A DNA stretch of 35,154 bases from a virus: IMG/VR virus record IMGVR_UViG_3300032271_000785, positions 1 to 35,154 of that record. One strand, written 5' to 3'. The notes beneath the pieces were generated by a model. It worked only from the letters and a program-made list of their open reading frames with translations, ran no database searches and was not told the DNA's origin. How positions within the stretch are numbered: position 1 is the first letter of the stretch; every line of letters starts with the position of its first letter. Both the position numbers and the translations under genes were made by a program. Below, in pieces: positions 1 to 35,154 of this stretch.

Positions 1-1
1 A

Positions 2-1288
2 GATGCGCAATGCGTGGCCGTCGGTTCTAGTTCTAGATCTTACTACAATGGGTATGAACCATCAGTAGCCGTGGGTTACAATTCATATGCTACAGGCGAA
101 GCTTCAATCGCCATCGGCGGTTCTTCCACTGCTAACAGAAATTCAACTGTTATTGGTAAAGCAGCCAGTGATGCCGGGCAGGGTATTGCGATTGGAAGAG
201 ACGCGGTTAATTCGGCGCAAGGCGCAATTGCAATCGGCAGAAGCTCAACTTCTGCGTCTACAGCGGCTATTGCAATTGGTTATCAAGCAAATTCTGGAAC
301 TTCCGCTGCTACAAACGGAGTTATAATTGGATATAATTCTGGATCTTCCAATAATAGCGGCGTTAATAATACAGTAGTAGGAAGCGCATCTTTTAATAAC
401 GCTTCTTTAACTACCGCTTACGATTGCACAATTGTCGGAAAGGGTGCCGGCACCACATTGACCACTGGATTTTCATGCGTTTTGGTGGGGTCGGGGGCAA
501 CTTGTGGCGCAACAAACGAAGATGCAATTGCAATCGGTAACAATGCTACGGGGGCAAATTTTGGTATAGCAATTGGAAAAGGAAACACAACTTCTTCGGA
601 AGGCGTAACGATTGGAAGTGCTGGTCGAGCAGGTTCTGAATCGGTTAGCGTTGGGAGATATGCTGGCTATTACAACAACGGAAGTCAAAGCGTTGCAATT
701 GGTGTTAGATCAAATGCCGGAAATACTTTAGGAACCACAGTAGGTTATAGAGCCGGTGGTGTAAGTTTTAGTGGAACTCATACCAACGGGACTCACATCG
801 GAGCTTACTCGGGAAATGCGCTGACTACGGGATCGTCAAACGTATTTTTGGGGTATTATTCTGGGGGCAGATCCACCACCCAAAACAATGAACTTTTTAT
901 AGACAATCAGGATAGAACTACATACGCCGCACAACAAACTGGATCTATTTTGTACGGGGTTATGAGCGCAACAGCATCGTCTCAAACGCTTACAACCAAT
1001 TCTGCCTTTACTGCCACTTACGGATTAAATGTTTCTACTGCTGGTTTCGGCTTAACAGTTAAGTCGGGTAGTAATGCAAAAATAGGAATTGCAACATTTT
1101 CGAGCGTATCGTCGGTAACTGTAAGCACAACGGCAGTTACAGCTAATTCAATTATTTTAGTCACCACACAAAGCGGCGGATATGCGACAATGGTGGTTAA
1201 TAATATTGTCGCTGGAACTTCATTTGATATTCAACACAATAATAGTTTCACCGGCACAGTGGCTTGGATGATCGTCGAAAGATCATAA
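2..1288 (+). CDS. Tail fibre/spike C-terminal part with YadA-like head repeats (5' partial)
   Basis: The frame is open to the left edge, so the true start lies outside the window; the GTG at 14 is only the first start codon inside it. The protein is built from repeats of about 14-16 residues carrying xAIAIG or SVAVG cores, as in the left-handed beta-roll head of YadA-type trimeric adhesins (SVAVGYNS, SIAIGGSS, GIAIGRDA, AIAIGRSS, AIAIGYQA). After about residue 310 the repeats give way to a Ser/Thr/Val-rich beta domain ending WMIVERS, similar in style to C-terminal caps of other phage fibres. Its role is inferred to be host recognition at the virion surface. It sits directly before the lysis genes. 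The family resemblance is clear; the exact virion position is inference. Confidence 0.75.
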   Translation, partial: DAQCVAVGSSSRSYYNGYEPSVAVGYNSYATGEASIAIGGSSTANRNSTVIGKAASDAGQGIAIGRDAVNSAQGAIAIGRSSTSASTAAIAIGYQANSGTSAATNGVIIGYNSGSSNNSGVNNTVVGSASFNNASLTTAYDCTIVGKGAGTTLTTGFSCVLVGSGATCGATNEDAIAIGNNATGANFGIAIGKGNTTSSEGVTIGSAGRAGSESVSVGRYAGYYNNGSQSVAIGVRSNAGNTLGTTVGYRAGGVSFSGTHTNGTHIGAYSGNALTTGSSNVFLGYYSGGRSTTQNNELFIDNQDRTTYAAQQTGSILYGVMSATASSQTLTTNSAFTATYGLNVSTAGFGLTVKSGSNAKIGIATFSSVSSVTVSTTAVTANSIILVTTQSGGYATMVVNNIVAGTSFDIQHNNSFTGTVAWMIVERS

Positions 1289-1337
1289 TTTAAAAAGATT
1301 TACTGAAGCAAATTTTATTCAAGGGGAGAATAATTTT

Positions 1338-1547
1338 GTGGAAGATTCTAACTTAAACGAGCTACATCTTGAGCAGGTTTACGACAGGCTTACTCGCATT
1401 GAGGAGAAGCTTGACGCTCTACAGGAATTCAAAATTACCTCTCTTGCGACCGTAAGAATGGCCTCCATTGTTGTTTCTGGATTCTGCGGTCTTATTACAA
1501 TGGTTGTTACATCGTTAGTAAATTATTTAGTCAATAAACATAACTAA
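1338..1547 (+). CDS. XhlA-like small membrane protein, probable holin component
   Basis: A 69-residue protein starting at GTG behind a GGGGAG ribosome site. Residues about 8-32 form a short acidic/basic coiled coil (LEQVYDRLTRIEEKLDAL), and residues about 42-66 form one hydrophobic membrane segment followed by a Lys/His end. This layout matches the XhlA/hemolysin-type phage holin accessory family, which associates with the inner membrane and helps release endolysin. Two genes downstream lies an M15 endolysin, which supports a lysis role. The assignment rests on layout and context, not on a catalytic motif; a fibre-associated membrane protein is the alternative. Confidence 0.65.
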   Translation: MEDSNLNELHLEQVYDRLTRIEEKLDALQEFKITSLATVRMASIVVSGFCGLITMVVTSLVNYLVNKHN

Positions 1548-1563
1548 AAACAAAGGAGACTCT

Positions 1564-1776
1564 ATGCCAGCATTTCTAATGCCCTTACTGCGTTTATTTG
1601 GTCCCATGCTTTTAAAAGCAGGACTTACTTATCTCGAAGGAAAATATCCGGGAATTAAACAGATATTTAAAAACATCATTGATTATCTAAAAGAAGAAGC
1701 CGACAAAAATGTCGCTGTAAAAAATGTTGAGTCCGTTCTTTACACAACTGCAACTTTGCCTCAACTAAAAAAATAA
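1564..1776 (+). CDS. Small helical protein of the lysis cassette, unknown function
   Basis: A 70-residue protein with a strong AAAGGAG site. The first 25 residues are hydrophobic (MPAFLMPLLRLFGPMLLKAG) and could insert in or lie along a membrane; the middle is basic and amphipathic, and the end is polar. It lies between a holin-like gene and the endolysin, and its stop codon overlaps the endolysin start (TAATG), so the two are translationally coupled. It may be a holin or pinholin partner, but I do not recognise a family. Confidence 0.55.
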   Translation: MPAFLMPLLRLFGPMLLKAGLTYLEGKYPGIKQIFKNIIDYLKEEADKNVAVKNVESVLYTTATLPQLKK

Positions 1777-2132
1777 TGCTCACCTTGCTTCAAAAACAAC
1801 AGGCGTTTGCAAAAACGCTCTCACGGTTTTTGAATGACCTTTTCTTGCGGGGCTACGATGTCACCATGGGAGAATGCTATAGACCTCCCGAGATGGCTGA
1901 GATCTACGCCTCGCAAGGGCGGGGCGTTAAAAACTCGGTTCACTGCATCAAGCTTGCCGTCGACTTAAATATTTTCTATCAAGGAAAGTTTTTGACGACG
2001 AAAGAAGAATTAGAAATACCAGGAAAGCTTTGGAAAGCTTATACTACAGATAATATAAAAACTTGTTGGGGAGGAGATTTTGAAAACACTGACGCTAATC
2101 ATTTTTCTTTTCTACATAACGGCGTGAAATAG
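1776..2132 (+). CDS. Endolysin, M15 (LAS-type) D-Ala/L-Ala-D-Glu peptidase
   Basis: A 118-residue peptidoglycan peptidase of the VanY/Ply500-like M15 family, expected to cut the peptide stems of the host wall at lysis. The zinc-site pattern is visible: H56 and D63 in SVHCIKLAVDLN, and D106-x-x-H109 in DANHFSF, which supplies the catalytic acid and third ligand. The conserved ECYRPPEMAEIYASQG segment (residues 33-47) is typical of phage members. The length is normal for a single-domain endolysin, with no cell-wall-binding domain. The ATG overlaps the preceding stop. There is no signal peptide, so it needs the neighbouring holin candidate for release. Confidence 0.9.
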   Translation: MLTLLQKQQAFAKTLSRFLNDLFLRGYDVTMGECYRPPEMAEIYASQGRGVKNSVHCIKLAVDLNIFYQGKFLTTKEELEIPGKLWKAYTTDNIKTCWGGDFENTDANHFSFLHNGVK

Positions 2133-2353
2133 TGTTGCCTCCTTCCGTATCAACTTCAGATAAGCATTACAAGGTAATTCTTGTATTAGGTAGACGCATT
2201 TACAAAATCAGATACATCAGCGGAGAAATCCCGGATTACATCAATTACGGCAATCGAACCCTTAAAATGAAAATGGTTCTATGGTCATGCGAAAAACGAA
2301 ACGAAAAAAGCGGAATCACTTTTTTAAAACTAAAGTGTCTCGTATACCGCTAA
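2132..2353 (+). CDS. Small hypothetical protein after the endolysin
   Basis: A 73-residue frame beginning with GTG that overlaps the last base of the endolysin stop (TAGTG), a common coupling arrangement. The sequence looks like an ordinary small beta-rich basic protein (HYKVILVLGRRIYKIRYIS). No family is recognised. Its end overlaps the long form of the next frame, but not the preferred start at 2374. There is no independent ribosome site, so translation would depend on coupling. Confidence 0.4.
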   Translation: MLPPSVSTSDKHYKVILVLGRRIYKIRYISGEIPDYINYGNRTLKMKMVLWSCEKRNEKSGITFLKLKCLVYR

Positions 2354-2373
2354 AACCAAAAAGGAAAAATTTT

Positions 2374-2601
2374 ATGATGCAATTTTTTTTAATTGCTTCT
2401 CTTATGTTTAATGCTGGGCTTGTTTACAAAGTTGAGTACAACGATGAGGAACAATGCACTGAGTGTAATGCCTATGAGGATTTTTTAGAAGAGTGGCACA
2501 ATTACGATGAGCTAAGACAAAAAGGCGAAGCAGAAGATTTTGAATATCAAGTGCCGCCCGATAGTTCTGATGAATTTGAATTGCCCACCGAGGGAATTTA
2601 A
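2374..2601 (+). CDS. Small single-span membrane or exported protein, lysis region
   Basis: I start this gene at ATG 2374 because AAGGA lies 8 nt upstream; the frame is open back to ATG 2281, but that start has no ribosome site and lies inside the previous gene. The 75-residue product has an N-terminal hydrophobic segment (QFFLIASLMFNAGLVYKV) and a strongly acidic soluble tail with one CxxC pair (CTEC). The position after holin and endolysin genes is where spanins usually sit, but the tail lacks the long coiled coil of an inner-membrane spanin, so that role is only a possibility. Confidence 0.5.
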   Translation: MMQFFLIASLMFNAGLVYKVEYNDEEQCTECNAYEDFLEEWHNYDELRQKGEAEDFEYQVPPDSSDEFELPTEGI

Positions 2602-2680
2602 GCGGCCCCAAAGATGTCACGGTTCGGCTACTCTTTGAGTTAATAATGGGAAACCGTAAAAACCACTAAAACCGCTGAAA
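2602..2680. other. Gap between convergent blocks with nested inverted repeats
   Basis: No gene is seen. Nested complementary arms are present: AGCGG/CCGCT near the ends, ACGGTT/AACCGT inside, and ACTC-ttt-GAGT at the centre. The rightward lysis block ends here and the leftward tRNA block ends from the other side, so a folded RNA or a weak bidirectional terminator is possible. There is no convincing T-tract. Confidence 0.25.
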
Positions 2681-2756
2681 TGGCTGTGAGGGTGGGTCAC
2701 GATCCCACATCGACGGTCTTAACAGGACCGGGCATTACCAATTATGCTACCTCACA
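2681..2756 (-). tRNA. tRNA-Asn (GTT)
   Basis: Read on the minus strand, a full cloverleaf forms: 7-bp acceptor (TGTGAGG/CCTCACA), D stem GCAT/ATGC with GG in the loop, anticodon stem CGGTC/GACCG with loop CTGTTAA (anticodon GTT, asparagine), 5-nt variable loop, and T stem GTGGG/CCCAC. The discriminator is G, as expected for Asn, and the 3' CCA is encoded (2681-2683). The T loop is ATCGTGA instead of the usual TTCRANY. It lies 21 nt after the last gene of the leftward block and probably shares its transcript. It would supply Asn-tRNA for AAT/AAC codons. Confidence 0.88.
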
Positions 2757-2777
2757 ATATTTTTTTAATTTGCTTTT

Positions 2778-3002
2778 TCAACTCAAATGCGTTTCGTCTT
2801 TTTTGATTTCTTCGCTTTCAAAAGGTTGAACAGGCATCCAGCCTTTTTGAAAGGCATTTTCTAAAAATTTTACAGCCAGCCTTTCCGCAGTGCTAAACAA
2901 TCTATCAACTTCATAAACGTCATAATGTCGATGACTGTCCGCAGAAATCAAGGCTAAATAAATTGATTTTAAAAATTCATAGTCCGTTTCTTCATTGTGC
3001 AT
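2778..3002 (-). CDS. Hypothetical small protein, leftward block
   Basis: A 74-residue protein. I choose ATG 3002 because AAGGAG lies 6 nt upstream on the minus strand; the GTG nine codons earlier has no good site. The product is mostly helical and acidic (residues about 8-50, YEFLKSIYLALISADSHRHY), with no recognisable motif. It is the last protein gene before tRNA-Asn in the leftward block. Function unknown. Confidence 0.6.
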   Translation of the reverse strand: MHNEETDYEFLKSIYLALISADSHRHYDVYEVDRLFSTAERLAVKFLENAFQKGWMPVQPFESEEIKKDETHLS

Positions 3003-3053
3003 TGTCCGCTCCTTAATAGATTTTTTCACTTGCTCTCCACTTTTTTTTAAAAT

Positions 3054-3353
3054 TTAATAAGCTGTGTCCTTGTAAACTCTTTCCTCAAGCGGCACCCAAC
3101 GCCCCTCGCACGTCCACTCAATCCCATCTCTCGCAATTAATCTTTCAATCGTTGCCATTCTTTTTTTGCAGTACGGACAGGTGACTTTTCCGGTTTTTAA
3201 AATCTTACTGGGCTTTTGTTTTTTCTGCCCAAATTTGAGGCTGCAAAGAACTCTTTGAGGAACATTAAAAAGCCTATAGGCATAGTGAATTCTTTTTCCG
3301 CTAGGCCCCGTTATTAAAAACAGCTCACTCGGCTTTGGTCTTAAAATTGGCAT
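3054..3353 (-). CDS. Small basic protein with a CPYC pair
   Basis: A 99-residue protein starting at ATG 3353 after GGATAAAG, overlapping the end of the previous leftward gene by 29 nt. It has a CPYC pair at about residues 59-62 and a further Cys at about 81, suggesting half of a zinc-binding knuckle. The first half is basic. This and the upstream neighbour both have Cys pairs, so they could be small nucleic-acid or protein-binding regulators. No family is recognised. Confidence 0.6.
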   Translation of the reverse strand: MPILRPKPSELFLITGPSGKRIHYAYRLFNVPQRVLCSLKFGQKKQKPSKILKTGKVTCPYCKKRMATIERLIARDGIEWTCEGRWVPLEERVYKDTAY

Positions 3354-3597
3354 CTTTATCCTGTTTCATATTGGTGTGGAGTCGCTTGTCACAAATTCGG
3401 CATTTCACTGGCCACAAAGGAGGATTTGTGTCTATTACTTGGCGTTCGGGGTCGATGGTATAATAGCCACCGCAAACGCAATAATTAGCAAACCTATAAG
3501 TACTTTCCATTCGATCATAATCGTATCCCATGCCGAAAATTGGCCCCCTGTCAAAACCCTGTACATCGTTATACATAGGCTCAAGGCAAAAAACCAC
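3325..3597 (-). CDS. Small protein with two Cys pairs, probable zinc ribbon
   Basis: About 90 residues. The pairs CVC (about residue 41) and CRIC (about residue 66) are about 25 residues apart, as in zinc ribbons; a Tyr/Gly-rich N-terminal part precedes them. The GTG at 3597 gives the longest form; ATG 3576 is an alternative, and neither has a strong ribosome site. It is the first gene of the leftward block, which faces the rightward replication module across a 131-nt gap. Function unknown. Confidence 0.55.
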   Translation of the reverse strand: MVFCLEPMYNDVQGFDRGPIFGMGYDYDRMESTYRFANYCVCGGYYTIDPERQVIDTNPPLWPVKCRICDKRLHTNMKQDKDANFKTKAE

Positions 3598-3728
3598 TGG
3601 AATTATTGTTGCAGTATGTTATACTTGTGGTGTTGGTGGCTTGTAAGATGCCCTTAGCGCAAGTCAAAAAGTGTAAAACCGGATAAAAACTGCACGCCAA
3701 CAAACAAAACCCGAAGCGAGGGGCAATT
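3598..3728. promoter_or_regulatory. Divergent promoter region
   Basis: This gap separates the leftward and rightward blocks and must drive at least one of them. On the minus strand, TTGACT (3662-3667) and TACAAG (3640-3645) are 16 bp apart. On the plus strand, TATACT (3620-3625) resembles a -10 box but lacks a good -35. An overlapping minus-strand TATAAC (3618-3623) is an alternative. Boxes were chosen by eye and are weak evidence; the divergent layout is the stronger argument. Confidence 0.35.
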
Positions 3729-3917
3729 ATGAGTGAAGCAAATCAAGAAGATTTAGAGCACGGTCAAGACCATCCTACTACCACTGAAATCCCTGAATTC
3801 GATGAAATGTGGATTAAGTCTCTTTACGACAAAATGCGAAGATCCCAAGAAATAACCCAAAAATACATTCAAGAACAAAACAATCTTTGGGGCGCAATCA
3901 ATGAAAATAACAAATAA
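3729..3917 (+). CDS. Small acidic hypothetical protein
   Basis: A 62-residue protein with a GAGGGG ribosome site 6 nt before ATG. It is acidic and helical (about residues 25-55, MWIKSLYDKMRRSQEITQKY), with no known motif. Its end overlaps the start of the Cas4-like nuclease gene by 17 nt, so it begins the replication and recombination operon. It contains several CpG dinucleotides, unlike the genes that follow. Confidence 0.55.
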   Translation: MSEANQEDLEHGQDHPTTTEIPEFDEMWIKSLYDKMRRSQEITQKYIQEQNNLWGAINENNK

Positions 3918-4785
3918 GCTGGGTCTTCCTGATCCGTTTGTAAGAGCAGTATCTCAGAGGACCTACAACAATGAGGGTTCATGGAGAACTGTGACTGAGC
4001 TCATTAATCCTGCAAAAATAGCACACCTAAAAAGAAAACATGAAGAAGACATGGAAGTGGATGCTTATGAAATGGTGTACACAATTCAGGGTGAAACTGC
4101 CCATGCACTTTTGGAAAGAGCTGCTAAATCCATGAGACAAGAGGGTTGGCTTGCTGAGCTAAGAATACATGATGAGATAGAGGGTAGAAAGATTAGTGGA
4201 GCATTTGACCTTTATCATCCAAAAACAAAAACTTTAATTGATTTAAAAGTCTCTACTGCTTACAAAGCAAAGAATGATGTTTCTCCAGAGTGGATTTCTC
4301 AAACAAATTTGCTTGCTCATCTAATCAGAAAAAAGTTTAAAGATGAAAATGGAAATCCTCAGCAAGTTGAAACAATTAAAGTGCTTTTAATAATGAGGGA
4401 TCACAGCAAGCTTGAGGCAAAAAGAGATCCAAAATACCCACAGTTTGCAGTGCAATACATAGACATTCCCGTCTGGGAAGATCAAAAGTGCAAAGAGTAT
4501 CTAAACAATAGAGTTGTGCTGCACTTAAAAGCAGAGCAGGAGGAAGTGGATTGCAACCCTCAAGACAGGTGGGCAAAACCAAGCATCTATGCAATCAAAA
4601 AGGTTGGAGGCTCAAAAGCAATTAAGGATGGGCTTTTTGTGGACCATGAAAAGGCACAGGATGCCTTGGCAAAGCTTGGCAAAGGTTATTTCATGGAACA
4701 TAGACCTGGAGAAAACACCAGGTGTGAAAACTATTGCAGTGTGTCCAAGTGGTGCAAGCAATATCAACTAATAAAAGGAAGGTAA
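3901..4785 (+). CDS. Cas4/RecB-like PD-(D/E)XK exonuclease with Fe-S cysteines
   Basis: A 294-residue nuclease of the RecB/Cas4-type PD-(D/E)XK group. Visible motifs are H68 in GETAHALLE, G100-x-x-D103, D114-x-K116 in LIDLKVST, and a later Gln in WISQTN. Four cysteines are placed as in the [4Fe-4S] members: C218 (DCNPQDRW) and C275, C279, C285 near the C-terminus. Such phage enzymes resect DNA ends for recombination or replication. It is followed by a zinc-ribbon protein and replication genes in one operon. The start overlaps the previous gene and has no clear ribosome site, suggesting coupling. This is the first gene of the CpG-depleted block, so all Arg codons are AGA or AGG. Confidence 0.85.
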   Translation: MKITNKLGLPDPFVRAVSQRTYNNEGSWRTVTELINPAKIAHLKRKHEEDMEVDAYEMVYTIQGETAHALLERAAKSMRQEGWLAELRIHDEIEGRKISGAFDLYHPKTKTLIDLKVSTAYKAKNDVSPEWISQTNLLAHLIRKKFKDENGNPQQVETIKVLLIMRDHSKLEAKRDPKYPQFAVQYIDIPVWEDQKCKEYLNNRVVLHLKAEQEEVDCNPQDRWAKPSIYAIKKVGGSKAIKDGLFVDHEKAQDALAKLGKGYFMEHRPGENTRCENYCSVSKWCKQYQLIKGR

Positions 4786-4788
4786 AAA

Positions 4789-5052
4789 ATGAATGATACA
4801 CAAAAACTAGCATATGCCCTGTTATGTGGTGTAAGGGCATTTGCAGCCTGTTATGAGGACTCAAGCCAAACTGAGGATAGCAATCCCACCCCTAGAAGAA
4901 AGAATGAGCCCACAGACGATTCTAATGGAATTCCTGTATGCCATATCCATGGCAAGGCAATGAGAATTTCTAAGTTTGATGAAAATCAGTACTATTGTGG
5001 TTCAAAACTTGATGATGGAAAGTATTGCAGGGAAAAAGCCTGGGTTGAATAA
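4789..5052 (+). CDS. Zinc-ribbon protein of the recombination module
   Basis: An 87-residue protein with ribosome site AAGGAAGG just inside the previous gene end. The N-terminal half is a short helix plus a Ser/Pro/Asp-rich linker; the C-terminal half (residues about 50-82) holds PVCHIHGKAM, YYCGSKL and GKYCREK, a Cys/His set that fits a zinc ribbon. Similar small proteins often accompany phage exonuclease or single-strand-binding genes. It may bind DNA or a repair protein, but the partner is unknown. Confidence 0.65.
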   Translation: MNDTQKLAYALLCGVRAFAACYEDSSQTEDSNPTPRRKNEPTDDSNGIPVCHIHGKAMRISKFDENQYYCGSKLDDGKYCREKAWVE

Positions 5053-5054
5053 AA

Positions 5055-5795
5055 ATGGATGAGATTCAGCTTAGAGTAATAAAGTGGAATGATCATCAGC
5101 CAAAATCTGACAGGGTGAGGCATAAACACTGGTTTAAGCTCAAAATGGACTGTGGTACATCCCATGGTCTTTTTGGTCTTAATGCAGAGCAGAGATGGTT
5201 CTTTGTCCAACTTCTTAGTGAGTGTTGTAGAAAGGATTCTGACACTGTAATCATAAGATTGGACAGATTTTCTTACCTTTGTGAAATAAGCAAAGAATCA
5301 ATAATTTCAGCTATTAAGCTACTAGAAGAAAATGGGACTGTCAGTGTACTGACACAAAACTGTCAGTTGACTGACAGCTCTCTGACAACACATAACATAA
5401 CAGAACAGAACATTACATTACAGAACAGGAAAGAAAATAACAGAAAAGAACAGAACAGAAGAAAAGAAGTATCCACTGAACTGAAACAAGTTTCAGTTGC
5501 AGTGGTGACTGAAAAAGTAAGTAAAGATAGTTTTAAAGATTTCTTTAATGCAAAGCTCCTAGAACTCTATCCCCAGGACTATCTAGATAGAGAAAAAATC
5601 AAAATGGAGATTTGGTTAGTAAATAATCCCTTAAAAAACCCCAAGTCCCAAAGGGGCTGGACTAGATTTATCACTGGCTGGCTAGAAAGGGGTTTTGATG
5701 CCTATAGAAAGTCCTTAGCCACTGAGAAGCCGAAAAAGAAAAATTGGATGGACATGGTTGAGGAAGAAGAAAATGCTTCAAAATCCTCTACCTAA
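5055..5795 (+). CDS. Replication initiator / replisome organiser-like protein
   Basis: A 246-residue protein with an N-terminal winged-helix-like region (about residues 35-98, GLFGLNAEQRWFFVQLLSE to LLEENG), a polar repetitive linker (about 110-145, ITEQNITLQNRKENNRKEQ) and a helical C-terminal part ending in a Lys-rich tail. This is the layout of phage replisome organisers (lambda O-like in role), where the linker-coding DNA contains the origin. Palindromic iterons and a purine-rich run lie exactly there. The next gene looks like a helicase loader, which supports the call. It is in the CpG-depleted block. Confidence 0.7.
   Translation: MDEIQLRVIKWNDHQPKSDRVRHKHWFKLKMDCGTSHGLFGLNAEQRWFFVQLLSECCRKDSDTVIIRLDRFSYLCEISKESIISAIKLLEENGTVSVLTQNCQLTDSSLTTHNITEQNITLQNRKENNRKEQNRRKEVSTELKQVSVAVVTEKVSKDSFKDFFNAKLLELYPQDYLDREKIKMEIWLVNNPLKNPKSQRGWTRFITGWLERGFDAYRKSLATEKPKKKNWMDMVEEEENASKSST
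5338..5470 (+). other. Candidate replication origin: palindromic iterons and purine-rich run
   Basis: Two near-identical 18-bp palindromes, ctgtcagtgtactgacac (5338-5355) and ctgtcagttgactgacag (5360-5377), have centres exactly 22 bp apart, two helical turns. A further CTGACA half-site is at 5382-5387. They are followed by CAGAACAGAA-type direct repeats (5401, 5421, 5441, 5451) in an A/G-rich, melting-prone run. The arrangement inside the initiator gene parallels lambda ori inside gene O. Confidence 0.55.
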
Positions 5796-5799
5796 AGGC

Positions 5800-5844
5800 A
5801 CTGCCATTGCTGTCACTGGGAATCCCAGCAGCAGCAATGACAGT
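5800..5844 (+). other. Strong hairpin before the helicase-loader-like gene
   Basis: Arms ACTG (5800-5803), CATTGCTG (5805-5812) and CTGGG (5816-5820) pair with CCCAG (5824-5828), CAGCAATG (5832-5839) and CAGT (5841-5844), with an AAT loop, one C-A mismatch and one 3x3 internal loop. No T-tract follows, so this is not an ordinary terminator. It ends 8 nt before the ribosome site of the next gene and could control its translation. Confidence 0.6.
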
Positions 5845-5863
5845 AAGTAGTAGGTGGGTGTTT

Positions 5864-6352
5864 ATGGAAAAGATGCAGTTTGAATCACAAATGCAAAGAC
5901 TTAGAAATCAATGGGGTAACTCTTACTCTGATGAAAGGGTAAGGCTTTTATGGATGGCTTTTAAAGATGTGAACTATAATGACTTTCAAGATGCTATCTC
6001 AGAACTGCTGATGACCCAAAGGGGAGCTCCACTTTTGGAGGAGATTTCTAAGGCAGTGCAACTTTCTAAAAACAGATACTATGAAAGAATGAGAGCCAAA
6101 GAAGCCTCCATTCTTGGAATGATGCAGCAAGCCGCAGAAGTAAATACAACTGCAGATCCAGCTTTTGTTGCAGATTGTCTCAATCTTTTAGACCAGCTTT
6201 TAGCAAAGAAAATAACCTACAAAGAATTTGAACAGGGTTGCGACTTATTAACCGTCGCAGCAAATAGATTTGCAAAAGAAAAAGGCTATTACCGAGAAGA
6301 AATAAAAACCCCTCAAAACTTGCCGGTCAGATACAATCCCTCAAACGACTAA
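5864..6352 (+). CDS. Helicase-loader-like replication protein
   Basis: I start at ATG 5864, 5 nt after AGGTGGG; the frame extends back to a TTG at 5807, but that lies inside a strong hairpin. The 162-residue product is all-helical: an N-terminal part (MQFESQMQRLRNQW to AVQLSK) resembles phage helicase loader/inhibitor domains in style, and the C-terminal part (ADPAFVADCLNLLDQLLAKK) is also helical. There is no Walker motif, so it is not a DnaC-type ATPase. It follows the initiator gene, as loaders usually do. The CpG-depleted block ends inside this gene, near 6240. Confidence 0.5.
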   Translation: MEKMQFESQMQRLRNQWGNSYSDERVRLLWMAFKDVNYNDFQDAISELLMTQRGAPLLEEISKAVQLSKNRYYERMRAKEASILGMMQQAAEVNTTADPAFVADCLNLLDQLLAKKITYKEFEQGCDLLTVAANRFAKEKGYYREEIKTPQNLPVRYNPSND

Positions 6353-6385
6353 CACACCGAGTCCTATAAACTTCTTTACAATCTG

Positions 6386-6775
6386 TTGATTTCTCTTAAT
6401 GATTTCTTTCAGGAAATGTTTGGAAGCAACAAATACCGCAGCAAAAGAGTAAAACATTTAGGCTATTCTTTTGCGAGCCAGTTTGAATGCGCCGTCTTTA
6501 ATTTTTTATTGCTTAGAGAAAAGGCACAAGAGATTAAAGACATCCAATGTCAGGATCATATTTATTTAACTAAAGCTAGAATTTGTTACATCCCTGATTT
6601 TAAATTTTTGGATTTGAAGTCAGGGGAGTTTGTCTGGGCCGAGGCTAAGGGATTTGAGACAGACCCATGGAAAATAAAGAAAAAACTTTGGCAATATTAT
6701 GGCCCAGGCAAGCTTGAAATTTACAAGGGTAGCGCAAAAAGTTTTAAACTTTACGAAACGGTAATTCCAGAATGA
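6386..6775 (+). CDS. PD-(D/E)XK nuclease, Holliday-junction-resolvase-like (DUF1064 type)
   Basis: A 129-residue protein with the DUF1064/T7-endonuclease-I-like pattern: E34 in SQFE, P70-D71 in YIPDFKF, and E86-x-K88 in WAEAKGF. These would form the metal site of a branch-specific nuclease acting in phage recombination or before packaging. The start is uncertain: TTG 6386 has no ribosome site, while ATG 6416 has AGGA too close. Normal CpG use resumes here. Its stop overlaps the next start (ATGATAA). Confidence 0.75.
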   Translation: MISLNDFFQEMFGSNKYRSKRVKHLGYSFASQFECAVFNFLLLREKAQEIKDIQCQDHIYLTKARICYIPDFKFLDLKSGEFVWAEAKGFETDPWKIKKKLWQYYGPGKLEIYKGSAKSFKLYETVIPE

Positions 6776-6993
6776 TAAGTTTACAGGAAGCAATTAAGCA
6801 GTGGCAAAACCAACTTGATGATTGGGACGATACTTGCTGTAATTCAAGTCATGACTATTTATCAGACATCGGTTTATTGTATCCAAAACCGGATAGCCAA
6901 GTTTGCAAGCGTGAGCTTGCTTGGCGGCAATACGTTAGAATTCGAGATGACAACCCACATTTTCCGTTTAACTCAAAAGAAAACTTAAACTAA
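6772..6993 (+). CDS. Small hypothetical protein
   Basis: A 73-residue acidic protein with an aromatic-rich middle (KQWQNQLDDWDDTCCNSS). Its ATG overlaps the previous stop by 4 nt, so it is translationally coupled to the resolvase-like gene. It has three cysteines but no CxxC pair. No family is recognised. Confidence 0.55.
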   Translation: MISLQEAIKQWQNQLDDWDDTCCNSSHDYLSDIGLLYPKPDSQVCKRELAWRQYVRIRDDNPHFPFNSKENLN

Positions 6994-7006
6994 TCAGGAG
7001 AAAATA

Positions 7007-7315
7007 ATGGCAACCACAACAACAACTGAAGCAAAACTGGTAAAATTATGGGCAAGAGTAGAGGCTGCAACCGTAAACTCTGCAACTGGAGAAGTCGTAC
7101 ACACTCCCGGCGTTGATCCAAAATACTTAGCCGCAGAACTGGTTAGAGAAATCCAAGGATTGTCCCAGCAATTAGACGCTGAAAAAGCTAAAGTTGCTGA
7201 TTTAACCGCAAAACTTGAAGCCGCAACAAAAGCAACAGCAAAGGCAACAACTGGAAAAAAGCGTTTAACCATTCCGGCAGATGACGTTGATACTGCAACC
7301 GGAACAGATATTTAG
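7007..7315 (+). CDS. Ala/Thr-rich coiled-coil hypothetical protein
   Basis: A 102-residue protein behind AGGAG, 5 nt before ATG. Residues about 45-80 form a coiled coil (QQLDAEKAKVADLTAKLEAA) followed by a short basic, Thr-rich tail. The strong ribosome site suggests good expression. I do not recognise a family. Confidence 0.6.
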   Translation: MATTTTTEAKLVKLWARVEAATVNSATGEVVHTPGVDPKYLAAELVREIQGLSQQLDAEKAKVADLTAKLEAATKATAKATTGKKRLTIPADDVDTATGTDI

Positions 7316-7329
7316 CTTTAGGGGCACTG

Positions 7330-7605
7330 ATGGCTTTGTTTAATAAACATAAAGAAAAGAAAAAACAATTAACCATTCAAGAACATGAAACAGAGTTTAA
7401 TAAAGCTCAATGGTTATTGGGAAGTTTAACTTATTTAATTGAAGACCATACTAAAGAATTAAATAAACTAAACGATCAACTAAACGAAACGATTCAGGTA
7501 ATGGATCACCATCGGCATTGGGCAAGGCTTTTAGTAGCGAAAGCAAAAAAAGAAGTTAATGACACCATAAAAGAGGGAGAAAAAAATGAAAGCCCCCTTA
7601 ATTAA
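7330..7605 (+). CDS. Coiled-coil hypothetical protein
   Basis: A 91-residue, highly charged helical protein. The N-terminus is Lys-rich (NKHKEKKKQL), and residues about 40-62 are a Leu/Asn heptad-like helix (TKELNKLNDQLNETIQ). Its end overlaps the next gene by 20 nt. No enzymatic motif is seen; it could be a small binding or inhibitor protein. Confidence 0.55.
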   Translation: MALFNKHKEKKKQLTIQEHETEFNKAQWLLGSLTYLIEDHTKELNKLNDQLNETIQVMDHHRHWARLLVAKAKKEVNDTIKEGEKNESPLN

Positions 7606-7891
7606 AAAACTAAGGTCATTGGTGCCCGAAAAGCTCCCACAAGGCATGAAAGAGTTTGACGCTTGGGTGGAAGACATAAGCCTATTGTCAGAGCTTCCAA
7701 TTAACGACAAATTAAAAAAAGTTATTGGAACTTTGATTTTACAGCTTCCGCCTAGTGTTGCTTATGTTCCTAAACGCCATGTGGCAAATTTGGTAAAAAA
7801 GGCCGCAGCTAATCAGGTTTCGGTTGAGGTTTTGTCTTTGATCAATGAAAAAGAAAAAGCAGAACAATCAAACCCTGCCACAGTTAATTAA
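7586..7891 (+). CDS. Small hypothetical protein
   Basis: A 101-residue protein with ribosome site GAGGGAG within the previous gene. It is helical with a basic middle (VPKRHVANLVKKAAANQ) and a charged end. It overlaps both neighbours, so it is part of a tightly packed operon of small genes. Function unknown. Confidence 0.55.
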   Translation: MKAPLIKKLRSLVPEKLPQGMKEFDAWVEDISLLSELPINDKLKKVIGTLILQLPPSVAYVPKRHVANLVKKAAANQVSVEVLSLINEKEKAEQSNPATVN

Positions 7892-8258
7892 AGTTTGGGA
7901 TGAGAAGTTGAAAGAATCCGGCTTTAAAGACATTGAGGATAGAAAAACCGGAAATTTAAAACTCTGGTCTGGTTCTGTTACGTTTAAAGACGTGACCGAA
8001 GAAGCCTACACGACAAAAAATTACGGATACACAAGCCTTGTTTGGAAAGAGTCTCAGGCTGAATACTACCGAGTGGCTGGCCAGTGTTTACATGAGGCAG
8101 AGTTTAAAACCCTACAGCATAAACTTATGTGGCAACTACATGCAGAAGGATTAAGCGTTTCAGAGATTTCCAAGGAACTCTCAATAAGTTACAAGAAGGT
8201 TAGATATGCAATCGAGCAAATGCAAAAAGAGTTTGGACTAAAATTTTGTCACAAATAA
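7845..8258 (+). CDS. Helix-turn-helix protein
   Basis: A 137-residue protein whose C-terminal part (residues about 96-131, LHAEGLSVSEISKELSISYK) is a sigma-region-4/LuxR-like helix-turn-helix, with GLSVSEIS as turn and SYKKVRYAI as recognition helix. The N-terminal half is basic and unknown. It probably binds DNA and may regulate phage transcription; it is the only clear candidate regulator in the window. The start overlaps the previous gene by 47 nt and has no good ribosome site, so the exact start is unsure. A weak copy of the repeated intergenic motif overlaps its stop. Confidence 0.6.
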   Translation: MKKKKQNNQTLPQLIKVWDEKLKESGFKDIEDRKTGNLKLWSGSVTFKDVTEEAYTTKNYGYTSLVWKESQAEYYRVAGQCLHEAEFKTLQHKLMWQLHAEGLSVSEISKELSISYKKVRYAIEQMQKEFGLKFCHK

Positions 8259-8264
8259 ACAAGT
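8244..8264 (+). promoter_or_regulatory. Weak fourth copy of the repeated dyad motif
   Basis: TTTTGTC, five bases, then TAAACAAGT matches the first 21 positions of the motif copies at 13913 and 20152 with the same spacing, but the right half (TTGTA) is missing. It overlaps the stop of the HTH gene and precedes the GNAT-like gene. Confidence 0.3.
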
Positions 8265-8278
8265 AAAAGAGCAATCAA

Positions 8279-8614
8279 ATGCAGCAACACATAAAAATTA
8301 GAAATCAAGTCGCAGAAGACCACAACTTCCTATTTGCCACGTACCTTCAAAATAATTGGTACGACAAGACAAACACTACTACCTTAAAAAAAGATACTTG
8401 GATGAGCCTGCAACACAAAAGACTAGAAAAAGTGTTAGATACGCAAGACATCAAAATTGCGTGCTTAAGTGCCGACCCCGATATTATTTTGGGCTATGCG
8501 TTTCAAGATGGCAGTAAACCTTTTACCTATGTAAAGCTTGCATGGCGCAATAATCCCGTAAACATAAAAGAAATGCTTTTAAAATCCTTGGAGGAAAACA
8601 ATGAACAGAGATAA
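8279..8614 (+). CDS. GNAT-like protein
   Basis: A 111-residue protein resembling short phage N-acetyltransferase-like proteins. The N-terminal IRNQVAEDHNFLFATYLQNN, the IACLSADPDIILGYAFQ strand pair and YVKLAWRNNPVNIKEMLLKS correspond to the usual beta strands and motif A region. The Arg/Gly-x-Gly loop that binds acetyl-CoA is degenerate (RNNPVN), so enzymatic activity is uncertain. The substrate is unknown. The end overlaps the next gene start by 14 nt. Confidence 0.5.
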   Translation: MQQHIKIRNQVAEDHNFLFATYLQNNWYDKTNTTTLKKDTWMSLQHKRLEKVLDTQDIKIACLSADPDIILGYAFQDGSKPFTYVKLAWRNNPVNIKEMLLKSLEENNEQR

Positions 8615-8873
8615 ATCAGAACCAATTGAGTTCGCCCACTTAGTAAATAGAATCTTTTTGGCTGGCATCAATAAGCAGCTCGAGAAAGGAATTGACCAGC
8701 GCTCATGCCAAGGCATTGAAATGTGGCGTCAAGGCAATGGCGATGTTTACTGGGAATACCAAGGCAAATGCGGATATTTGGCCGCAAGCTTATTTCAGTC
8801 TTTGGTTTGCAAAACAGGACCTGAAGTGACTTTAAAACAAAAAGTTGAAAGAGCTGAAAGAGTAGCTAAGTGA
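8601..8873 (+). CDS. Small hypothetical protein
   Basis: A 90-residue protein with an excellent TTGGAGG ribosome site lying inside the previous gene. It has a helical start (FAHLVNRIFLAGINKQLEKG) and a central Trp/Tyr/Gly patch (MWRQGNGDVYWEYQGK). No family is recognised. It overlaps the next gene by 4 nt (GTGA). Confidence 0.55.
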   Translation: MNRDKSEPIEFAHLVNRIFLAGINKQLEKGIDQRSCQGIEMWRQGNGDVYWEYQGKCGYLAASLFQSLVCKTGPEVTLKQKVERAERVAK

Positions 8874-9262
8874 AATTTATAACGACACTGCTTCACGCCC
8901 TTCTTTTTTACTTTGGCGTTTTATTTACCAAGTTTAAAGACGCTTGGAAGCCCAAGACTAAACAGCAACACAAGGTCAAGTCTACCAAGATTGCTTATAA
9001 ACAAGGCGAAAGCTACAGGCTCGGGCAATGCGTTGTGACTTTGGCCAAGTTTGGAATTGAGGGCAAACAAGAAGTCGCTACCAAGATTGCAGCCATTGAT
9101 AAAATTAGGGAAGAAAAGCATAAAAAATACACCGATAAGGCTGAGGGCATTATGCTTATGACCCCGGAAGAGTTAAAGGAATTTCAAGTTGAGGAATGGG
9201 TTGCAAACCGCAAGCGATTTAATGAAAAGAAAATGTACGAAAACTTAAGCGAGGATTATTAA
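8870..9262 (+). CDS. Membrane-anchored or exported basic protein
   Basis: A 130-residue protein starting at GTG in a GTGA overlap. Residues about 3-20 are hydrophobic (FITTLLHALLFYFGVLF) and could be a membrane anchor; the rest is very Lys-rich and helical. It precedes a gene with a signal peptide, so the pair may act at the cell envelope. No known family. Confidence 0.55.
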   Translation: MKFITTLLHALLFYFGVLFTKFKDAWKPKTKQQHKVKSTKIAYKQGESYRLGQCVVTLAKFGIEGKQEVATKIAAIDKIREEKHKKYTDKAEGIMLMTPEELKEFQVEEWVANRKRFNEKKMYENLSEDY

Positions 9263-9264
9263 CC

Positions 9265-9981
9265 ATGTGGATTAAATCATTAATAGTTTTAAGTGTATTA
9301 TGTAGTTTATGCACAGCCGATGTGGATAAAGAAGCTTGGAAAGAAATCCATGGTGATAGCCCGTTAACCACCAAAGAAAAGGTTATTGCAGACAACAAAA
9401 CCCGAGAGGCTGAGGCCGCCCTAAGAAATTACACAAGGCTTGCAACTAGATCAAACTTAGCTATCCGGGCAATCGTAAAAGTCGCAGTCCTTAATTTGTA
9501 CCGCAACAACCACATTTACGAAGCGCAAAAGATGGAAACCGAGTGGAAGGCGCTTGATGGAAAATTGGTCAAGGCCGTTGAAACTAGAAACATCGGCGAC
9601 TTTAAACCCATCTCCGATTGGCTAGCACTTGCTTATGAAATTCTAGAAATTAAGCTTGGCCTAAGCGTTTGTGAGACTTTAAGGCTAACCGATTTAAAAA
9701 CCCTGAATTTTTGCCTCCCAGTGTGCTTTAAACCCTGTTTCTATGGTTATAATAACTTCTACGACCATTTTGTAGCAGATGAGCGCTATAAGGGCTTAGC
9801 GCCCGTAATAAGCTATTGGGCAACTTTAATCACCTGCGATATTGCATCGTATAATATTGGATACTTCTTTGTCTGCTCCCCCGTTGCATTGGTTGTTGAA
9901 AGGGCTGTAAAAAACAGAGTCGCCCCCTGGGCCGCTCCAAAACTCTATGACATGGTGTGCAAAAATGAATATTCATTGTAA
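9265..9981 (+). CDS. Exported Cys-rich protein, unknown function
   Basis: A 238-residue protein with a clear signal peptide (MWIKSLIVLSVLCSLCTA), probably cut after CTA or lipidated at C16, though the lipobox is not canonical. The mature part is helical and holds many cysteines (FCLPVCFKPCF around residues 148-158 and others), which suggests disulfides or membrane hairpins outside the cytoplasm. Two hydrophobic stretches (about 178-192 and 198-212) may be membrane segments. A role in superinfection exclusion or envelope change is possible but unproven. Its end overlaps the methyltransferase gene. Confidence 0.55.
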   Translation: MWIKSLIVLSVLCSLCTADVDKEAWKEIHGDSPLTTKEKVIADNKTREAEAALRNYTRLATRSNLAIRAIVKVAVLNLYRNNHIYEAQKMETEWKALDGKLVKAVETRNIGDFKPISDWLALAYEILEIKLGLSVCETLRLTDLKTLNFCLPVCFKPCFYGYNNFYDHFVADERYKGLAPVISYWATLITCDIASYNIGYFFVCSPVALVVERAVKNRVAPWAAPKLYDMVCKNEYSL

Positions 9982-11233
9982 ATATGATTCATTAATTAAA
10001 TGCAATTCACTAAAGCCCCATCCCAAAAACAGGAATAAGCACCCAGAAGATCAAATTGAGCGTCTTGCTGAGATTTTAAAGTATCAAGGAGTTAGAGCAC
10101 CAATTGTTGTTTCAAAGCGTTCCGGAAAGATAGTTAAAGGACATGGGACGCTTCAAGCCATCAAGCAAAATGGTTGGGAGGAAGCTCCGGTTGTTTATCA
10201 AGATTTTGAAGATGATGACCAGGAATGGCTATTTGTGCAATCGGACAATGCTATTGCGATGTGGGCCGAGTTGGACCTTAAAGGCATTAACGCTGATTTG
10301 AGTGAACTAGGACCCTTTGACATTGATTTAATAGGCCTTAAAGACTTTACGGTCACGCCCGAGGAAAAGGATCTGGGCGATGAGGAGGCGACACCTGAGG
10401 TTCGTGAGACCGATATTCAATTGGGAGATTTGTTTCAGTTGGGTGACCACAGATTGTTGTGTGGTGACAGTACCGAAAAGGCACAAGTTGAAAAATTAAT
10501 CAAAAATCAAATTTGTGAAATTTGTTTTACTTCACCGCCTTATTCTGACCAAAGAAATTACAATGGAAACAAAGAGTTAGATACAAAACACATAGCCAAA
10601 TTTTTAACTGCGGCTAAAGAAAATATAAAATTTTTTGTAGTTAATTTAGGGTATTCAAGAAAAAACGGGGAAGTGAATTGTTATTGGAACGATTACTTAG
10701 AAATCGCACAAAACAGTTCTTTAAAATTATTAAGCTGGAATATATGGGATAGAAGCGGCTTTGGTTATACAGTAGGGCAAGCAACCGCCATGTTTACGAT
10801 TGACCATGAATGGATTTTTGTTTTTGGAGAAAACACAAAAGATTTAAATAGAACCATTGAAAACAAACAAGCGGGATTGTCAAAAAAAGGCACAATCAGG
10901 CAAAAAGATGGTAACACCACACCAGTTTTTACTTCAACTCAAACACACCGACAATTGGGGACAATAATAAGATGTGATGTGGCTAGATATGTAGGCAAAG
11001 AGCATAAACATCCCGCCATGTTTCCCCTCGAGTTAGTTGAAAGTTATTTGGAAGCCTTAACAAATATTTCGGATTTTGTTTACGATCCATTTGGCGGCTC
11101 AGGAACCACATTAATTGCTTGCGAGAAAACAAATCGTAAATGCTTTATGATGGAATTAGACCCACAATACTGTCAGGTCATTATTGACCGCTGGGAGCAG
11201 TACACTAACAAAAAGGCGGTGAAGCTTGTCTAA
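9965..11233 (+). CDS. DNA methyltransferase with N-terminal ParB-like domain
   Basis: A 422-residue protein from ATG 9965 (ATG 9947 would add six residues; neither has a strong ribosome site). Residues about 10-90 match a ParB/Srx-type N-terminal domain (LKPHPKNRNKHP, IVKGHGTLQA). The catalytic half has TSPPY (189-193), a central variable region that could be the target-recognition part, and DPFGGSGTT (374-382) for S-adenosylmethionine, in the beta-class order. The TSPPY form occurs in both N4-cytosine and N6-adenine enzymes, so the base is unknown. No restriction partner is visible, so it probably protects phage DNA or marks it for packaging. The terminase genes follow directly. Confidence 0.85.
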   Translation: MNIHCKYDSLIKCNSLKPHPKNRNKHPEDQIERLAEILKYQGVRAPIVVSKRSGKIVKGHGTLQAIKQNGWEEAPVVYQDFEDDDQEWLFVQSDNAIAMWAELDLKGINADLSELGPFDIDLIGLKDFTVTPEEKDLGDEEATPEVRETDIQLGDLFQLGDHRLLCGDSTEKAQVEKLIKNQICEICFTSPPYSDQRNYNGNKELDTKHIAKFLTAAKENIKFFVVNLGYSRKNGEVNCYWNDYLEIAQNSSLKLLSWNIWDRSGFGYTVGQATAMFTIDHEWIFVFGENTKDLNRTIENKQAGLSKKGTIRQKDGNTTPVFTSTQTHRQLGTIIRCDVARYVGKEHKHPAMFPLELVESYLEALTNISDFVYDPFGGSGTTLIACEKTNRKCFMMELDPQYCQVIIDRWEQYTNKKAVKLV

Positions 11234-11588
11234 ACGAAAAGTCGGTAGACCACCTAAATGGACAAACGTAGATTTAGACCAATTGCGCCAATGCGCTCAA
11301 AAGCAATGGAACGATAAGGAAATAGCCGCTCATTTTAAAATAAGCGTTGATACTTTAGACCGGCATTTTGCCGAAGAAATTGCCGCAGCTAGGCAAACGG
11401 GAAAAGCAAAACTAAGAGACCTTCAGTGGAAAAGAGCTTTGGAAGGCTCAGATACGATGATTAAGCACATGAGCGAGCATTATTTAGATCAACACTCAAG
11501 GCAAAGGATTGATTTAGATAAAATTCCAGAAGAACAATTAAAGGATTATTTAAAGAAAAAACTAGGAGACATCGATGGGAAAAATTGA
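11226..11588 (+). CDS. terS: Terminase small subunit-like DNA-binding protein
   Basis: A 120-residue protein starting at TTG 11226, inside the methyltransferase end and after AAGGCGGTG. It has an AT-hook-like start (GRPPKW), a helix-turn-helix (DKEIAAHFKISVDTLDRHF, residues about 30-49) and a helical tail. This is the usual shape of small terminase subunits, which recognise the packaging site and load the large subunit. The large subunit lies about 750 nt downstream with small genes in between. A plain HTH regulator is the alternative. Confidence 0.65.
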   Translation: MSKRKVGRPPKWTNVDLDQLRQCAQKQWNDKEIAAHFKISVDTLDRHFAEEIAAARQTGKAKLRDLQWKRALEGSDTMIKHMSEHYLDQHSRQRIDLDKIPEEQLKDYLKKKLGDIDGKN

Positions 11589-11868
11589 ACTAGCAAACTC
11601 AAAAGACGAAAAAGTAATGCATTTAAAAGCTTTGTTGGGTAAGCCCTTACAGCTTACTTTAAAAACCGGGGTTATAAATGGAATGTTGAGAAGCTTTACG
11701 CACAATTGCGCCGAAGTGTTGGAATACGACAAAGGACACGATGAAATGTGGACATATCAAATCGACATTGACGCAATTGAGGCAATTGTAACAAAGCAAA
11801 AGGCTGATAATTTAAGAAAAGATTGGTACGAGGCTTTGGCTCAGCAAGCAGCAGAAAATAATAAATAA
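11575..11868 (+). CDS. Sm/Hfq-like small protein, tentative
   Basis: A 97-residue protein overlapping the small terminase gene by 14 nt. The central part (KPLQLTLKTGVINGMLRSF, then AEVLEYD and WTYQIDIDAIEAIV) follows the strand pattern of an Sm-type barrel: a hydrophobic strand, Lys-Thr-Gly turn, Gly in the second strand, and a closing I-x-x-I strand. The C-terminus is helical. The Hfq YKHAIST signature is not kept, so RNA binding is only a guess. The position between the terminase genes is unusual. Confidence 0.5.
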   Translation: MGKIELANSKDEKVMHLKALLGKPLQLTLKTGVINGMLRSFTHNCAEVLEYDKGHDEMWTYQIDIDAIEAIVTKQKADNLRKDWYEALAQQAAENNK

Positions 11869-11907
11869 AGGATTAAGGCCAGTTTTTGTCAAAAACAGGG
11901 GAATTAA

Positions 11908-12087
11908 ATGCAGGACAAGGATATTTGTGGCGAGCCACCATCAGTAGCTCTTGTAAATTTTATGGCCGAGCTGCATTGCGCATTAAACGAAAGCGATTAT
12001 GAAAACGCTGCAATTGCATTAACTAGCTGCGTTGTGCTGATATTCGCTGAGCAAATCAAGCCATTGCAATATTCACAAGAGGAATAA
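11908..12087 (+). CDS. Short hypothetical protein (59 residues)
   Basis: ATG 11908 follows CAGGGG at 7 nt spacing, and the frame runs 59 codons to TAA. The product is acidic and helical (PSVALVNFMAELHCALNESD, then AAIALTSCVVLIFAEQI), with three cysteines. The ribosome site, the fit into the operon and the lack of overlap support it as real. No family is recognised. Confidence 0.5.
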   Translation: MQDKDICGEPPSVALVNFMAELHCALNESDYENAAIALTSCVVLIFAEQIKPLQYSQEE

Positions 12088-12099
12088 AGGGATGATGAA

Positions 12100-12342
12100 A
12101 TGAGTGCTTGTTTGTTTACTTTAAAGTTTGAAACTTTAAGAACAATGCCTGACAAAGACTTAAAATCTTTGCTATTTAACTTGTTAAAAGTTTTGGCTGT
12201 TGAGCCCGATAAAGATAATAAATTTCAATGTGATAGATGGGCAGGCTATTGGGACACACTGACAAAAATGGTATTTATTGAAACGAAAAGAAACTGGATT
12301 TCAGACAGGGATATCTGTCCCATTTGTAATGAAAATGGATGA
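12100..12342 (+). CDS. Small hypothetical protein with a terminal CPIC pair
   Basis: An 80-residue protein with a weak AAAGG site. The first half is helical (DLKSLLFNLLKVLAVE); the end contains CPICNENG, with another Cys about 30 residues earlier. The stop lies 8 nt inside the preferred terminase start, so it is coupled to the large terminase gene. Function unknown. Confidence 0.5.
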   Translation: MSACLFTLKFETLRTMPDKDLKSLLFNLLKVLAVEPDKDNKFQCDRWAGYWDTLTKMVFIETKRNWISDRDICPICNENG

Positions 12343-13762
12343 AGAACTCAAAACGCTCGCAAAAGCCTGGCTCGAATCTGGACAGCAAAAAGCTTTCTCG
12401 CTTGAGAAGTTTTGTTTTGGAAAACAGCTCGCATTTGTCGAAGACCCAAGCCCTTTTGCAACGGCTGTATGTTCAGTTAGAGCAGGGAAAACCGTCGGGT
12501 GTGCGGCAGATTTGGTTCACACTGCACTCGGAAGAGCAGGAATCGTGTGTCTATACATCACTCTTAATAGATTATCTGCTAAGAGAATTATTTGGCCCGA
12601 CCTAATAAAAATAGTAAGAGAATACAATCTTGGAGGCAAAATCAATGAGTCAGAATTATCCATTACGTTTCCGAATGGCTCGAAGATTTATGTCAGTGGC
12701 GCTAAGGATAAATCAGAAATTGAGAAGTTTAGAGGTTTGGCTTTGGCGCTCTGCTATATTGATGAGTGCCAATCGTTCCGCTCGTACATCCAAGAGCTGG
12801 TTGATGAAGTTATCGCCAAACGATTGTTTGACTACGCTGGCCGTTTACGACTTATTGGAACTCCCGGTCCAGTCCCGGTTGGATATTTCTATGACTGTTC
12901 TGTCTCAAATCAATGGTCCCACCACTACTGGACCATGTTCGACAACCCCTGGCTCCCAATCAAATCAGGCATGTCACACGACGAAATCCTCCAAAGGGAG
13001 CTCGACCGTAAAGGAGTCACTAGAGAAGACCCTGCAATCCAAAGAGAATGCTTTGGTCGATGGGCGTTTGACCCAAATTCTCTCGTCTTTAGATACAACG
13101 ATAAATTAAATGACTTTACAGAACTTCCCGCTATAAAAGGCGACTGGAGCTACATATTAGGCGTTGATATTGGCTTTAATGACGCCGATGCCATTGCAGT
13201 TATAGGTTGGAATGAAAAAGCTAAGGAGGCTTACCTTGTCGAGGAACTTGTTAAAAATAAGCAAGGGATTAGTGAACTTGCTAATCAACTTGGAGAGTTC
13301 ATCAAACGCTACAATCCGACCCGGGTTGTTATGGATACTGGAGGACTTGGAAAGAAAATCGCCGAAGAAATTAGAATACGCTATGCGCTTCCAATCAGTG
13401 CGGCTGAAAAGCAAAGAAAGTTTGAATACATCGAACTCCTCAACGATGCGCTCAGAACAAAGCGATTTTTTGCCAAAAGAACATCCCGCTTCGCTGAAGA
13501 CTGCCGCTTGGTGGAATGGGATCGTGACAACAAAGACCCAGAAGGAAAGCTAAAAATCAAAGACACCTTCCATTCAGATATCTGTGACGCAGTTCTTTAT
13601 GCGTTCAGAGAATCCTGTCATTGGATGTGGGAACCTGAAAAGCCCGTAATTAAACCCTACACACAGCCTTGGTTTAAAGAACAAGAAAACGACATGTGGA
13701 ATCAGGCTTGGGAACGTCAAAAGTCTCAAGAAGATGATGAAGAGAATTATTATTTAAGTTAA
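12335..13762 (+). CDS. terL: Terminase large subunit
   Basis: A 475-residue packaging motor from ATG 12335, which overlaps the previous stop by 8 nt; the upstream frame to 12278 lies within the previous gene. The ATPase half has a variant Walker A, SVRAGKT (47-53), Walker B YIDE (141-144) and a GTPGP coupling-type segment (about 175-179). The RNase H-like nuclease half has D278 in GVDIGF, D334 in VVMDTGG and D415/D418 in FHSDICDA. It pumps DNA into the prohead through the portal and cuts it at the end of packaging. Both halves are complete. Confidence 0.95.
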   Translation: MDEELKTLAKAWLESGQQKAFSLEKFCFGKQLAFVEDPSPFATAVCSVRAGKTVGCAADLVHTALGRAGIVCLYITLNRLSAKRIIWPDLIKIVREYNLGGKINESELSITFPNGSKIYVSGAKDKSEIEKFRGLALALCYIDECQSFRSYIQELVDEVIAKRLFDYAGRLRLIGTPGPVPVGYFYDCSVSNQWSHHYWTMFDNPWLPIKSGMSHDEILQRELDRKGVTREDPAIQRECFGRWAFDPNSLVFRYNDKLNDFTELPAIKGDWSYILGVDIGFNDADAIAVIGWNEKAKEAYLVEELVKNKQGISELANQLGEFIKRYNPTRVVMDTGGLGKKIAEEIRIRYALPISAAEKQRKFEYIELLNDALRTKRFFAKRTSRFAEDCRLVEWDRDNKDPEGKLKIKDTFHSDICDAVLYAFRESCHWMWEPEKPVIKPYTQPWFKEQENDMWNQAWERQKSQEDDEENYYLS

Positions 13763-13764
13763 AA

Positions 13765-13845
13765 GGCTATCGACCGTCTAAAATAGCTTCTCAGACCAAT
13801 TTGGGGAAACCGTGGGCAAAACGCAACAAACCCAAGCCGATAGCC
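13765..13845 (+). ncRNA. Structured intergenic RNA candidate after terL
   Basis: A closing stem of 8 perfect pairs, GGCTATCG (13765-13772) with CGATAGCC (13838-13845), encloses GTCT/AGAC (13776-13779 / 13793-13796) and TTGGG/CCCAA (13801-13805 / 13831-13835), giving a possible three-way junction. It begins 2 nt after the terL stop. No T-tract follows and no coding frame explains it. It could be a folded RNA element, a packaging-related site or an mRNA processing structure. Confidence 0.4.
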
Positions 13846-13977
13846 CTATCATGTGCTCGTAAAACCAGTCTTAGTAAGAGTCTTTTAAGCTGTAAAGCAA
13901 AAATCTAGGTTTTTTTGGCCGAACTAAACAAGTTTGTAGCGAAAAACGATAAAATTTAGAAAAAAGAGGTAAATTTT
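13846..13977. other. Remainder of the terL-head operon gap
   Basis: No gene is seen. It contains a run of seven T (about 13910-13916), the repeated dyad motif (13913-13940) and the ribosome site AGAGGT for the next gene. GATAAAAT (about 13948-13955) could be a -10 box, but no matching -35 is clear. Confidence 0.4.
13913..13940 (+). promoter_or_regulatory. Repeated dyad motif copy A, candidate late promoter or operator
   Basis: TTTTGGC, five bases, TAAACAAGTTTGTA, then GC. The same elements with the same spacing recur at 20152 and, with small changes, at 33019. The core ACAA-N2-TTGT is an inverted repeat. It sits just after a T-run and about 40 nt before the first gene of the head operon, where a promoter would be expected. 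Confidence 0.5.
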
Positions 13978-14172
13978 GTGGAACACGATGAAGAAATGCA
14001 TCCAGGCCTTCATGCAGCTGCCGAAGAACTTATTAGTGCAGTTAAACGAAATGACGCTAAAGGCGTCGCAATGGCTTTTGAGTCTGCCTTTCAAATCCTT
14101 GAACTCGGTGAACATGAGGAGCATGAGCATGAAGAAGAGGAAGCCGATCATGAAGAAGGCGAGGAAGAATAA
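13978..14172 (+). CDS. Acidic, His/Glu-rich small protein before the portal
   Basis: A 64-residue protein starting at GTG after AGAGGT. The first 42 residues form a helical domain (HPGLHAAAEELISAVKRNDA), and the tail is almost all Glu and His (EHEEHEHEEEEADHEE). Similar short proteins precede portal genes in other environmental phages as far as I recall. The tail could bind metal or shield basic partners. Its stop overlaps the next start (TAATG). Confidence 0.6.
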   Translation: MEHDEEMHPGLHAAAEELISAVKRNDAKGVAMAFESAFQILELGEHEEHEHEEEEADHEEGEEE

Positions 14173-15074
14173 TGCCATTAAAAGAAGGAAAATCTAAAAA
14201 GGCTTTTGAGAAAAACATCAAAACAGAAATTGAAGCTGGCAAACCACCAAAGCAAGCCGTTGCAATTGCTTACGCAGTAAAGCGTAAAAACATGGCAAAA
14301 GGCGGCGGTCTTTACGCAAACATTCATGCAAAACAAGAAAGAATAGCTCATGGAAGTGGTGAGCATATGAGAAAGCCTGGAAGTGAAGGCGCTCCAACTG
14401 AAGAAAGTTTTAAACAAGCGGCTAAAACCGCAAAAATGGCCGAAGGAGGCCCTGTGAAACATATCGAACAAAAACAAACGCACTGCGAACATTGCGGCCA
14501 AACGATGGCTCACGGTGGAGGCGTTGAAGAAAAAGAAGCTTCTCACATTGGTAAACCAATGCTTAATGCTCCTAAGCCTGGAGAACCTACAATGAGACAC
14601 GAAGGCCATCCACAAAGTGAAGTTGCTAAGCTTGCAAAAGGTGGAATGGCTCACTGCGCTCATGGTGGACCTGCTCACTGTATGCATGGTTGTTATGCTG
14701 AGGGAGGGCATGTTGAAAATGAAAAGCTACACCCCGAGCACGAGGAACATGTAGATGCCAGATTAAAACACCAAACCGCCGCTATGCGGGCGATGGGCCA
14801 CTCCCAATCTGAAGACGCTAAGCTTGCTCATGGTGGTTCTGTAGTTGAAGAAATCATGCACGGCAGAAAGAAAATGGCTCGTGGCGGTATGGTTCAAGAT
14901 GAGGAAGCTGATAGAGACCATGAAGACTGGTTTAAATCTAAACAAGATTTGGAAAACGTGCACTATGAGCACGATCCAGAACACGAAGAACACATGAACC
15001 CAAACCCAAGCGATGATGATTACGGCTTGGTAGGTCAAATCATGAAAGAAAGAAAGAAATATAGACCCAAATGA
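14172..15074 (+). CDS. His-rich protein with repeated xAxGG motifs
   Basis: A 300-residue low-complexity protein. The N-terminal 40 residues (KSKKAFEKNIKTEI, KPPKQAVAIAYAVKRK) form a basic helical domain common in phages. The rest has eight xAxGG motifs (residues 41, 89, 112, 154, 162, 175, 218, 235) separated by His/Glu-rich spacers, and Cys/His clusters CEHC (105-108) and HCAHGGPAHCMHGC (161-174) that could bind metal. The same MAxGG motif is found in the portal tail and an ejection protein, so a virion link is likely. Its function is not known. Confidence 0.6.
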   Translation: MPLKEGKSKKAFEKNIKTEIEAGKPPKQAVAIAYAVKRKNMAKGGGLYANIHAKQERIAHGSGEHMRKPGSEGAPTEESFKQAAKTAKMAEGGPVKHIEQKQTHCEHCGQTMAHGGGVEEKEASHIGKPMLNAPKPGEPTMRHEGHPQSEVAKLAKGGMAHCAHGGPAHCMHGCYAEGGHVENEKLHPEHEEHVDARLKHQTAAMRAMGHSQSEDAKLAHGGSVVEEIMHGRKKMARGGMVQDEEADRDHEDWFKSKQDLENVHYEHDPEHEEHMNPNPSDDDYGLVGQIMKERKKYRPK

Positions 15075-15292
15075 ATGATTTAAAGCATCTTAAAGACTTA
15101 CTTAAAATACTTAGAGAAAAGGGCGTTTTAGAATTTGAATCAAATGATTTAAAAATAAAGCTATCTGAGGAAGCCCCTCAATCTAAGTATAAACAGAAAC
15201 AAGATGCGGACCTTGCGGAAGAAAGAGAACTTACTGAAGAAGAGTTATTATTTTACTCCGCAACACCTCCGCTTGAAACTGAAACAGCATGA
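15071..15292 (+). CDS. Small acidic hypothetical protein before the portal
   Basis: A 73-residue protein in an ATGA overlap with the gene before and another ATGA overlap with the portal gene after. The first 30 residues are a helix (LKDLLKILREKGVLEFES) followed by a short strand, and the end is acidic. It may be a portal partner; no family is recognised. Confidence 0.55.
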   Translation: MNDLKHLKDLLKILREKGVLEFESNDLKIKLSEEAPQSKYKQKQDADLAEERELTEEELLFYSATPPLETETA

Positions 15293-17271
15293 GTTTAAAA
15301 ACTACAATTAAAGACAAAACCCTTGGTCGTACTAGCCGAATTTATAAAACCCAAGACGATGGGCAATTAGGCACCAAAGGGTTTCAATGGTGGCTAGAAA
15401 AAGAATCAACAGCAAGAGCAAAGCAGTTATTTGCAACTGTAGCGTATTTAAAAATTGCTCAGCAGTTTAGACAAAGACAAGCGGCCCAATTCGCTCGACT
15501 TTACGGCGGCCAGTCTTTATATTCCTTTGTAGGCTCAAATCTATCAAAGATGGATCAGATTAGTACGTTGGCACCCAACCGGCCGACGTACAATCTGATC
15601 TCTTCAGTCACTGACACCCTAGTTTCTAGGCTCACACAAAATAGACCCACCCCAGTATTTCTTACCGATAATGGCGACTACAAAGAAAGAAACCTCGCTA
15701 AAAAACTTAATAACTTTATTCTAGGTGAATTTTATAGAACCAAAGCCTATGAGATTGGCGAATACATTCTTACTGATGCTTTAGTACAAGGAACCGGCTG
15801 TTTAAAAGTATTAGAAGGCATGGACCGTAAAGTTTCCATTGAGCGAGTGTTGCTCACAGAATTGTTTGTAGACATTCAAGAAGCTGCCTTTGGTGACCCT
15901 CGTCGTTTGTATCAAGTAAAGTTAATGGATAGGGCAATGCTAGAAGCTGCTTTTCCTAAAAACAAAGAAAAAGCTGCCGATAGTCCTAAAGCTTATATCG
16001 ACTCTTCAGCTCAAACCGCACAATCAGTAGCTGATTTAGTCATGGTCGTAGAAGGCTGGGCGCTTCCAAGCTCTGAAGATTCAAACGACGGCTATCATGT
16101 AATCGCTTGCGCCGAAGGAAATCTATTCAGCGAGCCTTACAATAAGCAAAAGTTTCCATTTGTGTTCCTAAACCACAAGAAACGACAGCTAGGATTTTGG
16201 GCTCAAGGCGTTGCCGAAAGCCTTTTGGGAACACAATTAGAATTAAACTCGCTATTAGATACGATTAGTAAATCAATTAAGCTTTTGGGAGTTCCTAGAG
16301 TTTTTGTTGAAGAGGGTTCTAAGACTAACAAAGCTGCGTTTCAGAATAAAATTGGTGTCATTATCCCCTATCGGGGCACGCCACCCATATTTTCAGTATC
16401 TCAAAGCAATGCCGGTGAGATGTATGAGGAGCGAGCAAGACTGATTCAGTTTGGTTTTGAGCAAGAAGGCTTATCAATGCTATCTGCAACCAGTCAAAAG
16501 CCTGCTGGATTAAACTCAGGGGAGGCGCAGCGTGTATATCAAGACATTAACTCAGATAGATTCGCTGCTCTTGAGCGGAGGTATACTAATTTTTATGTGG
16601 ATTTGGCTTACCAAATTATTGATAAAGCCGTGGATATCGCAGAGCGAGACGGAAAATACACAACAATTTTCACCGATAGACGAAAGGGAACTAAAGAAAT
16701 CGAATTGCCAGATATCAAATTGCTACAAGACCCATTTGTCATCGAAGCCTACGTGCAAAGCTCGCTCCCGAAAGAGCCGGCCGGAAGACTCCAAAAAGTC
16801 ACTGAGATGATTCAAAGCAATATGATTACTATTCAAGAAGGCAGACGCCTACTTGATTTCCCAGATTTGGGACAAATTGAAACTTTGGCTAATGCTTCTG
16901 AAGAACGAATCTTTTGTTATTTGGATGATATTATCGAGGAAGGTAAATATCAGGGGCCTGATCAGTGGATGAACTTAGACAAAGCCACTGAAATCGTAAC
17001 TCAGTACATTAATCTTTATTCCACTTGCAGACTTGAAGAAGAAAAAATGCAAATGCTTAGAGATTTCTTTGCTGAAATCCAAGATTTAAAAATGGCAATG
17101 ATGCCGCCTCCCATGCCTATGGGCGGAGCTCCAATACAAAATCAACTAGCCGCACCACAACCTGTCCCACAAAGTCCACTACTCCCACAAGGCCAAGCGC
17201 CTCAAATGATGGCAGAAGGCGGAGAAGTTAATCCAGAAGTAAACGGAGTCGAAATCTCATCTATTGAATAA
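15289..17271 (+). CDS. Portal protein
   Basis: A 660-residue portal of the podovirus type, the dodecameric ring through which terminase packs DNA and to which the neck binds. Typical features are the early NRPTYNLISSVTDTLVSRL segment (about residues 97-115), the KAYEIGEYILTDALVQGTGC helix (about 150-169), QLELNSLLDTISKSIKLLGV (about 318-337), and a Met/Pro/Gln-rich disordered end. The C-terminus carries MMAEGGEVNPEV, matching the motif in neighbouring proteins. It is placed between terminase and scaffold genes, as expected. A scaffold gene with a strong ribosome site follows. Confidence 0.88.
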   Translation: MSLKTTIKDKTLGRTSRIYKTQDDGQLGTKGFQWWLEKESTARAKQLFATVAYLKIAQQFRQRQAAQFARLYGGQSLYSFVGSNLSKMDQISTLAPNRPTYNLISSVTDTLVSRLTQNRPTPVFLTDNGDYKERNLAKKLNNFILGEFYRTKAYEIGEYILTDALVQGTGCLKVLEGMDRKVSIERVLLTELFVDIQEAAFGDPRRLYQVKLMDRAMLEAAFPKNKEKAADSPKAYIDSSAQTAQSVADLVMVVEGWALPSSEDSNDGYHVIACAEGNLFSEPYNKQKFPFVFLNHKKRQLGFWAQGVAESLLGTQLELNSLLDTISKSIKLLGVPRVFVEEGSKTNKAAFQNKIGVIIPYRGTPPIFSVSQSNAGEMYEERARLIQFGFEQEGLSMLSATSQKPAGLNSGEAQRVYQDINSDRFAALERRYTNFYVDLAYQIIDKAVDIAERDGKYTTIFTDRRKGTKEIELPDIKLLQDPFVIEAYVQSSLPKEPAGRLQKVTEMIQSNMITIQEGRRLLDFPDLGQIETLANASEERIFCYLDDIIEEGKYQGPDQWMNLDKATEIVTQYINLYSTCRLEEEKMQMLRDFFAEIQDLKMAMMPPPMPMGGAPIQNQLAAPQPVPQSPLLPQGQAPQMMAEGGEVNPEVNGVEISSIE

Positions 17272-17336
17272 TTTTTTTGAACACAACCAATGCGCAGCAA
17301 CGCAATTTAATCCCGTAGACTCGGGAAGGAGAAGTC

Positions 17337-18410
17337 ATGGCACTAATCACAGAACCAAAGTCTGGTTCATCCGTACCTCAAACAACTGCACCTCAACCAA
17401 GACCGGAAGTAAAATTTGGTATTCCGGCTCCTACAACGGCGAGAGTTGAAGCTCTTAAAGCTAAGTTGTCAGGACAACCAGCTCCAACAATACCAGCGCC
17501 GCCAAGAGTTGCAGGTAGTACGGCAAGAGCTGAGCAATATGCAAAGCTTCCAAATTATGCGCCGAATAAAGCACAAGAGATTGTAACAACACAGCCCATG
17601 CAGCACATTGAGCCGCCTCCAGTGCAAGCTCAAAAGAATGATGCAGGGGCACAGTTAAACAATAATGTTGAGGCTACAGAAACCACTCAAGAAGCGACTG
17701 AGAAACCTGTGAGCCCTCAATTTGCTGCCCTGGCAAAACAGGAACGGCAAATTCGGAAAGCCCGGATAGAGCTTAAGGCTCAGCAAGAGGCGTTGAAAGC
17801 ACAGCAAGCGAGCTTTGTAAGTAAAGACCTTTTGAAGACTGATCCTCTTAAAGCTTTATCTGAAGCTGGCATCTCCTACGAAAAACTGACCGAACTACAG
17901 CTTGGTCAGGTCGCCCCAGATCCCAATCAACAACTATTAGATAAAATTGCGGCATTAGAGGCGAAGCTTGCTTCCGTGGATGAGCAATTCACTAAACGTG
18001 ATACTCAAGCCTACGACGCAGCTCTAAATCAAATTCGTAACGATGTTAAGCTTTTGGTCGATTCCGATGCCACGTTTGAAACCATTAAGGCGACGGGCGA
18101 AACCGAAACCGTAGTGGAACTTATTAGAAAGGTCTTCGACGCTGAAGGCACTATCCTTTCTGTAGAGGAAGCAGCCCGATTAGTTGAAGATAAACTGTTA
18201 GATCGAAAACTCGATGAAGTTAAACGGCTTTCAAATCTTTCTAAAATTAAGTCACGTTTGGCAATACCGGCAGAGAATCCGGAAGAAGCAAAAGCGCCCC
18301 AGCAAGGGCAACGACAAGTTACCCTCTCCAATCAGGCGGCGGTTTCAAGACCGCTGACTGCTAGGGAGAAGGCAATTATGGCGTTTGAAAACGCTAAAAA
18401 TAAGGTCTGA
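17337..18410 (+). CDS. Scaffolding protein
   Basis: A 357-residue protein with AAGGAG before ATG. It has a long Pro/Ala/Gln-rich disordered N-terminus (residues 1-125), a coiled coil (about 125-165, FAALAKQERQIRKARIELKA), further helical segments and a basic C-terminal helix (TAREKAIMAFENAKNKV) of the type that binds coat protein. Its place between portal and coat genes is the classic scaffold position. It would guide coat assembly and leave before or during packaging. No protease gene is visible nearby. Confidence 0.75.
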   Translation: MALITEPKSGSSVPQTTAPQPRPEVKFGIPAPTTARVEALKAKLSGQPAPTIPAPPRVAGSTARAEQYAKLPNYAPNKAQEIVTTQPMQHIEPPPVQAQKNDAGAQLNNNVEATETTQEATEKPVSPQFAALAKQERQIRKARIELKAQQEALKAQQASFVSKDLLKTDPLKALSEAGISYEKLTELQLGQVAPDPNQQLLDKIAALEAKLASVDEQFTKRDTQAYDAALNQIRNDVKLLVDSDATFETIKATGETETVVELIRKVFDAEGTILSVEEAARLVEDKLLDRKLDEVKRLSNLSKIKSRLAIPAENPEEAKAPQQGQRQVTLSNQAAVSRPLTAREKAIMAFENAKNKV

Positions 18411-18452
18411 GTGGTTCAGATCTTAAAAACTTTTTAATAAGGAATAATAACT

Positions 18453-19499
18453 ATGGCTACATATGCTAGCTCAAGCAGCTCTATTGCTGTGTTAAAAGAG
18501 CTTTATGTGGACAATAGCGACTTTATGAAGGATCTCGTTTATGCGAAAAATCCTACATTTGCGCTTTTGCCCAAAAACGAATCAACCGATGGATTAGCTG
18601 GAAAATACATTCCCGTGCCGATTCAATACGGGGACCCCATGGGGCGATCCCATACATTTCAGAATGCTCAAGGTAACCAAACTCCAAATCAATACCAAAG
18701 CTTCTTTGTGTATGTGATTCAAGATTACCAATTGGTAACTATTACCAACTTGCTAATCGAACAAACCAAAACAAACGCTGGAGCCTTTGTTGATGAGATG
18801 AAACGCCAAATGGATGGCGGTATCAAAAACTTATCAAACAACATGGCATTCGAGTTGTTTGGTTCGGGAACTGCTACTCGTGGCGTTATTGGAACAGCTA
18901 TCACTAGCTTAGGCAGTGGTGTGTACCAATTTACTCTGCAAAATCCACAAAACGTCGTGAACTTTGAGGTCAATATGACCATTCAAGCTTCTGCGACCGA
19001 TGGTGGAGCTCCAATTAATGCCGGAACTGACTTGGCTTTAGTCAATTCAGTAAACCGTGCAACTGGGGTTATCAAATTCACTGTGGTATCCGGTGCTCCT
19101 CAAACAAACTGGGCCAACGGAAGTTACATCACAGTGCAAGGGGATATTCCTACAACCGGTGGATCGGGTTCGGGACCTCTCGGACAAACTGGATCTTACC
19201 TCGCAGCTTCTGGCTTCTCAGCCTGGTTGCCAGCGACTGATCCTGCTTCCACAGATTCTTTCTGGGGAGTAAATCGTTCGGTTGATCCTACTCGTCTAGC
19301 AGGTCTACGATATGATGCTTCTGCATACAGTATCGAAGAGGGCGTAACTAACGCTCTTGGATTTGCAAACCGAGAGGGAGCTGACCCAGATACAATGATC
19401 CTAAGCTTCCAAAGCTACACAAGTTTGGAAAACGCCTTAGGAGCCAAGGTTCAGTACGTCGACATCAAGCACGAAGAAGCTGATATCGCTTTCGAGGGT
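18453..19499 (+). CDS. Major capsid protein, exon 1 (residues 1-349)
   Basis: HK97-fold coat protein, N-terminal 349 codons, with AAGGA before ATG 18453. Recognisable segments are LKELYVDNSDFMKDLVYAKN near the start, GKYIPVPIQYGDPMGRS, and DPTRLAGLRYDAS. The reading frame continues into the intron and stops at 19541, but the last 13 codons (EQECPAFEESNAA) are intron-derived and do not look like coat sequence. Removing 19500-19692 joins GGT (Gly349) to ATT in frame and restores the usual C-terminal part, giving 435 residues. Unspliced message would give a 362-residue coat lacking its end. The scaffold gene precedes it. Confidence 0.85.
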
Positions 19500-19692
19500 G
19501 AACAAGAATGCCCAGCATTTGAGGAATCTAATGCTGCATAATCCCGAATATCGGTTAACATCCAGAAGTGGACAAGACCGAAGCGTAAACCATAAGAACT
19601 ACGCTCTAGAGACTGACAAGGGCTACGAGAAACGTAGGATATACAGTCCGATCTCGCAATATAACCAAATGAAATGCGAGTTAACACAAATG
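19500..19692 (+). ncRNA. Group I intron in the major capsid gene, no endonuclease
   Basis: A 193-nt intron. The 5' exon ends GGGT, pairing with GCCC (19510-19513) as P1 with the expected U-G pair at the splice site. GAAT just upstream (19506-19509) pairs with the 3' exon start ATTC (19693-19696) as P10. Other helices: P2 19514-19519/19530-19535, P4 19551-19555/19577-19581, P5 19561-19564/19569-19572, P6 19582-19587/19600-19605, P7 GACTG 19611-19615/CAGTC 19644-19648, P8 19623-19627/19633-19637, P9 19653-19658/19675-19680. AGAGACT and GATATACAGTCC match the R and S core elements. The last base is G. P3 is not clearly assigned. Confidence 0.9.
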
Positions 19693-19953
19693 ATTCGATT
19701 CCATTCTGCTTATGGCTATGTAACGGTCTTCGCTGACCGCTCCGCATTACCCCAAACAGGTCTGTGCCTAAGTATGGATTCTTGGAAACTGAGAAGTTTG
19801 GGCAAAGCTCCTCACATCCTAACTTACGGACTCGAAAATCTCGAAGGCCTTCGTGTCGGTAACTCGGATGCTCTTGAGGTTCGTGTCGCTGCTTATTACA
19901 ACTACACTTGTAACGCTCCCGGCTTTAACATGAGAGTTTCCCTGAGTGCTTAA
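19693..19953 (+). CDS. Major capsid protein, exon 2 (residues 350-435)
   Basis: The second exon begins IRFHSAYGYVTVFADR and continues LRSLGKAPHILTYG and GLRVGNSDALEVRVAAYYNY to the stop, a typical coat C-terminal region with conserved Asp/Arg and Gly positions. The frame differs from exon 1, and the open frame back to 19498 is intron sequence that resembles no protein. There is no ribosome site for separate translation, so it is read only from spliced message. A terminator starts 35 nt after the stop. Confidence 0.85.
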   Translation: MRFHSAYGYVTVFADRSALPQTGLCLSMDSWKLRSLGKAPHILTYGLENLEGLRVGNSDALEVRVAAYYNYTCNAPGFNMRVSLSA

Positions 19954-19987
19954 AGGGGTTTAAGCATTCAATAGGGTAGGGAAAGAG

Positions 19988-20035
19988 ACGCCTCTTTTTG
20001 ACTTAAAACGTCATTAAGGGGCGTTTTTCTTTTTT
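19988..20035 (+). terminator. Intrinsic terminator of the head operon
   Basis: Stem ACGCCTC (19988-19994) with GGGGCGT (20018-20024), with an inner TGAC/GTCA stem in the loop, followed by TTTTTCTTTTTT. It lies 35 nt after the capsid stop. Confidence 0.85.
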
Positions 20036-20039
20036 GGAT

Positions 20040-20068
20040 TTGAATTTTAAGAGTTTTAAACTTATGAT
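20040..20068 (+). promoter_or_regulatory. Sigma70-like promoter
   Basis: TTGAAT (20040-20045), a 17-bp spacer and TATGAT (20063-20068), a good match to host housekeeping promoters. Transcription would start near A20075 and run about 75 nt into the second terminator. The boxes are overlapped by AT-rich sequence, so chance agreement is possible. Confidence 0.5.
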
Positions 20069-20074
20069 TTAATT

Positions 20075-20150
20075 AGTGTAAGGGAAACGAAGTGCAACGC
20101 ACAAGAACTTCAAGTCGCCCCTCTTGGATACTGCTCCGAGAGGGGTTTTT
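20075..20150 (+). ncRNA. Candidate small RNA between two terminators
   Basis: About 75 nt bounded by a promoter-like sequence and a strong terminator, with no start codon followed by a useful frame. It contains a small hairpin (GTGC-aac-GCAC, overlapping GAAGT/ACTTC) and then the terminator hairpin. It may be a phage regulatory RNA or a short attenuated leader. Confidence 0.4.
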
Positions 20151-20155
20151 ATTTT
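20118..20155 (+). terminator. Strong intrinsic terminator
   Basis: CCCCTCTTGG (20118-20127) pairs with CCGAGAGGGG (20136-20145), ten pairs with one wobble and an 8-nt loop, followed by TTTTTATTTT. Confidence 0.9.
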
Positions 20156-20180
20156 GGCTTAATTAAACAAGTTTGTAAGC
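20152..20180 (+). promoter_or_regulatory. Repeated dyad motif copy B, candidate promoter or operator
   Basis: TTTTGGC, five bases, TAAACAAGTTTGTA and AGC. It matches copy A at 23 of 26 positions with identical spacing and begins directly after a terminator T-tract, where new transcription must start for the tail operon. Flanking GGCTTA/TAAGCC makes this copy a longer inverted repeat. Confidence 0.55.
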
Positions 20181-20265
20181 CAAAGATGTCTTTGGAATAC
20201 CGCTCGCCGAGGTTCTGCTTGCCTCGTTGCTAGGGAAAAATAAAAGCAGACAAGGACATAACACC

Positions 20266-20922
20266 ATGGCTAATCGCAATTGGATGTCTAATAAGCTTTA
20301 CCAAATGGAAGCTTATCCCGTACTCATTACCTGTAACTTTGTCGTCGATTCTACAAACGGAAACGGATTAGGAATCAGAAGTTTAAAAGGCGGAGCAGTT
20401 AAAACTGTATTCATGAAAACTTCTGCAACTCCAGCCGCAGGAAGCCCAAATCCTGAAACCGGCGTAATTGAAATTCAATTACAAGATAATTACAGTAGAG
20501 CACTTCTTGGAATGTTTTCCGCTGTATCTAAAACAGACGGTTCCAATCAAACTTCTACAACTGCTGGCAGAGCTTCTGTTATCACAGTTTTGGGAACTGC
20601 TACGACTGCACAATGGCAAGCCGTTGGCTTGTCCGTTGGCGTAACTCCAGCTGTTGGAGTTTGCTTTGTAGCTACAACATCGGCCGTAATTGGCGGAAGT
20701 GCTGCAGTTCAAAGACCTGTAGGAAGCGGAGTTGCTACGATTGAAACTTGCGGTGATCCAAATCTTTCTTTGTCTCTTGCAAATAGCCAAGTAAACGGTG
20801 GAAGCTTAATCGTTGTACAATGCTTAGATGGCTCTAATACTAGAGTAGCTCCTGCTGATGGTTCTGTTATTTCTTTAGGTTTCTACCTATCGAATAGCTC
20901 TGTAACAGTACAAGGGCAGTAA
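20266..20922 (+). CDS. Capsid-associated structural protein (decoration-type)
   Basis: A 218-residue protein from ATG 20266, with AAGGA about 9 nt upstream; the frame continues back to 20227, but that part is leader sequence. It is beta-rich with Ser/Thr/Gly/Val-rich sequence and few charged residues (VLITCNFVVDSTNGNGLGIR, VIEIQLQDNYSRALLGMF, VISLGFYLSNSSVTVQGQ). In related environmental phages, such genes directly follow the coat gene and are taken as virion proteins. A capsid cement or vertex role is likely but not proven. Confidence 0.6.
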   Translation: MANRNWMSNKLYQMEAYPVLITCNFVVDSTNGNGLGIRSLKGGAVKTVFMKTSATPAAGSPNPETGVIEIQLQDNYSRALLGMFSAVSKTDGSNQTSTTAGRASVITVLGTATTAQWQAVGLSVGVTPAVGVCFVATTSAVIGGSAAVQRPVGSGVATIETCGDPNLSLSLANSQVNGGSLIVVQCLDGSNTRVAPADGSVISLGFYLSNSSVTVQGQ

Positions 20923-20931
20923 AACTTCCGG

Positions 20932-20972
20932 GGGGGCTGCTCTTGTAACGAGGGGCGGCTCCCTAAATTTTT
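20932..20972 (+). terminator. Possible intrinsic terminator
   Basis: GGGGGCTGCT (20932-20941) pairs with GGCGGCTCCC (20954-20963), ten pairs including three wobbles, followed by TAAATTTTT. It lies between the decoration-type gene and the neck gene and may reduce readthrough, leaving the first gene more highly expressed. Confidence 0.5.
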
Positions 20973-20983
20973 AAGGCGGTACT

Positions 20984-22036
20984 ATGCCGATACCTTATCC
21001 ACCAAATTCTCAGTCTTGTTATTTACAGCAAGGGAATAAACAAGTTCTTGTTTCCTGGAACATTGTCCCCGGTGCTACTTCTTATAACGTACAGCGTTCA
21101 ACTGATGGCGTTAATTTCACTACAATAGCAACTCCTGCTTCAAATCAGTATTTAGATACTTCAGTCACTCAAAATACCGAATATTGGTATCAGGTAGCTT
21201 CCGTAAGTGGAGCAGGTACTAGCGGTTATACAGCAACAACTCCGGCCTCAATCATTCCCGTAGTTGCTGGCTACATGAGTCTTTCTCAATTAAGACTTTT
21301 ATCTCAGCAAAAAGCTGACAGAATTAACTCTAATTTTGTGACTTTGCCTGAATGGAATAGTTTTATTAATTTAGCTGCCGATGAGCTTTATGATTTAATC
21401 ACCACGGTTTATGAAGACTATCAGGTTGGCGACCCTGTTTATTTTACTACTAATGGAACTTCCTTAAGCTATCCGCTTCCTGATGGAGTAAGCACGTTTC
21501 AAGATGCTCAAGGAAACAATATCGTTCCTCCACCAATTTACAAACTAGCTGGAATAGATTTGGGGTTAAACAATGCGCCGAACGGTTTCGTCACAGTTCA
21601 AAAATACAATTTTATTGATAGAAACCGATATGTTTTCCCCAACACTGCGAGCACGATTTATGGTGTCTTTGGTTTACAGTACAGAATCGTCGGAAATACT
21701 ATCCGTTTTATTCCTCAACCGTCATCTAATCAACCAATCCGAATATGGTACGTACCTCGCAGAACGCAGCTCTTAAAAGATACCGACGTAACTGATGGTT
21801 ATAACGGCTGGACCAATTACGTTATCGCTCGAGCTGCTAAATACGCTTTAGACAAAGAAGAATCTGATACTTCTAAGCTAGATGCTGAGATTTTATATTT
21901 GAAACAAAGAATAGAAGAGTCCGCACCTAATAGAGATGAGGGACAACCTGATACTATTAGTGATGGTAGAATGGCATCGGGATTTGGTCCAGATGGTGGC
22001 GGAGGCTGGCAAGGTCCGTTTGGAACGGGTTGGTGA
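20984..22036 (+). CDS. Head-tail connector (neck) protein with N-terminal Fn3-like domain
   Basis: A 350-residue protein with AAGGCGG before ATG. Residues about 15-92 are a fibronectin type III-like domain (VLVSWNIVPGATSYNVQRS, TEYWYQVASVS). Residues about 97-320 resemble podovirus head-to-tail adaptors: an initial helix (LSQLRLLSQQKADRINSNF), WNSFINLAADELYDLI, and the strand/helix core YGVFGLQYRIVGNTIRFIP. The Gly-rich end (GPDGGGGWQGPFGTGW) is disordered. It should bind the portal after packaging. The Fn3 fusion is a visible addition, possibly exposed for surface binding. Confidence 0.65.
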   Translation: MPIPYPPNSQSCYLQQGNKQVLVSWNIVPGATSYNVQRSTDGVNFTTIATPASNQYLDTSVTQNTEYWYQVASVSGAGTSGYTATTPASIIPVVAGYMSLSQLRLLSQQKADRINSNFVTLPEWNSFINLAADELYDLITTVYEDYQVGDPVYFTTNGTSLSYPLPDGVSTFQDAQGNNIVPPPIYKLAGIDLGLNNAPNGFVTVQKYNFIDRNRYVFPNTASTIYGVFGLQYRIVGNTIRFIPQPSSNQPIRIWYVPRRTQLLKDTDVTDGYNGWTNYVIARAAKYALDKEESDTSKLDAEILYLKQRIEESAPNRDEGQPDTISDGRMASGFGPDGGGGWQGPFGTGW

Positions 22037-22324
22037 ATGGCTCAATTACCTATAAAATTACAGCCGGACATGCAGACTACAAGGTGGAAGTCTTTAATAG
22101 ACCCTATCTTAAAAAATCCGCTTAACTCTGTATCTATTTTAGAAGATGTAAGCTTAAAAGTGGGAGACAATGTAATTAATCACAGGCTTGGTAGAAAATT
22201 AAGAGGGTGGGTTTTGTTAGATGTAAATGCAGCAACAACGATTTATAGATCAGCTCCACTTAATGACTTAACTTTAACTTTAAACTCAAGCGCAGTAGCG
22301 ACAATTTCTTTAGGAGTATTTTAA
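22037..22324 (+). CDS. Small virion-associated protein
   Basis: A 95-residue protein starting one base after the neck gene stop. The central part (GDNVINHRLGRKLRGWVLLD) and the end (LTLTLNSSAVATISLGVF) are beta-rich and resemble a short fibre-tip or adaptor protein known from other phages next to fibre genes. It is surrounded by virion genes, so a structural role is likely. Confidence 0.6.
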   Translation: MAQLPIKLQPDMQTTRWKSLIDPILKNPLNSVSILEDVSLKVGDNVINHRLGRKLRGWVLLDVNAATTIYRSAPLNDLTLTLNSSAVATISLGVF

Positions 22325-23542
22325 ATGTCATCACCTAATATGAATTTACCCATTCCAGTTCCTTCTCAAACTGGAGGCCCACAGTACGCACAAGATGAGG
22401 TAAGTTGTTTTAATCAGATTGATGGTCACAATCATACGCCAGGACAAGGCGCATTAGTTCCGCTTAACGGATTAAACGTAAATCAGAATTTCAACATGAA
22501 TTCGTTATCCGTTACCAATCTCAAATCCATTCAACTTTTGAATCAAGCAGTATCTCCCGGCTCTTCCTCATTATACATGCTAGGTAATAACCTGTATTGG
22601 GCCGATGGGACTGGATCTTATAACGTACAAATTACATCAGGTAATGCCGTAGCTGTATCTGGAGCTATTGGATTTTCTGGTCTTCCTTCTGGCACTGCAA
22701 GTGCGGCTTATGTTTCTGGTACTGGCACCTTTAGGTTTCAATCTGCGACTAACACAGGCGCAACTCTTGATATTGGGCCTTTAAAAACTAGAAACACTAC
22801 AGCAAGCAGTAATGCAGTAACTATTACTCCGCCAAATCCATTGGCGGCTGATTATACTTTGACTTTGCCAAACGCCTTACCTGCATCGACAAAAATAATG
22901 AGACTAGATTCGTCTGGCAATGTAAGCGCAAATTTGGATATTGATAATTCAACACTGGCAATAGTTTCTAACACCTTAAAAGTTAATGATTTGGGAATAG
23001 GAACTAACCAATTGGCAAATAGTTCCGTTACTTCGGCAAAATTAGATTTAACAGGTTTAAGCATATCGGCAGCAAATAGAACGCCTACAACCGCAACACA
23101 ATATACTTTTAATACGCAAACGCCCACATATCCCGCAAGGTGGACAGTTGTAGGTGGCAGCGGCGCTTTAAACAACCAATTGGTTACAAGTTTTGCCTAT
23201 ACACCAAGCAGAACAAACGTAAATTTATTATGTTCACTTTCACAATATGGTTATGGTGGTAGTTATTTGTATTGGGCCAGTTGGAATGGCGGTGGGCCTG
23301 GGCCTTCTGGTCCATATTATTCAAATTGTTATTTAAGAATTTATTTTCAAAACCCAAACATAACCAAAGAATTATTAAGTTGCACCGGCGGAACCAATAC
23401 GCAAAATACAAGAATAATTCCAATAACAGACACGGCAGCCGGAAATGTATATATTTATTTTTATTGGTATAACGACCCAGGGGCCGGATACGTTGCAATG
23501 TTTACCGGTAATTTAATTTTTAACTTTGTTGAATTAAATTAA
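22325..23542 (+). CDS. Tail fibre or tail-side structural protein
   Basis: A 405-residue protein with TTTAGGAG before ATG. The N-terminal part has DGHNHTPGQGALVPLNGLNV, a motif common at the base of phage fibres. The middle is Ser/Thr/Asn-rich with repeated beta elements (VTITPPNPLAADYTLTLPN, then a TLAIVSNTLKVNDLGIG segment), and the C-terminal 150 residues form a Tyr/Gly-rich beta domain probably involved in receptor binding. It lies between neck and nozzle genes. Confidence 0.65.
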   Translation: MSSPNMNLPIPVPSQTGGPQYAQDEVSCFNQIDGHNHTPGQGALVPLNGLNVNQNFNMNSLSVTNLKSIQLLNQAVSPGSSSLYMLGNNLYWADGTGSYNVQITSGNAVAVSGAIGFSGLPSGTASAAYVSGTGTFRFQSATNTGATLDIGPLKTRNTTASSNAVTITPPNPLAADYTLTLPNALPASTKIMRLDSSGNVSANLDIDNSTLAIVSNTLKVNDLGIGTNQLANSSVTSAKLDLTGLSISAANRTPTTATQYTFNTQTPTYPARWTVVGGSGALNNQLVTSFAYTPSRTNVNLLCSLSQYGYGGSYLYWASWNGGGPGPSGPYYSNCYLRIYFQNPNITKELLSCTGGTNTQNTRIIPITDTAAGNVYIYFYWYNDPGAGYVAMFTGNLIFNFVELN

Positions 23543-26500
23543 TGGCACTTACAAAACAACAAGTTGCGGTTAACTTTCAAAAAGGATTGGATACCAAAAC
23601 TGATCCCTGGCAAGTGCCTATTGGTAATTTCTTAAGTCTGGAAAATTCTATTTTTACCAAACAAGGGCTTTTACAAAAAAGATATGGTTTTCAATTAATA
23701 GGTACATTTTCAGATTTATCTATTAACACCATTGATACTTTTAATGGTGAATTGACCGCTATTGGCAATAATTTATATGCTTACAACAATTCTTTAAATG
23801 AGTTTGTTGATAAAGGCATATTTTATCCCGCTGGATTTACAAAATTGCCCGTAATAAACAACGGCTTTAATCATTTGCAATGTGATTCTGCTACATCTCC
23901 CAATAAGCTAGTATGTATTGCTTACACAAGAGACACGACAGATCCTTACACAAAATATTGGTTTACAATTATTGATGAAATTACCGGTCAAAACATTGTA
24001 GAACCTACTACATTACCCGTAATTGCCGGAACGGTTAGCGGCCCGCCAAGGGTTTTTGTTTTAAATAATAATTTTGTAATTATTTACCCCGTAACTTCCG
24101 GCACAACTTCTCTTCAGTTTATTTCCATTGGATGCAATACTTTAACTGCTCAGTTGCCTCAAACTGTAGCTTCTTCCTATTCTCCAAATCCAGGCGGAAC
24201 GGTGGGTATTAACTGGGATGCTGTAACTGTAAATAATAAAATTATTGTTGGTTATAACGTAGCCGGATCTGGATTTTATTGTAATTTAATTAACCCCGAC
24301 TTGACTGTGCCGGTAGCAACTCAAATTGATGCCTCACATCAAGCCACTTGTGTAGGAGCTGGAACCGATGGAACAAATGCATATTTTGCTTATTGGTCTA
24401 CTACTACTGGGGCTGGGTATGTTGTTGGAGTCTCGGGCGTAAGCGGAAATGCTGCTAGAACTTTCAGCCCTACTTCTTTTGTGGGGGCCGCATCGCCCTT
24501 ATTAGTAATATCTAACATTACTTTGTCGGTAATATCCTCGACGATATACATTACTTACGAGTGGCAAGGTTCATATACTTATTTTCCAGCAACAACCGCC
24601 ACAGTTCCCAACAATCAAATTTACATTGTAACTTGCTCTACTGCTGGGGTTATTGGACCCGCTCCCACAGCTGCAACGGTAAAAGGTGCTGGACTTGCTT
24701 CTAAATCTTTTATTATTGGCGGCTCAATGTATTTTGCCGTTGCTTATTCTGTAGGAAATGGAAGCACATCAACTCCGGTAAATACTTATCAAGGTTGCTA
24801 TTTTGTAATTCAGGGGAACGGGCTAAGAGCCGGTGCCATTGTTTCTCAATTTGCCTATCAAAATGGTAACGGTTATTTACTAAACGGATTACCCTCTGCG
24901 ACTGTACAGCAATTTACTGGTACCACTTTAAGCGGAAGCAATGTGGTGAATGGCATTATAGACACCTCAAATTTAGTTGTTGGACAAAAAATAATTAGCT
25001 CATCCTTTCCTTTAAACAATACCTACATAAAAAGCGTTGATTCTATTTCTCAAATTACACTTACAAGAAGTGCCACAGTTAGCGGAAGCGCAGTTTTAGC
25101 AAGCGGCATTGTAGAATTTGGATACTTAAACAGAAGCGTTACTAGACCTTTGGCTCAACAAACAGAAACAATTTCAACTCCTGCAAGTTATTCTCAAGCT
25201 GGTATTAATTTGGCTAATTTGGAGCTTTATAAAGACCATACTCAAACCGCAGAAATAGGTAGAAATTTAAACTTAGCCGCAGGATTTTTGTGGGGATATG
25301 ACGGATTTCAAGTTACAGAAAATGGGTTTTTTATATATCCGGACTCTGTTTATGCTTCAGCTGTTACAAATACTACCGGAAGCATGGGCACGGGAACTTA
25401 TTATTATAGAATTTGTTACGAATGGACTGACAACCAAGGAAATCTTTTTAGAAGTTCACCAAGCGTTCCGATAAGTTTTAAAATTAATTCGGGAAGTATT
25501 TTTACTGGCGATACTCATACGGGCACAAAAGTAATTGACAACATTGCTAGCACTTTAAATTTACAGGTTGGACAAATTGTTACAAACGGTTCAACCATTC
25601 CGGTTGGCGCATACATAACAGAAATTACAAGTTCTACTGCAATTAAAATAAGCGTAAATTGCACAGGTAATGCAACCGCTAGCACTATTACGGCAAATCA
25701 AATTTCTGCATTAAACATTAATGTTCCAACTTTAAGGCTTTCTTATAAGGCTAATGTAAATATTGTTGTTTATAGATATAGCGCAGCTTTTCCAGTTTAT
25801 TACCAAGTAAGTTCTGTAACTTCGCCCACAATAAATGATCCAACAGTTGATTATTTAACAATCACTGATAGTTCTTCTGATTTGCAAATTGCCGGAAACA
25901 CTATTCTTTATACTACCGGCGGAGTCATTGAAAATATTGCAACTCCCTCATGTAACGCATTAACTGTTTTTGATAACAGGCTTTGGCTTGCTGACTCTGA
26001 AAACGGCAATCTTCTTTGGTATTCAAAACAAGTTATTGAAAGCACTCCCGTTGAAATGTCGGATCTCTTAACCTTTTATGTATCTCCTACTCAAAGCTTG
26101 CAAGGTTCTACAGGCCCTATCACTGCTCTTTTTGTAATGGACGATAAGCTAGTTATATTTAAAAAGGATGCAATTTATTACATAAACGGAAATGGGCCTG
26201 ATGATACTGGGGCAAATTCTCAATATTCTGAGCCTGTTTATATTACTGGCACTATTGGTAGCATTAATCCCAATTCCTTAGCTATTATTCCTCAAGGCGT
26301 TGTGTCTCAGGGAAATAAAGGTATTTGGTTATTAGGAAGAGATTTATCAACATCTTATATTGGTGCTCCAGTTGAAGAATACACTAAAAACTCTTTAGTT
26401 TTATCGGCTCAGGTAATTCCAGGAACTAATCAAGTTAGATTTGTAATGGATAGCGGAATAACTCTCATGTACGACTATTTTTATGGTCAGTGGGGAACTT

Positions 26501-27042
26501 TTACAGGAATTAATAATCTTCACACTACCGTTTATCAGGATTTACATACTTTTATTGATCAGTACGGTCGAGTATGTCAGGAAAATATTGGAAGCTATCT
26601 AGACATTACAAATCCTGTACTCATGAAATTTACAACAAACTGGTATGCGCTTGGGGGATTACAGGGCTATCAAAGAACCTATTTTTTCTTCCTTCTTGGT
26701 AAATATCAAAGCCCTCATAAATTAAACGTGCAAGTAGCCTATGATTTTAATCCAAATGACACTCAAACGACTTTAATTACCCCTGACAATTATTCAGCAG
26801 TTTTTGGCTCCGATCCAGTTTATGGCTCAAGCTTTGTTTGGGGCGGACCTTCTCAAGTAGAAAAATGGCGCATCATGCTACAAAAGCAAAAGTGTGATTC
26901 ATTACAATTTAGCGTATCCGAAATTTATGATCCGTCCTATGGTGTTACCGCAGGGGCCGGGCTTACTTTGTCCGGAATGAACATTATTATAGGGATCAAA
27001 AAAGGTTACGGACCGATTAGTCAATTTAACACTGCGGGATAA
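23542..27042 (+). CDS. Large tail nozzle protein, P22 gp10-like beta-propeller
   Basis: A 1166-residue protein. The start (VNFQKGLDTKTDPWQVPIGN, then FTKQGLLQKRYGF) matches the opening of P22 gp10-like DNA-stabilisation/tail-nozzle proteins. The later part keeps the family core: NALTVFDNRLWLADSENGN, ITALFVMDDKLVIFKKDAIY, and GIWLLGRDLSTSYIGAPVEE. It is much longer than gp10, with beta-rich insertions between about residues 200 and 750 that could be extra blades or decoration domains. It would form the tail tube below the neck. The ATG overlaps the preceding stop by one base. Confidence 0.75.
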   Translation: MALTKQQVAVNFQKGLDTKTDPWQVPIGNFLSLENSIFTKQGLLQKRYGFQLIGTFSDLSINTIDTFNGELTAIGNNLYAYNNSLNEFVDKGIFYPAGFTKLPVINNGFNHLQCDSATSPNKLVCIAYTRDTTDPYTKYWFTIIDEITGQNIVEPTTLPVIAGTVSGPPRVFVLNNNFVIIYPVTSGTTSLQFISIGCNTLTAQLPQTVASSYSPNPGGTVGINWDAVTVNNKIIVGYNVAGSGFYCNLINPDLTVPVATQIDASHQATCVGAGTDGTNAYFAYWSTTTGAGYVVGVSGVSGNAARTFSPTSFVGAASPLLVISNITLSVISSTIYITYEWQGSYTYFPATTATVPNNQIYIVTCSTAGVIGPAPTAATVKGAGLASKSFIIGGSMYFAVAYSVGNGSTSTPVNTYQGCYFVIQGNGLRAGAIVSQFAYQNGNGYLLNGLPSATVQQFTGTTLSGSNVVNGIIDTSNLVVGQKIISSSFPLNNTYIKSVDSISQITLTRSATVSGSAVLASGIVEFGYLNRSVTRPLAQQTETISTPASYSQAGINLANLELYKDHTQTAEIGRNLNLAAGFLWGYDGFQVTENGFFIYPDSVYASAVTNTTGSMGTGTYYYRICYEWTDNQGNLFRSSPSVPISFKINSGSIFTGDTHTGTKVIDNIASTLNLQVGQIVTNGSTIPVGAYITEITSSTAIKISVNCTGNATASTITANQISALNINVPTLRLSYKANVNIVVYRYSAAFPVYYQVSSVTSPTINDPTVDYLTITDSSSDLQIAGNTILYTTGGVIENIATPSCNALTVFDNRLWLADSENGNLLWYSKQVIESTPVEMSDLLTFYVSPTQSLQGSTGPITALFVMDDKLVIFKKDAIYYINGNGPDDTGANSQYSEPVYITGTIGSINPNSLAIIPQGVVSQGNKGIWLLGRDLSTSYIGAPVEEYTKNSLVLSAQVIPGTNQVRFVMDSGITLMYDYFYGQWGTFTGINNLHTTVYQDLHTFIDQYGRVCQENIGSYLDITNPVLMKFTTNWYALGGLQGYQRTYFFFLLGKYQSPHKLNVQVAYDFNPNDTQTTLITPDNYSAVFGSDPVYGSSFVWGGPSQVEKWRIMLQKQKCDSLQFSVSEIYDPSYGVTAGAGLTLSGMNIIIGIKKGYGPISQFNTAG

Positions 27043-27043
27043 A

Positions 27044-27418
27044 ATGAATATTAGGTTGTTAAATAAAAAAACAGAGCTTGATAAAATTAGAGAATGGATT
27101 CCATTTACTGTTTTTGAAAATGATTTTCCAGGTCATACTTTTTGCGTTGTTGACGGTGATGAAATTATAAGCGTTGGCTCTATTAGACTTATGGAGGGCG
27201 ATATTTGTTACATGGATTCTATAGCAACAAATCCAAGTTTCAGTAGAGAGAAAAGAAATGAAGCATTAAATATTTTATCTAAAAAACTTTTTGAATGCGC
27301 CAAAAGTCTTGGATTCAAAAGAATGTTTGGCTCAACTAGAGATGAAAGTTTAAAAAAACGAGCAGAAGAGCTAGGTTTTAGGGAAGCAAAACAAACTTTG
27401 TATATAAGGGAGCTTTAA
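27044..27418 (+). CDS. GNAT-family acetyltransferase-like protein
   Basis: A 124-residue protein with a GNAT-type layout: N-terminal IRLLNKKTELDKIREWIPF, strand pair CVVDGDEIISVGSIRL, the YMDSIATNPSFSREKRNEAL segment at the motif A position, and SLGFKRMFGSTRDES then ELGFREA near the end. The acetyl-CoA loop is not the standard R/Q-x-x-G-x-G/A, so activity may be lost or altered. It starts one base after the nozzle stop and is expressed with virion genes; the target is unknown. Confidence 0.65.
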   Translation: MNIRLLNKKTELDKIREWIPFTVFENDFPGHTFCVVDGDEIISVGSIRLMEGDICYMDSIATNPSFSREKRNEALNILSKKLFECAKSLGFKRMFGSTRDESLKKRAEELGFREAKQTLYIREL

Positions 27419-27419
27419 A

Positions 27420-28631
27420 ATGGGTGGATTTGGAGCATTATTTTCAGGTGATATGGGAGCTGGCTTTAGAGCTCAACAAGGAGCAACCCCAGAACAGGCA
27501 CAACAACTTTATGAACAGCAACAGCAAAGACTTGCTCAACAGCAAGCTTTTACACAAGCCTTACAAGCACAATCTCCTCAAGCTATTGCGGCTCAGCAAA
27601 ATCTGCTGACCCAATTAGGCCAGCAAGCTCAAGGAATGGGTCCTAGCGTTGCTCAAAATCAATTAGCTCAAGCTACAGGTCAAAATGTTGCTAATACAGC
27701 CGCTTTAATGGCCTCAAAAAGAGGTGCAAGTGCAAATGCAGGTCTTGTGGGTAGACAAGCCGCCTTAGCTGGAATGGGAGCTCAACAGCAAGCAGCTGGT
27801 CAAGCTGCTACATTAAGGGCACAAGAACAACTAGCAAATCAGGCTCAATTAGCTGGCTTAACCGGTCAACAACTTGGACAAATTCAAAGTGCTCAGCAAT
27901 TAGGAATAGGCGGAGTGCAGGGCGCTCAAACTAACGTACAAAATGCATTGGCAAGACAAAATGAAGTTAATGCTCAAATTGCTGCTGGCAATCAAAAGTT
28001 TCAAGCGCAATTGACCGGCGGCGTAATGGCTGGATTGGCTGGGGTGCCAATGGCAGATGGTGGATTAGTACAACCCAATGTGGACGATGGTCATCATTAT
28101 TGGGACCATGTAAAAAAGGGTATTCAGGGTTCTTTTGAGCAAGACCCCGCTTTTAAGGGTGGTTTTGGAGCGGGTCAGGCTTTAGCAAAAGGAATAGGTG
28201 GTTTATTTGGCGGACCATCCGTTGAAGGACAAACGCAGGGTGGTTATGCAGGTGCAAATTTAGGGACTGACACTTCAATGCCAACGGCAATGAATCCAAT
28301 GGCAACATCAGAAAGTATTGGTGCTTACAAAATTCCTTTTTCGCATGGCGGGGAAGTTCCTGCAATGTTGTCTCCCGGAGAAAAATATTTACCACCTCGT
28401 GAAGTTGAAGAAGTGGCCAAGGGAAAAAAGCCGGTCGATAAGGCTGGCAAAATGATTCCCGGCAGAGCTAAAGTTGATGGCGACTCTTTAAAAAATGATA
28501 CGGTTCACGCAAGGCTTGAAGAGGGCGGAATAGTAATACCTAGAAGCGTAATGCAGTCTAAAAATCCAAGTGAACAGGCTAGAAAGTTTGTAGACGCTGT
28601 TCTTGCAAGACAGGCAATGAAAAGGAAATAA
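27420..28631 (+). CDS. Internal virion / DNA-ejection-type protein, Gln/Ala-rich
   Basis: A 403-residue protein. Residues about 20-195 are a long Gln/Ala-rich helical region (QQLYEQQQQRLAQQQAFTQA), which resembles membrane-active ejection proteins of short-tailed phages. PMADGGLVQPNVDDGHHYWD at about 210-229 matches the shared MAxGG motif. The C-terminus has HGGEVPAMLSPGEKYLPPRE and EEGGIVIPRSV, a common phage virion motif. It is the first of three consecutive ejection-type genes, comparable in position to P22 gp7/gp20/gp16. Confidence 0.65.
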   Translation: MGGFGALFSGDMGAGFRAQQGATPEQAQQLYEQQQQRLAQQQAFTQALQAQSPQAIAAQQNLLTQLGQQAQGMGPSVAQNQLAQATGQNVANTAALMASKRGASANAGLVGRQAALAGMGAQQQAAGQAATLRAQEQLANQAQLAGLTGQQLGQIQSAQQLGIGGVQGAQTNVQNALARQNEVNAQIAAGNQKFQAQLTGGVMAGLAGVPMADGGLVQPNVDDGHHYWDHVKKGIQGSFEQDPAFKGGFGAGQALAKGIGGLFGGPSVEGQTQGGYAGANLGTDTSMPTAMNPMATSESIGAYKIPFSHGGEVPAMLSPGEKYLPPREVEEVAKGKKPVDKAGKMIPGRAKVDGDSLKNDTVHARLEEGGIVIPRSVMQSKNPSEQARKFVDAVLARQAMKRK

Positions 28632-28633
28632 AC

Positions 28634-30106
28634 ATGGAAGGCTTATATAAAGGTTTTAAAAAAATATCCGAAGATGAAAATAAGGCTTTATTAAAGCACG
28701 ACAACGGTCACGAATTACGAATAGCTAAATCCGGTTTAAGTAAAAAGCATTTAAAAGCATTACAAAAATTGCCTTTATATCAAGCTGAAGGAACTCAAGA
28801 GCCTGAAAAGGATAGACAACTGGCTTCTGACATTGGAATGGTTGCGCAACCTGTAATGGAAGAAACCCAAATGCCTTCAGAAGAAGCTAAGGCTGCTTTG
28901 GCTCCGCCGGTAGATCCTACCGAGGGACTAGAGCCTTTGCCACAAGAAGAGCCTCAAAGACAGCCCACAGAACAAGCAGTGCCATTAGAGCAAGCGCCGA
29001 CTCCGATTGCTGCGCCTAAAAAACCAATGACTCCACAAGAGGTAATGGCAAGCCACACCGCTAAAGCAAGTGATAAGTTATTAGCTGCAAGCAACTTGTT
29101 TCAAACTATTCAAGGCAGAATGAAAGAAGCCGATGAGAGATTTCAAACTGAAATGTCAAAAGCTCCTCAAGCCATTCCAAAAATGTTAAGCGGCCAAGGG
29201 TTTTTAGGTGGATTAGCTAGAGTTTTAGGGCTTGTTATTGGTGGTGGTGCTCAAGGGGTTTTGGGATTAAGAGAAAATCCAGCCGTTACCATGTTTAATG
29301 ACCAAATTAATAAAGAAATTGAAGCTCAAAGACACGAAGAGGCTAAGAAATTTAATCTTTATAAAATGCATATGTCTAGACTTGGTGATGAGGCTCAAGC
29401 GGCTTTACAGACTGGAGTTAATTTAAGGCAAATTGCAGATCAACAATTTAACGAAATGATGGGCAAGACTGGCATAGGACCAATGGCCCAACAAAATTTA
29501 CAAGTTTTAAAAGCTCAAAATTTATTAGCTTTAGAGCAAACAAGATCTGCTTTAGCTAACACTCAAATGCAAAGACAGACACGGCAATCAATGATGTCAG
29601 GACAACCCATGGAACAATTAGATCCCGCTGTTCTTGTGCCTTACGGAGTTCCAAAAGAACATCAAGAAGCTGTTTATAAAGAAATTGAAAGAGCACAAGA
29701 CACTCGAAGAATGGGAGAATCTATTTTAAAAGCTTTTGATGATGCCGCAAAAGAAAACACCGTTTTAAAAACAGGGGCTGGGCTTTTAAGGACTCCTCCT
29801 AGTGTATTGACTTTGCATCAATCCATGCAGCCCACTTTTAAAGATTTAGAAGGTACTGTTAGACAAGCCGCAATGGACAACACTTTTAAAAACATTACTC
29901 CTTCGCCTGGGGATTTTGGAAATACCATTGCAATTAAAAGACAAGCATTGGTTGATTATTTAAAATCAAAAGCTTCTGCTCCAAGATCACGATCTTATGG
30001 TATTGATTTAGATAAATTTCAAAGCACTGCGCCTCAAGCGGAAATAAAAACCATGAACGGCGTAAAATATCAAAAAGTTCAAGGTGGCTGGAAAAGAGTT
30101 CAATAA
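28634..30106 (+). CDS. Internal virion / DNA-ejection-type protein
   Basis: A 490-residue protein. The first 45 residues (KKISEDENKALLKHDNGHEL, RIAKSGLSKKHLKALQKLP) form a small domain also seen in other phage virion proteins. A Pro/Glu/Gln-rich disordered region follows (60-135), then a Gly-rich hydrophobic stretch (GFLGGLARVLGLVIGGGAQG) that may insert in membrane, and long helices to the end. It is coupled to the next gene (ATG overlaps its stop). Probably ejected with DNA. Confidence 0.6.
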   Translation: MEGLYKGFKKISEDENKALLKHDNGHELRIAKSGLSKKHLKALQKLPLYQAEGTQEPEKDRQLASDIGMVAQPVMEETQMPSEEAKAALAPPVDPTEGLEPLPQEEPQRQPTEQAVPLEQAPTPIAAPKKPMTPQEVMASHTAKASDKLLAASNLFQTIQGRMKEADERFQTEMSKAPQAIPKMLSGQGFLGGLARVLGLVIGGGAQGVLGLRENPAVTMFNDQINKEIEAQRHEEAKKFNLYKMHMSRLGDEAQAALQTGVNLRQIADQQFNEMMGKTGIGPMAQQNLQVLKAQNLLALEQTRSALANTQMQRQTRQSMMSGQPMEQLDPAVLVPYGVPKEHQEAVYKEIERAQDTRRMGESILKAFDDAAKENTVLKTGAGLLRTPPSVLTLHQSMQPTFKDLEGTVRQAAMDNTFKNITPSPGDFGNTIAIKRQALVDYLKSKASAPRSRSYGIDLDKFQSTAPQAEIKTMNGVKYQKVQGGWKRVQ

Positions 30107-33018
30107 TGGATGAGTTTATTTCAGATAACCAATTTGTATCTGATGAGGAACGGCAACCCAGCTCTGAACCATTAGCCGCTCCAACTTCTCCCGATTTTAT
30201 TCCTGAAAACAAATTTGTTTCTGATGAAGATAAATTTGGAACCGCAGGTCAAACTTCTTTAGGTGTTTTAGAGGCTTTGGGCAGAGGTGCGGCAGGTGGT
30301 TTGTTTACGGGTGCCGAAATTGGATTGGGTGCGGAACCCAAAAACATTGCGGGAAGGCAAGAGCAATTAGGAACTGCTGGGGATATAGCTTTACAGACCT
30401 TAGGCTTTGTTGCTCCCGCCATGTTGACTAGCGGTGTTTCAGCTCTATCAAAAGCCGGAAAAGTTCCCGAAGCCGTTTCCTCAATAATGAATTTGGCAAA
30501 TAAGTTTACCTTAGGAAAACAAATAGGCGCTGTTAGCGCATTAGCGACGGCCGGAATAGAAGGTAAAGTAGCTAGGCTAGCTGCAAAATACGGTATTGAA
30601 GGCGCTTTATTATCCGTATCTGATGATGTTTCTCAAAAATTAATATCTGACAAACCCGAAGACGCATCAAAAGTTGCTAAAGATGTGATATCTCATTCTT
30701 TGTTAAGCGGTATTGTTGGAGCGGGTCTTGGTGCCGCCGTGGGAAAGATAAGCCCTTTATGGTCTGCCAAAGAAGGTGCAGTTGCTCAAGAGGCTTTAGA
30801 AAAGGCTCAAAATGATGCCGCTGGAGCTACGGCTGGACCCATACCCGCCGAATCTATGCCGGTTTCTGCAAAGCCCCCTACAAGCGTTTCAGAAATACAG
30901 GAGGCCGTTTCTAAAGCTGCGCTTCCTACTGAAGCCGTTGAGCTTCCACAAAAACAGGCTTTAATGGATGCAGAGAAAAGACTTGCTGAAAAAAGCAAAT
31001 ATCCTGCTCATGAACTACAAACCCAATCGTTAGAACAAAAAAATATTCGTGATCAATACGGAATATTTAAGGAAAGCGGAACCAAGGAAGCACAGTCTTT
31101 AATAAATTATGAGGCATTGCAAAAAAGAGAAGCCGTAGAAGGGGTTAAAAAAACCGTTGAGGCTATTTCTCCAAATCCTACTTCCGATGCAACAAAAGGC
31201 GGAAGAAAAGCTATAGAACTATTAAGAGATTCATATACAAAAGCAAAAGACGGTTTAGAAGGATTTTTTCAACAATTTGATGATGTGGCCACAAATCCCG
31301 TTAGATATGCCGGGGAAGTGACCGGTATATTAGAAAAAGCCATTCCCGGAATTGAAGATCATCTTAATTTTAATGGTATAGATGGAAAGGTTGCTTTGGA
31401 CTCTTGGCGCTCTACTATGCCGTTTACCAAAGAAACTCATGAAGCTGCACAGCAAGTACTAAACGCAATCAATGAAGAAAATTTAACTTTAGGAAAAATA
31501 AGAAACGCTCGTGGAAATTTGGATCAGTACATTAATTACATTACTGGAAGCGCTAAAACTAACGCCGAAGTTTCAAGACTAAAATCTTCTTTAATGTCAT
31601 TTATAGAAAATGAAGCTCAAAAAATAGCCCCAGAATTGCCGGTAAGAGATAGTTTTAAAGCTTACGCAATTAATGAGCAAAACAGAGAAACTTTAGAAAG
31701 AATATTGGGAGGCAAGCTTTTTGGAGAAGGTGTTTTAGGGAGAGAAATTGTAGCAGAAGACGCCTTAAAAAAAATATTTGCCACAAGTGTCACAACGCAA
31801 GCCGCCAAAGACATTTCCGGGGAAAAGCAATTTAACTCAATTTTGGCTGATTATTTATCGCAAGCAATAGAGTCAGTAACGGATAGGGAAAGAAATGGAT
31901 TTTCTTCTAATAAATTTGCAACTTTCTTAAAAAACAAGGGTCCCGAACTAGAAACTGCATTGGCCAATAAAGCTCCACTTCTTCAGGAAATAAGAGATTG
32001 GACTACTAAAATGCGCATTTTGCCTGATGCGCCCTCGGTAAACCCTTCTGGTACGGCCAAAACTTTAATGGGATTAATGAAGGACGTTCTTAAATTTAAA
32101 AACATAGCTTCCCCAAGCGGTATCGGGGCTCACATCGGGGAATACGCAAAAGAAAAATATCAAGAAAAACAAGCTATAAACTTTTTAAACGATGTTCTTT
32201 CAAAAAAGACCGGTGAGGCAAAGACCGGGGCCGCTGCTTTGGTTAAATTTTTAGACAGAGAAATTCCCGCCAATGCTGCCGGATTTAAAGCTTTAAAAGA
32301 TTACTACGAATCTGCTGCCAAAGGTTCTTTATTAATTGAAAAAGCTGTTCATGGAATTTTTGATAAACAAAAATTTCCCAATATTTCTGAGCCAGATCAA
32401 AAAAGATTAGATAAATTGGACACCAGGCTTCAAGATATTAGTCGCAATCCTAATGAGATTTTAAATATAGGCGGTGACTTGGCTCATTATGCGCCTGAGC
32501 AGGTAATGGCCTTAACCGCTGCAACTTCGCAAGTGGCTAACTATTTAAACAATGTGCGGCCGCAGCCTAAAATAAATGGAATTTTAGATAGACCTATACC
32601 CGTTTCTACGGCTCAGCAAAATCAATACAATAGAACTCTTAAAATTGCTGAAAACCCTTTAATGGTTTTAAAGCACATAAATGACGGAACTCTTCATTCT
32701 AAAGACATGAAAGACTTTCAGGGAATGTATCCTGATATGTATAGCAACCTAGTTACTAAAATTACTCAAAGAATGATGGACCATACTTACGCAGAAAGAA
32801 ACATTCCTTATAAAACTAGAAAAGCCTTGTCCATTTTTACTGCATCCCCTCTTGATTCAAGTTTTAGGCCTCAAGCAATTCAAGCGGCTCAAGCCACTTA
32901 TCAGCCTCAGCAACAACCACAATCTGCGTTGCCACAAATGGCTAAAAAAAGCTCAAGAAAATCTCAGTTGCCAAGTCTTACAGAAACAGATCAACAAAGA
33001 CGAATGCTTAAGCAGTAG
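30106..33018 (+). CDS. Large internal virion / DNA-ejection-type protein
   Basis: A 970-residue protein. The N-terminus has two similar acidic peptides, DNQFVSDEE (7-15) and ENKFVSDEDKFG (34-45), a pattern typical of phage internal virion proteins. A Gly/Ala-rich hydrophobic region (about 50-115 and 190-205, LLSGIVGAGLGAAVGKISP) could enter membranes. The rest is helical with long charged segments and a Gln-rich, basic C-terminus. No lytic transglycosylase motif is seen. It is the last and largest of the three-gene ejection set. Confidence 0.65.
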   Translation: MDEFISDNQFVSDEERQPSSEPLAAPTSPDFIPENKFVSDEDKFGTAGQTSLGVLEALGRGAAGGLFTGAEIGLGAEPKNIAGRQEQLGTAGDIALQTLGFVAPAMLTSGVSALSKAGKVPEAVSSIMNLANKFTLGKQIGAVSALATAGIEGKVARLAAKYGIEGALLSVSDDVSQKLISDKPEDASKVAKDVISHSLLSGIVGAGLGAAVGKISPLWSAKEGAVAQEALEKAQNDAAGATAGPIPAESMPVSAKPPTSVSEIQEAVSKAALPTEAVELPQKQALMDAEKRLAEKSKYPAHELQTQSLEQKNIRDQYGIFKESGTKEAQSLINYEALQKREAVEGVKKTVEAISPNPTSDATKGGRKAIELLRDSYTKAKDGLEGFFQQFDDVATNPVRYAGEVTGILEKAIPGIEDHLNFNGIDGKVALDSWRSTMPFTKETHEAAQQVLNAINEENLTLGKIRNARGNLDQYINYITGSAKTNAEVSRLKSSLMSFIENEAQKIAPELPVRDSFKAYAINEQNRETLERILGGKLFGEGVLGREIVAEDALKKIFATSVTTQAAKDISGEKQFNSILADYLSQAIESVTDRERNGFSSNKFATFLKNKGPELETALANKAPLLQEIRDWTTKMRILPDAPSVNPSGTAKTLMGLMKDVLKFKNIASPSGIGAHIGEYAKEKYQEKQAINFLNDVLSKKTGEAKTGAAALVKFLDREIPANAAGFKALKDYYESAAKGSLLIEKAVHGIFDKQKFPNISEPDQKRLDKLDTRLQDISRNPNEILNIGGDLAHYAPEQVMALTAATSQVANYLNNVRPQPKINGILDRPIPVSTAQQNQYNRTLKIAENPLMVLKHINDGTLHSKDMKDFQGMYPDMYSNLVTKITQRMMDHTYAERNIPYKTRKALSIFTASPLDSSFRPQAIQAAQATYQPQQQPQSALPQMAKKSSRKSQLPSLTETDQQRRMLKQ

Positions 33019-33087
33019 TTTGGCAAGGTTAAACAATATTGTAGTTAGTTGCCCCAACCAGGGCTTAACCTCACAAAGGACGTTAAA
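33019..33087 (+). promoter_or_regulatory. Repeated dyad motif copy C and structured leader
   Basis: TTTGGC (33019-33024), five bases, TAAACAA then TATTGTA (33030-33043) and G. The core ACAATATTGT is a perfect palindrome, so the two central bases differ from copies A and B while the dyad is kept. AGGTTAA (33026-33032) also pairs with TTAACCT (33065-33071), with GTTG-ccc-CAAC inside, so the leader can fold. AAAGGA for the next gene follows. Confidence 0.5.
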
Positions 33088-33474
33088 ATGTCATCAAGAC
33101 CGTTATTAAAACCACAAAAAGTCGTGGTCGATCAGGCTGCTAATGCTGATTTTGTTAGCCCTGTAACAACCATCAACATGATTTCAATAGTTTCCTACAA
33201 CGTAAGTTGGGGAGCTGGGGTCACTGGCACTTTTAGCGTCGAGGGATGTAACGATTACGTTAATCCCGTAGGGATTCAAAACAGTCAAGTAGCAAGCGGA
33301 TCGTGGGTAGCATTACCACTTTCTTCGCCAACATCAGCCACAGGCCCAGCCGGATATGGGTTTTTAAATGTTTCAGCAATAGGCTGCGCATATATACGGT
33401 TAAGATTCACCGATACATCGGGTGGAACCAATACCGGAAAGGTAAACGCAACGGTAAGCGGCAAGGTGGCTTAA
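33088..33474 (+). CDS. Small beta-rich virion protein
   Basis: A 128-residue protein from ATG 33088, 7 nt after AAAGGA; the frame back to 33049 is leader. It is a beta sandwich-like protein with few charges (NMISIVSYNVSWGAGVTGTF, YIRLRFTDTSGG, NATVSGKVA). Comparable proteins occur near fibre genes in other phages and are thought to be adaptors or decorations. Function not proven. Confidence 0.6.
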   Translation: MSSRPLLKPQKVVVDQAANADFVSPVTTINMISIVSYNVSWGAGVTGTFSVEGCNDYVNPVGIQNSQVASGSWVALPLSSPTSATGPAGYGFLNVSAIGCAYIRLRFTDTSGGTNTGKVNATVSGKVA

Positions 33475-33475
33475 A

Positions 33476-34267
33476 ATGAATTTTTATTCAACGAGTGTTA
33501 TCCCTACAGGGATACAGATATTACCTAGTGCAGTTGATTTTCCATCAGTAGGGCTTGACGGTCAGCAGTTAGTTGCTGCCGATACAAATACAATTTACAT
33601 ATACGACACTACGGTGCCGGCAGGATGGAAGCCGGTAGCAAATCCAGGGGCCGCAATTGCGATTGATGCCTTAACTGGGGATGTAACAGCCACGGGGCCG
33701 GGCGTAGTTGCTGCAACGGTTGCAAAGATTGCTGGAAATACAGTTTCAGGCACAACCGGAAGTACAAACGTAGTTTTTAGTAATAGTCCGACTTTGAGCG
33801 GAACAATTAAGCTTAGCGGATTTACTGGAAGCCAAATTTTAGCTTTGGATGCAAGTAGCAATATTCAAAGTCTAACAACTGCTACTTATCCAAGTTTAAC
33901 AGAATTAAGCTACGTAAAAGGCGTTACAAGCTCGATACAGACGCAGTTAAATAACAAACAGCCTTTTGCACAAGTAACAAGAATTACAAAATCGGCTAAC
34001 TATAACGTAACTTCAAGTGATGATTACATCGGATGCAGTACAGTTAGCGCAAGCTTTACACTTACACTGCCCGCCGCAAGTAGCGTTGCCAATGGAAAGA
34101 AGATTATTATTAAAGACGAGGGTGGAGCCGCTACGGCAAAACCTTTATCAATTTCTCCCAATGGCACAGATAAAATTGACGGATTAAATGCGGCGCAGTC
34201 GCTAAATGTCAATTATGAGTCCATTACAATTGTCTGCAATGGTGTAGACAGTTGGTTCATCATCTAA
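33476..34267 (+). CDS. Tail fibre or fibre-adaptor protein
   Basis: A 263-residue protein starting two bases after the previous stop. The N-terminal 55 residues (FPSVGLDGQQLVAADTNTIY) form a small beta domain found at fibre bases; the middle has AIDALTGDVTATGPGVVAAT and SPTLSGTIKL repeats; the C-terminal 90 residues (TKSANYNVTSSDDYIGC, FTLTLPAASSVANGKKIII) are a beta-sandwich tip domain common in phage fibres. A longer coiled-coil fibre gene follows. Confidence 0.65.
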   Translation: MNFYSTSVIPTGIQILPSAVDFPSVGLDGQQLVAADTNTIYIYDTTVPAGWKPVANPGAAIAIDALTGDVTATGPGVVAATVAKIAGNTVSGTTGSTNVVFSNSPTLSGTIKLSGFTGSQILALDASSNIQSLTTATYPSLTELSYVKGVTSSIQTQLNNKQPFAQVTRITKSANYNVTSSDDYIGCSTVSASFTLTLPAASSVANGKKIIIKDEGGAATAKPLSISPNGTDKIDGLNAAQSLNVNYESITIVCNGVDSWFII

Positions 34268-34279
34268 CAGGGGGAAATC

Positions 34280-35154
34280 ATGTCGTACATTAAAAGTACA
34301 GATAACTTAGTCGAAGGGCTGAGTAATCTGTTTTTCAGCAATAGTCGTGCAAAATCGGCTGTTCAGTCAGATCTTGACTCTTTGAGTTCAAGAATCACAT
34401 CCGAAGTATCTCGTGCGCAAGGTGCCGAGTCTACTCTAAGCGGAAGACTTGATACTGTTGAGGGCACAGGAACTGGAAGTATCAAAAAAGCTCTCCAGGA
34501 CGCCAAAGATTACGCTGATTCTGCTGTCAGCGTTGAAGTTAGTGCCAGGCAAGGAGCAGTAAGCGCCGAGCAATCTCGTGCACAAAGTGCCGAAAGTGCA
34601 TTGGGTGGACGATTAACGGTAATCGAAGGATCGGGAACAGGATCTATCGCAAAATCTTTGGTAGACGCCAAAGCTTACGCTGATCAAAAAGTTGCTGATC
34701 TTATTAACGGCGCTCCTGCAATGCTCGATACTTTGAAAGAGATTGCAGACCAGTTAGCTAACGACGAATCTGCCGTTACTGCCCTAACCAATACCGTTGC
34801 TGCAAATCTTCAAACAGCTAAAAACTACGCTGATGCCGCAGTTTTAGTCGAAACACAAGCTCGACAAACTGCTGTAAGTGGCGAAGCCTCTGCTCGTCAA
34901 TCTGCCGATAGCGCACTATCGGGAAGATTAGATGTGCTCGAAGGTGCCGATTCTGTTTCTGGATCGGTCGCCAAATCACTTAAAGACGCAAAAGCCTATG
35001 CAGATCAAAAAGTATCTGATGAAGCTACTGCTCGTGCTTCTGCTGTTAGTGCTGAACAATCTCGTGCCCAAGGAATTGAAGCCGGTCTTCGCACCGACTT
35101 AACTTCCGAAATTTCTAGAGCACAAGGTGTTGAAGGCGGTTTAAGAACTGACCT
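34280..35154 (+). CDS. Coiled-coil tail fibre (3' partial)
   Basis: ATG 34280 follows GGGGG at 5 nt spacing, and the frame is open to the right edge (291 codons plus two bases). The start is MSYIKSTDNLVEGLSNLFFS. Repeats follow with SRAQGAESTLSGRLDTVEG-like and DAKAYADQKV-like elements (DAKDYADSAV, DAKAYADQKV, AKNYADAAV, DAKAYADQKV), predicting a trimeric coiled-coil shaft. If the genome is circular or circularly permuted at exactly this point, the last two bases plus base 1 continue in frame into the YadA-like repeats at the window start. Confidence 0.75.
   Translation, partial: MSYIKSTDNLVEGLSNLFFSNSRAKSAVQSDLDSLSSRITSEVSRAQGAESTLSGRLDTVEGTGTGSIKKALQDAKDYADSAVSVEVSARQGAVSAEQSRAQSAESALGGRLTVIEGSGTGSIAKSLVDAKAYADQKVADLINGAPAMLDTLKEIADQLANDESAVTALTNTVAANLQTAKNYADAAVLVETQARQTAVSGEASARQSADSALSGRLDVLEGADSVSGSVAKSLKDAKAYADQKVSDEATARASAVSAEQSRAQGIEAGLRTDLTSEISRAQGVEGGLRTD

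What the first reader, a model, noticed from the sequence alone, without database searches (positions are those of the whole stretch)
19500..19692. Endonuclease-free group I intron splits the major capsid gene
The capsid frame breaks at Gly349 and resumes 193 nt later in another frame. The eight bases GAATGCCC (19506-19513) are complementary to the ligated exons GGGT|ATTC, with the U-G pair exactly at the 5' splice site and a final G before exon 2. P2, P4, P5, P6, P7, P8 and P9 all form, with perfect pairs in most, and R/S core elements are recognisable. At 193 nt it is near the small end for group I introns and has no homing gene. An intron in a coat gene makes virion yield depend on splicing.
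Basis: partly seen in the sequence, partly recalled or inferred. Interest (0 to 1): 0.88.

Follow-up and report, generated by a model that had tools for sequence, protein, structure and literature searches.

The report
Small self-splicing intron in capsid gene
A 193-letter, self-removing RNA insert that carries no DNA-cutting enzyme interrupts this virus's coat-protein gene, and it belongs to a little-known lineage of such inserts found almost only in the head genes of unrelated bacterial viruses.

Summary
Window 19500-19692 (193 nt) is a compact group I intron in a phage major capsid protein (MCP) gene. Removing it restores a 435-aa MCP that aligns end to end with uninterrupted homologues. 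Rfam's group I model misses it. A covariance model from 18 relatives shows compensatory changes in all seven helices that vary (27 of 45 pairs). P1, P10 and P9.0 fit splice sites placed from protein homology. The model also matches an intron in phage Twort that Rfam does recognise. In motif scans of 2.9 million viral contigs, 17 of 19 distinct introns of this family lie in MCP genes of several families, one in a portal gene. One MCP gene carries four full-size introns. The window intron's nearest relatives sit at another site or in another capsid family, so the lineage moves ectopically; how is unknown. Introns in phage capsid genes are known (Tuc2009, LittleE, zeta crAss-like), so this is a new variant of a known kind. 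In relatives, not in the window, I also found 32-63 nt core-less 'mini-introns' with group-I guide pairings, mostly just upstream of a full intron. Nothing here shows splicing directly.

The parts
18453..19499 (+). MCP exon 1 (residues 1-349, ends ...F-E-G, last base U)
   Evidence: translation; aligns with uninterrupted homologues
19500..19692 (+). group I intron, 193 nt, no endonuclease ORF of its own
19693..19953 (+). MCP exon 2 (residues 350-435 plus stop)
19539..19541 (+). in-frame TAA that would end translation of unspliced mRNA after 13 extra codons (362 aa)
19496..19513 (+). P1: exon GGGU 19496-19499 with IGS GCCC 19510-19513, U-G wobble at the 5' splice site
   Evidence: sequence; 41-intron IGS test
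19506..19509 (+). P10 strand GAAT, pairs exon 2 ATTC 19693-19696
   Evidence: sequence
19514..19535 (+). P2 (19514-19522 with 19527-19535) capped by a GNRA tetraloop GGAA 19523-19526; loop is GNRA in most of the family
   Evidence: 9 of 9 pairs with double-sided changes
19543..19622 (+). P3: CCC 19543-19545 with GGG 19620-19622; invariant, only 3 bp assigned
   Evidence: never varies, so untested
19551..19581 (+). P4 (19551-19556 with 19576-19581); closing pair U-A/A-U covaries
19561..19572 (+). P5 (19561-19564 with 19569-19572)
   Evidence: 4 of 4 pairs covary
19582..19605 (+). P6 (19582-19587 with 19600-19605); A-U/G-C covaries
19609..19649 (+). P7 guanosine-binding helix: G19609-C19649, bulged A19610, GACUG 19611-19615 with CAGUC 19644-19648
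   Evidence: outer pair G-C/A-U covaries, rest invariant
19623..19637 (+). P8 (19623-19627 with 19633-19637)
   Evidence: 5 of 5 pairs covary
19653..19680 (+). P9 (19653-19658 with 19675-19680)
19651..19692 (+). P9.0: AU 19651-19652 with AU 19690-19691 next to omega-G 19692
   Evidence: 29 of 32 pairs form over 16 introns, permutation p < 5e-5

Best explanation
The 193-nt stretch is a complete, compact group I intron that removes itself from the late MCP transcript. An exogenous guanosine docks in P7 and attacks after GGGU (U-G in P1). The freed exon 1 then attacks after omega-G (G19692), held by P9.0 and with exon 2 aligned by P10, giving the 435-aa coat protein; unspliced mRNA stops 13 codons into the intron. 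It belongs to a family of about 180-205 nt endonuclease-free introns that live almost only in phage head genes. They have moved between sites and between non-homologous capsid genes, most likely by RNA-level reverse splicing into IGS-matching targets (often the GGU| of a glycine codon) or with an endonuclease supplied in trans. SHOWN here: structure, covariation, splice-site pairing, empty sites, gene distribution. INFERRED: catalysis, in vivo splicing, route of spread, effect on virion yield.
For: Exact restoration of a conserved 435-aa protein and empty sites in 16 homologues. Covariation in P2, P4-P9: 95.9% of cells paired, 27/45 pairs with double changes, 0/500 shuffles. For 41 introns whose ends were set by protein homology under a U|...G| rule, the IGS pairs with its own exon by 5.95 bp on average against 3.04+-0.19 for swapped exons, and P10 2.76 against 0.93+-0.17. 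P9.0 pairs in 29/32 cases. The family model hits Twort 16989-17212 over its full length (E 1.2e-4), the same place RF00028 scores 97 bits. Same-sequence introns recur in independent assemblies (L016/L017, L026/L036/L043, L024/L025, L038/L039, L042/L047). Gene distribution 17/19 MCP. Tree: the window intron (MCP aa 349) pairs with L016's aa-330 intron, support 0.94; its highest pairwise identity (83%) is to L034's intron in a phrog_138 MCP.
Against: No RNA or protein data. RF00028 finds nothing. P3 is only 3 bp in my annotation and invariant. The exon-2 frame happens to be open through the whole intron, which a frameshift advocate could use. The window's own insertion site is seen in one contig only. 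The motif scans need exact 16- and about 23-base matches, so the gene bias is measured on near relatives of one lineage.
Confidence: 0.93

Rival explanations
1. A decayed group I intron that no longer splices; the contig is a defective phage or prophage.
For: No expression data; only one contig with this exact site.
Against: Every core element is intact; the window intron is the top scorer (202 bits) of its family; P1, P10 and P9.0 all fit; both exons are open and conserved.
Confidence: 0.04
2. Programmed frameshift or ribosomal bypass across a coding insert.
For: The exon-2 frame is open across the insert (ORF 19498-19953).
Against: The insert is absent from 16 homologues. Relatives' inserts of 181-205 nt in mixed phases often have stops in all three frames. 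RNA helices covary, not codons.
Confidence: 0.01
3. Assembly or chimera artefact.
For: Metagenomic contig.
Against: Family members recur identically in independent metagenomes, and each has IGS/P10 fitted to its own site.
Confidence: 0.02
4. Spread of the family is by homing endonucleases supplied in trans, not reverse splicing (a rival about mobility only, not about what the element is).
For: HNH_3 in G006 and three GIY-YIG genes in G021, two records with family-A introns; a larger MCP insertion in L041 carries an HNH-type ORF (by eye).
Against: No HNH_3, LAGLIDADG_1, GIY-YIG or RVT_1 match in the window record or most intron-rich relatives. Nearest relatives lie at non-homologous sites and genes, which homing alone does not explain.
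Confidence: 0.35

Closest known systems
Phage Twort introns at 16606-17506 (orf142, tail tube gene with three introns; its I2 ribozyme was crystallised)
   Same: Small group I introns without endonuclease, several in one virion gene; R1 aligns end to end with the middle one (E 1.2e-4); orf142 is described as tail tube with exon skipping in PMC11878797, I2 co-crystal in PMC4275181
   Different: Twort's intron has larger inserts in P5/P6 and between P7 and P8; the gene is tail tube, not capsid; only 23.6 bits. That the middle hit is I2 is inferred from its position.
Mycobacteriophage LittleE MCP intron (PMC3706429)
   Same: Group I-like intron in an MCP gene, splicing shown by RT-PCR and N-terminal sequence; a weak match to my second family model R2 (E 0.002)
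   Different: About 820 nt with an endonuclease ORF; no match to the window's family model R1
Lactococcal phage Tuc2009 major head protein intron
   Same: Group I intron in a major head gene (annotation)
   Different: Has an internal ORF; not matched by R1
Zeta crAss-like MCP split in five fragments (PMC7886860); Jug phages with about 18.5 small introns of about 206 nt per genome (PMC12363816)
   Same: Multi-intron phage genes including MCP; small introns
   Different: In the crAss case three of the four inserts encode intron-type domains; Jug introns are spread over many genes and the paper's examples are terL, nrdD and DNA polymerase

Membership tests
Group I intron | P1 with U-G at the 5' splice site, IGS complementary to the 5' exon | tested here: met
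   window sequence; 41-intron test 5.95 against 3.04 bp
Group I intron | P7 with bulged base and G-binding pair, R/S core | tested here: met
   GACUG/CAGUC invariant in 18, outer pair covaries
Group I intron | P4-P6 and P8/P9 helices | tested here: met
   compensatory changes in P4, P5, P6, P8, P9
Group I intron | P3 pairing that closes the P3-P8 domain | tested here: inconclusive
   CCC/GGG present but invariant, 3 bp
Group I intron | omega-G, P9.0 and P10 at the 3' splice site | tested here: met
Group I intron (Rfam RF00028) | Score above the curated cut-off of the Rfam model | tested here: not met
   the model also scores the verified LittleE capsid intron below its cut-off (30.7 of 50 bits), so this is a limit of the model, not a defining structural feature
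Group I intron | Guanosine-initiated self-splicing | not testable with these tools
   needs RNA
Subgroup IA (usual for phage introns) | Extra helices (P7.1/P7.2) between P7 and P3' | tested here: not met
   only 4 nt (ACAA) between GACUG and GGG; the defining feature is from my own knowledge
Homing (mobile) group I intron | Endonuclease ORF within the intron | tested here: not met
   193 nt, no own ORF; no HNH_3, LAGLIDADG_1 or GIY-YIG match in the record

The most novel reading that the evidence does not exclude
The window's intron is one of a circulating pool of tiny group I introns specialised for phage capsid genes. They hop by reverse splicing between sites and between unrelated coat-protein families until one MCP gene holds four full introns. 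In the same kind of genes, ribozymes of this sort also excise core-less 32-63 nt 'mini-introns' that carry only the guide pairings (P1, P10 and a third helix onto the next micro-exon).
Probability: 0.3. Interest if true: 0.93.

Novelty: new variant of a known kind. Interest (0 to 1): 0.64.

Why it matters
Published surveys place phage introns mostly in DNA- and nucleotide-metabolism genes and ask why (PMC11878797). Here is an intron lineage with the opposite bias, concentrated in a gene that is expected to be among the most highly expressed late genes, and invisible to Rfam and so to routine annotation. It means that fragmented capsid genes in environmental phages may be spliced rather than broken; it bears on gene calls and MCP-based taxonomy; and it offers a natural set of very small ribozymes with dozens of co-adapted guide pairs. 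If the mini-introns are real, one ribozyme can remove introns that have no catalytic core.

Tried and rejected
Rfam at gathering and at E 10/E 1: nothing relevant (one chance lncRNA hit). blastn of the MCP region and of the intron against 50,697 phage records: no match; tblastn of the MCP gave one 24%-identity hit. Host: the genome scan with the MCP profile gave only two Actinomycetota MAG contigs at 42% and 29% identity, which may be binned phage, so no host is claimed. The MCP has no Pfam family and one weak PHROG (phrog_9953); no solved structure. A second core motif gave the same contigs plus three chance coding hits in long, unbroken ORFs. Idea that most family-A introns have length 1 mod 3 for a reason: 12 of 16 do, but shared descent may explain it; left open. 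Translational bypass for the mini-introns was considered: I see no in-frame landing codon matching the Gly take-off codon in L210 and L211, and the junctions fall within codons in L055 and L056, which argues against it. Errors in my own calls (6, 9, 36, 37, 98, 111) carry no evidence. The gene of L038/L039 stays unassigned.

Full report
OBSERVATION. The window is a whole 35,154-base viral contig. The MCP frame runs 18453-19499, breaks after Gly349 and resumes at 19693; removing 19500-19692 gives 435 aa. Near relatives (86-90% identity) encode the same protein without a break, and 16 homologues read straight through the junction, e.g. L006 GAAGGT|ATTCGT. The exon-1 frame ends at TAA 19539-19541.

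IS IT A GROUP I INTRON? Rfam's RF00028 finds nothing in the window. I therefore searched 2.9 million viral contigs with a 16-base P3/P4 motif and aligned 18 introns. With the structure named beforehand, 95.9% of cells pair, 27 of 45 pairs carry double-sided changes and 136 cells are compensatory against 38 in shuffles (0/500); sliding the partners by 1-3 columns drops pairing to 24-41%. P4's closing pair (U-A/A-U), P6's (A-U/G-C) and P7's outer pair (A-U/G-C) covary; P2 is capped by a GNRA loop in most members. The MFE fold of the window sequence alone finds the same seven helices. P3 is invariant and so is not tested.

SPLICE SITES. For 41 introns in MCP genes the ends were placed from protein homology (a spliced protein-DNA alignment, requiring only U before and G at the end; two in L033 and one in L058 by hand on the same rule). 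Each intron's IGS pairs with its own upstream exon (mean 5.95 bp; 3.04+-0.19 with exons swapped, maximum 3.76 in 2000 shuffles), and P10 behaves likewise (2.76 against 0.93+-0.17). P9.0 forms in 29 of 32 cases over 16 family introns, as A-U, C-G or G-C according to the site.

BRIDGE TO KNOWN INTRONS. The model R1 scores 27 hits at 138-202 bits, the window first. It does not match T4, Tuc2009 or LittleE, but it matches phage Twort 16989-17212 over its full length (E 1.2e-4), where RF00028 gives 97 bits. By position this is the middle of the three introns of orf142, whose second intron is a crystallised ribozyme (PMC4275181). RF00028 gives LittleE's RT-PCR-proven capsid intron 30.7 bits and Tuc2009's 43.2, under its cut-off of 50, so its silence here is a limit of the model.

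WHERE THE FAMILY LIVES. Distinct introns of this family: ten in this MCP family (window aa 349; L016 aa 31, 123, 330; L022 aa 386; L028 aa 94; L033; L041 aa 255; L050 aa 89; L051 aa 19), seven in other MCPs (phrog_9953: L023, L026, L031, L032 (L032 by similarity to L031); phrog_267: L027; phrog_138: L034; P22 coat PF11651: L042/L047), one in a portal gene (L024/L025), one in an unassigned ORF (L038/L039). A second core motif found the same contigs. L016/L017 carry four introns in one MCP gene, three of this family and one of another. The three do not cluster: L016's aa-330 intron pairs with the window's aa-349 intron (0.94) and its aa-31 intron with L033's intron near aa 406 (0.92). The window intron's highest pairwise identity (83%) is to L034's, in a phrog_138 MCP. 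So introns entered from a pool at different sites and genes. Most family-A sites follow GGU, matching the IGS GCC(C), which fits reverse splicing; this is inference. No HNH_3, LAGLIDADG_1, GIY-YIG or RVT_1 match exists in the window record, but two relatives' records have HNH_3 or GIY-YIG genes.

A SECOND FAMILY. Another small group I family (R2; 29 of 33 predicted pairs with double changes, including a 7-bp P3) shares these genes and also fills N4gp56-like MCPs (the likeness is by eye) with several introns each. R2 weakly matches LittleE's capsid intron (E 0.002). L033 has a 12-nt micro-exon (T-A-D-A) between an A and a B intron; the five joined exons give a protein like its homologues.

MINI-INTRONS (not in the window). 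Twelve core-less inserts of 32-63 nt in MCP genes follow the same rules: U|...G|, P1 7-9 bp, P10 4-6 bp (means 7.4 and 5.5 against 3.9+-0.5 and 2.2+-0.5 with partners swapped). At MCP aa 50 they are 32 or 33 nt and begin with a stop in four of five distinct sequences (L028, L041, L210, L211=L215; L050 differs). In all six contigs with that insert a full-size intron or larger insertion starts 25-30 nt downstream; examined MCPs without the downstream intron are continuous there. The insert's tail pairs 7-11 bp with the micro-exon, and in L028, L041, L210, L211 and L073 this helix abuts the P1 of the next intron. My best guess is that the neighbouring ribozyme excises both. This is a hypothesis from pairing alone.

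KNOWN OR NEW. Introns in capsid genes are known: Tuc2009, LittleE (PMC3706429), and a zeta crAss-like MCP in five fragments (PMC7886860). Jug phages have about 18.5 small introns per genome (PMC12363816). New here are a compact, Rfam-invisible, endonuclease-free lineage with a strong head-gene bias and clear ectopic movement, and possibly the mini-introns. Subgroup: it lacks the P7.1/P7.2 insertion of IA introns; I leave it unassigned.

LIMITS. No RNA evidence. Motif scans were exact-match and in viral contigs only. Gene bias may partly reflect descent from one capsid-dwelling ancestor. Splice-site inference used a U|G| rule, so those two bases are not independent evidence. The literature search covered open-licence papers only.

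Noticed in passing
L028:5626-5658, L041:2445-2476, L210:4101-4133, L211:13662-13694 (=L215), L050 (reverse strand, oriented 9785-9817): 32-33 nt core-less inserts in the MCP gene at aa 50 (FAG|KYIPVP), four of five distinct sequences starting with a stop codon, with a 7-8 bp P1 that changes together with the exon, 5-6 bp P10, and a tail that pairs with the following 25-30 nt micro-exon; always followed by a larger intron or insertion. Possible guide-only introns excised by the neighbouring ribozyme.
   Followed up: partly
L055:2179-2218, L056:9929-9967, L062:7637-7674, L064:2068-2103, L071 (reverse, oriented 7251-7286), L073:4427-4472, L050 (reverse, oriented 9658-9720): Similar 36-63 nt mini-introns in N4gp56-like and other MCP genes, with P1/P10 pairings that covary between L055 (UACCGU/ACGGUA) and L056 (UUUCGU/ACGGAA).
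   Followed up: partly
L033:5318-5329: 12-nt micro-exon (Thr-Ala-Asp-Ala) between a family-A and a family-B group I intron in the MCP gene.
   Followed up: yes
L016:5001-7092 and L017: One MCP gene with four full-size introns (aa 31, 123, 330, 410), seen in two independent metagenomes.
   Followed up: yes
L053-L073: N4gp56-like MCP genes carry several group I introns each; some introns have extra sequence or ORFs in P6 (L055, L056, L066, L070, L072).
   Followed up: partly
L041:2507-3116, L210:4164-4828, G021:7373-7582: Large MCP insertions or adjacent segments that encode endonuclease-like ORFs (HNH-type by eye in L041; GIY-YIG in G021 next to the MCP exons); L210's 665-nt insertion was not examined.
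   Followed up: partly
window 19500-19692 and 15 related introns: 12 of 16 family-A introns have lengths equal to 1 modulo 3, made up of different small indels; shared descent or constraint not separated.
   Followed up: partly
window 9947-11230: Fused ParB-N-like and N6/N4 DNA methyltransferase protein (PF02195-like + PF01555, phrog_498).
   Followed up: no
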